Shown here in pieces: positions 1 to 53,665 of a DNA stretch of 53,665 nt. The notes beneath the pieces were generated by a model. It did no database searches. It was not told where the DNA came from and saw nothing but the letters and a program-made list of their open reading frames with translations. The DNA comes from an uncultured Bacilli bacterium (lineage in GTDB: Bacteria > Bacillota_I > Bacilli_A > RF39 > UBA660). Each line of letters begins with the position of its first letter. Positions within the stretch are counted from its first letter, which is position 1. The stretch covers positions 1 through 53,665 of the forward strand of contig CANQMM010000004.1 of assembly GCA_947624955.1 (NCBI GenBank), read 5' to 3'. The translations under genes were made by a program, and so were the position numbers.

Positions 1-8
1 TTATAATC

Positions 9-33
9 CCACTAGCTTAGCTAGTGGTTTTTT
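9..33 (+). terminator. Rho-independent terminator of an upstream + strand gene
   Basis: Perfect 8-bp stem CCACTAGC-TTA-GCTAGTGG followed by T6. Confidence 0.8.
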
Positions 34-71
34 GATGGCTTGCCCTTTGCAAGCCACACCCTTAAAGGTTA

Positions 72-98
72 ATAAAAAAAGATGATTTTACTCATCTT
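72..98 (-). terminator. Terminator of the 97..1473 gene
   Basis: Minus strand AAGATGA-loop-TCATCTT followed by TTTTTATT; overlaps the stop codon. Confidence 0.75.
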
Positions 99-1473
99 AA
101 ATGCTCAATTCATATGGTTTTTTTTCACTGCCAATATGATTGTCATCGTGAATTATTTTAACATCTGACTTTAGATAAACGACCGGCCGGACACCAATAA
201 TGGCATTAACATTGTTGGAATGTCCATAACCTGAAGAGTTCACAAGAAACGAAATGTCACGGTATCCGGAACGAGGTGTAAGTGTCCACTGCGCATAATT
301 TGCATTGTATAGCCAGTCGTTATTTTTACAGTTGCTAAAATTACCTTCACTCCAGCCATATAAATCTTTTGCTAAGCATGAATCTCTACCATATACTTCT
401 CCTCCTGTGGCATATCCATAGTCACTTGGATACATTAGTCCTACTTTCCCTATCCATTTCTTCGGATTATTTTCATATACTATTTCACTTCTTTCGACAG
501 TATAAAATTGTTCTGCTAATACTACTGATGAACTTGGCCCGCCTAAATTCCACATTGTTGTTTCTATCATATTTTTAGCAACGTCAGTCAAACCAATTTC
601 TTCATAGTCACCTGTATGCTGCCAGTAATCGCCCTCATTTAATAATTTTTGCAGTGATGCATTGCTCCAATTGTTGACATTACTTGAAGCCCACGGTAAT
701 TGAGATGTCAATCTATCTTTTCTAATTATCTTTATTCTCTTTTCATAATCGCCATTTTCACTTGGCTTAACATAGAATACCCCTATAATCCTCCATAGTT
801 CATCATTAAATGTTACGTAATTGTTCGGATCTTGACCTATATATCTAACGTTCTCATCTGGGTCGTCGTTGGCCATTGTTTTTGTATTTGTGGCAAGGAG
901 ATTTTCGATATATTCGGCTCCGGTTGGTTCGGCAGCAGTTGATACTACGGAAATAAGAGCTTGAAAGGTACTCCCTCCTACTTGGCCATTAGTTGCATCA
1001 TTATCTATCCACAATCTTAATGAATAAGTTTTTTCTGTTTCTGGTTCTAGTCCTCCAAAATCTAAAGAACGCGAACTACTTGTATTATCAAGTGCCGTAC
1101 TAACAGAGTTATATGCACTATACAACATTGGACGACGATTATTTAATTGTAATTTAATATATTGATCATCCATTGTACTTGTATTTAATTTTTCTAAATT
1201 TACGGAAAAGTGAGCATAGATATTACAGGTATTTTTAATCGTAAAAGTATATGCTTCTTGTTGCATTCCTTTTTCATCTGGTATAGGATAAGCATTATTA
1301 AAGTTAATTATATTATTATCATCTGTATAACTAATACTAAAGCAACCTGATTGAAAAAGATTAGTACCAGATTGAACTTCAGTTTGGTTCCATACAGCAT
1401 AAGAAAAACCAATACCTATCGATATTGATAAACATACGGCAAGTATTCCTAGTACTACTACTTTCTTATTCAT
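97..1473 (-). CDS. Secreted/surface protein with SipW-type (camelysin/TasA-like) N-terminus and a C-terminal domain like DUF6273-type gut surface proteins
   Basis: ORF; N-terminus MNKKVVVLGILAVCLSISIGIGFSYAVWNQTEVQSGTNLF; C-terminal WTLTPRSGY..GVRPVVYLK motif. Confidence 0.75.
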   Translation of the reverse strand: MNKKVVVLGILAVCLSISIGIGFSYAVWNQTEVQSGTNLFQSGCFSISYTDDNNIINFNNAYPIPDEKGMQQEAYTFTIKNTCNIYAHFSVNLEKLNTSTMDDQYIKLQLNNRRPMLYSAYNSVSTALDNTSSSRSLDFGGLEPETEKTYSLRLWIDNDATNGQVGGSTFQALISVVSTAAEPTGAEYIENLLATNTKTMANDDPDENVRYIGQDPNNYVTFNDELWRIIGVFYVKPSENGDYEKRIKIIRKDRLTSQLPWASSNVNNWSNASLQKLLNEGDYWQHTGDYEEIGLTDVAKNMIETTMWNLGGPSSSVVLAEQFYTVERSEIVYENNPKKWIGKVGLMYPSDYGYATGGEVYGRDSCLAKDLYGWSEGNFSNCKNNDWLYNANYAQWTLTPRSGYRDISFLVNSSGYGHSNNVNAIIGVRPVVYLKSDVKIIHDDNHIGSEKKPYELSI

Positions 1474-1474
1474 A

Positions 1475-1504
1475 CCTAGTCACCTATATCTTTCTATGAC
1501 TAGG
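1475..1504. repeat. 8-bp perfect inverted repeat CCTAGTCA/TGACTAGG (1475-1482 and 1497-1504) overlapping the -10 and the SD of the 97..1473 gene
   Basis: Read directly from the sequence. Confidence 0.7.
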
Positions 1505-1533
1505 ATACCCCCCCCCCCCCGCATATTTGTCAA
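1502..1533 (-). promoter_or_regulatory. Candidate phase-variable promoter: TTGACA (1528-1533), 20-nt spacer containing G13, TATCCT (1502-1507)
   Basis: Exact -35 consensus and 4/6 -10; C13 on + strand at 1508-1520. Confidence 0.6.
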
Positions 1534-1623
1534 ACTCGAAAGTATGTACGCTATCGCTAATGTAGACAATTGAATTTCTTATGTAGACAAAATTATAAAT
1601 TGATTTAAATTTGTAAAAAAATA

Positions 1624-1725
1624 ACCAATTTTGAAAATTGAAGCTTATTTTTATGGCAATTTGTTAAAAATCTAGGGGGTTTTAACGAAATTGACTTATT
1701 TTTTTGCTTCAATTTTGAAAATTGG
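1624..1725. repeat. ~102-nt extended imperfect palindrome
   Basis: Outer arms CCAATTTTGAAAATTGAAGC (1624-1643) and GCTTCAATTTTGAAAATTGG (1706-1725), 19/20 complementary; inner arms aatttgttaaaa/ttttaacgaaatt. Confidence 0.75.
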
Positions 1726-1729
1726 CTTT

Positions 1730-1757
1730 TTGACTTTTATTGGTTATTGAGTATGAT
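1730..1757 (+). promoter_or_regulatory. Sigma-A type promoter for the small hydrophobic peptide gene
   Basis: TTGACT (1730-1735), 16-nt spacer, TATGAT (1752-1757). Confidence 0.55.
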
Positions 1758-1821
1758 ACCTCTTCGGAAAGACGCATTGTGCTTGCCTTCATTCCTACGA
1801 GCTAGTTTGGAGGCGGTGTAG

Positions 1822-1908
1822 ATGAAAAAAGATTGTCAAATCTTATTTCACTATATTATTATTCTATTACTCCTAGTAATAATCATTTACTTGCTTAATC
1901 AGCAATAG
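1822..1908 (+). CDS. 28-aa hydrophobic single-TM peptide MKKDCQILFHYIIILLLLVIIIYLLNQQ, type I toxin-like
   Basis: ATG preceded by GGAGG (1809-1813) at 8 nt; TAG stop; absent from the >=60 aa ORF track. Confidence 0.6.
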   Translation: MKKDCQILFHYIIILLLLVIIIYLLNQQ

Positions 1909-1942
1909 AATTTGAATATTCAGGGGGTTTTGGAAATAACAA

Positions 1943-1972
1943 AGCACTAGCAAGCTCGTGCTAGCGCTAGAC
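1943..1972 (-). terminator. Possible terminator of gap
   Basis: Minus strand AGCAC..GTGCT hairpin followed by TTGTTATTT, downstream of the gap stop. Confidence 0.4.
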
Positions 1973-2042
1973 CAAACAGGTAAGCGCTAATGCGCTTTCC
2001 ATAATTTTATTATACTACTTTTTTAATAAATTACAAACTAGA

Positions 2043-3053
2043 TTATTTTATTTGACATAGCGTTTTGGCAGTACGCATCATTTGTGCTGTATAACCCATT
2101 TCGTTATCATACCAAGCGACAACTTTAACTAATTGTTTGCCATCACTTTCCAAAACAGAAGTGGAAAGTAAGTCGACTAAAGCACCGCATTTTTTCCCGA
2201 TGATATCACTAGATACTACCGGATCCATAGTAGCTTTAAGAGTTTCATTTTGATTGTTGATAAATAAATTATTTAACTCTTCGACAGAGGTATTTCTTTT
2301 TAACTCCAAAGTAACATCAATTACTGAACCGTCGCTTACAGGAACACGGAAAGCATTACCATCCATTTTACCTTGTAAAGAAGGAATAACTAAACCAATA
2401 GCACTAGCAGCGCCGGTAGAAGCAGGAACGATATTCATTGCACAAGCTCTACCCCGACGGGCTTTAATACCTTTTTTGTGAGGAACATCTAGAGTTGCTT
2501 GGTCATTGGTGTAAGCATGAACGGTAGTCATAAAACCTTTTTCGATACCAATATTTTTTTCAATGACATTTAATACCGGAGCAAGACAGTTGGTAGTACA
2601 AGAGGCAGCGGAAATAATGGTTTCACTACCGTCTAAGATATTATCATTAACATTATAAACAATAGTTTTAACATCGCCTTTAGCAGGAGCGGAAATAATA
2701 ACTTTTTTAGCGCCCGCAGTGATATGTTTCATAGCATCTTCATATTTGGTAAATAAACCAGTACATTCAAAGACTACATCGATATCTAAATCACGCCACG
2801 GTAAGTTGGCCGGATCTTTTTCACTAAATATTTTAATATGTTTTTTATTGTTAATAACTAAATCGTTATCCACAAAGGAGATAGCTTCTTCGTGAAAACT
2901 ACGATGATTAGTATCGTATTTAAGTAAATAAGCAAGAGTTTCTGCATCTGTTAAATCGTTAATTGCGACGACATCAAAATCAGTTCCGGTAATCATTTCT
3001 CTAAAAGCTAAACGGCCGATACGGCCGAAGCCATTAATTGCTACTTTAATCAT
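2043..3053 (-). CDS. gap: Glyceraldehyde-3-phosphate dehydrogenase
   Basis: MIKVAINGFGRIGRLAFR; catalytic SAASCTTNCLAP. Confidence 0.98.
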   Translation of the reverse strand: MIKVAINGFGRIGRLAFREMITGTDFDVVAINDLTDAETLAYLLKYDTNHRSFHEEAISFVDNDLVINNKKHIKIFSEKDPANLPWRDLDIDVVFECTGLFTKYEDAMKHITAGAKKVIISAPAKGDVKTIVYNVNDNILDGSETIISAASCTTNCLAPVLNVIEKNIGIEKGFMTTVHAYTNDQATLDVPHKKGIKARRGRACAMNIVPASTGAASAIGLVIPSLQGKMDGNAFRVPVSDGSVIDVTLELKRNTSVEELNNLFINNQNETLKATMDPVVSSDIIGKKCGALVDLLSTSVLESDGKQLVKVVAWYDNEMGYTAQMMRTAKTLCQIK

Positions 3054-3082
3054 TATATCAATCCTTTTCTATTTTTATTTTA

Positions 3083-4726
3083 CTATTCAAATATACTACC
3101 ACCAATGAATTCCCGCAAGATGGAATCGTCATTTACGTATTCAGATGGTATAGGGAAAAATCCTTTTAAAAAGTTAATAAGTCTTCTAGCTTCTTCATAA
3201 TATGGTGAACCACCATCAATAGAGTAAAGTAGGGGCTCGACATAGACTTTTAATACTCCTATTTCATAAGCAAGGGAGGTATTGATAATCGTATCTGATT
3301 GGTTAATGAAAGGGTAAATATATTTTTCTTCCCCGTGTCTTAAAGTCTCAAGATAAGCAATGGTGTCATCGACACTACGATTGCGGGTTCTTCGATCCCT
3401 AACGATTCTTCTTAAAACTCTTAAATCAGTTGAAGAAATATAATTATGACGGTCGACTTTTAAAGCGAGGAAGGGACTTAAATAAATTTTATATTTTAGT
3501 TCCTGGGGAATCGATGGAGTTAGTTCATCATTAAGACAGTGTAAACCTTCCATTAAAATGATACTGTTAGGTGGTAAAGTTACTTCTCTATCGAAGACTT
3601 TGGTACCGGTTGGAAAATCAAAACGGGGCATTTTAACGGTCTTGCCATTTATCAAATCATTAAGAGTAGTACTAAGTAATTGGGTATCAATGGCATCTAA
3701 ACTTTCAAAGTCATAGTTACCAAATTCGTCTTTAGGAGTTTCTTCTCGTTCTTTAAAATAATCATCAACACTAATCATAAATGGCTTATAACCTAAAGCT
3801 TTCAAGTTTAAAGCAATCTTTTTAGTTGTTGTAGTTTTACCGGAAGATGAAGGACCGGCGATTAAAACGTACTTAGCTTTACGATTAATTATTGCTTCGA
3901 CAACTTTTTGAATATTGATATTGAAAAACATTTCACTAGATTTAACAAGTTCTTTGATTTGATAATTACTAATCATATCATTAATATCGGATAAGTAGGT
4001 AGCTTGGTGTTGTTTTAGCCAATAACGCGAGTCTTTATAATTTTTAATGACTTTTTCATAATGAACATATGGTTCAATAGTGGAATGATTAGTACTTTCG
4101 GGAAGAAGGAGAACTAATTCGTTAGGATTTAAATATTTTAAATCAAAGTTTTGTAAGATTTGGGTAGTATAGGGCATTTCAACATAAAAATAGTTAATAG
4201 TTTTATGGAGTTTATAAAGAGTTACGATATCATTAGTGACATTATGAATATTTTGAGCTTTTTCTTCTTCACCTATTAGATGACAAAATTGAATAGCTTC
4301 TTGTTTAGCAACATTTAAACGTTTAATAGGAGCATTAGATTTAGCAATATTCAACATCGCATTTTTTAATTGAGAAACATCTTGCTCGGTGAATTCTTGG
4401 GGACCATTTATCGTAATATGAATTCCACGCATTATGGAATGATTGAAAGTTACTTTATAAGATTTACCAAATTCTTCATTTAGAGCAACTTGTAAAACGA
4501 ATTTAAGACCAGCTTGATAAATTTTATTACCAATTACAGAATTAGGATAAATTAATTCGACATAATCTTGATTAGCGACTTTAGTATCTAAGGGAACTAA
4601 TTCATTATTAACGCGAACGCCGATAAGATTAGGATATAACTGAGAAAGATAATCATAGTAAGATAAGCCAAGGGGAAGAGTTTTTTCACCTTCGCCTTTG
4701 ATATTAATAGTTATTTCTTGATTCAT
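3083..4726 (-). CDS. Nucleoside kinase, uridine kinase-like, with N-terminal TGS/ThrRS-like region
   Basis: P-loop AGPSSSGKTTTTKK; uridine kinase motifs MEGLHCLNDEL and RRIVRDRRTRNRS. Confidence 0.88.
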   Translation of the reverse strand: MNQEITINIKGEGEKTLPLGLSYYDYLSQLYPNLIGVRVNNELVPLDTKVANQDYVELIYPNSVIGNKIYQAGLKFVLQVALNEEFGKSYKVTFNHSIMRGIHITINGPQEFTEQDVSQLKNAMLNIAKSNAPIKRLNVAKQEAIQFCHLIGEEEKAQNIHNVTNDIVTLYKLHKTINYFYVEMPYTTQILQNFDLKYLNPNELVLLLPESTNHSTIEPYVHYEKVIKNYKDSRYWLKQHQATYLSDINDMISNYQIKELVKSSEMFFNINIQKVVEAIINRKAKYVLIAGPSSSGKTTTTKKIALNLKALGYKPFMISVDDYFKEREETPKDEFGNYDFESLDAIDTQLLSTTLNDLINGKTVKMPRFDFPTGTKVFDREVTLPPNSIILMEGLHCLNDELTPSIPQELKYKIYLSPFLALKVDRHNYISSTDLRVLRRIVRDRRTRNRSVDDTIAYLETLRHGEEKYIYPFINQSDTIINTSLAYEIGVLKVYVEPLLYSIDGGSPYYEEARRLINFLKGFFPIPSEYVNDDSILREFIGGSIFE

Positions 4727-4863
4727 GAAACCACCTTTTATTCTATATTATATTTTATCAAAGAAGATATGTTTCGTCTAGATGAGGATTTTTAGTTGAC
4801 ATTAAAAGATTTGTCGATAAAATTTGGGTATTAGATAGGAAACAACCGGTAATATATTAATAG

Positions 4864-5442
4864 GTGATACTTTTGAATATGATTCCAAATGTAATTGAAA
4901 AAAAATATAATGGGGAGTATGTTTATGATTTATACAGTAGATTATTAAAAGATCGTATTGTCTTTATTTGTGGGGAAATCAACGATATCAGTAGTAATCT
5001 CATAGTTAGTGAGTTATTGTATTTAGATAGTTTAAGTCACGACGAAATTTGTGTTTATATCAATAGTCCCGGTGGGAGTGTCAGTGCCGGAATGGCGATA
5101 TATGATACGATGAATTTGATTAAGAGTGATGTTAAGACGATTGTTGTAGGGATGGCCGCTTCGATGGGAGCTTTCTTACTAGCTAGTGGTGCTAAAGGAA
5201 AAAGGTGTGCTCTACCTAATAGTGAAATAATGATTCATCAACCACTAGGGGGAGTAAGTGGGCAAGCGACAGAAATTCAAATAGCAGCCGAAAGAATACT
5301 GAAACTAAAGAAAAAGCTAAATGGGATTTTAGCTAAACAAACAGGGAAAAGTTTAAGAAGAATTAGCCGCGATACAGAAAGAGACTACTACTTAAGTGCT
5401 AAAGAAGCTTTAGATTATGGTTTAATTGATGAAATCTTATGA
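4864..5442 (+). CDS. clpP: ATP-dependent Clp protease proteolytic subunit; true start probably TTG 4873 or ATG 4879
   Basis: [41 protein letters not shown]. Confidence 0.95.
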
Positions 5443-5465
5443 TATAATCTAAATGGTGAAGATAG

Positions 5466-6080
5466 ATGGAGTATTTAGATTATTACGATGAAAATGATAA
5501 CTTATTAGGTTATGAAACGAGAGAGGCAGTCCACGAAAAAGGGTTATGGCATCGGACCCTTCATTGTTGGCTATACGATGAACAGGGAAGAGTATTTTTT
5601 CAAATAAGAAAAGATAGCAACAATACTTTTTATACGACGGCTTCCGGTCACGTCTTACACGGGGAAAGTTTAACAGATGCCTTTAAAAGGGAAATTAAGG
5701 AAGAGATTGGTTTAGACTTAAAGATGAGCGAAGCCACACTAGTCGATGTCGTTACTTGGAAAGCCGAAAAGATAAAAAATGGCAGACCGTGGATTGACCA
5801 CGCAAAAGCCCACGTCTATGTCGATTTGTTTAACGGGAGTTACAAGGATTTTAAGTTTGATGGTAATGAGGTTGGAGGTCTAGCTTTAGTCGATGCCGAA
5901 GAAGCTTTAAATTTATTTACGACGATGAGTGGAGAGATTAAAGCAACATTAATTTTAGATAATGGAGAAATTAAAGAAGAAATGGTCAACCCAAGTAACT
6001 TTTTAAAGATGGAGCACGAAACGTTAATTGACAAATACGGTGATGTTTTAAGAAAAGTAATCGAACTAAAAAACAAGTAG
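5466..6080 (+). CDS. Nudix hydrolase, IPP isomerase-like family
   Basis: Nudix box GHVLHGESLTDAFKREIKEEIGL. Confidence 0.92.
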   Translation: MEYLDYYDENDNLLGYETREAVHEKGLWHRTLHCWLYDEQGRVFFQIRKDSNNTFYTTASGHVLHGESLTDAFKREIKEEIGLDLKMSEATLVDVVTWKAEKIKNGRPWIDHAKAHVYVDLFNGSYKDFKFDGNEVGGLALVDAEEALNLFTTMSGEIKATLILDNGEIKEEMVNPSNFLKMEHETLIDKYGDVLRKVIELKNK

Positions 6081-6560
6081 TTAAATATTACTTGTTTTTA
6101 AATTTCTACCTTCTTCGTAGAAAGCTTGTTCAAGAGTAATAGGTTTAGCAGGTTCACCATTAGTCACTATTTGTAGATAATTGTTAAATAGGGCGTTATC
6201 ACTGATAACTATATAACCTTTGGTGCGTAAATCAGGAAATTGGGTGTTTTGAAATTGGGAATAGGTTAGGTCGATAAGATAGAAACTAGCAATACCGTAT
6301 TTAGGAACTAAGCAAAAATGATGATCATAATTAAACCCTAATGAAGAGGTAGTAACTATATGGTTCGGTAGGTGATAATCTAATAATTTAAGCGATATTA
6401 GTGAACTATAAACCATACAGGTTCTTTCCGTAGTTAAGTTAGGATACTCTTGTTTGATAGCATTGATAGCTTGTTCTATTAACGCGGTTTGATCTTGTTT
6501 GCGTATATTAATCATATCTAATATATCCATACTATTCTTCCTTTTCTTTGTGCTGTTCAA
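6081..6560 (-). CDS. Hypothetical protein
   Basis: 159-aa ORF in an operon, overlapping whiA by 29 nt; an internal start (MDILDMINIR) is possible. Confidence 0.6.
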   Translation of the reverse strand: MNSTKKRKNSMDILDMINIRKQDQTALIEQAINAIKQEYPNLTTERTCMVYSSLISLKLLDYHLPNHIVTTSSLGFNYDHHFCLVPKYGIASFYLIDLTYSQFQNTQFPDLRTKGYIVISDNALFNNYLQIVTNGEPAKPITLEQAFYEEGRNLKTSNI

Positions 6561-7461
6561 CTAGTTTTTTCATTTTAATAAAGTAATGATTTATACCGGA
6601 CTTGCCAATTGGACGACCGGTTTCTTCGGTGATAATATCGGCAAGCTCTTGAAAGGATACTTCGGGATATTTAAGACGATATTCTAATACTTCTTGAATA
6701 CGTTCATCTAAGAGGGCCATTAAGTCGTGTTCTTTCAAGTAATTAATATCTTCAAGATGCTTTAAGCCCGTTTTGATAATCTTTTCTTGATTGGCAATTT
6801 CACAATTATTAAGACGATTAACCATGTTTTTATGGTCACGATAAATACGAATATCTTCGAAATAGAATAAGGAATTGATAGCGCCGAATAAGCGGAGTAA
6901 ATCGCTAATCATTTCCGCACTTTTGATATATATCATATAACGGTTAGAACGTTTGAGTATCTTAGCATTGATTTGGAAATTTTGGAGAAGCTGAAGAATA
7001 TATAAAGCTTCTTTTTTGGTACTGACAACAAACTCTAGATGATAACCACTATTTTTAGGATCACTTATGCTACCGGATGCGAGAAACAATCCTTTTAGGT
7101 AAGCCGTTTTTTCTTCGTCGGTCGATAAGAAATATTCTTCGGGAAGTGTTTTTTTATTATTTTCTAAAATGTTTAATCTTTCGAGAATGTTATCAATATT
7201 AGAAGTTAGTGTCAAGATATATACTTGGCGAGTTCGTAATTTTCTTTGCAAACGATAAGTAATTTGGGGAGAAATATTAAAAGCTTCTTTAATTAATTTA
7301 TATACCCGGCGGGCAACTTTAGCGTTTTCGATAGTTACCTCTATTTGATTTTTAGTTATATAGGCATCAAAACGAATAAAAGCCGATAACTCACAAATAG
7401 TTTCTAAAGGATTTAAAGTAGTGTTAGCAATTTCTTCTTTTATACTAGTAGCAAATGTCAT
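6532..7461 (-). CDS. whiA: DNA-binding protein WhiA
   Basis: N-terminal SFASxIKEEI-like motif, LAGLIDADG-like region FLASGSI, C-terminal HTH; adjacent to glmR. Confidence 0.93.
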   Translation of the reverse strand: MTFATSIKEEIANTTLNPLETICELSAFIRFDAYITKNQIEVTIENAKVARRVYKLIKEAFNISPQITYRLQRKLRTRQVYILTLTSNIDNILERLNILENNKKTLPEEYFLSTDEEKTAYLKGLFLASGSISDPKNSGYHLEFVVSTKKEALYILQLLQNFQINAKILKRSNRYMIYIKSAEMISDLLRLFGAINSLFYFEDIRIYRDHKNMVNRLNNCEIANQEKIIKTGLKHLEDINYLKEHDLMALLDERIQEVLEYRLKYPEVSFQELADIITEETGRPIGKSGINHYFIKMKKLVEQHKEKEE

Positions 7462-8411
7462 TTTTCATTCCTCATTAAATAGCTAAATATGAGATAAGCC
7501 GTCTTCAAAGAATCGTGACGAAGAATATTATCTTCGACTGTGTAGATTGGCTCAGCAATCATTTCGATTGGTAATTTTTGAAGATTTTCAGCATCATAAA
7601 TAACTTGATCTTTCTGCTCTTGAGTAGAATATTTTGCCGCCATCTCGGGATCAATCGGAGCATTATTCGCTATTGCTACAGTTAGTTGGCGTTTGCCTAG
7701 GTGTTTATTGATAAATTTTAGATGGTCGCTAACGGTAAAGTTATCGGTTTCTCCGGGTTGCGTTACTAAATTGCAAACGTGCATTATTGGAGCATCGCAT
7801 TTATCTAGAGCTTTTTTGATTTCCGGCAATATTAAATGGGGTAGAAGACTCGTAAATAATGAACCGGGACTTAAGATAATTAAATCAGCTTCTTCGATAG
7901 CTTTGAGAACTTTAGGATTTACTTTAACTTTTTTATTATAGCAAACCTCTTTTATGGTCGCTTTCGATTTAGTTACGGCGGCTTCCCCAAAGATTTTTTC
8001 ATTTTTGGTGGTAATACCAATTAAATCGACACAATCTTCGGTAATCGGTAGGATAGTTCCTTTAACGTTAAATAATTTGCACATTACCGGTACAGCATGG
8101 GTAAAATCGCCTTTAATATCGAGTAAGGCAGCGAGGATGAGATTTTTGATCGAGTGATTTTCCAAAGAAGTTTCACCTTCGAAACGATAATTTAATAATT
8201 TAATAACATCTTTATTCACATCGGCCATCGATAACATAACTTTACTAATATCACCAACTGCTGGAATGTTTAACTCACGGCGAAGAGCACCGGTACTTCT
8301 TCCATTATCGGCTGTTGAGACAATAGCAGTAACATCAACGGGGAATAATTTTAAACCTTTTAGTAATTGGGATTGGCCACTGCCACCACCAAAGATAACT
8401 ATTTTTTTCAT
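7458..8411 (-). CDS. glmR: Gluconeogenesis factor, YvcK/GlmR family
   Basis: MKKIVIFGGGSGQSQLLKGLK, TADNGRSTGALRRE, LSPGSLFTSLLPHLILPEI. Confidence 0.94.
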   Translation of the reverse strand: MKKIVIFGGGSGQSQLLKGLKLFPVDVTAIVSTADNGRSTGALRRELNIPAVGDISKVMLSMADVNKDVIKLLNYRFEGETSLENHSIKNLILAALLDIKGDFTHAVPVMCKLFNVKGTILPITEDCVDLIGITTKNEKIFGEAAVTKSKATIKEVCYNKKVKVNPKVLKAIEEADLIILSPGSLFTSLLPHLILPEIKKALDKCDAPIMHVCNLVTQPGETDNFTVSDHLKFINKHLGKRQLTVAIANNAPIDPEMAAKYSTQEQKDQVIYDAENLQKLPIEMIAEPIYTVEDNILRHDSLKTAYLIFSYLMRNEK

Positions 8412-8488
8412 AATAGAATCTCCTTCTTCTTTAATATATCATATTTCTTAAAGTTTTAAGAAGTGAAAGTAATTATTTGACACTAAAA

Positions 8489-8510
8489 AAGATAAGTTAA
8501 GCCTTATCTC
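8489..8510 (-). terminator. Terminator of the ftsEX-M23 operon
   Basis: Minus strand AGATAAG..CTTATCT followed by TTTTT. Confidence 0.7.
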
Positions 8511-9723
8511 CTCTTCCATAAAACCAACTATATAATCCGGGGAATCCTGGTGGATTGATATTATTGGCAATAAACCCCGACCAAGTTTTAACTTCGCCTG
8601 GATAAAAACCTTTACTTACTCCAAAATGAAGATGAGTTCCGGTGGTACATTGGTCATATCCACCACGAAGAGTAGATGTGCTACCACCACCAGTATGACC
8701 GATAACAGTATCAGTAGTAACTACTTGATGTTCCTGAACAGATATATTTAATAAGTGACCATACTGAATAGTATATTTTTGCCCCTTAACGATCGATTGG
8801 ACAAATACTTGATTACCACCACAATTGGATTTATAAATAATCATACTTACTTGACCAGGTGTGGCCGAATAAACAGTAGTTCCTTCTGGATTACCACCGA
8901 TATCAACTGCATAATGGAAATTATTAGGTTTACCAGTTATAGGGTCGATACGACCACCCCAAGTGCTCGTAATATATCCTTTAGTTAAAGGTTTTAACCA
9001 ACCATCGGCACTAGCAATCCCAGCACATTTATAAACTGGCGTATTTTCGTCTGGACAAATTTGTTTGTAATAATTGATATCCGACTGTAAGCTTCTAATT
9101 TCATCATTAATATCGACGTTGACCTCGCCAAGTTCATCAAGATGGCCTTCTAATGTCTTTAATTCTTTTTCGGTTTTCTCTATCGACTTAGATAGTTCTT
9201 CTTCTTTAACTTTTAAATCTTCTTGTAATTTTTCATTTTCAATAATTAAAGCGTCTAGCCGATCAAGAGCATTATTTGTGTAATCTGTAATTTGCTCAAC
9301 GGCAGACAAACGCCGAATTAAATCTTTCAAACTGGTGGCATCGGATAAAAACTCGGAATAAACATCGTCACCTTTAGCTAGTTGAAAATAACGGAGTAAA
9401 GCTTCAGTTTCTTTTTTTAGTTCAGCAATTTGTTTTTCCGAATCTTCAACTTTTAATTTAGCTTCTTCAACATCTTTTTCAATCTGTTCTTTTTCTAACA
9501 TTGCGGCAGAAATCCGATCTTTAGCAGCGTTGATTTCCGATTGGGTCATTTGTTTTTTATTGTCATTTTCTTGTTTTCGTTTTTGTAGGGCTTCTAAATC
9601 AGCTTTTAAATCAGCAATTGTCGAATCGGCGTTATCAGCTTTGATGGTTAGCGGATTTAAGAAGGTAATAGTTAGTGCTCCGATAAGAAATAATCGGAAA
9701 ATTCCTTGACCTAATTTTTTCAT
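8497..9723 (-). CDS. Coiled-coil M23 peptidoglycan hydrolase (EnvC/PcsB-like), probable FtsEX effector
   Basis: Signal peptide, coiled coil, M23 motifs HYAVDIGG and GTHLHFGV; stop/start overlap with ftsX. Confidence 0.9.
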   Translation of the reverse strand: MKKLGQGIFRLFLIGALTITFLNPLTIKADNADSTIADLKADLEALQKRKQENDNKKQMTQSEINAAKDRISAAMLEKEQIEKDVEEAKLKVEDSEKQIAELKKETEALLRYFQLAKGDDVYSEFLSDATSLKDLIRRLSAVEQITDYTNNALDRLDALIIENEKLQEDLKVKEEELSKSIEKTEKELKTLEGHLDELGEVNVDINDEIRSLQSDINYYKQICPDENTPVYKCAGIASADGWLKPLTKGYITSTWGGRIDPITGKPNNFHYAVDIGGNPEGTTVYSATPGQVSMIIYKSNCGGNQVFVQSIVKGQKYTIQYGHLLNISVQEHQVVTTDTVIGHTGGGSTSTLRGGYDQCTTGTHLHFGVSKGFYPGEVKTWSGFIANNINPPGFPGLYSWFYGRGDKA

Positions 9724-10649
9724 ATCTTTAAATACTTCCTTACTGCACGGTAACTACCAAACATACCGACTAATGCTCCTAGAGCCATAACGAATAGGGA
9801 TACGTATAAGACAAAGCTGAATGGTTTGATAAGCGGGATAATATTGGAATAAACGTAACCACCTAATTTATCATAACTTAAGACATAACCGTAAATAGTC
9901 AGTAATGCCGGAATGATAGAACCGATAATTCCTAAAATTAATCCTTCAAAAAGGAATGGTAATCGAATAATGGTATTAGAAGTTCCGACAAGTCGCATAA
10001 TCTCAATTTCACTACGTCTTGAGAAGATAGTAAGTTTAATCGTATTACTGATTAAGAATGCTGTAACAACGATTAAAGCAACGACAATGATGATGGTAAT
10101 CTTTTCAATGACATCAAAGACTTTGATAAAGTTTTCAGCTTTACCTTCACCATATTTAGCATCAAATACGCCATTAATCTTTTTAATATTTTGGGTAGTT
10201 TCGGATAATTCATTAACATCATCGACAGCGACTTCAAAAGAACTACGTAATGGATTGGTTTCCAAAGTTTCGAGAATCGCTTTGATATCGTCCGATTCGT
10301 GGATTAAATCATTTTTCCATTGTTCACCACTAATATAGGTGATATTATCACTACTTACATTAGGTAGAGCGGCAATTTGATTCCGAATATGTTCAATATC
10401 CGAATTAGTTAAATCTAAGTCGACGAAGACCTCGATAGTTAAATCTTTTTCAAGTTCGCTAGTAGCATTATTAACATTGGCGGAAATGACAACAGCGATA
10501 GCTACTAAGATTAAAGTAATCGTCGAGCAAGTAATAGAAGCGATACTTAAACTGAAATTACGAAAAACACTTTTGAAAGCATCACGAATATTCCGACCTA
10601 AAACTCTAAACATTTTCATGAGCAACATACCTACCTTTCGCATCATCAC
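9720..10649 (-). CDS. ftsX: Permease-like cell division protein FtsX
   Basis: FtsX topology, RSEIEIMRLVGTS motif, overlaps ftsE. Confidence 0.92.
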   Translation of the reverse strand: MMMRKVGMLLMKMFRVLGRNIRDAFKSVFRNFSLSIASITCSTITLILVAIAVVISANVNNATSELEKDLTIEVFVDLDLTNSDIEHIRNQIAALPNVSSDNITYISGEQWKNDLIHESDDIKAILETLETNPLRSSFEVAVDDVNELSETTQNIKKINGVFDAKYGEGKAENFIKVFDVIEKITIIIVVALIVVTAFLISNTIKLTIFSRRSEIEIMRLVGTSNTIIRLPFLFEGLILGIIGSIIPALLTIYGYVLSYDKLGGYVYSNIIPLIKPFSFVLYVSLFVMALGALVGMFGSYRAVRKYLKI

Positions 10650-11307
10650 TTACTAAAACGCCATTTTCGATAGTAATAACTCTTTTCTTCATCCGATTGA
10701 CGATTTCTCTATCGTGGGTAGCCATAATAATAGTTGTGCCCATCTCTTTATTAATACTTTCAATAACTTTCATAATTTCTTTAGACGTTTCAGGATCGAG
10801 ATTTCCCGTTGGTTCATCACAAATAAGTAATTTGGGTTCATTAACGATGGCGCGGGCGATACATACTCTTTGTTGCTCACCACCGGACAACTGATTTGGA
10901 AAACTCCGGACTTTTTCTTTTAAACCAACACGTTCGAGGGCTTTTAAAACTTTAGGACGAATTTCGTTAGACTTTAAGCCCATAGCTTCTAGAGCAAAAG
11001 CGACATTTTCGTAGACAGTTAACTTTGGTAAAAGTTTAAAGTCTTGGAAGACGATGCCTAATTTACGACGTAATTTATATACATTGCGATTTTTCAATTT
11101 CGATATATTGATGCCACCGACGATGACTTCCCCTTTAGTAGGTTTTTCTTCCCGGTAGAGCATTTTAATAAGTGTAGATTTGCCGGAACCACTATGACCG
11201 ATAACAAAAACAAAGTCGCCTTTACTAATACTCAAGGTTAAATCAGCAATAGCGGTAACACCGTTTTGATATACTTTATAGCAATTTTTTATTTCTATAA
11301 ACTTCAT
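10606..11307 (-). CDS. ftsE: Cell division ATP-binding protein FtsE
   Basis: ABC ATPase: GHSGSGKST, LSGGEQQRVCIARAI, CDEPTGNLDPETS. Confidence 0.95.
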   Translation of the reverse strand: MKFIEIKNCYKVYQNGVTAIADLTLSISKGDFVFVIGHSGSGKSTLIKMLYREEKPTKGEVIVGGINISKLKNRNVYKLRRKLGIVFQDFKLLPKLTVYENVAFALEAMGLKSNEIRPKVLKALERVGLKEKVRSFPNQLSGGEQQRVCIARAIVNEPKLLICDEPTGNLDPETSKEIMKVIESINKEMGTTIIMATHDREIVNRMKKRVITIENGVLVSDDAKGRYVAHENV

Positions 11308-11347
11308 ATAACCACCTTACTATGTTAATTATAGCAAATTTTAGGCC

Positions 11348-12250
11348 CTAAATAAATGGTAAATTAGACCTTTTTACACCACCGGAAACTTCATAACAAT
11401 CACTAATGACAAAAAAGGCATTGGCATCAATTTTTAAAATAGCTTCTTTAAAATAATAGTAATCTCTAGTTGGGACAACACACATAATCATTTGTTTCTT
11501 ATTTTTGGAATAGCCACCTTCGGCGCTAAAGATTGTAACGCCGGTATTTAACTTATTGATAATAAAGTCTTCGACCTCATTGATCTTTCTTGAGTAGATA
11601 AAGAACATTTTGCTATCCGAAATACCGATTAGAATACGATCGATTAACATACTACTAATTATTAGAACGAGAATCGAATAGATCATATCTTGCGTACCAA
11701 AGACGAAACCGCCTATGCAAATAATTAGAACATTAGTAATTAAAACACTTTTACCGGTTGGAACTTTTAAATATTTATTGATAATTTGAATAATGACATC
11801 TGACCCACCTGTAGTAAAACCCGCTTTATAGACAAGACCATTACCTAATCCTAAGAGAATGCCTGCTACTAAAACGGTTAGAATTTGTGATTCAAAAGTG
11901 ATACTTGGTAAAACATCGGTTATTAAGGGAGCGGTAAGTTTAATAAATATAGGGTAAAGTAAAGCCCCGACAATGGTCCGGTTAGTTTGGGAAACGCCTA
12001 GAAAAATATAACTAATAACAATGAGAATTACTCCACTTATGAAGATGAAACTCGCAGGATCGATAGAAAAAACTTGATGTAAAATAATACCTATACCACT
12101 AGTACCACCGACTACTAAATCATTTTGCAAGAGAAAAAAATTATAATTGAGGGCCAAAACTAAAGCACCTATAACCATAATTATGGTCCGGCTGATTAAT
12201 TTAGAACTCTTTATTTTTGTTAGTATTTTTGGCTTCGGCATATTAGTCAC
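11348..12250 (-). CDS. YitT family membrane protein (DUF161/DUF2179)
   Basis: LVVGGTSGIGIIL, GLGNGLVYKAGFTTGGSDVI. Confidence 0.92.
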   Translation of the reverse strand: MTNMPKPKILTKIKSSKLISRTIIMVIGALVLALNYNFFLLQNDLVVGGTSGIGIILHQVFSIDPASFIFISGVILIVISYIFLGVSQTNRTIVGALLYPIFIKLTAPLITDVLPSITFESQILTVLVAGILLGLGNGLVYKAGFTTGGSDVIIQIINKYLKVPTGKSVLITNVLIICIGGFVFGTQDMIYSILVLIISSMLIDRILIGISDSKMFFIYSRKINEVEDFIINKLNTGVTIFSAEGGYSKNKKQMIMCVVPTRDYYYFKEAILKIDANAFFVISDCYEVSGGVKRSNLPFI

Positions 12251-12316
12251 CTATTTTTTATTATACTATACTTTTTAATATCTGCATATAGTTAAAATGA
12301 GGTGAAATAAATATTT

Positions 12317-12700
12317 ATGAATGGAAGTTATTTTCAAAATCCGACATTTCCTTCAGCGATAAATCCAAATGTTGCTAACAATATGGAGAATTATACGGGC
12401 GGTTATAGTTATGAAGAGGGATATAATGCCGGAGCTAAAAGTGTTTTAAATGATGGAGAGCAAAGTTATATTGAAAATATTTTAAGATTGAATAAAGGGA
12501 AAAAAGTTAAAGCATATGTTTCTTTTCCTGATTCCAACACTTGGCGCGATAGAATATTTGAGGGAATTATCGAGCAAGCGGGAAGAGATCATCTAATTAT
12601 TAGTAATCCGCAAACCGGGGAGTGGTATTTAATTCTAATGATCTATTTAAATTATGTAGAATTTGCTGAAAGAATTAACTATTCACCAATTTATTCTTAA
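12317..12700 (+). CDS. gerQ: GerQ-like spore coat domain protein
   Basis: QSYIENILRLNKGKKVKAY..EGIIEQAGRDHLIISNPQTGEWYLILMIYLNYVEF. Confidence 0.88.
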   Translation: MNGSYFQNPTFPSAINPNVANNMENYTGGYSYEEGYNAGAKSVLNDGEQSYIENILRLNKGKKVKAYVSFPDSNTWRDRIFEGIIEQAGRDHLIISNPQTGEWYLILMIYLNYVEFAERINYSPIYS

Positions 12701-12722
12701 AAGACGATTAAGTCTTTTTTTA
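12701..12722 (+). terminator. Terminator downstream of gerQ
   Basis: AAGAC-GATTAA-GTCTT then T-run. Confidence 0.65.
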
Positions 12723-12764
12723 ATTTAGGAAGTTCAACATAGGTGTAATAATTTCCAAAATTCA

Positions 12765-12794
12765 AAAGTTATTACGGTTGAGAGTAATAACTTT
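12765..12794. repeat. Perfect 11-bp inverted repeat AAAGTTATTAC/GTAATAACTTT, 8-nt loop
   Basis: Arms at 12765-12775 and 12784-12794. Confidence 0.8.
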
Positions 12795-12863
12795 GCCAAA
12801 TGCATTGTAAAAGTTCTGCTATTTGCACAACAAAAGTCGTGCTAAATGCACAATAGTAATTGA
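12795..12863. repeat. Three degenerate 23-nt tandem units upstream of the DUF4143 ATPase
   Basis: gccaaatgcattgtaaaagttct / gctatttgcacaacaaaagtcgt / gctaaatgcacaatagtaattga. Confidence 0.7.
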
Positions 12864-12888
12864 TTGAAGTTATACGATATGGTATATT
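12860..12888 (+). promoter_or_regulatory. Candidate promoter of the DUF4143 ATPase
   Basis: TTGATT (12860-12865), 17-nt spacer, TATATT (12883-12888). Confidence 0.5.
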
Positions 12889-12908
12889 AGTTGTAGGAGG
12901 TATGGCTT

Positions 12909-14192
12909 ATGGCTTTAACGAAAGAAAATTATACTAAAAGATTAGTTGATGATGAATTAGATGAGTTATTGCAAATATTTGGTGCGGTAAGTATTGAGGG
13001 GCCAAAGTATTGTGGAAAAACTTGGACTGCTTTAAATCATGCTAATTCATCAGTCTTATTAACGAAGTCTGATAATCCAAATTCTGATTATCAAAAAGCT
13101 TTAATAAATAGAGATTTAATATATACAAATGAATATCCTGAGCTAATTGATGAATGGCAATCTATTGAACAAATATGGGATGATGTTAGAACTAAATGTG
13201 ATGAAGATGGGAAGAGCGGCAAATTTATTTTAACTGGATCATCTGTTCCTGTTAGACCTGATAAAATATTTCATTCTGGTGCTGGGAGAATTTGTAAATT
13301 AAATATGTATACGATGTCTTTATATGAATCTGGTGATTCTGAGGGAGTGGTATCTCTTTCAGATTTATTTGAAAATAAGGATATAGCAGTAAATTTAAAA
13401 AATAAACCATCTATTCAAAAATATGCAGACTTAATTATTAGAGGAGGATGGCCAGCTAGTTTAAGGTATGATAGTAAAAATTATTATAGATTACCTGAGA
13501 GTTATATTCAGGATGTTTTAGATCATGATATTAACTATGATGGAGTTACTAGGGATAAAGAAAAAATGAGAATGTTATTAAGATCATTAGCTAGAAATGA
13601 GACTACACTTGCTACTAATGAGAAATTAGTAAGTGATATAGAAGATTATACAACAGAGGAGCAATACCGAATAACTAGAAATACTGTTGCTGATTATTTG
13701 AATGTTTTAAATAATATTCATTTGATTCAGGATCAATTACCTTTCTCAGAAAAAATACGATCAAGTGTTAGAGTGGGTAAAACTGCAAAAAGGCACTTTG
13801 TTGACCCATCTTTAGCTTGTTCAGTTTTAGGTTTGAAACAAGAACAATTAATCAATGATTTAGAATTATTTGGATTTATGTTTGAATCTTTAGTAGTTAG
13901 AGATTTACGGATATATATAGAATATTTAGGGGGTCATATATATCATTTCCATGATAATAATACAGGTGATGAAGTAGATGCTATTGTGGAACTAAGAGAT
14001 GGAAATTATGGGGCAATAGAAGTTAAGTTAGGGGTTGGTAAAATAGAAGAAGCAGCTAATAGTTTACTTAAGTTTTCTAAAAGTTGTGAAATTCAGCCTA
14101 AGTTTATGTGTGTAATTAGTGGGATGATTGATTATGCTTATAGAAGACCAGATGGAATTTATGTTGTTCCAATAACGGCTCTAAAACCATAA
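12909..14192 (+). CDS. AAA_14/DUF4143 family ATPase
   Basis: Walker A GPKYCGKTW, LIDEWQ, FILTGSS, C-terminal GDEVDAIVELRDGNYGAIEVK (DUF4143 nuclease-like fold). Confidence 0.93.
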   Translation: MALTKENYTKRLVDDELDELLQIFGAVSIEGPKYCGKTWTALNHANSSVLLTKSDNPNSDYQKALINRDLIYTNEYPELIDEWQSIEQIWDDVRTKCDEDGKSGKFILTGSSVPVRPDKIFHSGAGRICKLNMYTMSLYESGDSEGVVSLSDLFENKDIAVNLKNKPSIQKYADLIIRGGWPASLRYDSKNYYRLPESYIQDVLDHDINYDGVTRDKEKMRMLLRSLARNETTLATNEKLVSDIEDYTTEEQYRITRNTVADYLNVLNNIHLIQDQLPFSEKIRSSVRVGKTAKRHFVDPSLACSVLGLKQEQLINDLELFGFMFESLVVRDLRIYIEYLGGHIYHFHDNNTGDEVDAIVELRDGNYGAIEVKLGVGKIEEAANSLLKFSKSCEIQPKFMCVISGMIDYAYRRPDGIYVVPITALKP

Positions 14193-14195
14193 AAA

Positions 14196-14285
14196 TTAAA
14201 TAATTAAATAAGAGCAGTCGTTATGTTTAATGAGAGTATAGCAATTAGTAGATAATGGCCTGAGGACTAAAGTTTTTACTTCCAT
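14196..14285 (-). pseudogene. Truncated N-terminus of an MBL-fold hydrolase (GloB/YqgX-like)
   Basis: MEVKTLVLRPLSTNCYTLIKHNDCSYLII*, matching the N-terminal pattern M.V..L.LGPL.TNCY.L.....LIIDPG and stopping just before the expected DPG. Confidence 0.55.
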
Positions 14286-14391
14286 AATAATCATCATTTT
14301 AATTTTATTATAATAAAAGCAAATTATTGTAAAATAGGAATTGGAATATTGCATAATTAAGAATTTTAGTTTACTATAAAATAGTATAGAG

Positions 14392-14946
14392 GTGATGTTA
14401 ATGAGCTTTGTATTTTTCTTATTATTTATCATTGTTTTAGTCGGGGGATGTGCGATTTGGTATATAGTTAATTTCAACCGTTTAATGACTTGTAAATCAA
14501 AAATCGAGCAAGCTGAATCAATTATCGATGAAGGATTAAGAAATAAGTATGACTTGATTAGAAAAATGGATACAACATTACAAGCAAATTTAAAAAAGGA
14601 CAAGTCATTCTTTAAAGATATTGAAAAAGTAAGTAAAGAGAATATTACTAATTTTGATTTTGATAGAAAACTCGTGGAATATGAAAATATTTTGCAACAA
14701 TTAAAACAAGATTATGATAATTTTAAAGATGAGAAAGACTTTAAAAAAATGGATGGGGAAATGCGAGAAATCAATGAAAAATTGAGCGCCGCCAAGACTT
14801 ATTATAATAAATACACTAATCGAAGTAATGAATTAGCTAGAAAATTCCCCGGAAATATTATTGCAAAATTACACGATGTCGAAATTAAACCATATTTTGA
14901 TGGTAAGAATATGCAAGATGATATAATTGATGATTTTAAAATCTAG
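14392..14946 (+). CDS. lemA: LemA family protein; true start probably ATG 14401
   Basis: N-terminal TM, then YNxLx-like and coiled LemA core (KKYYNKYTNRSNELARKFPGNIIAKL). Confidence 0.85.
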   Translation: MMLMSFVFFLLFIIVLVGGCAIWYIVNFNRLMTCKSKIEQAESIIDEGLRNKYDLIRKMDTTLQANLKKDKSFFKDIEKVSKENITNFDFDRKLVEYENILQQLKQDYDNFKDEKDFKKMDGEMREINEKLSAAKTYYNKYTNRSNELARKFPGNIIAKLHDVEIKPYFDGKNMQDDIIDDFKI

Positions 14947-14970
14947 AACTTGGTGAAAGTTCTTTTTATT
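14946..14970 (+). terminator. Terminator of the LemA gene
   Basis: GAACTT-ggtga-AAGTTC then TTTTTATTTT. Confidence 0.7.
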
Positions 14971-15628
14971 TTATTTGCCAATCGATGGGATCAAGATGAT
15001 GAGCAATCAAGAAATTATTAGTTTTGGAAAATGGGCGACTACCAAAAAAGCCACTACGAGCTGAAAAAGGTGAGGGATGAGGAGAAGTGATAACTAAGTG
15101 ATGCGGATTAGTTATGTATTTAGCCTTCTCTTTAGCAAAGTTACCCCATAAGATAAAGACAATTGGGGTATCTTTTTGATTTAATACTTTTATTATATAA
15201 TCCGTTAATAATTCCCAACCTAAATTACGATGGGAAGCAGGGGAGTCTTTAATAACGGTTAAGACTGCATTAAGCATTAAGACACCTTCTTTAGCCCAAC
15301 TAGTTAAATCACCTTTAGTAGGGATGGGAATATTTAAGTCATTATGTAATTCTTGATAAATATTTTGTAATGAAGGCGGGATTTTGACACCATCTTGAAC
15401 GGAGAATGATAAACCGTGAGCTTCACCGACACCGTGATAAGGGTCTTGACCAATGATGACTACTTTTACTTTTTCGTAAGGTGTTAGTTTTAAAGCTTCA
15501 AAAATATGGTCTTTGGGTGGATAGACCGTTTTAGTAGCATATTCATTTTCAATGATATGATAAAATTTTTTAAATCCGGGACTTTCCCAAATTATCTTTA
15601 AATGTTCATCCCAACTATTGCCAATCAT
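14966..15628 (-). CDS. ung: Uracil-DNA glycosylase
   Basis: VVIIGQDPYHGVGEAHGLSFSV; HPSPFSARSGFFGSRPFSKTN. Confidence 0.98.
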   Translation of the reverse strand: MIGNSWDEHLKIIWESPGFKKFYHIIENEYATKTVYPPKDHIFEALKLTPYEKVKVVIIGQDPYHGVGEAHGLSFSVQDGVKIPPSLQNIYQELHNDLNIPIPTKGDLTSWAKEGVLMLNAVLTVIKDSPASHRNLGWELLTDYIIKVLNQKDTPIVFILWGNFAKEKAKYITNPHHLVITSPHPSPFSARSGFFGSRPFSKTNNFLIAHHLDPIDWQIK

Positions 15629-15655
15629 ATAATCACAACCTAGTAGTATTCTAAC

Positions 15656-15680
15656 ACAAAAAAAGGAAGAAATCTTCCTA
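15656..15680 (-). terminator. Terminator of the rplI..rlmH operon
   Basis: Minus strand AGGAAG-ATTT-CTTCCT then T-run. Confidence 0.75.
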
Positions 15681-16115
15681 TTTATGATAAGTTTCGTGAT
15701 TAATTATTTTAAAGGCCCGATATATTTGTTCTAATAGTAATCCTCTAAATAAGCCGTGAGGAAAAGTCAAAGGCGAAAAGGATAGATGGTAATTAGCAAG
15801 ATTTTTAATATCTGGAGATAGACCTTCAGAACTACCGATAATAAAAGTAATGGTCGGATAACTGATAAATGTCTTATCGATTAACTTAGATAATTCCACG
15901 CTATCTAACTCCTTACCGCCGATTTCTAAGGTAATAATAAATTCTTGTTTATTTAGATGTTTTTGAATATCTAACGCTTCTTTTGCTAAATCATTTTGAT
16001 CTTTTAACTCGATGATTTCGATGGGATGATATTTACTGATGCGTTTTTTATAATCATTTATTAAGTCATCTAAGTAAGTTTCTTTGATTTTACCTAAAGC
16101 AATTATTTTAATCAT
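15678..16115 (-). CDS. rlmH: 23S rRNA pseudouridine(1915) N3-methyltransferase
   Basis: MIKIIALGKIKE, FIIGSSEGL, LSFSPLTFPHGLFRGLLLEQIYRA. Confidence 0.95.
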   Translation of the reverse strand: MIKIIALGKIKETYLDDLINDYKKRISKYHPIEIIELKDQNDLAKEALDIQKHLNKQEFIITLEIGGKELDSVELSKLIDKTFISYPTITFIIGSSEGLSPDIKNLANYHLSFSPLTFPHGLFRGLLLEQIYRAFKIINHETYHK

Positions 16116-16876
16116 AATTCCATGACCTCAGATTTTTCGTGTTGGCGAGCACAAGTATAGTTACTAAACTCGATATTATAAGCTGCTAAAGTTTCTTTAA
16201 GAGTGGTTAAGGCTTTTTCTTCGGTGTTGTTTTCTTCACTCAAGTGCATTAAAACAATCTTTTGCGTTTTAGGTCCAATTAACTTACTAATATAGATGGC
16301 CGAGTCGACATTGGATAAATGGCCATAAGCACCACCAATCCGGGCTTTTAACCAATCAGGGTAAGAACCATTGATGAGCATTTCCGGATCGTGATTACTT
16401 TCAAATAAATATATTTCCCGATTAGCTAAAGTTTTAAAATATTTTTGATTTAAATAACCGGTATCAGTTAAATAAACAACACTTTTGTCATTAGCAGTAA
16501 TGATAAATCCTCGGGAGTCGTTCGTATCGTGACTAGTTTTAATGGTTTCAATATGGCAATCAGCAATATCGATATCTTTATCAAACACTAGAAGATTATC
16601 ATATTCTTTAATATCTTCTAGTTCATAAAGAATGCCTAAAGTTAAGCAAACTTTGGGATGATATTTTTTTAGGAATGTATTTAAGGCTTTTACGTGGTCG
16701 CTATGACTATGACTTATAAAGATGTATTCAATTTCATTTGGGTCAACATTTAAATCCGCTAGGGCATTAGTAATGTATTTAACATTTACGCCGATATCGA
16801 AAAGAATCTTCGTTTGTGGGGTTTCAATATAGGTAGCATTACCTTTAGAGCCGCTAGCTAAAACACATATTTTCAT
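16112..16876 (-). CDS. walJ: MBL-fold hydrolase, WalJ/YycJ family
   Basis: LASGSKGNATYIE, SHSHSDHVKAL, HLSEENNT; next to rlmH. Confidence 0.88.
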   Translation of the reverse strand: MKICVLASGSKGNATYIETPQTKILFDIGVNVKYITNALADLNVDPNEIEYIFISHSHSDHVKALNTFLKKYHPKVCLTLGILYELEDIKEYDNLLVFDKDIDIADCHIETIKTSHDTNDSRGFIITANDKSVVYLTDTGYLNQKYFKTLANREIYLFESNHDPEMLINGSYPDWLKARIGGAYGHLSNVDSAIYISKLIGPKTQKIVLMHLSEENNTEEKALTTLKETLAAYNIEFSNYTCARQHEKSEVMEL

Positions 16877-18366
16877 TAGAATAAGATTACTTTCCTTGGG
16901 TCGATAGTTTGACCACCGTTATATGGTAAACCACCAACATAAATTCCTAAGTGGACGTGAGTTCCTTCAGCCCAACCGGTATGACCCATATTACCGATTT
17001 GTTGCCCTTGTTCAACTCTTTGTCCTGCTTTAACAATTGGTTGCATTGACATATGGGAATAAGATGAATAATAACCATTATCGTGTTTAATAACGACATT
17101 ATATCCCGCATTATCACCTAGAATACCACCCCAACCGGCGGAGTAAACCTCGCCATCTAAAACAGCATATATTGGGGAGTTATATCCGGTACCAGAGATA
17201 TCGATACCATCGTGGAAATAACCACCACGATAACCATAAGGACTTGTGATTACGTATGGGAAGTTCGTTGGTAAGCCCCAAGAATCGCCGCTTGGTACTA
17301 CTGTTTGACTATTGTATTTAGTTCCATAAACCCACACTTCATTTTGTGGTTCTCTAATTATCTCCGTTTTCGATTCATCGATATAGGCCGCTTGGGTACT
17401 TGAACCATTAACCATCTTATAATGCGTAGTTATTTTAGTTTTGCCCGGAATACCGGTTAGCGTTTTGACACGGTAACTAGCAGAGCGGGAACTATCATAA
17501 GTAATTTCTTTTTTATATGGTTCATCGATTATCTCTTCAACATCCATTTCATAAGTTAAATTGAGCATTGGGTCGATTAAGGCAATATTGATAACTTCAT
17601 CTTTAGCGAGTAAAACATCTTCGCTTTTTAAATTGTCATTGGCAATTAATAATTCTTGAACACTTAGTTTATTATCATAGGCAATGTCATCAAGAGTATC
17701 TCCAACTTTAATCTTATAAGGTTTATACTCCATATTATCGCCGAATAGTAATTTCTTGACTAGTTCATCACTATCCATAAAGATTTCATCACTTACTGAT
17801 ATATAAGCTTCTTTAATGGAAATAGCATCTTCAAAATAGATATTATCTAGGAATTCTTCAGCATCATCATCTTGACTATTATCTAAGTATTTTTGATAGG
17901 TTTCCGGTTTGACAAAAGTAGTTACATATTTTTGAATAGCTTCTTCAAAGACTTCACGATTTATAACGTTAACTACTAGAGGGGAAGCATCTTCATCGGA
18001 TGAGTTACGAATGGTAATGCTATAACCACGAATAGTAAAATCACGACCATTACGAACTTCATCGTAGATAGCATTAGGGTCATTAGGAGTAACGTTATAA
18101 GCTATGAGCTCGACGATTTCAAATCCTTTAGGTGGGTAGACTTGGTCTACTTGGTAAGTTTCTTTAATATCAGTTTGTTCTTGATTAATTAAATTATAGA
18201 AATAATCTTTATTTTCGATAACACCGACTTTTTCCCCATCGAGATAAATCTGATAGTACATTTGCGGTTCGGCATTTTTATCTTGAGCCATATAACTAAT
18301 AACTAAAATAATAGTTAAGATGACAGTCAAAATAAAACTAATAATTACTGATTTATTTAATTTCAT
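16876..18366 (-). CDS. Membrane-anchored M23 peptidase with LysM and G5 domains
   Basis: TM N-terminus; LysM YKIKVGDTLDDIAYDNKLSVQELLIAN; G5-like region; M23 HDGIDISG and GTHVHLGIYV. Confidence 0.9.
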   Translation of the reverse strand: MKLNKSVIISFILTVILTIILVISYMAQDKNAEPQMYYQIYLDGEKVGVIENKDYFYNLINQEQTDIKETYQVDQVYPPKGFEIVELIAYNVTPNDPNAIYDEVRNGRDFTIRGYSITIRNSSDEDASPLVVNVINREVFEEAIQKYVTTFVKPETYQKYLDNSQDDDAEEFLDNIYFEDAISIKEAYISVSDEIFMDSDELVKKLLFGDNMEYKPYKIKVGDTLDDIAYDNKLSVQELLIANDNLKSEDVLLAKDEVINIALIDPMLNLTYEMDVEEIIDEPYKKEITYDSSRSASYRVKTLTGIPGKTKITTHYKMVNGSSTQAAYIDESKTEIIREPQNEVWVYGTKYNSQTVVPSGDSWGLPTNFPYVITSPYGYRGGYFHDGIDISGTGYNSPIYAVLDGEVYSAGWGGILGDNAGYNVVIKHDNGYYSSYSHMSMQPIVKAGQRVEQGQQIGNMGHTGWAEGTHVHLGIYVGGLPYNGGQTIDPRKVILF

Positions 18367-19718
18367 TCTTCTTCTTCCTTATCTGTGGCAATATAATTTC
18401 TAAAATTACTCATACTTAATTCAAATAATAATTGGAATTTACCTGTTGAACCTTTACGATGCTTAGCAATGATAATATCACATGGAACATTTTTTTCTTT
18501 ATTGAGTTCTTCTTTAGCTTTAAAATAATCTTTACGATTGATAAATAGAACCATATCGGCATCTTGCTCGATAGCACCGGATTCACGTAAGTCGGCAAGC
18601 ATCGGTTGATTGTTTTCCCTTCGTTCAGCATTACGGGAAAGTTGGGCAAGAGCAATAACTGGAACTTTTAATTCCATTGCCATCGTCTTGAAGGCGCGGG
18701 AAATATCAGCAACTTCTTGTTGCCGAGAGTCCGGACGATGACCACCGGAGGTTACTAATTGCAAGTAGTCGATAACTACTAAACCGAGACCTTTATCTTG
18801 GTTGGCTAGACGGCGACATTTAGCACGTATTTCGGCAGCGGTAATACTAGCATTATCTTCAATATAAATATTCGTCTTGCTTAATTGACTAGTGGCTTCA
18901 TTATATTTTTTCCAATCAGTATGTTGCATTTGGCCGGTTTGGAGTTTATAACCATCGATTCCGCCGGTAGCTTGGATCATTCGGTTAACTAATTGTTCAG
19001 CAGGCATTTCAAGGTTGAAAATGGCCACCGCTTTGTCAGTGGAAAAGGCGGCATTTACTGCAATGTTTAAAGCAAAAGCAGTTTTACCCATACCTGGACG
19101 AGCAGCGATGATGATTAATTCCCCTTCGTGTAACCCGGCAGTAGCTTTATCTAGTTCATAAAAACCTGTTTCAATACCGGTGATTAGTTGTTTATTTTGC
19201 GCAAGTTGTTCTAGACGTTCTTTAGCATTACCGAGGACAGTTTTAATCGGGACAAATTCACTCGTTTGCCGTGTCCGAATGACGTTTAGAATATTTTTTT
19301 CAGCATTATCTAAAAGACTTGTAACATCTTCGTCAGTTTCATAAGCTTCGGTAACAATGCCCGTAGCGGTATCGATTAAATTACGAATTATCGTTTTCTC
19401 TTTAATAATTTTAATATAGTAATCAATATTCGCGGTAGTAGCAACGGAATCGATAATTTCACTAATGTATTCTAAACCGCCGACAGCATTTAATTCTTTT
19501 TTCTTATCAAGTTCTTCTTTAATTGTCGTGATATCTAGAGGAACTTTAGCTTGATAGAGATTACATATAGCTTCAAAGATTTTGCGGTGTTGTTCAAAAT
19601 AGAACATTTCGGGTAAAACTTCTTCACACACTTTACAAAGAGCACTTTGACTTAAAAAAGCACTACCTAAAACACTCATTTCTGCTTCTTTGTTTTGGGG
19701 CATTTCCCGTGTGGCCAT
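18363..19718 (-). CDS. dnaB: Replicative DNA helicase
   Basis: MPQNKEAEMSVLGSAFL; Walker A ARPGMGKTAFALN; LVVIDYLQLV. Confidence 0.98.
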   Translation of the reverse strand: MATREMPQNKEAEMSVLGSAFLSQSALCKVCEEVLPEMFYFEQHRKIFEAICNLYQAKVPLDITTIKEELDKKKELNAVGGLEYISEIIDSVATTANIDYYIKIIKEKTIIRNLIDTATGIVTEAYETDEDVTSLLDNAEKNILNVIRTRQTSEFVPIKTVLGNAKERLEQLAQNKQLITGIETGFYELDKATAGLHEGELIIIAARPGMGKTAFALNIAVNAAFSTDKAVAIFNLEMPAEQLVNRMIQATGGIDGYKLQTGQMQHTDWKKYNEATSQLSKTNIYIEDNASITAAEIRAKCRRLANQDKGLGLVVIDYLQLVTSGGHRPDSRQQEVADISRAFKTMAMELKVPVIALAQLSRNAERRENNQPMLADLRESGAIEQDADMVLFINRKDYFKAKEELNKEKNVPCDIIIAKHRKGSTGKFQLLFELSMSNFRNYIATDKEEEE

Positions 19719-19726
19719 AACGTCAC

Positions 19727-20167
19727 CTACTTTCTAAGAGTTACTTTTAATTCACAAACAACTTTTTTATGAAGTTGTAATTTGACTTTATGCGTACCTA
19801 AACTATCGATGGCATTATTTAAAATGATGGTCTTCTTATCGATCTTATAACCTAAACGGTGGAGTTCTTCACTAATTTGTTTAGAAGAAATATTTCCAAA
19901 TACTTTATCTTGAGCTCCGGTTTTAACGGTAAATACTAATTCTTTAGTACTCAATTCTTGGGCTATCTTTTCACATTCAGCAATGTAGGCAGCTTCCTCA
20001 TTACTTCTTTTTTCAAGTTGTTTATCTAAAACATCTTTACTACCTTTAGTATAAGGGATAGCAAGACCATTTTTAATTAGGAAATTATTGGCATAACCAT
20101 CACTGACCGTAATGATATCATCTTTCTTACCTTGTTTTTTGACATCTTGTAAAAGAATAACTTTCAT
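19727..20167 (-). CDS. rplI: 50S ribosomal protein L9
   Basis: MKVILLQDVKKQGKKDDIITVSDGYANNFLIKNGLA. Confidence 0.98.
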   Translation of the reverse strand: MKVILLQDVKKQGKKDDIITVSDGYANNFLIKNGLAIPYTKGSKDVLDKQLEKRSNEEAAYIAECEKIAQELSTKELVFTVKTGAQDKVFGNISSKQISEELHRLGYKIDKKTIILNNAIDSLGTHKVKLQLHKKVVCELKVTLRK

Positions 20168-20254
20168 CTAAACCACTCCTCGTTCTTTTAAGTTCGATAA
20201 TATTATAGCAAAAACATTTAAAAAAATATAGGTGTTAGTAATAGGGGAGTGAAG

Positions 20255-20284
20255 GAAAAAGAAAAGATGAGTTTTCATAACTCA
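20255..20284 (-). terminator. Terminator downstream of the 642-aa gene and its pseudogene
   Basis: Minus strand TGAGTT-ATGAA-AACTCA then TCTTTTCTTTTTCC. Confidence 0.6.
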
Positions 20285-20320
20285 ACTTTACGAATAATTA
20301 ACTAAAATATAGTCATATAT

Positions 20321-20688
20321 TTAAGAACTCTTACCGGACTTAGGATTAGTATAACTTAATTTAGGACCGTTTTTTTCTTCTTGATGGGCAACAGCATACT
20401 TTACTTTTTTATAAATAGCTGCTAAAGCTTTAAGCTGTTTTTCATTAGGTCTTTTCGGTATACCACAGTATCGAGGGTGACACCTTCTTTTAAGCTAAAA
20501 TCCATATTTTGGGATAACGTTATATAGTTTCCAAAATATGGCCATAAGTCTTTAGTATCGTGAAATAAATACGCGTTTAGTGCTCGGCATATATCATTAA
20601 TTATTAAACTTAAAATGCTATGTTCAATATAACCATATTTAGCTAGAGCACCGGCAACAATCTGATGGTAATTTAATTTATCTCTTTT
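20321..20688 (-). pseudogene. Internally deleted paralog of the adjacent 642-aa protein
   Basis: Minus strand encodes HQIVAGALAKYGYIEHSILSLIINDICRALNAYLF..LKEGVTLDTV (N-terminal homology), then in another frame PKRPNEKQLKALAAIYKKVKYAVAHQEEKNG..GKSS* (C-terminal homology). Confidence 0.8.
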
Positions 20689-22617
20689 CTAATTATTGTT
20701 GTTGTTTGTAGTAAACAATAATTTTTTTGAATCTTCAGCTTTTTTGTGGGCTGCATCAATAAGTGGTGGCAGTACATAAGCAATTCTTTTATATAGAGCA
20801 CCAAGAGCTTTGGCTTGATTGTCATTGGGTCTTTTAGGGGTGCTATTTAAACTTTCATATTTCGTAGTGTATAAACCGACGGCCTCAGGAGGAAGGAGTG
20901 TTCCTTTTTTCGAAGTTGTTTGGATTTGAAAAACTCTAATCTCTTCTTTTTTGCTGACCTTTGGAAAAGTTAAAGCACTAATAGGATGACCATTAAATAA
21001 AAATTCTACTCTTACGCCATCACTATTTTCTTTTATTCTTAAGTCTTTTAAACTAGTTGATATTAAATAGCGAGATTTTAAATAGTTTTTAACAATTCCC
21101 GTAGCTTCATCGAAATCGGCGATGGCTTCAAGATGGGCTTGTTCTTTTTGATAAGCGGCTTTTCGCTCAGCTTCTTGGGCTTCTTCTTGACGGCGTTTAA
21201 CTTCTTCAAACTCGGCATTTCTTTCGGCAATCGTCTTATAATTAAAATCAGTTAAAGGTGGTTTCCCCATCTTAATTAAAGCTTGATTATAAATTTCAAC
21301 AGCAGACATTAAAACATTTAAGTATTCTAAATCTATGGATCTTGATTGGTAATCTGTTTGTTGACTATAGGAGTTCAAGATCTTAGAATCTACCATATGA
21401 GTTGCGGAATCGGGAGCAAGCTTACCACCAAATACATATCGATAATTCCAAACTTCACCATTTTTAGGCTTAGGACCGAGGGTTGATACGACATCTTCGT
21501 CTCTAGTTAGTAATAAAGTTAATTCACGGCCGGTGTCTTTGCATTGCTCCGTACTCTCTTTGTTTAACTCTAATAGATGATGCGAGCAAGATAGCGTTAC
21601 GATGATAATGTCATATGCTCCCAATTCATTTCTAACATAGTCGTTTAAGGCCTCATTACTATCGATGCGATAGGTGATATCAAGTCCTAAGGAATGGGCG
21701 ATGCCTTTAACTACTTCCGGATTTTCTCCATATTGTTTAGTACCTAAAAGCAAAATTTTTAAGTGGTTTTTTTCGGTAGGAAGAGGTAAGCGATTAGGGT
21801 TTATGTAATCGGTATATGGGGAGAATGGTTTAGAAGGTAAGACTCTAGCAAAGAAATGGTTGCTCATCATATTTTTAATAATGGTATCAAAGATTACCTT
21901 TGAAGATGGATCTTCAACATTCCAAGAAAATTTGCGAAGATTATCAACTACGTGGGTGAAGTAAGTTGGATGGCCATTGTTGTTGTATCGCTTGAAACTC
22001 GCAGTGGCAAAAATTAAATGGCTTTTAGTGGATACATCATTGTCTAATCTAGATGGTCCCAATAATTCAGTGGTACATTGATGCCCTCGTATAACTAAAT
22101 GATAGCTATCTAATTCTTCATAATGCTCGTCAAAATAACGCTCAGCGCGATTAACTGATTTAAAGTAATTAACTTTTTGAAAACCATACTTAAGTAAAGC
22201 ATCGTAGTCAGCTTCTTGGTCACTGATTAGTAAAACATTGAGATTTTCTAAAGCAAACTTTTTAGTTTTAGCAAAACGCCCATCTTTAGCATATTTATCT
22301 ACAGGAAGAGAATTAAAATAATTTAAGACTTGCGAAGAGCACATACTAGTTAATTTTTCTCTTACAGTTATACCTTCCTCTTTAATAACCGTATCTAAGT
22401 CAAAACCTTCTTTAAATACAAAATTACCACTATCTGTCATTTTAACACATTTAGCTTCCTCTAAAAAGAAAACATAATAACCTTTTAGGGTACAATCAAG
22501 AGCAGCTTGTAAATCCACACATATTAAGTTCAATTCATAATTTTCAATGTGACCAAATCTTAGCATAGCTCCCGCTAAGATCTCATTATAAGTAACAATA
22601 GGTTTTTCTGCCATCAT
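20689..22617 (-). CDS. Uncharacterised 642-aa protein with two Rossmann/DUF2325-like segments
   Basis: Long ORF; LNVLLISDQEADYDALLKYGFQKVNYF and LKILLLGTKQYGENPEVVKGIAHSLGLDITYRI..DIIIVTLSCSHH. Confidence 0.7.
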   Translation of the reverse strand: MMAEKPIVTYNEILAGAMLRFGHIENYELNLICVDLQAALDCTLKGYYVFFLEEAKCVKMTDSGNFVFKEGFDLDTVIKEEGITVREKLTSMCSSQVLNYFNSLPVDKYAKDGRFAKTKKFALENLNVLLISDQEADYDALLKYGFQKVNYFKSVNRAERYFDEHYEELDSYHLVIRGHQCTTELLGPSRLDNDVSTKSHLIFATASFKRYNNNGHPTYFTHVVDNLRKFSWNVEDPSSKVIFDTIIKNMMSNHFFARVLPSKPFSPYTDYINPNRLPLPTEKNHLKILLLGTKQYGENPEVVKGIAHSLGLDITYRIDSNEALNDYVRNELGAYDIIIVTLSCSHHLLELNKESTEQCKDTGRELTLLLTRDEDVVSTLGPKPKNGEVWNYRYVFGGKLAPDSATHMVDSKILNSYSQQTDYQSRSIDLEYLNVLMSAVEIYNQALIKMGKPPLTDFNYKTIAERNAEFEEVKRRQEEAQEAERKAAYQKEQAHLEAIADFDEATGIVKNYLKSRYLISTSLKDLRIKENSDGVRVEFLFNGHPISALTFPKVSKKEEIRVFQIQTTSKKGTLLPPEAVGLYTTKYESLNSTPKRPNDNQAKALGALYKRIAYVLPPLIDAAHKKAEDSKKLLFTTNNNNN

Positions 22618-22731
22618 ACCATCTCCTTTTAATGGTTTTTATTCTAGCATAATTTATCATAAATGTATATCATTTTTAAATTAGGCAAATTCATATTGAA
22701 GTTATGATATAATTTAATAGAAGGTGGTTAA

Positions 22732-24084
22732 ATGTATAAAAATAAAAAGATTTTTATACTAGGAATGGCAAGAAGCGGATATGCCGTTGCTAAACTATTA
22801 AGTAAAGACAATGCAGTCTTAGTTACAGATTGTAAAAATCAAAATGAAGAACACGTTAATGATTTGGCAAAACGAGGCGTTGACGTAGTAATTACAGAAG
22901 AGCCATTGGGATTACTCGATGAGTCTTTTGATGTTATGGTAAAAAATCCGGGGATTAAGTATAATCATCCGTGTGTTATAAAAGCTCGGGAGTTAGATAT
23001 TCCGGTAATTAATGAATTAGAAGTCGCTTACGAATACTTAAATGAAGGCATCAATATTATTGGCGTTACCGGATCAAATGGCAAGACAACGACAACAACA
23101 TTAATCTATGAAATTATGAAGAGGGCTTTAAGTAATGTCTATTTAGCCGGAAATATCGGAACACCTCTATGTGAAATTGTCGAAAGTATACCCAAGGATA
23201 GTTATCTAGTTATGGAAATCAGTGATCATCAACTATGCGATATGTACCGGTTTAAAACGAATGTCAGTGTAATTACCAATATTAGTGAAACCCATCTAGA
23301 TTTTCACGATAGTTATGATAGATATAAATTAATGAAAAAAAGAATTTTTAATAATTTAGAGAGCAAGGATTTAGGAGTAATTAATAAAGATAATGCCGAA
23401 TGTTTAGAAATAAGTAAAGATGTAGATTGTCAGAAAGAGTATTTCTCAAGATTAGAGACGGGTGATTGCTTCTACCAAGATGGGATAATTTATTATCAAG
23501 GGGAAGCGGTTATCGATACAAGTAAGTTAATGATTAAAGGATATCATAATTACGAGAATATAATGGCCGCGATATTAGTTTGTAAACATTATGGCATAAG
23601 TAGTGATATAATTAGAGAGGTTATATATAATTTTAAAGGCGTAGAACATCGTTTAGAGTTTGTGAAATGTCTACGGGGAAGAGAAATATATAATGATAGT
23701 AAAAGTACAAATGTTGAATCGACAAAAGTGGCTTTAAAATCTTTTACTAAACCAATTGTCCTCATATTAGGAGGACTAGATAGAGGGCATTCTTTTAATG
23801 ATTTAGTAGAGGATATGGGTCAGATTAAATTAGTGGTCTGTTATGGAGAAACCAAAGAGAGGATTAAAAACTTTTGTGAGGCGAATGGCTTTTCCGTAAT
23901 AGTGGTTGATAATTTAGTAGAAGCAACAAAAACTGCTTATGACAAGTCAGCGGAAGGGGACATTATTTTGTTATCACCGGCTTGTGCTTCGTGGGATCAG
24001 TTTAATTGCTTTGAAGAAAGAGGAGAACTTTTTAAAAAGACAGTGGAAAGTTTAGGTGAAGATGATGGAATTAAAGAACTATAA
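22732..24084 (+). CDS. murD: UDP-N-acetylmuramoylalanine--D-glutamate ligase
   Basis: GITGSNGKTTTTTLIYEI-type motif (GVTGSNGKTTTTT), LILGGLDRGHSFNDL, LLSPACASWDQFNCFEERGELF. Confidence 0.97.
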   Translation: MYKNKKIFILGMARSGYAVAKLLSKDNAVLVTDCKNQNEEHVNDLAKRGVDVVITEEPLGLLDESFDVMVKNPGIKYNHPCVIKARELDIPVINELEVAYEYLNEGINIIGVTGSNGKTTTTTLIYEIMKRALSNVYLAGNIGTPLCEIVESIPKDSYLVMEISDHQLCDMYRFKTNVSVITNISETHLDFHDSYDRYKLMKKRIFNNLESKDLGVINKDNAECLEISKDVDCQKEYFSRLETGDCFYQDGIIYYQGEAVIDTSKLMIKGYHNYENIMAAILVCKHYGISSDIIREVIYNFKGVEHRLEFVKCLRGREIYNDSKSTNVESTKVALKSFTKPIVLILGGLDRGHSFNDLVEDMGQIKLVVCYGETKERIKNFCEANGFSVIVVDNLVEATKTAYDKSAEGDIILLSPACASWDQFNCFEERGELFKKTVESLGEDDGIKEL

Positions 24085-25441
24085 AAATATTTATATGTGT
24101 GGAATTGGTGGCATTAGTATGAGTGGAATTGCCGAAATTCTAATTAACTGGGGCTTTAAAGTCATTGGTAGTGATGGGGTAAGTTCTAATATTACGCAAA
24201 TGCTTGAAGATAAAGGAGTTAAGGTATTTATAGGGCAGAAAGCCGAAAATATCACTGACGATATCGATTTATTTGTTTATACTGCCGCTATAAAAGAAGA
24301 TAATCCGGAAAGAGTAGAAGCTAAAAGACGCAATATACCGATGATTGAAAGAGGGGAATTCTTAGGGGAATTAACGAAATTATTTAAATATACTATTGGT
24401 ATTAGTGGGACGCACGGGAAGACGACAACGACGTCGATGGTATCGTGTATCTTTTTACAAGCAAAGATGGATCCGACAATTCAAGTGGGAAGTTTATTAA
24501 AACAGATAGAGGGAAATTACCGGGTAGGTAAAAGTGATTATTTTATAATTGAAGCTTGTGAATATTGTGATAGTTTTTTAAATTTTAAAGAACATTGTGC
24601 TTTAGTTACCAACATCGATAATGACCATTTGGATTACTTTAAAAATATTGATAATATCATTAAGTCTTTTAAAAAGTATGTAGCAATGTTACCAAAAGAT
24701 GGGTATTTAATCGTTAATAAAGATGATGAAAATGCGATGCAGATTGTGGATAGCACAGAAGCCCAAGTTATTACTTATAGTATTTCTGGGGGAGCGATGG
24801 TTGTCGGGAAGAATATTAAGATATTTGATGATGGTTGTGGAGAATTTGACCTTTATCAACAAGATAATTTACTAGGTACGATTAGTTTAAATGTTCCGGG
24901 AATTCATAATGTCTCTAATGCTGTAGGAGCTTGCGCCTTAGCTCTTGCTTATAAAATCCCTTTCGAAAGTATTAAAAAAGGTTTAGAAGATTATCGTGGC
25001 GCGAGTAGAAGATTAGAATATAAAGGTAAATTCAAAGGTGCTAAAGTATATGATGATTATGGACATCATCCTACGGAAATAAAAGCCACAGTCGATGCTT
25101 TAAAAAATACTATTTATAATAAGTCTTGGGTAATATTTGAACCCCATACATATAGTAGAGCTTTTGAACATAAGGAAAGTTTTGCGAAGTCTTTAGCACC
25201 TTTTGATAATATTATCGTTATGGATATCTATGCAGCAAGAGAGGTTAATACTTATGGAATTACGCCGGATGATATAGTTAAGGAAATTAAACCCCTTAAT
25301 AGTAATGTCATCTATATAAGTGATTATGATGAGATAGTCGATTATTTGGCGCAAAGAGTCGAAGAAGATGACTTAATATTAACTTTAGGAGCGGGTAATG
25401 TTACCAAGATTGCCACAAAGTTAATTAATGGGGATAAGTAA
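24056..25441 (+). CDS. murC: UDP-N-acetylmuramate--L-alanine ligase; true start probably ATG 24062 or 24065
   Basis: YMCGIGGISMSGIAEIL, SGTHGKTTTTSM, DDYGHHPTEIKAT. Confidence 0.97.
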   Translation: MKMMELKNYKNIYMCGIGGISMSGIAEILINWGFKVIGSDGVSSNITQMLEDKGVKVFIGQKAENITDDIDLFVYTAAIKEDNPERVEAKRRNIPMIERGEFLGELTKLFKYTIGISGTHGKTTTTSMVSCIFLQAKMDPTIQVGSLLKQIEGNYRVGKSDYFIIEACEYCDSFLNFKEHCALVTNIDNDHLDYFKNIDNIIKSFKKYVAMLPKDGYLIVNKDDENAMQIVDSTEAQVITYSISGGAMVVGKNIKIFDDGCGEFDLYQQDNLLGTISLNVPGIHNVSNAVGACALALAYKIPFESIKKGLEDYRGASRRLEYKGKFKGAKVYDDYGHHPTEIKATVDALKNTIYNKSWVIFEPHTYSRAFEHKESFAKSLAPFDNIIVMDIYAAREVNTYGITPDDIVKEIKPLNSNVIYISDYDEIVDYLAQRVEEDDLILTLGAGNVTKIATKLINGDK

Positions 25442-25499
25442 GAAGTTATCAACATAAAAAGCCCTTAATTTGAAGTGCTCTTTTAATATGTTTAAATAA

Positions 25500-26477
25500 T
25501 CAATCCTGTTCTATGTTTAGATGAAGACACTTAACATCTTTTTCAAATTCGGCTTTGGCCTTGGCAACATCTATTTTATCTTCGAGATTAAGGTGTTTAA
25601 TGGCTGCTTCAAAGTCTTTAGCTAAATTTTCTCCCCTAATACCCATACTACGTGGTTGATCAAAGAAGATGTCATCTTTTCCTAAATTAAGGGCTTTCCT
25701 TACAAAAGACTCATCACAGGTTGAGCCATAGCCGTCAGACCAATCTTCAGTGACATCTAAAGTCTCTAAAATACGAAATAAAATTCTTCTTAAAAATTCC
25801 ACGTGACATAACGTTTTATATAATGCTGCCATATTTAAACGTTCACCATATCTTTTGACTTGAACAATAAGGTGGATAAGTTCTTTGCCCTTACTACTTA
25901 ATTCGAAGGTATCTAGATCGACGTTATACCCAGCGTTTTCTAAAGCTTTTAAAATATTCGTAATGATGATGGCACGGTTCAATACTTGAGCTTTAGTAGT
26001 ACCCCAATAGTAAGAAAGCAAGACGTGAATACGGATAAATCTTGGCTTTTTGATTCTTTCTTCGGTTTCATAACATAGAGGGTTACCCTGACTGTAGGCG
26101 GGAATATTTAAGTGTCCACCCGCAACGGTTCCAACTGTGCGATATTTATGAACTTCTCTTAAACTGGCACTATTTAAATCTTTTTGAAGAGTAAGAAATT
26201 CTTCATAACCAGGATCGACTTCACTTACTAAATCTTCAACCGCTTCATCATATGGTTTACCTGCAAAACCACTAGAATTTTCAACGCTATAAAGAGTAGT
26301 AAAGACTTCACTATTAGTTACGGGTTTACTCTTTAAATATTTATATAGATCATAAAGGTTGTTAAATCTAGCTGTGTACATAACATATTCTCTATCACCA
26401 ACATAGCATTCTTGTGGTTCAAAAATGTTATCAGGAAAATTAATTTGATTTTCACGACTACTTCTAACTATTTTCAT
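25500..26477 (-). CDS. VWA-like protein resembling the phage DUF7192 family; coding frame probably extends to 26624
   Basis: GGHLNIPAYSQGNPLCY and RIHVLLSYYWGTTKAQVLNRAIIITNILKALENAGYNVDL patterns; operon with MoxR-like AAA ATPase. Confidence 0.65.
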   Translation of the reverse strand: MKIVRSSRENQINFPDNIFEPQECYVGDREYVMYTARFNNLYDLYKYLKSKPVTNSEVFTTLYSVENSSGFAGKPYDEAVEDLVSEVDPGYEEFLTLQKDLNSASLREVHKYRTVGTVAGGHLNIPAYSQGNPLCYETEERIKKPRFIRIHVLLSYYWGTTKAQVLNRAIIITNILKALENAGYNVDLDTFELSSKGKELIHLIVQVKRYGERLNMAALYKTLCHVEFLRRILFRILETLDVTEDWSDGYGSTCDESFVRKALNLGKDDIFFDQPRSMGIRGENLAKDFEAAIKHLNLEDKIDVAKAKAEFEKDVKCLHLNIEQD

Positions 26478-26629
26478 TTCTTTAGGTTCACCCTCTTCGG
26501 GAACTGCCTCTTGGAGTTCCGCCTCTTCAACTGTTTCTTCTAAATCTTCGACTATTTTTTCTTCATTAATTAATTTTTGAATTAATTTTTTTAATAACTC
26601 TAAATATTCACGAGCAGATTTTATGGTGT

Positions 26630-28909
26630 CTACCTCTCCTCTATGCCTTCATTACAAGCTTTAACAAATGATTTAGCCAAAATTAGAGTATCTGCTTTAC
26701 GTAATTCTCTTGGAACATTTAATTCATCATCTAAGTTATGAATATGATAATAATCGCAAAATTGTTTCTTTAGGAAAATTAGATAATCTTTTTCTTTAGT
26801 TTGAGTAAATTTTTCCCGCATTATTTGGTCGATAGTTTTACTATTATGTTTGATATATTTAACAATAGCTGCAGCATCTCTAGTGGTCGTAATACCAGGG
26901 GCAACATCTAGACCGCGTTGTTTTGCATAAGCATCACAAGCCATTCTAAATTTAATAAAGATGTCATACCAATTTTTAAATTCCCCAAAGATTTTTTCTT
27001 CAACATGATTATCATAATTAAAGCGAAGCGGAGTTTGTCTTTCTTGAACAGCTTCATCAATTCGACCACGAGAAGAGAATATTTCATTTTCCCCACTACC
27101 ACGGGTGTTTCCAGCACTAATAATACGGAAATTAGGATTAATAGGAACGGTCATATCTTCAGCAAAAGTAATATATCTTGGTTTAGAAAGATTTTCTAAA
27201 ACATCAAGGAGGTTAGAGTAAATGCTTGTTAGAACGACGTGGGTATCAGTATTACCATTATCGAATTCATCATATGAAATCATTTTTCCATAAAATAAGG
27301 CGATGAAAGTTTGGGTGGCTCTAAACCGACCGTGGGGATCGTTATAAGCCATAATACTATATTTATCAGTAATTTTACCATTATCAATTAGATCTATACC
27401 AATAAGTTCGGCAGCTTGCTTAATAACGTAAGATTTTCCACAACCGGATGGCCCCCAAATATAGACCCAATCACCTTCGATAATACAGCGGATTACTTCT
27501 TCAACCATTTCGTGGAAGAATTCACCGTTTTCTTCACGGCGGCGTTTTTCGGCAAGAATGCGATTCATTCTTTCATCAAAAGGAATAGCTTCATCAAAGG
27601 CGGGAATTACCATTGATTGGGTTGGTTCTTTAGGAATTATAACACTTGGCCCAGCGGGGATTACTAAGCGGTCATAACCGGGAATTATTATACCGGATTG
27701 CGGATTAGAGGTTACTGTTGCACTAGTCGTTGCGGCGACTTGCATTTCACTAAATTTCTTAAGAGCTTCCATAATTGTTTGGTTATCAGCAGCTGATTTT
27801 AGGTAAGCTTGTAATTGCGGCTCAGTTTCCACATACTCCCGTAATCTAGCTACTCCCTCTTCAGCAGTTTTTTGAACTCTTAATAAATCGGTGGTCGTAT
27901 TTGACGATAACCCTCTAGCAAGTAATCTAATGTCATCAATCTTTTTTTGCGCATCTTGAAGAATCTGTTTAAAAACTTCATCGCTGCTAGCTTTAAGAGA
28001 TTGTTCTAGAGTAAGGAGATAGTCGTCTAAGTTCTTGATAATGGCTTCTTTAGCATCTTCAATAGACTTTTGCATAGCTTCTACGGCACTCTTAGAAGTA
28101 TCATTAATTTCTTTTTTACCATTATTGATCGAGGTAGATATTTCTTGACGACCACTTTTGATTTTAGTGTCTACACGTTCACAAAAGGAATCAATCTTCT
28201 TTTGCATAGCTTCTAGTTTAGCAATATATCTTTGAGCTCTTTCGGCTTCCTCAGAAATAAGGGCCAACTCTTTTTCATCAATCGGATAAATACCCATACG
28301 TTTTTTAGCTTCCATTAAATGGCTATTTATATACTGCTCGAAATCATCTAATTCCGTAGTAAGACCGGCGATAAAGGAAATGATTTCATTTTTAAAAGTT
28401 TGCGCATTGATACAGTAAGGAGCAACAGCACAAGCAAACTGAACGATGATTTTGTAATTCTTTTGATATTCAGGATTACTCTTAATTAAATTAGCAATAG
28501 TTAGATAATCTAATCTAGATGAAAATAAAGAATAAAACTTATAGTCGAATAAATCTTGAGCGATTAGACCATCTCCACTACTAAAATTAGAAATAAATGC
28601 GTGTTTTATCGCAGCATATTCCGGAGTTTCTTCGCCTTCAGGTAAGAAATATTTTACGGCTAAGACAGTTTTGGTAAAAATGGTAGTAAAATTATTAAAA
28701 CCGGAATATGATGAATTAATCATCTCTAAGATGACAGCTTCTAAAAATTCAAAATCCACAAAATCATTATTTCTTTTTTTATCTCTTATAGCACTAACAT
28801 AGTCAACTAAAAAATTAGTTATCTCACTATTGTTAGATGCGGATTTAATGTTTTTTATTAATCTTTTATAATCTTTTTCTTCTTGTGTATCTTCAGTTAA
28901 AAGTCCCAT
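26630..28909 (-). CDS. MoxR/dynein-type (AAA_5) ATPase with long N-terminal coiled coil
   Basis: Walker A WGPSGCGKSYV, Walker B MISYDEFD, sensor IISAGNT, SSRGRID. Confidence 0.9.
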   Translation of the reverse strand: MGLLTEDTQEEKDYKRLIKNIKSASNNSEITNFLVDYVSAIRDKKRNNDFVDFEFLEAVILEMINSSYSGFNNFTTIFTKTVLAVKYFLPEGEETPEYAAIKHAFISNFSSGDGLIAQDLFDYKFYSLFSSRLDYLTIANLIKSNPEYQKNYKIIVQFACAVAPYCINAQTFKNEIISFIAGLTTELDDFEQYINSHLMEAKKRMGIYPIDEKELALISEEAERAQRYIAKLEAMQKKIDSFCERVDTKIKSGRQEISTSINNGKKEINDTSKSAVEAMQKSIEDAKEAIIKNLDDYLLTLEQSLKASSDEVFKQILQDAQKKIDDIRLLARGLSSNTTTDLLRVQKTAEEGVARLREYVETEPQLQAYLKSAADNQTIMEALKKFSEMQVAATTSATVTSNPQSGIIIPGYDRLVIPAGPSVIIPKEPTQSMVIPAFDEAIPFDERMNRILAEKRRREENGEFFHEMVEEVIRCIIEGDWVYIWGPSGCGKSYVIKQAAELIGIDLIDNGKITDKYSIMAYNDPHGRFRATQTFIALFYGKMISYDEFDNGNTDTHVVLTSIYSNLLDVLENLSKPRYITFAEDMTVPINPNFRIISAGNTRGSGENEIFSSRGRIDEAVQERQTPLRFNYDNHVEEKIFGEFKNWYDIFIKFRMACDAYAKQRGLDVAPGITTTRDAAAIVKYIKHNSKTIDQIMREKFTQTKEKDYLIFLKKQFCDYYHIHNLDDELNVPRELRKADTLILAKSFVKACNEGIEER

Positions 28910-28911
28910 AA

Positions 28912-30234
28912 TTATTCACCCTTTACTAATTCTAAAATTTTGGTTTTATTTAATAAGTCGCTAGCACCAAGAACATTATCGGTTTGACTTATACTTTTTA
29001 AGGCTGCTCTAGTTATTCCTTTTAAACCATTCGGAGTTTGGACTAAGTGATAGAAATAGCGATTTTTTAATTGTTCTTGGTAATAACCACTACTTTCTTG
29101 AGGAGTTTCGGTAAATCTAGTTTCTATAGCATATACTCCGAGTTCTGTTGATAAGCATACACCACTAATATTTTTGCTAACTTCGTCTAAACACATCGCT
29201 TGGGCATCAAGAGTAGCAGTTTTATTTCGATGATAGGTTTGGGAATAAAATTCTCGCCGTTTAAATGCCGATGGTAAAGTTTCTAAATACATACTATGAA
29301 CAGCTACGGTTTTTTCGGTTGGACTGATATCAGTAATGGTATTTTCGACCCCATACAACGCGTGCCAAGGTAAGGAATACCAAGAAAGATGTGAGTCATA
29401 ATCTAAATCGGCAAGATTTGACCATTGGTTATTGGCAGTTGGTAAATCTTGATTTTCATAAATAATTATCGCTCCATCTTTATAGACTCTGTAAGTCATT
29501 TTGGGAGCTCCTTGCGTTAGTTCATAAGTAGCATAACAAGTTACATTGTATAAAGGAATGGCCATTGCTACTTCAATAGCGGTATTTTTAAAAGATATGT
29601 GTAATTCATAAGGAGTAGGTTTGGTATTAATACCTCCTACTAGAATGGTATAATCATTTTCACTATCTTTATTAAATACTAAGGGGATAGTGGTAGCTAC
29701 ACCGTCGACAGTTGCTTCGATATTGTAAACACTGCGATATCCATTAACATCGCCTTGAAATACAACGGTATGGTTAGTGGATTTATAAAATTTCTCTAAA
29801 TGATATTTAATAATAGGTAATAAACTTTTTACTTCATCTATTTCAAATAACAATGTTCCGTTATAACTAGCTTTATTTTCGTAAAAGCGATAAATTTCAT
29901 TTATGGCGGTCAGTTCGCCACTTTCTAATACTGCTTTAGTATGTTCATCAATATCTATATTGGGTCTTAAATGAAAGGGGTCAGTTAAACCATCTTCTAA
30001 GATATTATTTTTTTCATCATTATATACTTCGACTACTTTTTTAGCAAAAATAGGAAAATGAGGATCTTTAGCACTTATATTTAAGTATTTTCCACCATCA
30101 TAGACAACTAAAAGAGCGGGGATGATTGTCATTTTATCAGAATTTATTTGGGTTAAATCCCAAAGTTGGACCGATTCAAGATTGTGAAGTTGATATATTT
30201 CGATTAATTCAAAATCCATATGATATAATTGCAT
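28912..30234 (-). CDS. Uncharacterised 440-aa protein, first gene of the AAA/VWA-like operon
   Basis: Long ORF ending 2 nt before the AAA ATPase start; no family recognised. Confidence 0.7.
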   Translation of the reverse strand: MQLYHMDFELIEIYQLHNLESVQLWDLTQINSDKMTIIPALLVVYDGGKYLNISAKDPHFPIFAKKVVEVYNDEKNNILEDGLTDPFHLRPNIDIDEHTKAVLESGELTAINEIYRFYENKASYNGTLLFEIDEVKSLLPIIKYHLEKFYKSTNHTVVFQGDVNGYRSVYNIEATVDGVATTIPLVFNKDSENDYTILVGGINTKPTPYELHISFKNTAIEVAMAIPLYNVTCYATYELTQGAPKMTYRVYKDGAIIIYENQDLPTANNQWSNLADLDYDSHLSWYSLPWHALYGVENTITDISPTEKTVAVHSMYLETLPSAFKRREFYSQTYHRNKTATLDAQAMCLDEVSKNISGVCLSTELGVYAIETRFTETPQESSGYYQEQLKNRYFYHLVQTPNGLKGITRAALKSISQTDNVLGASDLLNKTKILELVKGE

Positions 30235-30291
30235 ATTTATCTCCTTTAAAACTATTTTTTACTATAACCGATAAGGGGGTTAATGTCAAAC

Positions 30292-30311
30292 AAAAAAGAC
30301 CATTAGGTCTT
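30292..30311 (-). terminator. Terminator of rpsF-ssb-rpsR
   Basis: Minus strand AAGACC-TAAT-GGTCTT then TTTTGTTTG. Confidence 0.75.
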
Positions 30312-30528
30312 ATTTTACATATGGTAGTAATGCCATATATCTAGCACGTTTAATTTGTTCAGCAATATGTCTTTGATGTTTAGCACAAGCACCAGTCATA
30401 CGACGAGGCATTATTTTGCCTTTTTCATTAATATATTTTGAAACAATCATAACATCTTTATAATCAACGCTTTTACCAGCGCACATTTGACATATTTTTT
30501 TCTTTTTACGATAAAATCCTTCTGCCAT
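30310..30528 (-). CDS. rpsR: 30S ribosomal protein S18
   Basis: [39 protein letters not shown]. Confidence 0.97.
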
Positions 30529-30544
30529 AATTTATTCCTCCTTT

Positions 30545-31018
30545 TTAAAATGGTAAATCGTCATCACTTAGAGCAACTTCATTACCAAAATCTTTAAATG
30601 GGTCTTCAGAAATATCGGATGTTTCAATATCCATTGGCATATCTTGGACATCAGGTTGGTAAGCATCAGCAGCGAAAGAAGCACTAGCAGAAGCCCCCGC
30701 GCCTTTGGAACTTAAGAAGGTAACATTGTCAGCTACTACCTCTGTAACATAGCGTTTATTACCATCCGGAGCATCATATGAACGAGTTTGAATACGGCCT
30801 TCAACAGCTACTTGAGTTCCTTTAGTACAATATTTAGCGATATTTTCTGCTTGGCGACGCCAGGCAACACAATTGATGAAGTCAGCATCGCGACCACCAT
30901 TTTGATTAGTAAATGCTCTATTTACGGCAACGGTAAATGTAGTAGTATTAACTCCTGAAGTTGTTGCCCGCATTTCAGGGTCTTTAGTCAATCTACCGAT
31001 TAATATAACTTTATTCAT
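30545..31018 (-). CDS. ssb: Single-stranded DNA-binding protein
   Basis: MNKVILIGRLTKDPEMR; acidic tail DDDLPF. Confidence 0.97.
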   Translation of the reverse strand: MNKVILIGRLTKDPEMRATTSGVNTTTFTVAVNRAFTNQNGGRDADFINCVAWRRQAENIAKYCTKGTQVAVEGRIQTRSYDAPDGNKRYVTEVVADNVTFLSSKGAGASASASFAADAYQPDVQDMPMDIETSDISEDPFKDFGNEVALSDDDLPF

Positions 31019-31021
31019 ATA

Positions 31022-31312
31022 CTACTCCTCATCTAATTTAATAATTAAATGTCTAAGAACTGATTCATCTAATCCCGCTTTACGATCAAATTCTGCGATT
31101 ACTTCTTTAGTAGCTTCAACTTCGTAAACAAAGTAATAACCGTTTAATTCGTTTTTAATTGGATAAGCTAGTTTCTTTTCACCAAGTTCTTTTTCTTCTA
31201 CTACTTTAGATTTATTAGCAGTGATAATATTTTTTAAGTTTTCAGCAACTTTTTTTACTTGATCACTTTCCATAGTAGCTTTAACGATAAACATTATTTC
31301 ATATTTATTCAT
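31022..31312 (-). CDS. rpsF: 30S ribosomal protein S6
   Basis: MNKYEIMFIVKATME, YPIKNELNGYYFVYEVEA. Confidence 0.97.
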   Translation of the reverse strand: MNKYEIMFIVKATMESDQVKKVAENLKNIITANKSKVVEEKELGEKKLAYPIKNELNGYYFVYEVEATKEVIAEFDRKAGLDESVLRHLIIKLDEE

Positions 31313-31320
31313 CTTTACAC

Positions 31321-31363
31321 CTCCTTACGGTCTATTCGGCTTCGCATTAAACGAAGCAAGGAG
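31321..31363 (-). promoter_or_regulatory. rpsF r-leader, S6:S18-binding type
   Basis: Minus strand CTCCTT-GCTTCG-tttaatg-CGAAGC-cgaatagACCGt-AAGGAG: two stacked stems with an asymmetric 3' bulge containing CCG, outer stem occluding the SD. Confidence 0.7.
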
Positions 31364-31427
31364 TAATTTCATACTCGGTTTGTATTATAGCAAATTAAAA
31401 CATCATTGTAAAGATGATGTTTATAAA

Positions 31428-32171
31428 TTATATGAGCGATTTACTTAATAATTCTCTATTTCTAATTCTAGCTATTTGATAAATTAAAATACCAATTATT
31501 AATCCGGTAACTTCGATAGTTATTAAAGGATTAAAATATTTTAAAAATGGGTAGGTAGCGACGATATATGGAGGGATTTGGGAAGAGTAGATATAGTTCA
31601 TTTGGAAAAAATAATTAAAGGGCATCATTAAGAAAATGAGAATATTGGTAAAAATAAAAGTTTGAATAAAGTTTTTAAATTCTACTTTATAGTTTAGAGC
31701 ATAGTAAGAAAAGAAACTTAAAATAATAAAGATATGATGCGAAGTGAAATACTCCCAAAATTTATAGTAGTCAAAGCAAGATGGTAATTCAGGCCATAAA
31801 ATCGCCGGGATTGGTCCAATGAAAGAGAGGAAAAAGGTCAGTTTAAGAACTTTTTCATTTTTAAAAAGAATCCCATAGATAAATAGATAATTAGAAATAA
31901 AACAGAGATGTAGGGGTAAGTGAATTTTATAATCAAAGATACCATAATAAACATTGGTTGAAGTATAAATAAGCATATTTAATAATAAGATACAAGCACC
32001 GGTAACTAGAATAATTCTTTTGACTTTATAATTTAAATTACTAATTTTATTGCGATTAAAATAAATTAAAATTAAAGAAGCTATTACTAGACTAACGCAT
32101 AAAAGATGGTTAAGACCAAACATTTTAAAGCTTGGTCCTGGGTGTTCATTAACAAAAAATTCTCTGAGCAT
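31428..32171 (-). CDS. TIGR02206 family (YwaF-like) membrane protein
   Basis: Multi-TM; LPLHLCFISNYLFIYGI and ASHHIF-like TSHHIFIIL. Confidence 0.8.
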   Translation of the reverse strand: MLREFFVNEHPGPSFKMFGLNHLLCVSLVIASLILIYFNRNKISNLNYKVKRIILVTGACILLLNMLIYTSTNVYYGIFDYKIHLPLHLCFISNYLFIYGILFKNEKVLKLTFFLSFIGPIPAILWPELPSCFDYYKFWEYFTSHHIFIILSFFSYYALNYKVEFKNFIQTFIFTNILIFLMMPFNYFFQMNYIYSSQIPPYIVATYPFLKYFNPLITIEVTGLIIGILIYQIARIRNRELLSKSLI

Positions 32172-33271
32172 TAAACATTAAACCTAAAGTAACAAATGTC
32201 GCCATCCTGCATAATGTAGTCTTTTCCTTCTAATCTTAATTTTCCCGCTTCTTTAACGGCTTTCTCATCGCCCAATTGTTCTAGGTCTTCATAACTCATT
32301 ACTTCAGCTTTAATGAAACCTTTTTCAAAATCGGAGTGGATTATTCCGGCACACTTAGGAGCTTTCATTCCTTTAGTGAAGGTCCACGCTCTTACTTCAT
32401 CTTTACCGGCAGTAAAGAATGTTTGTAATCCGAGTAAATCGTACGTTGCCCGAATTAATTTATCAAGACCACTAGCATCGAGTCCCATCTCTTGCATAAA
32501 GTTAGCTTTATCTTCGTCATCTAACTCCGATAACTCACTTTCTAACTTAGCACACATAATAATTACTTTAGCATTGTCTTGTTTAGCATACTCGATGACT
32601 TCTTCCGTATATTCATTGGATCCTACTACGGCATCATCTTCACTGACATTAGCAGCATAAATGATGGGTTTAGCAGTAATAAAGTTAAAACTTTTTAAGA
32701 CCTCTAGTTCTTCTTCAGTAAAGGTTACTCTTCTTAAAGGGATATTATTCATCAAGGCTTCTTGCCCTTTAGATAGAGCACTGACTTCTAATAGAGATTG
32801 TTTATCTTTAGTGGTTTCAGCTTTTTTAACTATTTTACCTAGACGATTTTCAATGATTTCTAAATCGGCAAGTATGAGTTCCACATTAATAATATCCATA
32901 TCCCGAACAGGATTGATTTCTCCTTCAACGTGTGTAATATCACTATTTTTAAAACAACGAACAACTTCAACGATGGCATCGACTTCACGAATGTGAGATA
33001 AGAATTTATTACCTAAGCCTTCACCTTTCGAAGCACCTTTAACTAATCCTGCAATATCAGTAAATTCAAAAGTTGTTGGCACTAAACTATTGGGTACATA
33101 AAGGTTTTCGAGAAAAGCTAAACGAGTATCGGGAACGGTAACGACGCCAACATTAGGTTCAATAGTGGCAAATGGATAGTTGGCAGCTAGGATGTGTTTT
33201 TTAGTAATGGCATTAAATAAGGTAGATTTACCTACATTAGGTAAACCGACAATGCCGGCTTTTAATGACAT
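32171..33271 (-). CDS. ychF: Redox-regulated ATPase YchF
   Basis: AGIVGLPNVGKSTLFNAIT; TFFTAGKDEVRAWTF. Confidence 0.98.
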   Translation of the reverse strand: MSLKAGIVGLPNVGKSTLFNAITKKHILAANYPFATIEPNVGVVTVPDTRLAFLENLYVPNSLVPTTFEFTDIAGLVKGASKGEGLGNKFLSHIREVDAIVEVVRCFKNSDITHVEGEINPVRDMDIINVELILADLEIIENRLGKIVKKAETTKDKQSLLEVSALSKGQEALMNNIPLRRVTFTEEELEVLKSFNFITAKPIIYAANVSEDDAVVGSNEYTEEVIEYAKQDNAKVIIMCAKLESELSELDDEDKANFMQEMGLDASGLDKLIRATYDLLGLQTFFTAGKDEVRAWTFTKGMKAPKCAGIIHSDFEKGFIKAEVMSYEDLEQLGDEKAVKEAGKLRLEGKDYIMQDGDICYFRFNV

Positions 33272-33299
33272 AATCTGTCCTCCTTGTCTAATTAATTAT

Positions 33300-33328
33300 A
33301 TTAAAAAACAATTGAAAGTTCAATTGTT
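33300..33328 (-). terminator. Terminator of the AbgT-family gene
   Basis: Minus strand AACAATTG-AACTTT-CAATTGTT then TTTT. Confidence 0.75.
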
Positions 33329-34873
33329 TTAAATAGTTACACTACTACTAATACCAAGTGGTAAGCCGGTTAAGTACCAAATCATTAAGATAACAAGTAG
33401 TAAAGCACCGCTTAATAAACCGTAAGGGAGTTGATATTTCAAAGAGGTAAATAAACTTACCGGTTTTTCATCTTGATTATATTTTTCGATATAACCGAGG
33501 TAAACAGCAAAATAAGCAAGGAATGGGGTTAAGCCGGTAGTGAGCGCTTCGCTAAAACGGAAGACGGTTTGCGTAAATGCCGGACTCATACTATTATTCA
33601 TAAAAGTTGGGACAGCAGCGACCGCAAGGATTGCCCATCTAGTAGTTGGGGATGGGGTAAATATATTAGTAACGGCACTAATCAAGAATAAAAGAATAAT
33701 GAGCGGGATACCGGAGAAACTCGTATTATTTAGTAACTCGGTAAGAGAGGCCACTAAAACCGTACCTATATTGGTAGCTTTAAAGACGTTAATTAAGATA
33801 GAGGCCATAAGAATAAGAATGAGAATATGACCGGTACCATCTAGAGAGTGACCTAGGTCTTCACAGAAATCGTTATTATTTTTAATGGTTTTAGCGCCAA
33901 TACCATAAGCAAGACCAAGGATGATGAAAAATATCGTAACAATGAAGACAAAGCCATTACTAAAGAAGGAGTCATAACTAAATAATTTGTCGATGTAAAA
34001 GTGTTGGCTATAATCGAGTAGTTTACCACCGAAAGGAACATTAGGAATAATGTTATAGATAAAGATAAATAAGTAAAGTAATCCAGCGATCCCAGCGAAC
34101 AATAACCCTCGATATTCGCGACGTCCTAATTTAAATTCTTTTTTCTCTTCTTTAAATTCATATTTGGGTACTTTATAAACGGCGATCTTTTCAGTGACAA
34201 CAGTAATTAAGGCCGATACGGCAAAGACGGCAACTGCCATAATCAAGATAAAGGAAAAAGTACCAATAGAAAAGTTCGAATATAAGACATTGGCACTGCC
34301 AATAGTTTGACTAAGTAAGCTACTATCAATTGAGGTAAATAGAATACTTAAACCGGAACCGCAACATAGACCGGCATAAGCGGCAACTATACCTATTATC
34401 GGATTACGGCGACCGTGTAAGAAGAGCAAAGCACTGATGGGGATAACAACAACGTATCCTAGGTCACCAAACAGACTGCAAATTACGGAAATAAATACAA
34501 GAATGAAAGTGATTGTATTCTTTTGTAAGCGATGAGTGGCAAGCGCAAAAGCGGATTTTAAAAAACCACTCTTTTCCATAATTCCAATACCGATTAAGGT
34601 AATAATTAACATACTTAAAGGAGTAAAGGAAACAAAGTTAGCTACTGTGGAACTAAAGATATATTTAACCCCCGATAAACTAAATAAAGATTCGACAGTT
34701 ACCAATACTCTTTCGTATTCTTGACTATTGGGATTTAAACGATAATAAGTTGCTTCAAAACCGATAAGACTAAGAAAACCACTGACAACAATCGTAATAA
34801 ATATCAAAATGATAAAGGTCATTATTGGGTTTAAAGTCATCTTTTCTTTTAACTTATTCATTAGGATCACCAA
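33329..34873 (-). CDS. AbgT family transporter
   Basis: Multi-TM; CSLFGDLGYVVVIPISALLF, AAYAGLCCGSGLSILFTSID, FTPSPTTRWAILA. Confidence 0.92.
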   Translation of the reverse strand: MVILMNKLKEKMTLNPIMTFIILIFITIVVSGFLSLIGFEATYYRLNPNSQEYERVLVTVESLFSLSGVKYIFSSTVANFVSFTPLSMLIITLIGIGIMEKSGFLKSAFALATHRLQKNTITFILVFISVICSLFGDLGYVVVIPISALLFLHGRRNPIIGIVAAYAGLCCGSGLSILFTSIDSSLLSQTIGSANVLYSNFSIGTFSFILIMAVAVFAVSALITVVTEKIAVYKVPKYEFKEEKKEFKLGRREYRGLLFAGIAGLLYLFIFIYNIIPNVPFGGKLLDYSQHFYIDKLFSYDSFFSNGFVFIVTIFFIILGLAYGIGAKTIKNNNDFCEDLGHSLDGTGHILILILMASILINVFKATNIGTVLVASLTELLNNTSFSGIPLIILLFLISAVTNIFTPSPTTRWAILAVAAVPTFMNNSMSPAFTQTVFRFSEALTTGLTPFLAYFAVYLGYIEKYNQDEKPVSLFTSLKYQLPYGLLSGALLLVILMIWYLTGLPLGISSSVTI

Positions 34874-35048
34874 CTATCTTTTTAACTTTTTTATCAAATT
34901 CGATGCGGTCCATCATTACTTCACGTCCACAGTTACGGCATTTAATTTTTACGTCCGCACCGATACGAGTAATCACCCATTCATTTGTGCCACAGGCGTG
35001 GGGCTTTTTCATAATAACTACATCATTTAAATTAATTGTCTTTAGCAT
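34854..35048 (-). CDS. DUF951 family protein (YyzM-like)
   Basis: MKKPHACGTNEWVITRIGADVKIKCRNCGREVMMDR. Confidence 0.93.
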   Translation of the reverse strand: MLKTINLNDVVIMKKPHACGTNEWVITRIGADVKIKCRNCGREVMMDRIEFDKKVKKIVGDPNE

Positions 35049-35865
35049 TATGTACCTCCAATTGGGGATAAGGAATTTTTATCTTCCGTTTATCAAAAAC
35101 TTTTTTAATTATTCTTAAACTTTTTCTTTTAATATCCCATTGATGTTCTTGTTCACAGGTTATTTTTAAACGATAATCAATTTTATCAGTATCTAAATTA
35201 TCGATGCCTTGATATTCGACTAAATCACCATAAACATTAGGAATAGTTTTTATCTCAGCAATTATTTCACCAATCGCCGCTTCGACATTTTCAATTTTAG
35301 CTTCGTAGGCAGCGGGAATATCGATAATGACATTAGCAGATTTTTGGGAAATATTAACAATTTCGGTAATGTTACGATTAGCAACGATTAAGACTTCGCC
35401 ACTGACATTTTTAATTCGAGTACTTTTAAAACCAAAATTAATTATCTCACCGATAAAACCGTTGTAATTAACATAATCACCGACGATATAGTAATTTTCG
35501 AGGATGATAGTAATCCCACTAATTATATCTTTCAAAGTATCTTGTAGAGCAAGTCCTAATACTGCTCCTAAAATACCTAAGCCAGCTATTAAGGATTTAG
35601 TATCCACACCATATAATTCTAAAATCATTAAGCAAGTAATTATAAATATTAAGTATTTAATGATATTGAGAAATAAATCGGTAATAGTTCTTCTTCTTTT
35701 TTTCTCAAGAGGAGTATTACCGGCGGTGATTAGTTTGAAGATTAATTTTTTAGCTATCTTATAGAAAATGAAGGCGCCAAAAATTATCAATACTGTGCCA
35801 TAGACTTCTTTTTTTAAAATTATGTTGAGAATTGGTTTTAAGATAGGCAAACTAATCACCTTCAA
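35032..35865 (-). CDS. Small-conductance mechanosensitive channel, MscS family
   Basis: GLGILGAVLGLALQDTLKDIISGITIILENYYIVGDYV. Confidence 0.94.
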   Translation of the reverse strand: MKVISLPILKPILNIILKKEVYGTVLIIFGAFIFYKIAKKLIFKLITAGNTPLEKKRRRTITDLFLNIIKYLIFIITCLMILELYGVDTKSLIAGLGILGAVLGLALQDTLKDIISGITIILENYYIVGDYVNYNGFIGEIINFGFKSTRIKNVSGEVLIVANRNITEIVNISQKSANVIIDIPAAYEAKIENVEAAIGEIIAEIKTIPNVYGDLVEYQGIDNLDTDKIDYRLKITCEQEHQWDIKRKSLRIIKKVFDKRKIKIPYPQLEVHNAKDN

Positions 35866-36736
35866 CTTCTAAACCGATTATTTCTAAAATTCTTTCTAAA
35901 TCTTTTTCAGAATCAAACGGAATTTCAATCTTTTTATTAGTTACTTTAACTTTAGTTCCTATTTTATCTTGTAAGGCGCGTTCATAAATATTATGACGGA
36001 GATTACTTGGTTCCCGATGGATTTGATTAACTCTTGGAATGTTAACATCTTTAGTGGCTTGTTCTAGACCACGAACACTTAAACCTTCAGATATTACTTT
36101 ATTGGATAAGTTGAGAATTTCCTTTTCACTTTCTAACTTACTTAAAACGCGGGCATGGCCCATAGATATTTTACCTTTGATAACATAGTCTTTGACTTCT
36201 TCCGGTAATCTTAGTAATCCGAGAATATTGGTGATGTAACTACGACTTTTACCGAATTTTTGGGCAAGTGATTCTTGCGTTATCTGTTCAACATCGAGAA
36301 TTTTTTGATAAGCTGTTGCTTCTTCGATGGGGTTTAAATTCTCTCTTTGGATATTTTCGATAAGAGCAATTTCCATCATTTGAGTATCGTCAAAATCCCG
36401 AACTATAGCAGGAATTGTCGTCTTACCGGCAAGTTTACTAGCTTTAGTTCTTCTTTCACCGGCAACAAGTTCATAACCTTTAATACTTTTTTTAACAATA
36501 ATTGGTTGAACTAAACCGTGTTCTTTAATCGAATCAGCTAATTCTTGAAGAGCTTGTTCATCAAAGTTTTTTCGTGGTTGATGAGGATTACTGCGAATGT
36601 CCGCAATATTTAGCTCGATTACTTGATCTTTAGGGGTATCATTAACAATATCCGATTCAAATTTATCAAAATCGATTCTTTCATTAGTAAAAAGTTGTTC
36701 TAATCCTCGACCTAAAGCTTTTCTTTTAGTTTCCAT
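35852..36736 (-). CDS. parB: Chromosome partitioning protein ParB/Spo0J
   Basis: RKALGRGLEQLF, IRSNPHQPRKNFD, GERRTKASKLAG, ALIENIQRENLNPIEEA. Confidence 0.96.
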   Translation of the reverse strand: METKRKALGRGLEQLFTNERIDFDKFESDIVNDTPKDQVIELNIADIRSNPHQPRKNFDEQALQELADSIKEHGLVQPIIVKKSIKGYELVAGERRTKASKLAGKTTIPAIVRDFDDTQMMEIALIENIQRENLNPIEEATAYQKILDVEQITQESLAQKFGKSRSYITNILGLLRLPEEVKDYVIKGKISMGHARVLSKLESEKEILNLSNKVISEGLSVRGLEQATKDVNIPRVNQIHREPSNLRHNIYERALQDKIGTKVKVTNKKIEIPFDSEKDLERILEIIGLEVEGD

Positions 36737-37523
36737 TTCGACTAATCACTTCCTTTGCTAAATTTTGATAAGCAAGTGTGGCTCTACTAGTTGGATCATA
36801 ATCACTAATTGGTTTGCCGTGACTTGGAGCTTCGACTAAGCGAACTAAACGAGGAATTATTGTATTAAAGACTTTATTTTTAAAATATTTACGAACTTCT
36901 TCGATAACATCGAGGCCAATATTAGTTCGACCGTCTAACATAGTAAGAAGGACACCTTCTATTCTTAAATCAGGGTTCATATTAGATTGCACCATAATAA
37001 TGGAATTTAATAATTGGGTAATACCTTCAAGAGCGAAGAACTCGCACTGCACAGGAATGATAACGGAATCACTAGCAACTAGAGCATTCATCGTGGTAAT
37101 ACCTAAAGATGGTTGGCAATCAATAATAATGTAATCATAAGCATCTCTAATTTCATTAATGGCTTTGCGTAATTGTTCATTTTGCCGAAATTCAGAGTTT
37201 TCTAACATATTTTTAACAAATTCAACATCGACACCAGCTAGGTGAATAGTTGATGGTACAATAGCTAAGTTTTTAAATTTAGTATTTTTGATAGCACTTT
37301 TCATATCATAAGCACCCACCATAACACCATAAATATCTTCTTTAAAATCCCCATTATTAAAACCTAAACCGGTAGTGGCATTACTTTGGGGATCTAAATC
37401 AATAAGAAGCGTCTTTTTGCCTTCTTTTCCTAAAGCAGCTGCTAAATTAATGCTAGTTGTTGTCTTCCCAACACCGCCCTTTTGATTTACAAGAGATATT
37501 ACTTTTGCCATAATCTGTACCAC
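36726..37523 (-). CDS. parA: Chromosome partitioning ATPase ParA/Soj
   Basis: NQKGGVGKTTTSINLAAALG, IIDCQPSLGITTMNAL. Confidence 0.97.
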   Translation of the reverse strand: MVQIMAKVISLVNQKGGVGKTTTSINLAAALGKEGKKTLLIDLDPQSNATTGLGFNNGDFKEDIYGVMVGAYDMKSAIKNTKFKNLAIVPSTIHLAGVDVEFVKNMLENSEFRQNEQLRKAINEIRDAYDYIIIDCQPSLGITTMNALVASDSVIIPVQCEFFALEGITQLLNSIIMVQSNMNPDLRIEGVLLTMLDGRTNIGLDVIEEVRKYFKNKVFNTIIPRLVRLVEAPSHGKPISDYDPTSRATLAYQNLAKEVISRNGN

Positions 37524-37660
37524 CTTTTCATGTTTAATTTACTTAACTATTTTATCATAGATTTGAAAGATATAAAACAGAAAGTAAAAAAAATTAATAT
37601 TTACTAGAAATTTAGTGAGTTGGGGAGCACCATTAGAAATTAGGAAATATAAAAAAAGAA

Positions 37661-39625
37661 TTAAAGTTCTTCTTTTAAAGCTTCCTCTAATTCTTCTTTA
37701 GTCATTTTAGTATAACCTTTAATACCTTTAGCTTTTGCCATTTCTTTAAGTTTTAGTAAAGTATTACCGGTAACACTTTCAGGAACTTCTTCAGATAAAG
37801 TACCTGTTTCTACTAAGGATTCAATTTGTTCTTTTGTTAAAGTTTCATTAACCATTAAGGCATCACTTAGTAACCATACTAATTTTTCATTTTTCTTTAA
37901 AACTTTTTTAGCTTCTTCATAGCATTCAGCAATAATCTTACGAACCTCGGTATCAATTTCTAGAGCAACTTGGTCAGAGAAATTTTTCGTTTTATTGTAA
38001 TCACGACCAAGGAAGACACCTTCACTTTTTTGTTCTAATTGCATTGGTCCTAAATCACTCATACCATATTCAGTAACCATACTACGAGCGATATTAGTAG
38101 CTCTTTTAAAGTCATCGGAAGCCCCGGTAGTGATTTCACCTAAAAACATTTCTTCACTAACACGACCACCTAATAAACCGATGATACTTGATAATAATTC
38201 ATTTTTAGTCATTATGCCGATTTTCTCTTCTTTAGGAAGCATCATTGTGTATCCACCGGCTTGACCTCTTGGAATGATAGTAATTTTGTGAACCTCTTGA
38301 GCATCGGCAACTTTAATACCGAGAACGGCGTGACCGGCTTCGTGAATACTTACTAAACGTTTTTCTTTGTCAGTAATTTTTCTAGATGTTTTAGCAGGAC
38401 CTAGTAATACACGGTCGGTTGCTTCATCAATTTCGTCCATAGTTATTTCCGTTTTATTTCTTCTTACGGCAAGTAAAGCCGCTTCGTTAAGAAGGTTTTC
38501 CAAATCAGCACCGCTAAAGCCCGGAGTTCTTTGACTTAGATTAGTTAAATTAACATCTTTAGCTAAAATCTTATTTTTAGAGTGAACTTCAAGAATTGCT
38601 TCTCTTTCTTTGGCATCGGGTAAACTAACAGTTACTTGACGGTCAAAACGACCAGGACGAAGGAGGGCAGGGTCTAGGACATCCGGACGGTTAGTAGCAG
38701 CAATAATTATTATGCCTTCATTAGCACCAAAACCATCCATTTCGGTTAACAATTGGTTAAGGGTTTGTTCTCTTTCATCGTGACCACCACCAAGACCGGT
38801 ACCTCTTTGACGACCAACAGCATCGATTTCATCGATAAAGATTAAACAAGGAGCAGTTTGTTTAGCTTGTTTAAACATATCCCGGACACGGCTGGCACCA
38901 ACACCAACGAATAATTCAACAAAATCAGAACCACTAATGTAATAGAATGGTACATTGGCTTCACCAGCTACGGCCTTAGCAAGTAATGTTTTACCTGTTC
39001 CGGGAGGACCTACTAGTAGGACACCTTTAGGAATACGGGCTCCAAGTTTTTGGAATTTTTTCGGATTTTTTAAGAAATCGATTAATTCTTCAACTTCTTC
39101 TTTTTCTTCTTTTAAACCGGCAACATCTTTAAATCTTACTTGACCACCATCTTCACTTAGTTTAGCACGGCTTCTACCGAAATCCATAGAGCCTTTATTG
39201 CTAGCAGCCATTTTAACGAATATATAATAGGTAAATCCAACTAAGATAATAAGCGGTAATAAATTAACTATTAAAGCTAATATTGTACTAGTGCCGGGAT
39301 CTTTTTCGGTTTCATATAAATCGAGATTTTGGGCAGTAGCATAACTAGTGATAATACTCATTTGTTCAGGAATAACTTTAGCAGTAAAGGTTTCGGTCTC
39401 GGAATAACCATCTAATTTACCACTAACATAGTAGATAGAATCACTACTTTTAGGAGTAATAGTTATTTCCGTTACTTGGGTATTAGCTATTTCTTCTAAT
39501 AACTCGCCTGTTGTCAACTCGTGAATTTCATATCTATTCATATTAAAGAATACGAATGTTCCTAGAATAATAATTAATAATATTATATAAGGAAATGTTG
39601 TTTTCATTGTGTTATTTTTCTTCAT
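37661..39625 (-). CDS. ftsH: ATP-dependent zinc metalloprotease FtsH
   Basis: [21 protein letters not shown]-like [18 protein letters not shown]. Confidence 0.98.
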
Positions 39626-40959
39626 TATTTTTTCTCCTTTGGTGTACTAAATGAATAGTACTTGACTATTATATCATACTTTTCTTGTTTTGATTTATCA
39701 AATTTTGACTTTTTAAGACCTGGTAACCATAAGATGGTATTTTGAGAGTCAGTAAGTACCGGATAGATGGCCCTAGCTTCTTTAGGAACTTTACTGTTAA
39801 TTAAGATGTCTTGAATCTTTTTATGACCATTTAAATTTTTAATTGTCATTATATCTTTTGGTCTTTTAGAACGAACTATTAACGGTAGAGTTATTTCGGC
39901 ACTATTTAACCTAATAGTATAATTCGAGGTATCTTCAGTTTCTTGGGTAATTTCGATGATGTAACCATTAGGTAGTTCTTGTTTATCTAAAAGAGGCATT
40001 TCATAACTTTTGGGTGTTGATAACTTCGAAGTTTTCAACAAATTATATTCTTTGATAAGAGTTAGATTATTAGGAAGATTAAGGGAACTATTAGTAGGAT
40101 TAGCAACTAGTTTCAAGACTAAATTTAAATGTTTTTTCGTAATTAGATATAGATTATCAGGATATAATATGGCTAGATATTTTTCGATAATCTTTTGGCT
40201 AATTAATTCGTCTTCTTGAGATAGGTTAGTTAAATCGAGAACTTGATGGTGACAATATTTAGCAAGATATTCATCGACTATTTTATCAATTACATTTTGA
40301 ACTTTTATTAATTCTTCGCTAAATTCAAGAAATTTTTGATGTACTAGGGGGTTCTCTTTTTTGAGGAAGGGTAAAATCTGTTCCCGATAACGGTTACGCG
40401 TATAATTAGGAAGAGTATTGGTTTCATCTAGGACATATTTAATATTATTCGTTTGATTGTAATTAATGATTTGTTCTTTAGTTAAATTAATTAAGGGACG
40501 GAAGATGGGATACGCGCCGTTAGTATTCAATATTGGAAATCCACTATATCCCCGTAAATTGGAACCTCTAGTTAAACGCATTAGAATTGTTTCCATTAAA
40601 TCATCAGCGTGGTGAGCGGTTAGTAACATATCTGCTTGATACTTCGTAATTAGTTCTTGAAAGAATTCGTAACGTTTAGTTCGCAAGTGGGCTTCGGTAT
40701 GCTTAATTTCATTTAAGGTAGTGGTTTCTAATAGTAAATCATTACTTTGGCAAAAATCTTTAACAAAGAAAAGATCTCTTTGGGAAGTAGCACGAATATG
40801 GTGATCGACGTGAGCGATAACTATATTAATAGGATGATGAAGACGATATTCTAATAATGCGTGGACGAGAAACATCGAATCAGGCCCACCGGAACAACCT
40901 ACAATAATAGTATGCGCTTTTGCTAAATATTTATTTAATATAGCTTGAACTTTTTGCAT
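39625..40959 (-). CDS. tilS: tRNA(Ile)-lysidine synthetase
   Basis: PP-loop VGCSGGPDSMFL; HHADDLMETILMRLTRGS. Confidence 0.96.
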   Translation of the reverse strand: MQKVQAILNKYLAKAHTIIVGCSGGPDSMFLVHALLEYRLHHPINIVIAHVDHHIRATSQRDLFFVKDFCQSNDLLLETTTLNEIKHTEAHLRTKRYEFFQELITKYQADMLLTAHHADDLMETILMRLTRGSNLRGYSGFPILNTNGAYPIFRPLINLTKEQIINYNQTNNIKYVLDETNTLPNYTRNRYREQILPFLKKENPLVHQKFLEFSEELIKVQNVIDKIVDEYLAKYCHHQVLDLTNLSQEDELISQKIIEKYLAILYPDNLYLITKKHLNLVLKLVANPTNSSLNLPNNLTLIKEYNLLKTSKLSTPKSYEMPLLDKQELPNGYIIEITQETEDTSNYTIRLNSAEITLPLIVRSKRPKDIMTIKNLNGHKKIQDILINSKVPKEARAIYPVLTDSQNTILWLPGLKKSKFDKSKQEKYDIIVKYYSFSTPKEKK

Positions 40960-41004
40960 AAAATCACTTTCCTGGGGGATATTGTATCATAATTAAAAAA
41001 TAAA

Positions 41005-41862
41005 TCAATTTAGATTATCATTTTGAAAACGTAAATTACGATTTATAGATTCGTAAGAGTTACTGATAACGATAAAAGCCCGATTATCAATATTAAGGAG
41101 TTCTTGTTTTACCCGGTAGTAATCATTAGTACTGATAACACTCATTATAATCTTTTGACTTTTTTGGGTATAACCGCCTTGGCTATCGAGAATGGTTATA
41201 TCATTTTTTAAATTATCAATTAAATAAGAGCGGATCTCTTGGGGTTTAGTGGTATAGATATAGAAGGTTTTATTTTGCCCAATACCTAACATCGTTTTAT
41301 TAGAATACATACTTAGTAAAACTAAAGTAATAGTAGCATAGAGCATTTTTTCAATACCAAAAACTATACCACCAATAAAGACAATGTAGCCATCTACTAA
41401 GATAATACTCTTACTCATCGATATCTTATAAGTATTGGATACTACTTGGTCGAGGATGTCTGTACCCCCGGAGGTAAAACCATTTTTAAACATTAAGCCA
41501 TATCCGATTCCGGAAATAATTCCGCCGAGAAGCGCTTGTAATATTAATTCAGTATGACTAATATCAATATATTTACATAGAGGTTCAGTTATTTTTAACA
41601 TTATAGGGCTTAAAATAGCACCCAATACGGTTTTGTTAGTCTTTTCTTTACCTAATTCAAAGTATGATAAAGCTATTAGTAAGATATTGCTAATTAAGAC
41701 AAATAAACTAATATCGATGTGATATAGTTTATGATAAACCAAAGCTAAACCGGTAATACCGCCGGCGGCAAGATTGTTGGGCTTCAAGAAAATATTAAAA
41801 GCCAAACTAACAATCAATAAACCAATTAAAGCTTCTAAACTCCTCGTTATTCTCTTTTTCAT
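41005..41862 (-). CDS. YitT family membrane protein, second copy
   Basis: LAAGGITGLALVYH, GIGYGLMFKNGFTSGGTDIL. Confidence 0.92.
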   Translation of the reverse strand: MKKRITRSLEALIGLLIVSLAFNIFLKPNNLAAGGITGLALVYHKLYHIDISLFVLISNILLIALSYFELGKEKTNKTVLGAILSPIMLKITEPLCKYIDISHTELILQALLGGIISGIGYGLMFKNGFTSGGTDILDQVVSNTYKISMSKSIILVDGYIVFIGGIVFGIEKMLYATITLVLLSMYSNKTMLGIGQNKTFYIYTTKPQEIRSYLIDNLKNDITILDSQGGYTQKSQKIIMSVISTNDYYRVKQELLNIDNRAFIVISNSYESINRNLRFQNDNLN

Positions 41863-41871
41863 TATCTTCCT

Positions 41872-42549
41872 CTAACTTATCTTTTTTAAAGCGGTACCTT
41901 CAGATACATATAAAATACCATCTTTATATAGATATGAAAGCGCTCCTGTTGTCTTCTTACCATTACTACGGACGATTTCTACAAAAATCCAGTTATCAAT
42001 TACCTCGGAATTAGCAGTAAATTCATACTCATATCCGTTAACTATGTCTTGCCATTTACCAACTAATTGTTCTTTGGTTATCGTATATTTTGTATTAGAT
42101 GAGGAATTACTTTTAAGGGAGTCGATTGACGATTTTAAAGTTTTATTAGTCGCCTCTAAAGATGAGACTTTATCCGTCAGAGTTTTGTTATTTTTCGTTA
42201 ATTCTTCAATCTTTTTATTATTTTCCTCAATTAACTTTTGCAAATCAGCTGTGGAATTATCGCCGGCGCTAGGATTAGAATTAGACAGTTTTTCAATTTG
42301 CTTTTGAGCAGATGCTAATTCTTTTTTTAAATCGGCAATTTCCTTATTATTGCTATTTACGAGTTTGACTAAGTCTTCGGCATTTAAATTTTCTAAGTCA
42401 ATCTCGGAATTAAAGTCAGTTAATTTGGCGACCTCTTCTTTGGTACTAGCTAATTCTTCTTTTAATTTAGCAATTTCAGCGTTTTCCTCCTTAGATCCAC
42501 AACCGGTCATTAACATTAAGCATAAACTTATTAACAATATCTTTTTCAT
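41872..42549 (-). CDS. Lipoprotein with coiled coil and small C-terminal domain
   Basis: Lipobox LMLMTGCGSK; paralog of 50681..51169. Confidence 0.8.
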   Translation of the reverse strand: MKKILLISLCLMLMTGCGSKEENAEIAKLKEELASTKEEVAKLTDFNSEIDLENLNAEDLVKLVNSNNKEIADLKKELASAQKQIEKLSNSNPSAGDNSTADLQKLIEENNKKIEELTKNNKTLTDKVSSLEATNKTLKSSIDSLKSNSSSNTKYTITKEQLVGKWQDIVNGYEYEFTANSEVIDNWIFVEIVRSNGKKTTGALSYLYKDGILYVSEGTALKKIS

Positions 42550-42564
42550 CGTTTGCCTCCTAGA

Positions 42565-43654
42565 TTATTTTTTTAATATGGACTTTATAAATGGCATTAT
42601 ATCACCATCTAGTACTTTGTCAACTTGGGTAGTTTCGTAATTAGAACGGGTATCTTTGACTAGTGTATAAGGTTCTAGAACATAGTTTCTAATTTGGCTA
42701 CCAAAGTCGATATTCAACATAACGCCTTTTGTACTTTCTAGTTTTTCTTCTTGTTTAGCTAATTCTAATTGATAGAGTTTGCTTTTTAGAACTTTGAGAG
42801 CTTGCTCTTTATTTTGGATTTGGCTGCGTTCATTTTGGCAAGTTACGACGATCTTGGTTGGTAAATGGGTAATACGGACCGCTGAGTCAGTAGTATTGAC
42901 GTGTTGACCGCCGGCACCACTACTCCGGTAGACATCGATTTTTAAATCAGTTTCTTTAATATCGATAGCAATATTTTCGGAAAATTTAGGGGTTACCATA
43001 ACTGATGCGAACGAGGTATGGCGCCGAGCATTAGAGTCAAAGGGAGAAATTCTAACTAAGCGATGAACACCAGTTTCACATTTTAAATAACCATAAGCAA
43101 ATGGGCCGGATATTTGAATAGTGATGCTTTTAATTCCTGCTTCTTCGCCTTTTTGCTCATCGAGAATTTGATAGGTATAATTATTCTTTTCACAAAAACG
43201 AAGATACATTCTTTTTAACATACTTGCCCAATCACAAGATTCAGTACCGCCAGCACCGGGATGGATTTCGAGATAACAATCAAGAGCATCATATTCATTA
43301 CTTAAAAGAGAAGATATTTCTAAATCTTCGAGGGCCGGTGTTAGTTCTTGGGTTAGGTGCTCTAATTCGGCAATACTCGAACTATCATCTTCTTTAATCG
43401 TCGTTAAAAATTCTTTAATATAGAGAATTGAAGACTCTAACTGTGAATAAGTAGCTAATTCTTTTTTCAAAGTATTTATCTCTTTACTTAATTGACTACT
43501 TTTTTCGATATCTTGCCAAATGTCTGGATTATTTAATTCCGCTTCTAAACTGTTTAGGCGAGATTTTTTATTAGGGATGTCAAAGTGACCTCCCAATAGA
43601 TAAGATTTGTTCTTCTTGAAGACTATTTAAGTTTTTTAATTCATTTAATTCCAT
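42565..43654 (-). CDS. prfB: Peptide chain release factor 2 with +1 programmed frameshift
   Basis: ATG 43654 gives MELNELKNLNSLQEEQILSIGRSL then in-frame TGA (43582-43580) in CTTTGAC (43585-43579), preceded by GGGAGG; GGQ motif GAGGQHVN. Confidence 0.96.
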
Positions 43655-43695
43655 ATTAATAAAACCCTTTCTTTATTTTATTATAGCAAAAGATT

Positions 43696-44322
43696 TTATT
43701 TTTGTTGAAAATATTTAGATATTTTTCTGAGGCTTAAAAGGATTTTATCGTCAGTTGGTAAGATCGTCGATTTAGCAATATTATATTCGGATTGATAGCT
43801 TTCGATTATGGGTTGTAAATATTCTAGTCTTTGCAATTCTAAATAGAAGGCATCAATAAAAGATTGCGGAGAAGCCGTAATGGTATATTTAGTAGCAAAT
43901 TTTAATTTGGGATTGGAATTTTCCAATTCATCTACAGGGCTTGAAGAACCAATTTGGTAGAAGGTTAAAAACTCGGTAAGAGCTTCATTAATTCTTCGCT
44001 CAATAAGAGAAGATGTATAACCATAACCTTTTAGTTGAATTAAATTTAAATTAGGAAGATACTTTATTTCTGATGCATCAGACACACTGATGGCTCGGGT
44101 AAGATAGAAAGAAAAAGTTATTGGTTGATCTTTTTGACTTAAGAGGTGGCGATGGCTTTCTAAGGCAGCCATAATTAGATTATAAAAAATATTTTTAATA
44201 AACCAAGTAAATATGTAATAAGTATCTACTGAACTTTCTATTTCTTTAAAAACATCACTAATTTGTTGGTGCTCAAGAAACATGGCTTCTTGAGTATCAC
44301 GGTATCTATATAAATTACGCAT
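43696..44322 (-). CDS. Hypothetical protein
   Basis: 208-aa ORF in operon context; no family recognised. Confidence 0.6.
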   Translation of the reverse strand: MRNLYRYRDTQEAMFLEHQQISDVFKEIESSVDTYYIFTWFIKNIFYNLIMAALESHRHLLSQKDQPITFSFYLTRAISVSDASEIKYLPNLNLIQLKGYGYTSSLIERRINEALTEFLTFYQIGSSSPVDELENSNPKLKFATKYTITASPQSFIDAFYLELQRLEYLQPIIESYQSEYNIAKSTILPTDDKILLSLRKISKYFQQK

Positions 44323-44381
44323 AAAAAGACCTCTTTTGCTAGGGATATTATATTCTAAATAGGAGAAAAGTCAAATGCTAG

Positions 44382-44750
44382 TTAATGATTATTTGGTGAG
44401 TTATCAACAATCTCTCGATTAATCCAAGTCATAATTAAATTAACGATATAATCAATTTCTTTGGGGCTTAATTCCCGATTAGGGGGAATCTTATGCCACT
44501 TATAAAGACAAGAACGACAGCAGGTGGCCGTAGCGTGTTGGGCAATAAAGACGGGATGACCTTTCATTGGTGTTTGCTTTCCGTCATTGGGTATATCACG
44601 GGGAGCTAAGCGCTTTGTAATAAAATCAATAGCGTGGGATTTGATAGTTGGTAAACCTTTTTGTTCAATGTAAACTATATCGGCTTCTTTTAAATGAAAC
44701 TTTCTCCGAAAAGAAGATTGCGATAATTTATTTAATATTTCGGTATACAT
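44382..44750 (-). CDS. DUF4186 family protein
   Basis: HAIDFITKRLAPRDIPNDGKQTPMKGHPVFIAQHATATCCRSCLYKWHKI. Confidence 0.9.
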   Translation of the reverse strand: MYTEILNKLSQSSFRRKFHLKEADIVYIEQKGLPTIKSHAIDFITKRLAPRDIPNDGKQTPMKGHPVFIAQHATATCCRSCLYKWHKIPPNRELSPKEIDYIVNLIMTWINREIVDNSPNNH

Positions 44751-44778
44751 AGTTATTCTCCAGTTATTCGATTAAATA

Positions 44779-45642
44779 TTAGGAATGCTCACTTTGAATG
44801 ATAAATTGTAATTTCAAAGATGGGTCATCAAATAAGGATGTTTGATCAGGATTATTTAGTTTAGAATCTAATACGGTATCTTTACTAGGCAATACACTAT
44901 ATCTCTCTGTAATCGTAGTTAGAGCTCTTACAGTATATTCTTTTATGGAAGATGGGATAATTCTTCGATTAATTAATTTTAGTATATTAATTAAATCATT
45001 GATATTTGAAAGATAATTTGAACCATAAGTATCGCCTAGTTGAGTTTGCGTTTCTGCACTAATATTCATACATCTTAGTATTCTTAAATAAATATCATCA
45101 CGATATTGAGAAGGTAAGATTTTAGGTTTAGATTCAGTAATTGGCAAGAATGAAAGTTGCTCCATTTGCGAAGCAGGTTCTTCTTCACCGAGAAAAAAGG
45201 GAACCATTGATTCATTTTGTAAAAGAACATTTAAAGCATCAATATTCTCATTATAAGCATACTGAATAAGACGAGGAAGCTTATATTCGATGGTGGCAGT
45301 TAATATATCTAAAATTTCTAATTCGATAACGGTTAAACTAATGCGGAGAAGACCATTCATTAGCAAGATTTCATCAGCAACTTTAATCTTGGCTAGGGCT
45401 CCATATAAACCATATTTTTTAATCATCCGACGGCTGATGTCGCGAGTTAAGTAATTGGCATTGGTATCTTCGACTTTTTCTTTTCGTTTTTTAGCTTTGT
45501 CACATTCTTTTTTAAATAGTGCTAGCTGAACTTCAAAATCGGTTCGTTCAGGAAAACTCATTTTCTCATATTTTTCCAGATTATTTAAGATATCTTCTAA
45601 TTTTTTATAGCACATGTAGTTTTCTATTTTCATAAATACCAA
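44779..45642 (-). CDS. Hypothetical protein
   Basis: 287-aa ORF; no family recognised. Confidence 0.6.
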   Translation of the reverse strand: MVFMKIENYMCYKKLEDILNNLEKYEKMSFPERTDFEVQLALFKKECDKAKKRKEKVEDTNANYLTRDISRRMIKKYGLYGALAKIKVADEILLMNGLLRISLTVIELEILDILTATIEYKLPRLIQYAYNENIDALNVLLQNESMVPFFLGEEEPASQMEQLSFLPITESKPKILPSQYRDDIYLRILRCMNISAETQTQLGDTYGSNYLSNINDLINILKLINRRIIPSSIKEYTVRALTTITERYSVLPSKDTVLDSKLNNPDQTSLFDDPSLKLQFIIQSEHS

Positions 45643-45750
45643 TTCCTTATGTCTAAATATTATAAAGGGTTTAAAATTATTTGTAAATGATTATTTTTTA
45701 TAATATGGAAAGTTGAAAATGCAAATGATTTTTAATATAATTATTTTAGG

Positions 45751-48000
45751 ATGAAGGTTAGTAAAATGAAGTACGATAGAACCTATTATAAAGATATAGA
45801 TATTATTAGAATTATTGCTTGCATAGCAATCTTGTTATATCATTTGAATATAGTAAAAGGCGGTTATTTGGCAGTATGTTCTTTTTTTGTTTTGAGTGGT
45901 TATCTAGCTTGTGCTAGGGCGTTTAAAAAGAAGGATGACTTTTCTATTAAACAGTATTACATTAAACAGATTAAAAGGGTTTATATTCCTTTAATAATAG
46001 TAGTAATGGTTACTGTTGGAGTTATATCTTTAATTCCCACGATTAATTGGTTTAATTTAAAGCCGGAAACAACATCGGTTATTTTAGGGTATAACAATTT
46101 TTGGCAAATAAATGCTAATCTCGATTATTTTGCACGTCATATTGATTCACCTTTTATGCATCTTTGGTATATCGCCATTATGTTACAGTTCGACTTAGTC
46201 TTTCCTTTTATTTTTCTATTATTGAAGAAGATTGGAAATAAAGTTAAAAAGTGGGTTCCTTGTTTATTACTCGGATTATTATCCATTCTAGGTTTTGTTT
46301 ATTTTGGCAAAACGAGTAGCAATATTATGAGCAGTTATTATGGGACTTTAACGAGATCTTTTGCTTTAATCTATGGTATGTTTATCGGGTTCTTTCATCA
46401 CTATTATTATCCTAAGATAGCCAATATATTTATGAAAAAGCCGGGTTATTATTTTATATTTGGTAGTTATTGTCTTATCTTGGTTGGTCTATTTATCTTT
46501 GCCGGAACAAGTGCTAGTTGGATGATTTGGGGAATGGGTATGACAACTCTGATTAGTGGCCGACTTATCGATTACGCTTTAGTTAATCATAAATTAAAAA
46601 CTAATAAACTTGAAAAAGGAGTTAAGTCATTATCTAAAGTAAGTTATGAAATTTATTTATGGCAATATCCTTTGATATTTATTAGTCAATATTGCCAAAT
46701 TAATAGTTATTTAAAAATATTTATGCTTATTGGTAGTACGATTATTTTAGCTTATATGTTGCACTATGTTTTAGATTGGCAGAAGAGAAGTTGGGGAAGA
46801 GTAATTGTTAAAGTTATCTTATTAATTCCTTTAAGTTTATTAGGATTATATGGTAGTTATCGTTATGTAATTGCTAAAGATCATACACAAGAAATGAAAG
46901 ACTTAGAACAGCAGTTAGAAATTAATCAGCAAAAAATGTTAGATAGTCAAAAGAAATTTCGCGAGCAGCATCAAAAGGAAGATGCCGATTGGTTAGCTAA
47001 GTTGCAAGATTTAGAAAATGGGGAAAAGGAAATTGCCGATATCGTAAAGAATTTACCGATCGTCGGAGTTGGGGATTCCGTAATGCTTGGAGCTCTCGAA
47101 AAATTAAGCGAGCAATTTCCAAATAGTTATTTTGATGCGGCAATATCAAGAACCGCTTGGGTAGCCGGCGGAATACTCCAAGATTTGAAAGATGAAAACC
47201 TTTTAGGCAATGTGGTTATCTTAAATCTAGGAGCTAATGGGGATTGTTCAAACGAATGCAAAGATAAGATAATGGACATCATCGGCGAAAGAAAAGTATA
47301 TTGGGTGAATATCAAAAATAATGAAAATTTACATTTTAATGAGAAAATTGCGGAATATGCCAAGAATTATCCAAATTTAGAGGTCATCGATTGGTATAGT
47401 ATAAGTGAAAATCATCCGGAATATTTTGTGGCTGATGGCATTCATTTAACGGAAGCGGGTAGAGAAGCTTATACACAAGCAATATATGATAGTATCTACA
47501 ATACTTATTTAACGGAATACAAGAAACAAGTTCAAGATATTATTGATAATCACGAAATAGAAGAAAAGAATAAAATTAGTTTTTATGGTAATGAATTATT
47601 AGTAAATGCTTATGAAACTTTAAAAGATAGTTTTGCCGATGCATCTTTTGTTGCGGAAAAGGAAATTAATTATGCCGATTTATACCAAAAGATTAAACAA
47701 GAAATTAATGATAAGAGTTTAATGTATAATGTGGTTTTATTATTAGATAGTAATTTTATGATGAATAAAGAAGAATATGCGGAGTTAGTGAGTTTATGTC
47801 AAGATAGAATTTTATATATAGTGACATTAAATGATGAGGTGGAAAGCATAATTAGCGATGGTCAGTACAGTAATGTTAAATTGATTGATTTTAATGAGCA
47901 ATTAAAAAGACATGAGGATTACTTAATGGCGGATAAAGTGCATTTAAGTACTAAAGGAAATGAAAAATTGAAAGAAATTCTGCTAGATAATTTTAAATAA
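45751..48000 (+). CDS. OatA-like acyltransferase 3 with C-terminal SGNH domain(s)
   Basis: IDIIRIIACIAILLYHL, SFFVLSGYLACARAFKKK; SGNH motifs GVGDSVMLGAL and ADGIHLTEAGREAY. Confidence 0.92.
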   Translation: MKVSKMKYDRTYYKDIDIIRIIACIAILLYHLNIVKGGYLAVCSFFVLSGYLACARAFKKKDDFSIKQYYIKQIKRVYIPLIIVVMVTVGVISLIPTINWFNLKPETTSVILGYNNFWQINANLDYFARHIDSPFMHLWYIAIMLQFDLVFPFIFLLLKKIGNKVKKWVPCLLLGLLSILGFVYFGKTSSNIMSSYYGTLTRSFALIYGMFIGFFHHYYYPKIANIFMKKPGYYFIFGSYCLILVGLFIFAGTSASWMIWGMGMTTLISGRLIDYALVNHKLKTNKLEKGVKSLSKVSYEIYLWQYPLIFISQYCQINSYLKIFMLIGSTIILAYMLHYVLDWQKRSWGRVIVKVILLIPLSLLGLYGSYRYVIAKDHTQEMKDLEQQLEINQQKMLDSQKKFREQHQKEDADWLAKLQDLENGEKEIADIVKNLPIVGVGDSVMLGALEKLSEQFPNSYFDAAISRTAWVAGGILQDLKDENLLGNVVILNLGANGDCSNECKDKIMDIIGERKVYWVNIKNNENLHFNEKIAEYAKNYPNLEVIDWYSISENHPEYFVADGIHLTEAGREAYTQAIYDSIYNTYLTEYKKQVQDIIDNHEIEEKNKISFYGNELLVNAYETLKDSFADASFVAEKEINYADLYQKIKQEINDKSLMYNVVLLLDSNFMMNKEEYAELVSLCQDRILYIVTLNDEVESIISDGQYSNVKLIDFNEQLKRHEDYLMADKVHLSTKGNEKLKEILLDNFK

Positions 48001-48015
48001 AGAAGGTGAACTTAT

Positions 48016-48828
48016 ATGTGGAAAATGATTGTATTGGATTTAGATGGAACGGTATTGAATTTTAAAAGGAAGATATCTAAAGAAACTAAAACTTTTTTAA
48101 GTAAGTTAAAAGAACAAGGATATATTATTGTTATTGCGACGGGGAGAATATTGGGGTTAGCATTAGACGTAACGGATGGTGCAGATTTTGCGAATTATCT
48201 TTTAACTGATACAGGAGCAATGATTTATAAAAGGGAAGGTTTTGAAAGGATTTTAGCCAATTCCATAGATAAGGAAACAGCTAAAGATATTCTTAATAAT
48301 TATACAGAAGATTACAGTTACATTAATATATGTAGCACGGAATTTATCTATAGTTATTCCAAGATTAAATACCACAATAAAAAGATTATTACAACTAAAG
48401 ATATTAATTATATAATCGATAATTGCCAAGAAATAAGTCATATTACCGTTTCTTTGAAAGATTATAGTCAAATAGAGAAACTTTATGAAGAGTTTAGTAG
48501 AAAATATCCGGATTTAAAAATTATTATTATGCAAGATTCTTTTAAAGACGAAAGATATATTGAAATATTTAGAAAAGATTGTTCTAAAACAAATGCTATT
48601 CGTTATTTAGCTGAATGTTTACAGATAAAAGAGGAAGATATAATCTGTTTTGGTGATGGTCTTAATGATGTAGAAATGTTACGTAGTTGTAATTTTGGAG
48701 TAGCGATGCAAAATGCTTTACCGGAAGTAAAGGAAGTTGCCAAAGATGTAACAAAAGAAGATTGTAATAATAACGGAGTTATTAAATATTTAATGGAGCA
48801 CGGATACAATGACGAAGAAATTAGATAA
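48016..48828 (+). CDS. Cof-type HAD phosphatase
   Basis: IVLDLDGTVLNFKRKIS; CFGDGLNDVEMLR. Confidence 0.93.
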   Translation: MWKMIVLDLDGTVLNFKRKISKETKTFLSKLKEQGYIIVIATGRILGLALDVTDGADFANYLLTDTGAMIYKREGFERILANSIDKETAKDILNNYTEDYSYINICSTEFIYSYSKIKYHNKKIITTKDINYIIDNCQEISHITVSLKDYSQIEKLYEEFSRKYPDLKIIIMQDSFKDERYIEIFRKDCSKTNAIRYLAECLQIKEEDIICFGDGLNDVEMLRSCNFGVAMQNALPEVKEVAKDVTKEDCNNNGVIKYLMEHGYNDEEIR

Positions 48829-50029
48829 TTATAAAATTTTATTTATATTAAGACTGTTAAAAAGTATATTGACTAATTTTGTTGAGGTATTTTTAGTTTT
48901 ATACTTCTTAAAGGTTTCCAATAATAATATATTGCCTTTAGGAATTTATAAGTTGGTAGAAGTAATCGCAATATACGGAGTAATATTTGGATTACGAAAT
49001 TATTGTAAATCTGAAGGAAGAATAACATTTTTGCGAATTGGGATTATTCTTTACTTTATCTATTTCTTGACTATCATTTTGCTTAAAGAAAAGGTAGTCG
49101 ATTATATTTATTTAATTGGTTTATTACAAGGATTAGAAGAAGGATTCTATTATTCAGTTTATAATATGATTGAAACGGATGGGGTACAAAATAAGGAACG
49201 CTCTAAATTTATCGGAACATATACTTTATTTAAAAATGTCATTGCTTTTATATTTCCCCTTTTGTTTGGCGGGATTATTCAAAGTTGGGGGTTTATGGTA
49301 GCGGTATTAGTAGCAATTATAATTGTTGTATGTCAGATTATCTTATCATATCTATTTCAAGATAATAATATTCCGCGGAGTGATAAAGTTAACTTTAAAA
49401 AGTTTAATGATACTTTAAAAGATAGTAAAGAGTTTAAAAGTATTTTGCGTTATAAAATATGTTCAGGCTTAACATATTCCGAAGGGGCTTTATCTTACGT
49501 CATTACTATTTATATTATCAAGATTTTTTCTCAAAGTATAAGTCTAGGAATTTTTACATCGATATTCAGTATTATTTCCGCATTAATTGGTTTGTTATTC
49601 GTGAAAAGAATTAAACCCAAAGACTATAATTGGTTGATGACATCGACTTCCATTATAAGCATATTGCTTTTATGTTGGATGTTTATCGAGTGTAATTTCT
49701 TAACAATTGTTCTTTATAATTTATTTAAAACGATATCTAATGGACTTACTGACTTAATTATGGAAATAGATACTCATAATTTTGTCAATATTAGGAGTTT
49801 AAAGAAAGAATTTAAAGTAGAATATTTTCTAAGTATGGAGACTTGTCTATTTATCGGAAGACTAATTAGTAATGCACTATTTATTGTTATGGCGTTTAGT
49901 GAAAGTAATATTATTTTAATAATCTTCATTGTCTTTGCGATTTTAAGAATGCTTTGTGCGATGTGGTTACAAAAAACAGTAGGACAAAATAATGAATTAT
50001 TTAAAGGAGGGAAATTAGCCAATGAGTAA
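48809..50029 (+). CDS. MFS-like transporter
   Basis: About 12 TM segments; overlaps both neighbouring HAD genes. Confidence 0.75.
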   Translation: MTKKLDNYKILFILRLLKSILTNFVEVFLVLYFLKVSNNNILPLGIYKLVEVIAIYGVIFGLRNYCKSEGRITFLRIGIILYFIYFLTIILLKEKVVDYIYLIGLLQGLEEGFYYSVYNMIETDGVQNKERSKFIGTYTLFKNVIAFIFPLLFGGIIQSWGFMVAVLVAIIIVVCQIILSYLFQDNNIPRSDKVNFKKFNDTLKDSKEFKSILRYKICSGLTYSEGALSYVITIYIIKIFSQSISLGIFTSIFSIISALIGLLFVKRIKPKDYNWLMTSTSIISILLLCWMFIECNFLTIVLYNLFKTISNGLTDLIMEIDTHNFVNIRSLKKEFKVEYFLSMETCLFIGRLISNALFIVMAFSESNIILIIFIVFAILRMLCAMWLQKTVGQNNELFKGGKLANE

Positions 50030-50672
50030 AGTTGTTATATTCGACTGGGGTGGAGTAGTAGAAAGTCACGAAAATGATATGCAAGACCTCAAGTTAGCTA
50101 AAATTAGAATGCTTAGAAGATTTTCCGATGCGTTATCTGATGAGGAAATACTAAAGGGATTTACGGACGTTAATTCTAAGGGAGCTAAGATGGGAACTTC
50201 TAATAATAAAGAAGAAATTATCGACTGGATAAATTTGATACAAAAAAATTGGAAAATTAATGTGCCAATAGAAGATTTTATTTTAGCTTATGAAGAAGAG
50301 GGAAGAAAAGTTAAGTACTATAAAGATGTAGTGGATTTTGCCCATTCTTTAAAAGGAAGATGTAAGTTAGCTATATTATCTAATTTATTACCTATAGATA
50401 AGAAGCGCATTGATGAGCAGTATGACTTAAGTTACTTTGACAAAGTATATTTATCTTTCGAGATGGGATTAAGTAAACCGAATAAAAAAGTTTATGATTA
50501 TGTCATAAAAGATTTACAAGTTTTACCGAAAGAAATATTATTTATTGATGATGATAAGAAAAATATCGAGATGGCAAAGAAAGCCGGTTGGCAGACTTGT
50601 CAAGCTTTTGGGTATGAATTAGATAAAATAAAAAAAGCCGTAGAGGACTTTTTAAATATTTCTACAATCTAG
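50022..50672 (+). CDS. HAD-IA family hydrolase
   Basis: VVIFDWGGVVESHENDM; LFIDDDKKNIEMAKKAGW. Confidence 0.88.
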   Translation: MSKVVIFDWGGVVESHENDMQDLKLAKIRMLRRFSDALSDEEILKGFTDVNSKGAKMGTSNNKEEIIDWINLIQKNWKINVPIEDFILAYEEEGRKVKYYKDVVDFAHSLKGRCKLAILSNLLPIDKKRIDEQYDLSYFDKVYLSFEMGLSKPNKKVYDYVIKDLQVLPKEILFIDDDKKNIEMAKKAGWQTCQAFGYELDKIKKAVEDFLNISTI

Positions 50673-50680
50673 TACCTATT

Positions 50681-51169
50681 CTATTGTTTAGAAAATATTA
50701 GGCCATCATCCGTAGTGTATAGTTTGCCATCTTTATACATATAATAAAAATCGCCATCATAACCTTCGCGATGAAGGATAATCCAATTATCAATAACCTC
50801 GCAATTACTATCAGTAAAAGTAATAGAATTTTCGCCATATGACCAAGTACCAAGAAGTTGCTCTTTGGTTATAGTATATGTGCTATTTTTAGAGGAATTG
50901 GTGGTATTTTGTAAATCTTTTACTTTACTTTCTAGATTTTTTTGATCTTTACTTAAACTTTCTATTTTTTTGTTATTTTCTTCAATGGTTTGTTTTAACT
51001 CATCTAAATTAGTATTTTCGTCTATAGAAGTATCATTAGTTTGTTCTTCTAATTTTTGTTTTAAACTTGTTATTTCTTCTTTTAACGCATCAAGTTGTTG
51101 ATTATCATTTTTGCTGCCGCAGCCAGTAATTAATAGTAAGCAGAAAGTCATTATTAAAATTTTTTTCAT
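50681..51169 (-). CDS. Lipoprotein paralogous to 41872..42549
   Basis: Lipobox LLLITGCGSK; shared YTITKEQL.G.W..EVIDNWI. Confidence 0.8.
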   Translation of the reverse strand: MKKILIMTFCLLLITGCGSKNDNQQLDALKEEITSLKQKLEEQTNDTSIDENTNLDELKQTIEENNKKIESLSKDQKNLESKVKDLQNTTNSSKNSTYTITKEQLLGTWSYGENSITFTDSNCEVIDNWIILHREGYDGDFYYMYKDGKLYTTDDGLIFSKQ

Positions 51170-51230
51170 TTATTTCACCCATTTAATCGTATCACAAAGT
51201 GATAATTAAGACAATTATTATTAATTATAA

Positions 51231-51857
51231 TTATAAGTTATCTTTTATTTCAGGAAATAAGTCATAGAGATTATAACTGAGTAAATTATCAAAATATGTT
51301 TTTAATTTCATAGTTACTACAATATGGTAATGAGTTTTAGCAAATACTCCGTGTCTTACTAATAAATCGATCATTCTTTTTTCGACGGTTAAAATTTGGG
51401 TTGTACACATTAAATCACACAAATTGATTATTTTCTCTTCTAAGGTATACTCCTTTTTAATGTACTCTTTAAAAAATTGATAATGAGGGTTTGACCTATC
51501 GGTCTCATCGCGGTCATTAGATAAACAATCGATATCATTATTTAAAAATGAGTGTTTGATGCAAATACCGGCATACTCTTCGTCATAACCTAATTCTTTT
51601 AAATAATTATAACCATTGATAGCGTGAGAAAAGACACCGCTTTCTTCAATAAACTTTTTACCGATATCGTGAATATAGCCGAAAGCGATAGTTTTATCGA
51701 CATCGACGGTTAGACCTTTTTCTTTTAAAGCTTGAGCAATTTTACCGGCAGTATTTCCAACACATAGAGAATGCGTAATCCAACTATCATCTTTGGTATT
51801 TACTCTTTCTACTTCCAATATTTCTTTAGCTTCTTTACTTGTTAGTTTCATAAACAT
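51231..51857 (-). CDS. HD domain protein
   Basis: WITHSLCVGNTAGKIA, GYIHDIGKKF. Confidence 0.8.
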   Translation of the reverse strand: MFMKLTSKEAKEILEVERVNTKDDSWITHSLCVGNTAGKIAQALKEKGLTVDVDKTIAFGYIHDIGKKFIEESGVFSHAINGYNYLKELGYDEEYAGICIKHSFLNNDIDCLSNDRDETDRSNPHYQFFKEYIKKEYTLEEKIINLCDLMCTTQILTVEKRMIDLLVRHGVFAKTHYHIVVTMKLKTYFDNLLSYNLYDLFPEIKDNL

Positions 51858-51863
51858 CTCCTA

Positions 51864-52370
51864 TTATTCTATATCATCTACAGTTATACCTTTTATGCCG
51901 TTATCCTTTAATAGTTGAATAACACTTTCTCGATCATCTATAAACAATATCTCATCTAATTGACAATTATTAATCCGTTGAATTATCTTGGTACAAGTCA
52001 ATTTTAATTCTTGCGAGGACGTAGATAAAACCTCGATATTTTCACCATAATATTTATTTATAAATAGTTGCTTGGCTTTAAGATGAAATGAGAATTTTGA
52101 CCCTGATAAACAATACATTTTTACATTTTCTTTTCTTAAAATATTTATTAAATTAGATAATTTTTCTGATCTTATACACGGTTCTATTTGTTCATAAAAA
52201 ATACTCGGATTTTTATAAGCATCCGCGTAAAAGGTTAAGAATTTTTCTTCGCTTTCTTTCCGGTGCTCGGGAAAATCTGTATCTTTATGAATGGCTAATG
52301 TTTCATCAAAATCAAAAATAGCCACTTTAATATTATTTAAATCGATATCATTTAATTTCACTGCCATCAC
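51864..52370 (-). CDS. HAD-like phosphatase
   Basis: VAIFDFDETLAIHKDTD; ILFIDDRESVIQLLKDNG. Confidence 0.78.
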   Translation of the reverse strand: MMAVKLNDIDLNNIKVAIFDFDETLAIHKDTDFPEHRKESEEKFLTFYADAYKNPSIFYEQIEPCIRSEKLSNLINILRKENVKMYCLSGSKFSFHLKAKQLFINKYYGENIEVLSTSSQELKLTCTKIIQRINNCQLDEILFIDDRESVIQLLKDNGIKGITVDDIE

Positions 52371-52381
52371 CTAGTTATATC

Positions 52382-53311
52382 TTATTTATTCACAACGTTT
52401 TGTGGATTATCATCAGCTATTGATTTTATATTTTCACACCATATTTCTACAAGCCGATTAATGGCTTCTTCGGTAAAAAAGGCATAAGGAGCCGTAGCCA
52501 TAATATTGCCTTGATATTCATACATTTTCTTTTCTTCCCCATATAGTTCGAAGGCATAGCTTATTTCCCCTTTTTCAGCTCTTTGAAGTAATAAATCATG
52601 ATTATATAATTCGCGTGCGTTATTAATAACATTGATTACCGCATTACCGTTCATTTTATTAATTAATTCATCGGTTATTAATTGTTTGGTTTCATTATTG
52701 GTTGCAAATGTTGGAAATATAAAATCTGCCTCCTTAAAAATTGTCTCTAGATCTACTCTTTGGTAATTATTATCCTTACTACTTCTATTCCAATAAATAA
52801 CTTGCATTCCTAAACTATGACACATACTAGCAATTTTAGAACCAATGGTACCTAAGCCAATAATTCCCGCTGTTTTATTTCTTATTTCTGTGTTTAACAT
52901 CGCTTTAGAATAATCCATTTTATAATCTGTTTTGGCTTGAATAGGAAATTTTTTAGCTAAACACATCATAAGAAATATGGCATATTCGGCAACAGAGTCA
53001 GTAGAATATTTGGGAATATTAGTAACGACAATATTATTATCTTTACAATAATTTAAATCAATCCAATCAAAGGCTGTGGTAGATAAACAAATTCCCTTCA
53101 GATTTTTAATTTTACTTAAATGATTACTATTTATATCCCAATTATACCAATCAGGGTCAACGGCTAAAATTTTTTCACTATCATCATAAAGATACGGCGC
53201 ATTATCCAAGTTAAATACGTCCTCTAAAAAAATTACTTCTCCTAACCGTTTTAAATCATTAATTTGCTTTTCAGTAAAGCTATCTTTGGTATATGTAACA
53301 TATATTTTCAT
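52382..53311 (-). CDS. D-isomer-specific 2-hydroxyacid dehydrogenase
   Basis: NAD-binding IGLGTIGSKIASMCHSLGMQVIYWNR; VAEYAIFLMMCLAK. Confidence 0.9.
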   Translation of the reverse strand: MKIYVTYTKDSFTEKQINDLKRLGEVIFLEDVFNLDNAPYLYDDSEKILAVDPDWYNWDINSNHLSKIKNLKGICLSTTAFDWIDLNYCKDNNIVVTNIPKYSTDSVAEYAIFLMMCLAKKFPIQAKTDYKMDYSKAMLNTEIRNKTAGIIGLGTIGSKIASMCHSLGMQVIYWNRSSKDNNYQRVDLETIFKEADFIFPTFATNNETKQLITDELINKMNGNAVINVINNARELYNHDLLLQRAEKGEISYAFELYGEEKKMYEYQGNIMATAPYAFFTEEAINRLVEIWCENIKSIADDNPQNVVNK

Positions 53312-53337
53312 TTTTAACTAACATTCCTTTCTATCGT

Positions 53338-53357
53338 CCTTTCAGTCCTCTGAAAGG
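53338..53357. repeat. Perfect 8-bp inverted repeat CCTTTCAG-TCCT-CTGAAAGG upstream of the dehydrogenase
   Basis: Read directly from the sequence. Confidence 0.6.
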
Positions 53358-53376
53358 CACAAATTGAATTGAAAAA

Positions 53377-53404
53377 TTGACTTTTAGACTTTTTTGTTTA
53401 TAAT
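53377..53404 (+). promoter_or_regulatory. Orphan sigma-A type promoter
   Basis: TTGACT (53377-53382), 16-nt spacer, TATAAT (53399-53404), no ORF of substance downstream within the window. Confidence 0.5.
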
Positions 53405-53665
53405 AACTACTTGTTGCAGGTACACTACAGAGCACGGCGAGGTGAGTGGTGTTAAGAATCTTATCTTAAACCCGTATTTTTATATGTGTCGATTATTCTC
53501 GGTGTACAAATGAGTGTTGCCTTTATTGAGCACGGAACCTTATCTATGTGAAAATCATTTCTTGTTTTCTAGTTTGAGAATTTTCAGTCAATGCCTACAA
53601 CAATATTTTATTTTTGTTATTATAAACTTGAAATTTTGCGATTTTTCTCAAAATCTTTTTTTCAT

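Follow-up and report, generated by a model that had tools for sequence, protein, structure and literature searches.

The closest described counterparts of the promoter considered here are those of porA of Neisseria meningitidis, where tracts of 11, 10 and 9 G's between the -35 and -10 elements give stepwise lower surface expression (PMC3639595, PMC3899988), and of tp0126 of Treponema pallidum, whose transcription is optimal when the tract between these elements gives a spacing of 17 nt (PMC7864442). At tprL, transcription starts just downstream of the tract, at the fourth nucleotide after it, an arrangement reported for paralogous tpr genes (PMC7864442). In Mycoplasma hyorhinis every vlp gene has a poly-A tract in its promoter, with the vmm system of M. 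mycoides likewise of the promoter-repeat type (PMC10502178).

The locus presented here lies in the window, the whole 53,665-nt stretch of DNA analysed, and its minus strand reads TTGACA-AATATGC-G13-TATCCT ahead of a secreted-protein ORF, exactly as originally predicted. The features of the locus are as follows.

1528 to 1533, minus strand: -35 hexamer TTGACA, unchanged among the cassette copies of this genome
1521 to 1527, minus strand: fixed portion of the spacer, AATATGC (AATATAC in the copy on contig C23)
1508 to 1520, minus strand: tract of 13 G's, the same site in other copies holding 9, 9, 10, 11, 11, 14 and 14 G's and, in one copy, G5AG7
1502 to 1507, minus strand: -10 hexamer TATCCT, which reads TATTCT in the C22 copy and TATAAT or TATACT in most relatives
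1496 to 1507, minus strand: left arm TATCCTAGTCAT of an inverted repeat, overlapping the -10 element, with a hairpin predicted at -13.4 kcal/mol
1480 to 1485, minus strand: Shine-Dalgarno sequence AGGTGA
1474 to 1482, minus strand: right arm TGACTAGGT, overlapping the end of the Shine-Dalgarno sequence and reaching the start codon
1473 to 1471, minus strand: ATG of the surface-protein ORF
97 to 1473, minus strand: predicted secreted or membrane-anchored surface protein of 458 aa with a SipW/camelysin-type N-terminus, one of a large paralogous family (from sequence and a structural model)

Counted in the sequence, the gap between the hexamers is the 20 nt originally stated, and the -10 hexamer, which is weak, ends 28 nt before the ATG. 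The distance of 35 nt given for the tract holds if counted from the last G, the end of the run itself lying 34 nt before the ATG. The tract is the sole run of eight or more G's in the window, with its six overlapping G8 matches a count attained by 0 of 100 shuffles, and the expectation of 5e-6 runs of at least 13 G's in the window (i.i.d. model, 32.6% GC) bears out the view that chance is an improbable source.

The genome to which the window belongs, an assembly of 65 contigs and 1.17 Mb, was searched by pattern and by protein. Nine pure runs of at least nine G's are observed genome-wide against 0.16 expected (i.i.d. model, 32.6% GC), and all nine sit within one promoter cassette, TTTGACAAATATRC-Gn-TATYCTAGTCATAGAAAGATATAGGTGACTAGGATATG, at dispersed loci. 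A pattern search free of tract length yields one extra, interrupted copy (C35, G5AG7). Contigs C27 and C46 terminate inside slightly altered copies and C57 begins within its own tract, so that nine complete promoters and three cut at contig ends give at least 12 near-identical copies. The flanks of the cassette are almost invariant, whilst the tract ranges from 9 to 14 G's, the pure complete copies holding 9, 9, 10, 11, 11, 13, 14 and 14 (spacers of 16 to 21). Between contigs C4 (which carries the window), C41 and C42, 0 of 43 flanking cassette positions differ, with tracts of 13, 9 and 11 G's respectively; C4 and C41 are moreover 91% identical across 318 bp, marking them as copies with an altered tract. 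These lengths come from assemblies, with one genome per species, and a short-read assembly may miscount G-runs by about one base; a share of the differences between paralogues may also be old and fixed. The exact cassette has no match in the named genome collection, which may omit this genome.

A repeat between the -35 and -10 elements, differing in length among near-identical promoters, is the arrangement of the porA, tp0126 and vmm type of phase variation. The likeness to porA lies in a poly-G tract in the spacer of a sigma-70-type promoter, a surface-protein gene and similar tract lengths. However, porA is a single gene of a Gram-negative pathogen in which switching and graded expression have been demonstrated, whereas here one cassette stands at many loci of an uncultured gut bacterium of the Bacilli and switching is inferred. 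Treponema likewise has poly-G promoters at a number of surface-protein genes, paralogues among them (PMC7864442), but the tract of tprL lies just ahead of the transcription start, and the Treponema proteins and lineage are unrelated. The vlp and vmm systems offer a surface-protein family, a promoter copy with a variable repeat for each gene and independent ON/OFF switching, but the repeats there are poly-A or dinucleotide ones and the products mycoplasma surface proteins, as against the poly-G tracts and SipW-type secreted proteins seen here. In our reading, to which we assign a probability of about 0.87, the cassettes form a multi-locus phase-variable promoter system in uncultured gut Bacilli resembling those of porA and tp0126, in which surface proteins would very probably be turned up and down at random through slippage of the G-tract. 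The original prediction of a spacer homopolymer that may switch a SipW-type surface protein is thus strongly supported by sequence comparison, with dispersed copies of G9 to G14 and the architecture recurring, with other flanks, across the family.

Where the contig extends far enough, the gene behind the cassette always encodes a surface protein, of two related types: the first, beginning MNKKVVILGILAVCLSISIGIGFSYAVW..., on C4, C12, C22 and C41 and in divergent form on C35, and the second, MKEFNPEKE...IGISFANYSV..., on C19 and C23. A protein search of the genome returned 30 matching stretches for this family, and when eight full members are aligned, the signal region proves conserved and the rest variable. 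The SipW-type assignment of the original prediction is favoured by two genes for a SipW-type signal peptidase in this genome (G000), above the cut-off of TIGR02228. The N-terminus, of the form MNKK...GIGFSYAVW, is judged by eye to be typical of a camelysin/TasA-like signal region; the camelysin match itself (PF12389, residues 3-63, E 0.0084) stays below the family cut-off. DUF6273 matches just 3 of 22 relatives. In the AlphaFold model of the window protein (pLDDT 84.2, pTM 0.70), beta-rich domains come after an N-terminal helix; no PDB match was found by sequence and no close one by structure search. A C-type lectin fold for the C-terminal domain was considered but is not supported, the best PDB match being an IgA peptidase at a TM score of 0.27 despite a pLDDT of 84. 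Three further family members (C33:9958, C45:1172 and C51:2407, minus strand) are without a G-tract upstream of the ATG and have a promoter reading TTGACG...TTGTACAAT...GTATAGTACAAT...TTGTACG, in which TTGTACAAT is repeated; these are perhaps a regulated class among the same surface proteins.

The architecture extends to the wider family. The pattern TTGACA-N3-12-G8+-N0-15-TATNNT is present in 56 of 291 family genomes, compared with 1 of 291 for the reversed-pattern control, and in 42 of 206 when high-quality family genomes are considered. Sampling at the level of the order gave a second set, which overlaps the first and contained the same family only; here the pattern was found in 36 of 156 genomes, with none for the control. 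Runs of at least nine G's occur in 162 of the 291 genomes, at 1 to 76 each. When the promoter pattern was relaxed to five or more G's in 13 genomes, 100 of 103 tracts still held at least eight, with a peak at 9-10, and the spacers of these relatives' promoters peak at 19. Within single genomes, promoters that share the same flanks again differ only in tract length (9/10/11 in G098, 13/16/16 in G155 and 11/11/12/12/12 in G238). The bases flanking the tract vary by genus, as in TTGACAATACCCATC-G10-TATAAT of G133 and TTGACAGAC-G10-TGTGAATTATAAT of G235, so that the architecture recurs with different sequences, and G9 tracts stand in another promoter of the congener G002, ahead of a protein resembling the second gene type. 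Named relatives of the surface protein include Candidatus Onthousia. In named Bacilli MAGs, G10 tracts were also noted upstream of related surface proteins (L113:2488, L117:2482, L118:2293, L123:2397, L144:225 and L147:465), in contexts such as GTTTACAAATTGTTTAC-G10-TAGCTTTAG; their relation to -35 and -10 elements is not evident and the tract may act differently there.

As the TTGACA pattern itself selects promoters, the test was repeated on 64 tracts found by a run of at least nine G's alone, counting ORFs of at least 90 aa that start within 220 nt of the tract. On the G strand 61 of the 64 tracts are followed by such an ORF, on the C strand 2 of 64. Pairs of -35 and -10 elements that reach a score of 10/12 or more span the tract in 31%, as against 1.6% for each of the two controls, the C strand and shuffled flanks. 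By this simple score about half of the unbiased tracts in relatives have no convincing sigma-A -35/-10 pair, so in these the tract may occupy another part of the promoter or act differently. Most of the downstream genes fit the cell surface or envelope: 75 of 90 downstream proteins carry a strongly hydrophobic segment among their first 70 residues, compared with 16 of 45 ORFs of the window. The samples were pooled and do not represent genomes drawn at random, and related loci are non-independent. Pfam searches of 20 downstream proteins returned prepilin N_methyl, BspA-type LRR, DUF285, fn3 and ALK/LTK glycine-rich domains, classes that fit cell-surface proteins. Among the few exceptions that are not obviously surface proteins are, named by eye, an ABC-transporter ATPase (L106) and glycosyltransferase-like ORFs (L228, L261). 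Only 1 of 90 tracts lies inside an ORF.

Whilst a switch is the preferred reading, the poly-G tract might instead be a fixed structural element of the promoters of a co-regulated surface-protein regulon, acting as stiff, A-like DNA or as the site of an as yet unnamed regulator, with the length differences being neutral drift or assembly error. Such an element would suit the near-constant placement of the tract on the coding strand upstream of genes, the genome G120, where 17 of the 21 copies listed have a tract of exactly nine G's, and the presence of MutS. However, copies with identical flanks in this genome span 9 to 13 G's, and the whole set 9 to 14, a difference for which errors of about one base cannot account. 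Furthermore, spacer flanks, tract position and cassette differ completely by genus, which is ill-suited to a conserved binding site and suits any expandable tract, making a fixed element an unlikely explanation. MutS1 is found in this genome and, among 44 family genomes, passes the cut-off in 43, G-rich and G-poor alike, which rules out the loss of mismatch repair as the origin of the long tracts. With MutS1 present, slippage need not be frequent, and switching would be expected at the pace of a cell with working mismatch repair. The sole tested family genome without a full MutS1 match is G238, with at least ten G-tracts (best match 31 bits over 81 positions); this shortfall reflects either gene loss or an assembly gap.

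Less probable again is the proposal that the cassette is mobile or recombining, the promoter and 5' end shared by its copies serving mainly for gene conversion or promoter exchange among surface-protein genes, with the G-tract as a by-product. Dispersed copies are near-identical in the cassette and signal-peptide region and divergent in their C-terminal parts, most contigs bearing a copy break near the cassette, and an inverted repeat overlaps the -10 element, all of which would be expected of such a cassette. In contrast, most copies have unlike upstream flanks, and relatives carry quite different cassettes with the same tract, indicating that it is the tract that recurs and not the cassette; mobility and switching are in any case mutually compatible. 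An artefact of sequencing or assembly, arising from two-colour chemistry or poor-quality read ends, named at the outset as a possible refutation and suggested by contigs C27, C46 and C57 ending in or right at a tract, is dismissed as to the existence of the tract, exact lengths excepted, since tracts sit at one defined site between the hexamers with unique sequence on either side in many copies and many genomes, and since named MAGs from several projects have G-tracts of 8-10 upstream of related genes.

For the preferred switch reading, the following mechanism is proposed. The G13 tract would, as part of the 20-bp gap between the -35 and -10 elements, gain or lose G's by slipped-strand mispairing during replication, and each change would alter the distance and helical phase of the hexamers and with them the efficiency of initiation by sigma-A RNA polymerase at the surface-protein gene. 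The cassette appears to have been copied ahead of dispersed members of the surface-protein family, an arrangement that would allow the loci to be tuned independently and the population to display many surface phenotypes, and each cassette would be a graded switch by analogy with porA and tp0126. We infer slippage in living cells, its effect on transcription and a benefit such as escape from host antibody or phage, or adhesion. The original prediction that the loss of three G's restores an optimum is arithmetically sound, G10 giving 17 bp, but relatives peak at 19 and porA is strongest at 11 G's, leaving G10 as the ON state uncertain.

The inverted repeat TATCCTAGTCAT ... GTGACTAGGATA spans the region from the -10 element to the start codon (window 1474-1507, minus strand) and is found in other cassette copies too. 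As RNA it is predicted to fold at -13 to -16 kcal/mol (z -2.2 to -4.6), with poor predicted folding for an RNA that begins after the left arm. In C22 both arms are altered together (TATTCT / AGAATA), a single compensatory double change; pairing is retained through G-U in C19, one pair is broken in C23, and C4, C35 and C41 have the repeat with a bulge. The transcript from the cassette promoter probably starts within or after the left arm, in which case the hairpin would form, and the Shine-Dalgarno sequence be hidden, only in read-through transcripts. The hairpin may thus mask the Shine-Dalgarno sequence in such transcripts, a role suggested by the one compensatory change.

Additional features adjoin the locus in the window. 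An unlisted 28-aa hydrophobic ORF, MKKDCQILFHYIIILLLLVIIIYLLNQQ, read by eye at 1822-1908 (plus strand), has a good Shine-Dalgarno sequence (GGAGGCGG) and has the appearance of a small membrane peptide or a type I toxin, and a GC-rich hairpin follows it near 1946-1975. An imperfect 52-nt inverted repeat occupies 1619-1731, with near-identical stretches in C58, C18, C56, C25 and C27, at contig ends or elsewhere; this makes it a dispersed repeat adjoining the cassette, and it may represent a terminator or a small mobile element. A search of the window for Rfam elements found none.

The kind of switch is already known; the apparent novelty lies in the carrier group, in a single cassette serving repeatedly at separate loci and in how many of these promoters the family has. 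No earlier report of poly-G switches in gut Bacilli was found among open-licence full texts, a scope that leaves its absence unproven. Poly-G promoter switches have so far come from a few well-studied pathogens, and the counts obtained here suggest a larger use per megabase in an uncultured gut family, with up to 76 runs of at least nine G's in a 1.3-Mb genome compared with a mean of 15.4 poly-G tracts in the meningococcal genome (PMC5953494), although tract thresholds may differ. The balance tips slightly towards a broader proposal, that the family runs very large transcriptional phasomes, with up to dozens of poly-G spacer promoters per 1-1.5 Mb genome, genus-specific spacers and tract positions, diverse surface proteins and mismatch repair kept, and that the cassette hairpin of this species may also hide the ribosome-binding site in read-through but not own-promoter transcripts, leaving the switch as the sole decider. 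If the switch reading is true, commensals would keep altering their surface in the gut, with consequences for immune recognition, phage resistance and strain persistence.

Follow-up and report, generated by a model that had tools for sequence, protein, structure and literature searches.

Several described type I toxin-antitoxin (TA) systems resemble the locus reported here. In hok/Sok, the two ends of the full-length hok mRNA pair with each other and so keep it inactive, and in the aapA/IsoA system of Helicobacter the IsoA RNA overlaps the 5' part of the aapA mRNA. TxpA/RatA and BsrG/SR4 of Bacillus subtilis combine, in a low-GC Gram-positive, a small membrane toxin with an antisense RNA lying over the 3' end of the toxin mRNA; to our knowledge, neither forms a multicopy family of the kind described below. 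The convergent RNAs of par_pAD1, the Fst system, meet at the terminator and at the leader (PMC7472228). In AapA3, the Shine-Dalgarno (SD) sequence is masked by local hairpins while the mRNA is still being transcribed; afterwards a 5'-3' interaction keeps the message locked, and trimming of the 3' end releases it (PMC6733600, where hok folding is also cited). Other short type I toxins act at the membrane (PMC8309996).

The window, i.e., the whole 53,665-nt stretch of DNA that was analysed, carries a gene for a 28-residue hydrophobic peptide that a preliminary description had called type I toxin-like. This is still the best reading, given a convergent antisense RNA, a 5'-3' lock on the mRNA, multicopy and tandem loci, conservation of the frame and early stops in some copies, and we put at roughly 85% the probability that the locus represents a new, lineage-specific family of chromosomal type I TA-like modules. 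As read from its sequence, the module joins an Fst-like convergent gene order with a hok/AapA-like end-to-end mRNA fold. Its ORF and copies, the selection on its frame, both promoter-like sites, the hairpins, the end-to-end stem and the cognate pairing emerge from sequence and covariation (Table 1).

Table 1. Predicted parts of the module, with window coordinates and the evidence for each
Feature	Position	Strand	Evidence or remark
Imperfect inverted repeat, 113 bp, two CAATTTTGAAAATTG palindromes, upstream of promoter	1619..1731	.	common to all window-type copies
Peptide mRNA promoter TTGACT-N16-TATGAT (-35, 1730-1735; -10, 1752-1757)	1730..1757	+	10/12 consensus matches
5' arm of end-to-end mRNA stem, GGAAAGACGCATTGTGCTTGCC; probable antisense-hairpin landing site	1766..1787	+	fold, covariation, cognate pairing
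SD-masking hairpin, GCCUUCA (1785-1791)/UGGAGGC (1808-1814)	1785..1814	+	fold, paired changes
Shine-Dalgarno GGAGG	1809..1813	+	8 nt before ATG 1822; exact in 51/73 family members
Hairpin burying start codon and KKD codons	1815..1857	+	stem varies two-sidedly elsewhere (GGAUU/AAUCC, GAUGC/GCAUC)
ORF for 28-aa hydrophobic peptide, putative toxin	1822..1908	+	copies, family profile, pN/pS 0.25
Conserved 3'UTR block GGGGGTTTTGG	1923..1933	+	soon after stop in all window-type copies, G002 and G200
Predicted antisense RNA, ~65 nt, two hairpins, complementary to mRNA 3'UTR	1937..2001	-	covariance model R1, fold
Antisense terminator hairpin, AGCGCTAGCACGAGCTTGCTAGTGCT then TTTGTTATTT	1943..1968	-	covariation
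3' arm of end-to-end mRNA stem, GGTAAGCGCTAATGCGCTTTCC; complement of antisense 5' hairpin	1979..2000	+	fold, covariation
Antisense promoter TTGTAA-N16-TATAAT	2009..2036	-	near-invariant, 10 aligned copies

The promoter, SD, ORF and complementary leader segments (TTGCCTTC, 1783-1790; GGAGGCGG, 1809-1816) that had been proposed were all located. A promoter-like site alone is weak evidence, because such sites are common in this stretch (32 found vs. 24.6 expected); here both hexamers and their spacing are conserved in nine aligned copies, with TATGAT, TATTAT, TATCAT and TAATAT as -10 variants. The mRNA is likely to start near G1766, so that the leader, originally given as about 60 nt, is indeed present but would measure about 56 nt. 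The 28 codons translate to MKKDCQILFHYIIILLLLVIIIYLLNQQ, in which KKDCQILFH is followed by an unbroken stretch of I, L, V and Y residues with one predicted membrane span, a plan that recurs in about 80 loci. Conservation of the copies, of the frame and of the SD-masking stem shows the predicted gene at 1822-1908 to be more than a chance occurrence.

That the peptide belongs to no known family by sequence holds for Pfam, NCBIfam and PHROGs: there was no Pfam or NCBIfam match for 22 family members, no PHROGs family matches the peptide and, for Hok, there was no Pfam match at E <= 1. An Rfam search gave nothing meaningful, and no paper mentioning the KKDFLI motif turned up in the literature searched. 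The peptide had been likened to Fst, Ldr and TxpA, which stand as functional analogues only, the Fst/Ldr signature being absent: the window peptide contains no W and no P, and has neither the conserved Trp nor the PXXXG motif, and instead of a charged C-terminal tail it ends in NQQ and carries its charges at the N-terminus (KKD). Because it does not bear this signature, we have not filed it under Fst/Ldr.

Within the 65 contigs (1.17 Mb) of its own genome, the peptide is encoded repeatedly. It occurs unchanged, in different surroundings, on C4 (the window), C18, C25 and C35, the 87-base ORF being identical in all four while promoter, leader and flanks vary. There are also two close variants (C41 and C58; MKKDADS[I/T]LFQRIIIILLLRIILYL[I/L]KLL), several divergent paralogs, and at least one pseudogene, on C56, in which the peptide stops at codon 6 yet the antisense is intact. 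Alignment of the copies shows a common block of about 430 bp, outside which the flanks are unrelated, and their neighbours, read from translations, are presumably gap, mutM, a sigma-factor operon and surface-protein genes. In several copies the MAG contig breaks off; the one on C6 was considered as an orphan antisense and rejected, as it is only truncated in this way. On C25, unrelated sequence occupies the antisense position and the contig ends there; this sequence (L006:1-88) contains two hairpins (GGCC-UUAUA-GGCC and CCACGUC-UUAUA-GGCGUGG), the same 77 bases open contig C3 (C3:1-77), and it is possibly another insertion or a replaced antitoxin.

Other elements lie in and around the window. 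The 113-bp inverted repeat with its palindromes also occurs alone, upstream of ssb (C27 2984-3104). Repeats of TGTAGACA adjoin the module (window 1555-1600; C56 3548-5392) and resemble the termini of an IS3-like element; on C56, a transposase sits between a poly-C leader and the peptide gene. A family of promoters with a G tract in the spacer, TTGACA-AATATGC-(G)n-TATCCT, is represented in the window at 1533-1502 (minus strand), before a gene at 1473-97 (minus strand), and has paralogs on C35, C41, C56, C12, C22, C42, C23 and C19; spacers in nine paralogs are 16, 16, 17, 18, 18, 20, 20, 21 and 21. These promoters look phase-variable and appear to drive surface proteins with a camelysin-like N-terminus as well as another membrane protein. 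Positions 1-30 of the window form a strong terminator-like hairpin, CCACTAGCTTAGCTAGTGG-TTTTTT.

Homologs were found in a genome of the same genus (G002) and in one of another genus (G009); a covariance model of the antisense region found G200, whose peptide (MSKKDFLILILLMIIILLIVYK) then led to G006, G019 and G020. Judged by the gap gene next to the module, the closest records that bear a name are MAGs of uncultured gut Bacilli/Tenericutes. A profile built from all of these homologs finds the peptide family in 101 of the 193 genomes of the taxonomic family (E <= 0.05) and, at E <= 0.001, in 161 of the 288 genomes sampled from the order, with up to 13 copies in each, some in tandem arrays, in a group with genomes of 1-1.6 Mb. 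Outside the taxonomic family there was one partial match, of 16 residues in G547 (class sample of 395 genomes, about 350 of them outside), and by this search the peptide family is essentially absent from the class beyond this group. Neither a peptide scan of a genome contig collection nor two viral scans gave a relative. Weak matches of the first search (L010 in G024, L011 in G014 and L012 in G013) were chance hydrophobic stretches at those places, and a viral pattern match, L065, fell in a GC-rich phage that has no hydrophobic ORF at that position, and was likewise due to chance.

Eighty loci were read out, spanning many genera with wholly different flanks; nearly all are free-standing ORFs of 21-29 aa, each with its own SD (mostly GGAGG) and with the pattern M-x-KKD-[F/C] followed by hydrophobic residues (M-x-KKD-[F/C]-LI...). 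Substitutions shun codon position 2 and favour position 3, and pN/pS is 0.25 across 33 independent pairs; the pattern of substitution indicates that the frame is under purifying selection. Some loci are pseudogenes, with in-frame stops at codons 6-7. The earlier claim of a real gene is upheld by the identical peptide in four contexts and the kept frame; among relatives that frame is conserved, with a pN/pS well away from the dN/dS near 1 that had been named as one part of a refutation.

A convergent antisense gene overlapping the 3'UTR of the peptide mRNA, absent from the preliminary description, is predicted on the minus strand. Its promoter (2036-2009) is followed by GGAAAGCGCATTAGCGCTTACC..., a terminator-like hairpin (1968-1943) and TTTGTTATTT, and both promoter and RNA are conserved across ten aligned copies. 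Covariance model R1 recovers the antisense in the own genome (seven loci), G002, G009 (two tandem copies) and G200; in G009 (L018:3616-3906), a single peptide gene is followed by two tandem antisense units. Family-wide, the promoter score is 9.7 for the antisense strand vs. 8.8 for the opposite strand and 8.5 for shuffled sequence. The terminator stem carries repeated two-sided changes (UA->CG, AU->GC, CG->UA), and among 59 distinct mRNAs a change of both partners is seen in 111 cells vs. at most 53 in 200 arm swaps, although permutation and arm-swap tests, here and below, correct only partly for shared ancestry. With regard to the bidirectional intrinsic terminator typical of the Fst/Ldr superfamily, the antisense side has a hairpin with a T run, and relatives have TTCC-TTTTT after the 3' arm on the other; since the plus-strand hairpins of the window lack a good U run, the mRNA 3' end (~2004) is a guess.

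This arrangement resembles Fst/par_pAD1, which has a short single-span peptide, convergent promoters, a short antisense over the mRNA 3' end, an SD masked by a leader stem-loop, and complementarity between leader and antisense hairpin of a direct-repeat-like kind (PMC7472228). It differs from Fst in that the window-type mRNA adds a long stem joining its two ends, and there is no profile match. The predicted antisense over the mRNA 3' end recalls TxpA/RatA, for which Pfam and NCBIfam gave no profile match; the toxins of TxpA/RatA and BsrG/SR4 are longer.

The full window mRNA has a predicted folding energy of -82.8 kcal/mol (z = -7.3), with 1766-1787 paired to 1979-2000, the SD in one hairpin and the start codon in another. 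Burial of the SD by the leader, as originally suggested, is borne out in that the TTGCCTTC and GGAGGCGG regions pair in this fold and the stem covaries among close relatives; in its distal pairs the two sides swap together between copies (CAAUU/AAUUG, CAUU/AAUG), and over 73 members the paired fraction of the SD is 0.785 vs. 0.65 in shuffled leaders. The end-to-end pairing recurs in other letters in G002 (ACGUAUU/AAUACG), G200 (GAGGGAGUGUUAUC/GAUAAUGCUUCCUC) and G006 (GUUGGGCGUUACC/GGUAACGCCCAGC), and it is the main long stem that RNAalifold finds in 59 mRNAs. In these, 0.88 of outer and 0.86 of inner stem cells are paired vs. 0.33-0.54 when the arms are slid, and 144 cells show two-sided changes vs. 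swapped-arm means of 17.3 and 37.3 (about 55 in total), the pairs being counted on the same alignment that predicted the stem. Cognate arms pair at -30.0 kcal/mol, and none of 2000 random pairings went below -24.4; at 63 of 73 loci the pairing is better than in all 30 dinucleotide shuffles. A cruder test on longer segments gave -42.4 for cognate pairs, -32.8 for non-cognate homologs and -26.0 for shuffled sequence, with some members showing no cognate excess. Judged by alignment and folding, the two ends of the mRNA pair with each other, with strong covariation across the 59 mRNAs.

Pairing of the two ends of the full-length mRNA is the likeness to hok/Sok; Hok, however, has about 50 aa and an overlapping mok frame, for which the leader here, at about 56 nt, leaves no room, and Sok targets the leader. 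The aapA/IsoA system is similar in its toxin of about 30 aa, its several chromosomal copies, its long-distance 5'-3' mRNA interaction and its local SD-masking hairpins, one of which uses ORF sequence (PMC6733600), whereas here the antisense lies over the 3'UTR and the peptide is without a family match.

The 5' arm of the mRNA also prefers the terminator hairpin of its own antisense (cognate -17.7 vs. permuted -14.35; best of 2000, -15.8), so that a single arm of the leader could pair with either the mRNA 3' end or the antisense. Strict loop-loop kissing between GAGC loops of leader and antisense failed when tried by hand in G002; pairing at the level of the arms held family-wide.

Other readings must be weighed against these features. 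The peptide might be small, membrane-bound and non-toxic, a regulator or a subunit of a membrane complex, its synthesis tuned by an antisense and a folded mRNA; hydrophobic single-span peptides can be regulators and purifying selection fits any function, but up to 13 copies and tandem arrays in genomes of 1-1.6 Mb, copies that share no neighbour genes where looked at, and several translational locks together with pseudogene copies form the pattern of a type I toxin rather than of a single-complex regulator, and we consider this alternative unlikely. We give far less credence to the idea that the ORF is incidental to a repeated element, one that is REP/MITE-like or carried along by an IS: the low pN/pS, the free-standing ORFs with an SD at nearly all 80 loci in many genera and different flanks, and the lack of visible terminal repeats on the ~430-bp block all speak against it, even though that block is dispersed among unrelated flanks, the upstream inverted repeat is also present by itself at another place and one copy has an IS3-like transposase as a neighbour. 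A leader peptide or attenuator would account for a short ORF followed by hairpins near 1943-2000, but is hardly credible, as the gene that follows, gap (2043-3053), runs opposite to the peptide ORF, the hairpins are part of a convergent RNA that has a promoter of its own, and the neighbours differ at every copy looked at.

For the type I TA reading, we infer transcription, toxicity, neutralisation and processing by analogy with AapA3 (PMC6733600) and par_pAD1 (PMC7472228). The plus-strand mRNA (~1766-2004) would encode a 28-residue single-span membrane peptide, a putative toxin that, like other short type I toxins (PMC8309996), may disturb the membrane. At full length the mRNA would be silent, locked end to end. 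The antisense from the convergent promoter would overlap the 3'UTR, and its hairpin arm could pair with the leader; once bound, the antisense would stop translation and lay the mRNA open to RNase III. Should the antisense supply fail and the mRNA 3' end be trimmed, the end-to-end stem would open and the toxin would be made.

On balance we lean, by a small degree, toward a still broader picture: a new type I TA family amplified across an order of genome-reduced gut Bacilli and built on a three-way RNA switch, in which the leader arm is shared by the mRNA 3' end (silence) and the antisense hairpin (neutralisation), so that the leader, 3' end and antisense of each copy co-evolve as a self-recognising set. 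The module is covered by none of the curated protein or RNA families searched, and genes of this class tend to escape standard annotation on account of minimum ORF length. It unites two regulatory designs usually found apart, and its natural alleles, which number in the dozens and have their RNA parts aligned, are material for studying the evolution of antitoxin specificity. If functional, the module is present, often several times over, in more than half of the genomes sampled from the order, which measure only 1-1.6 Mb.
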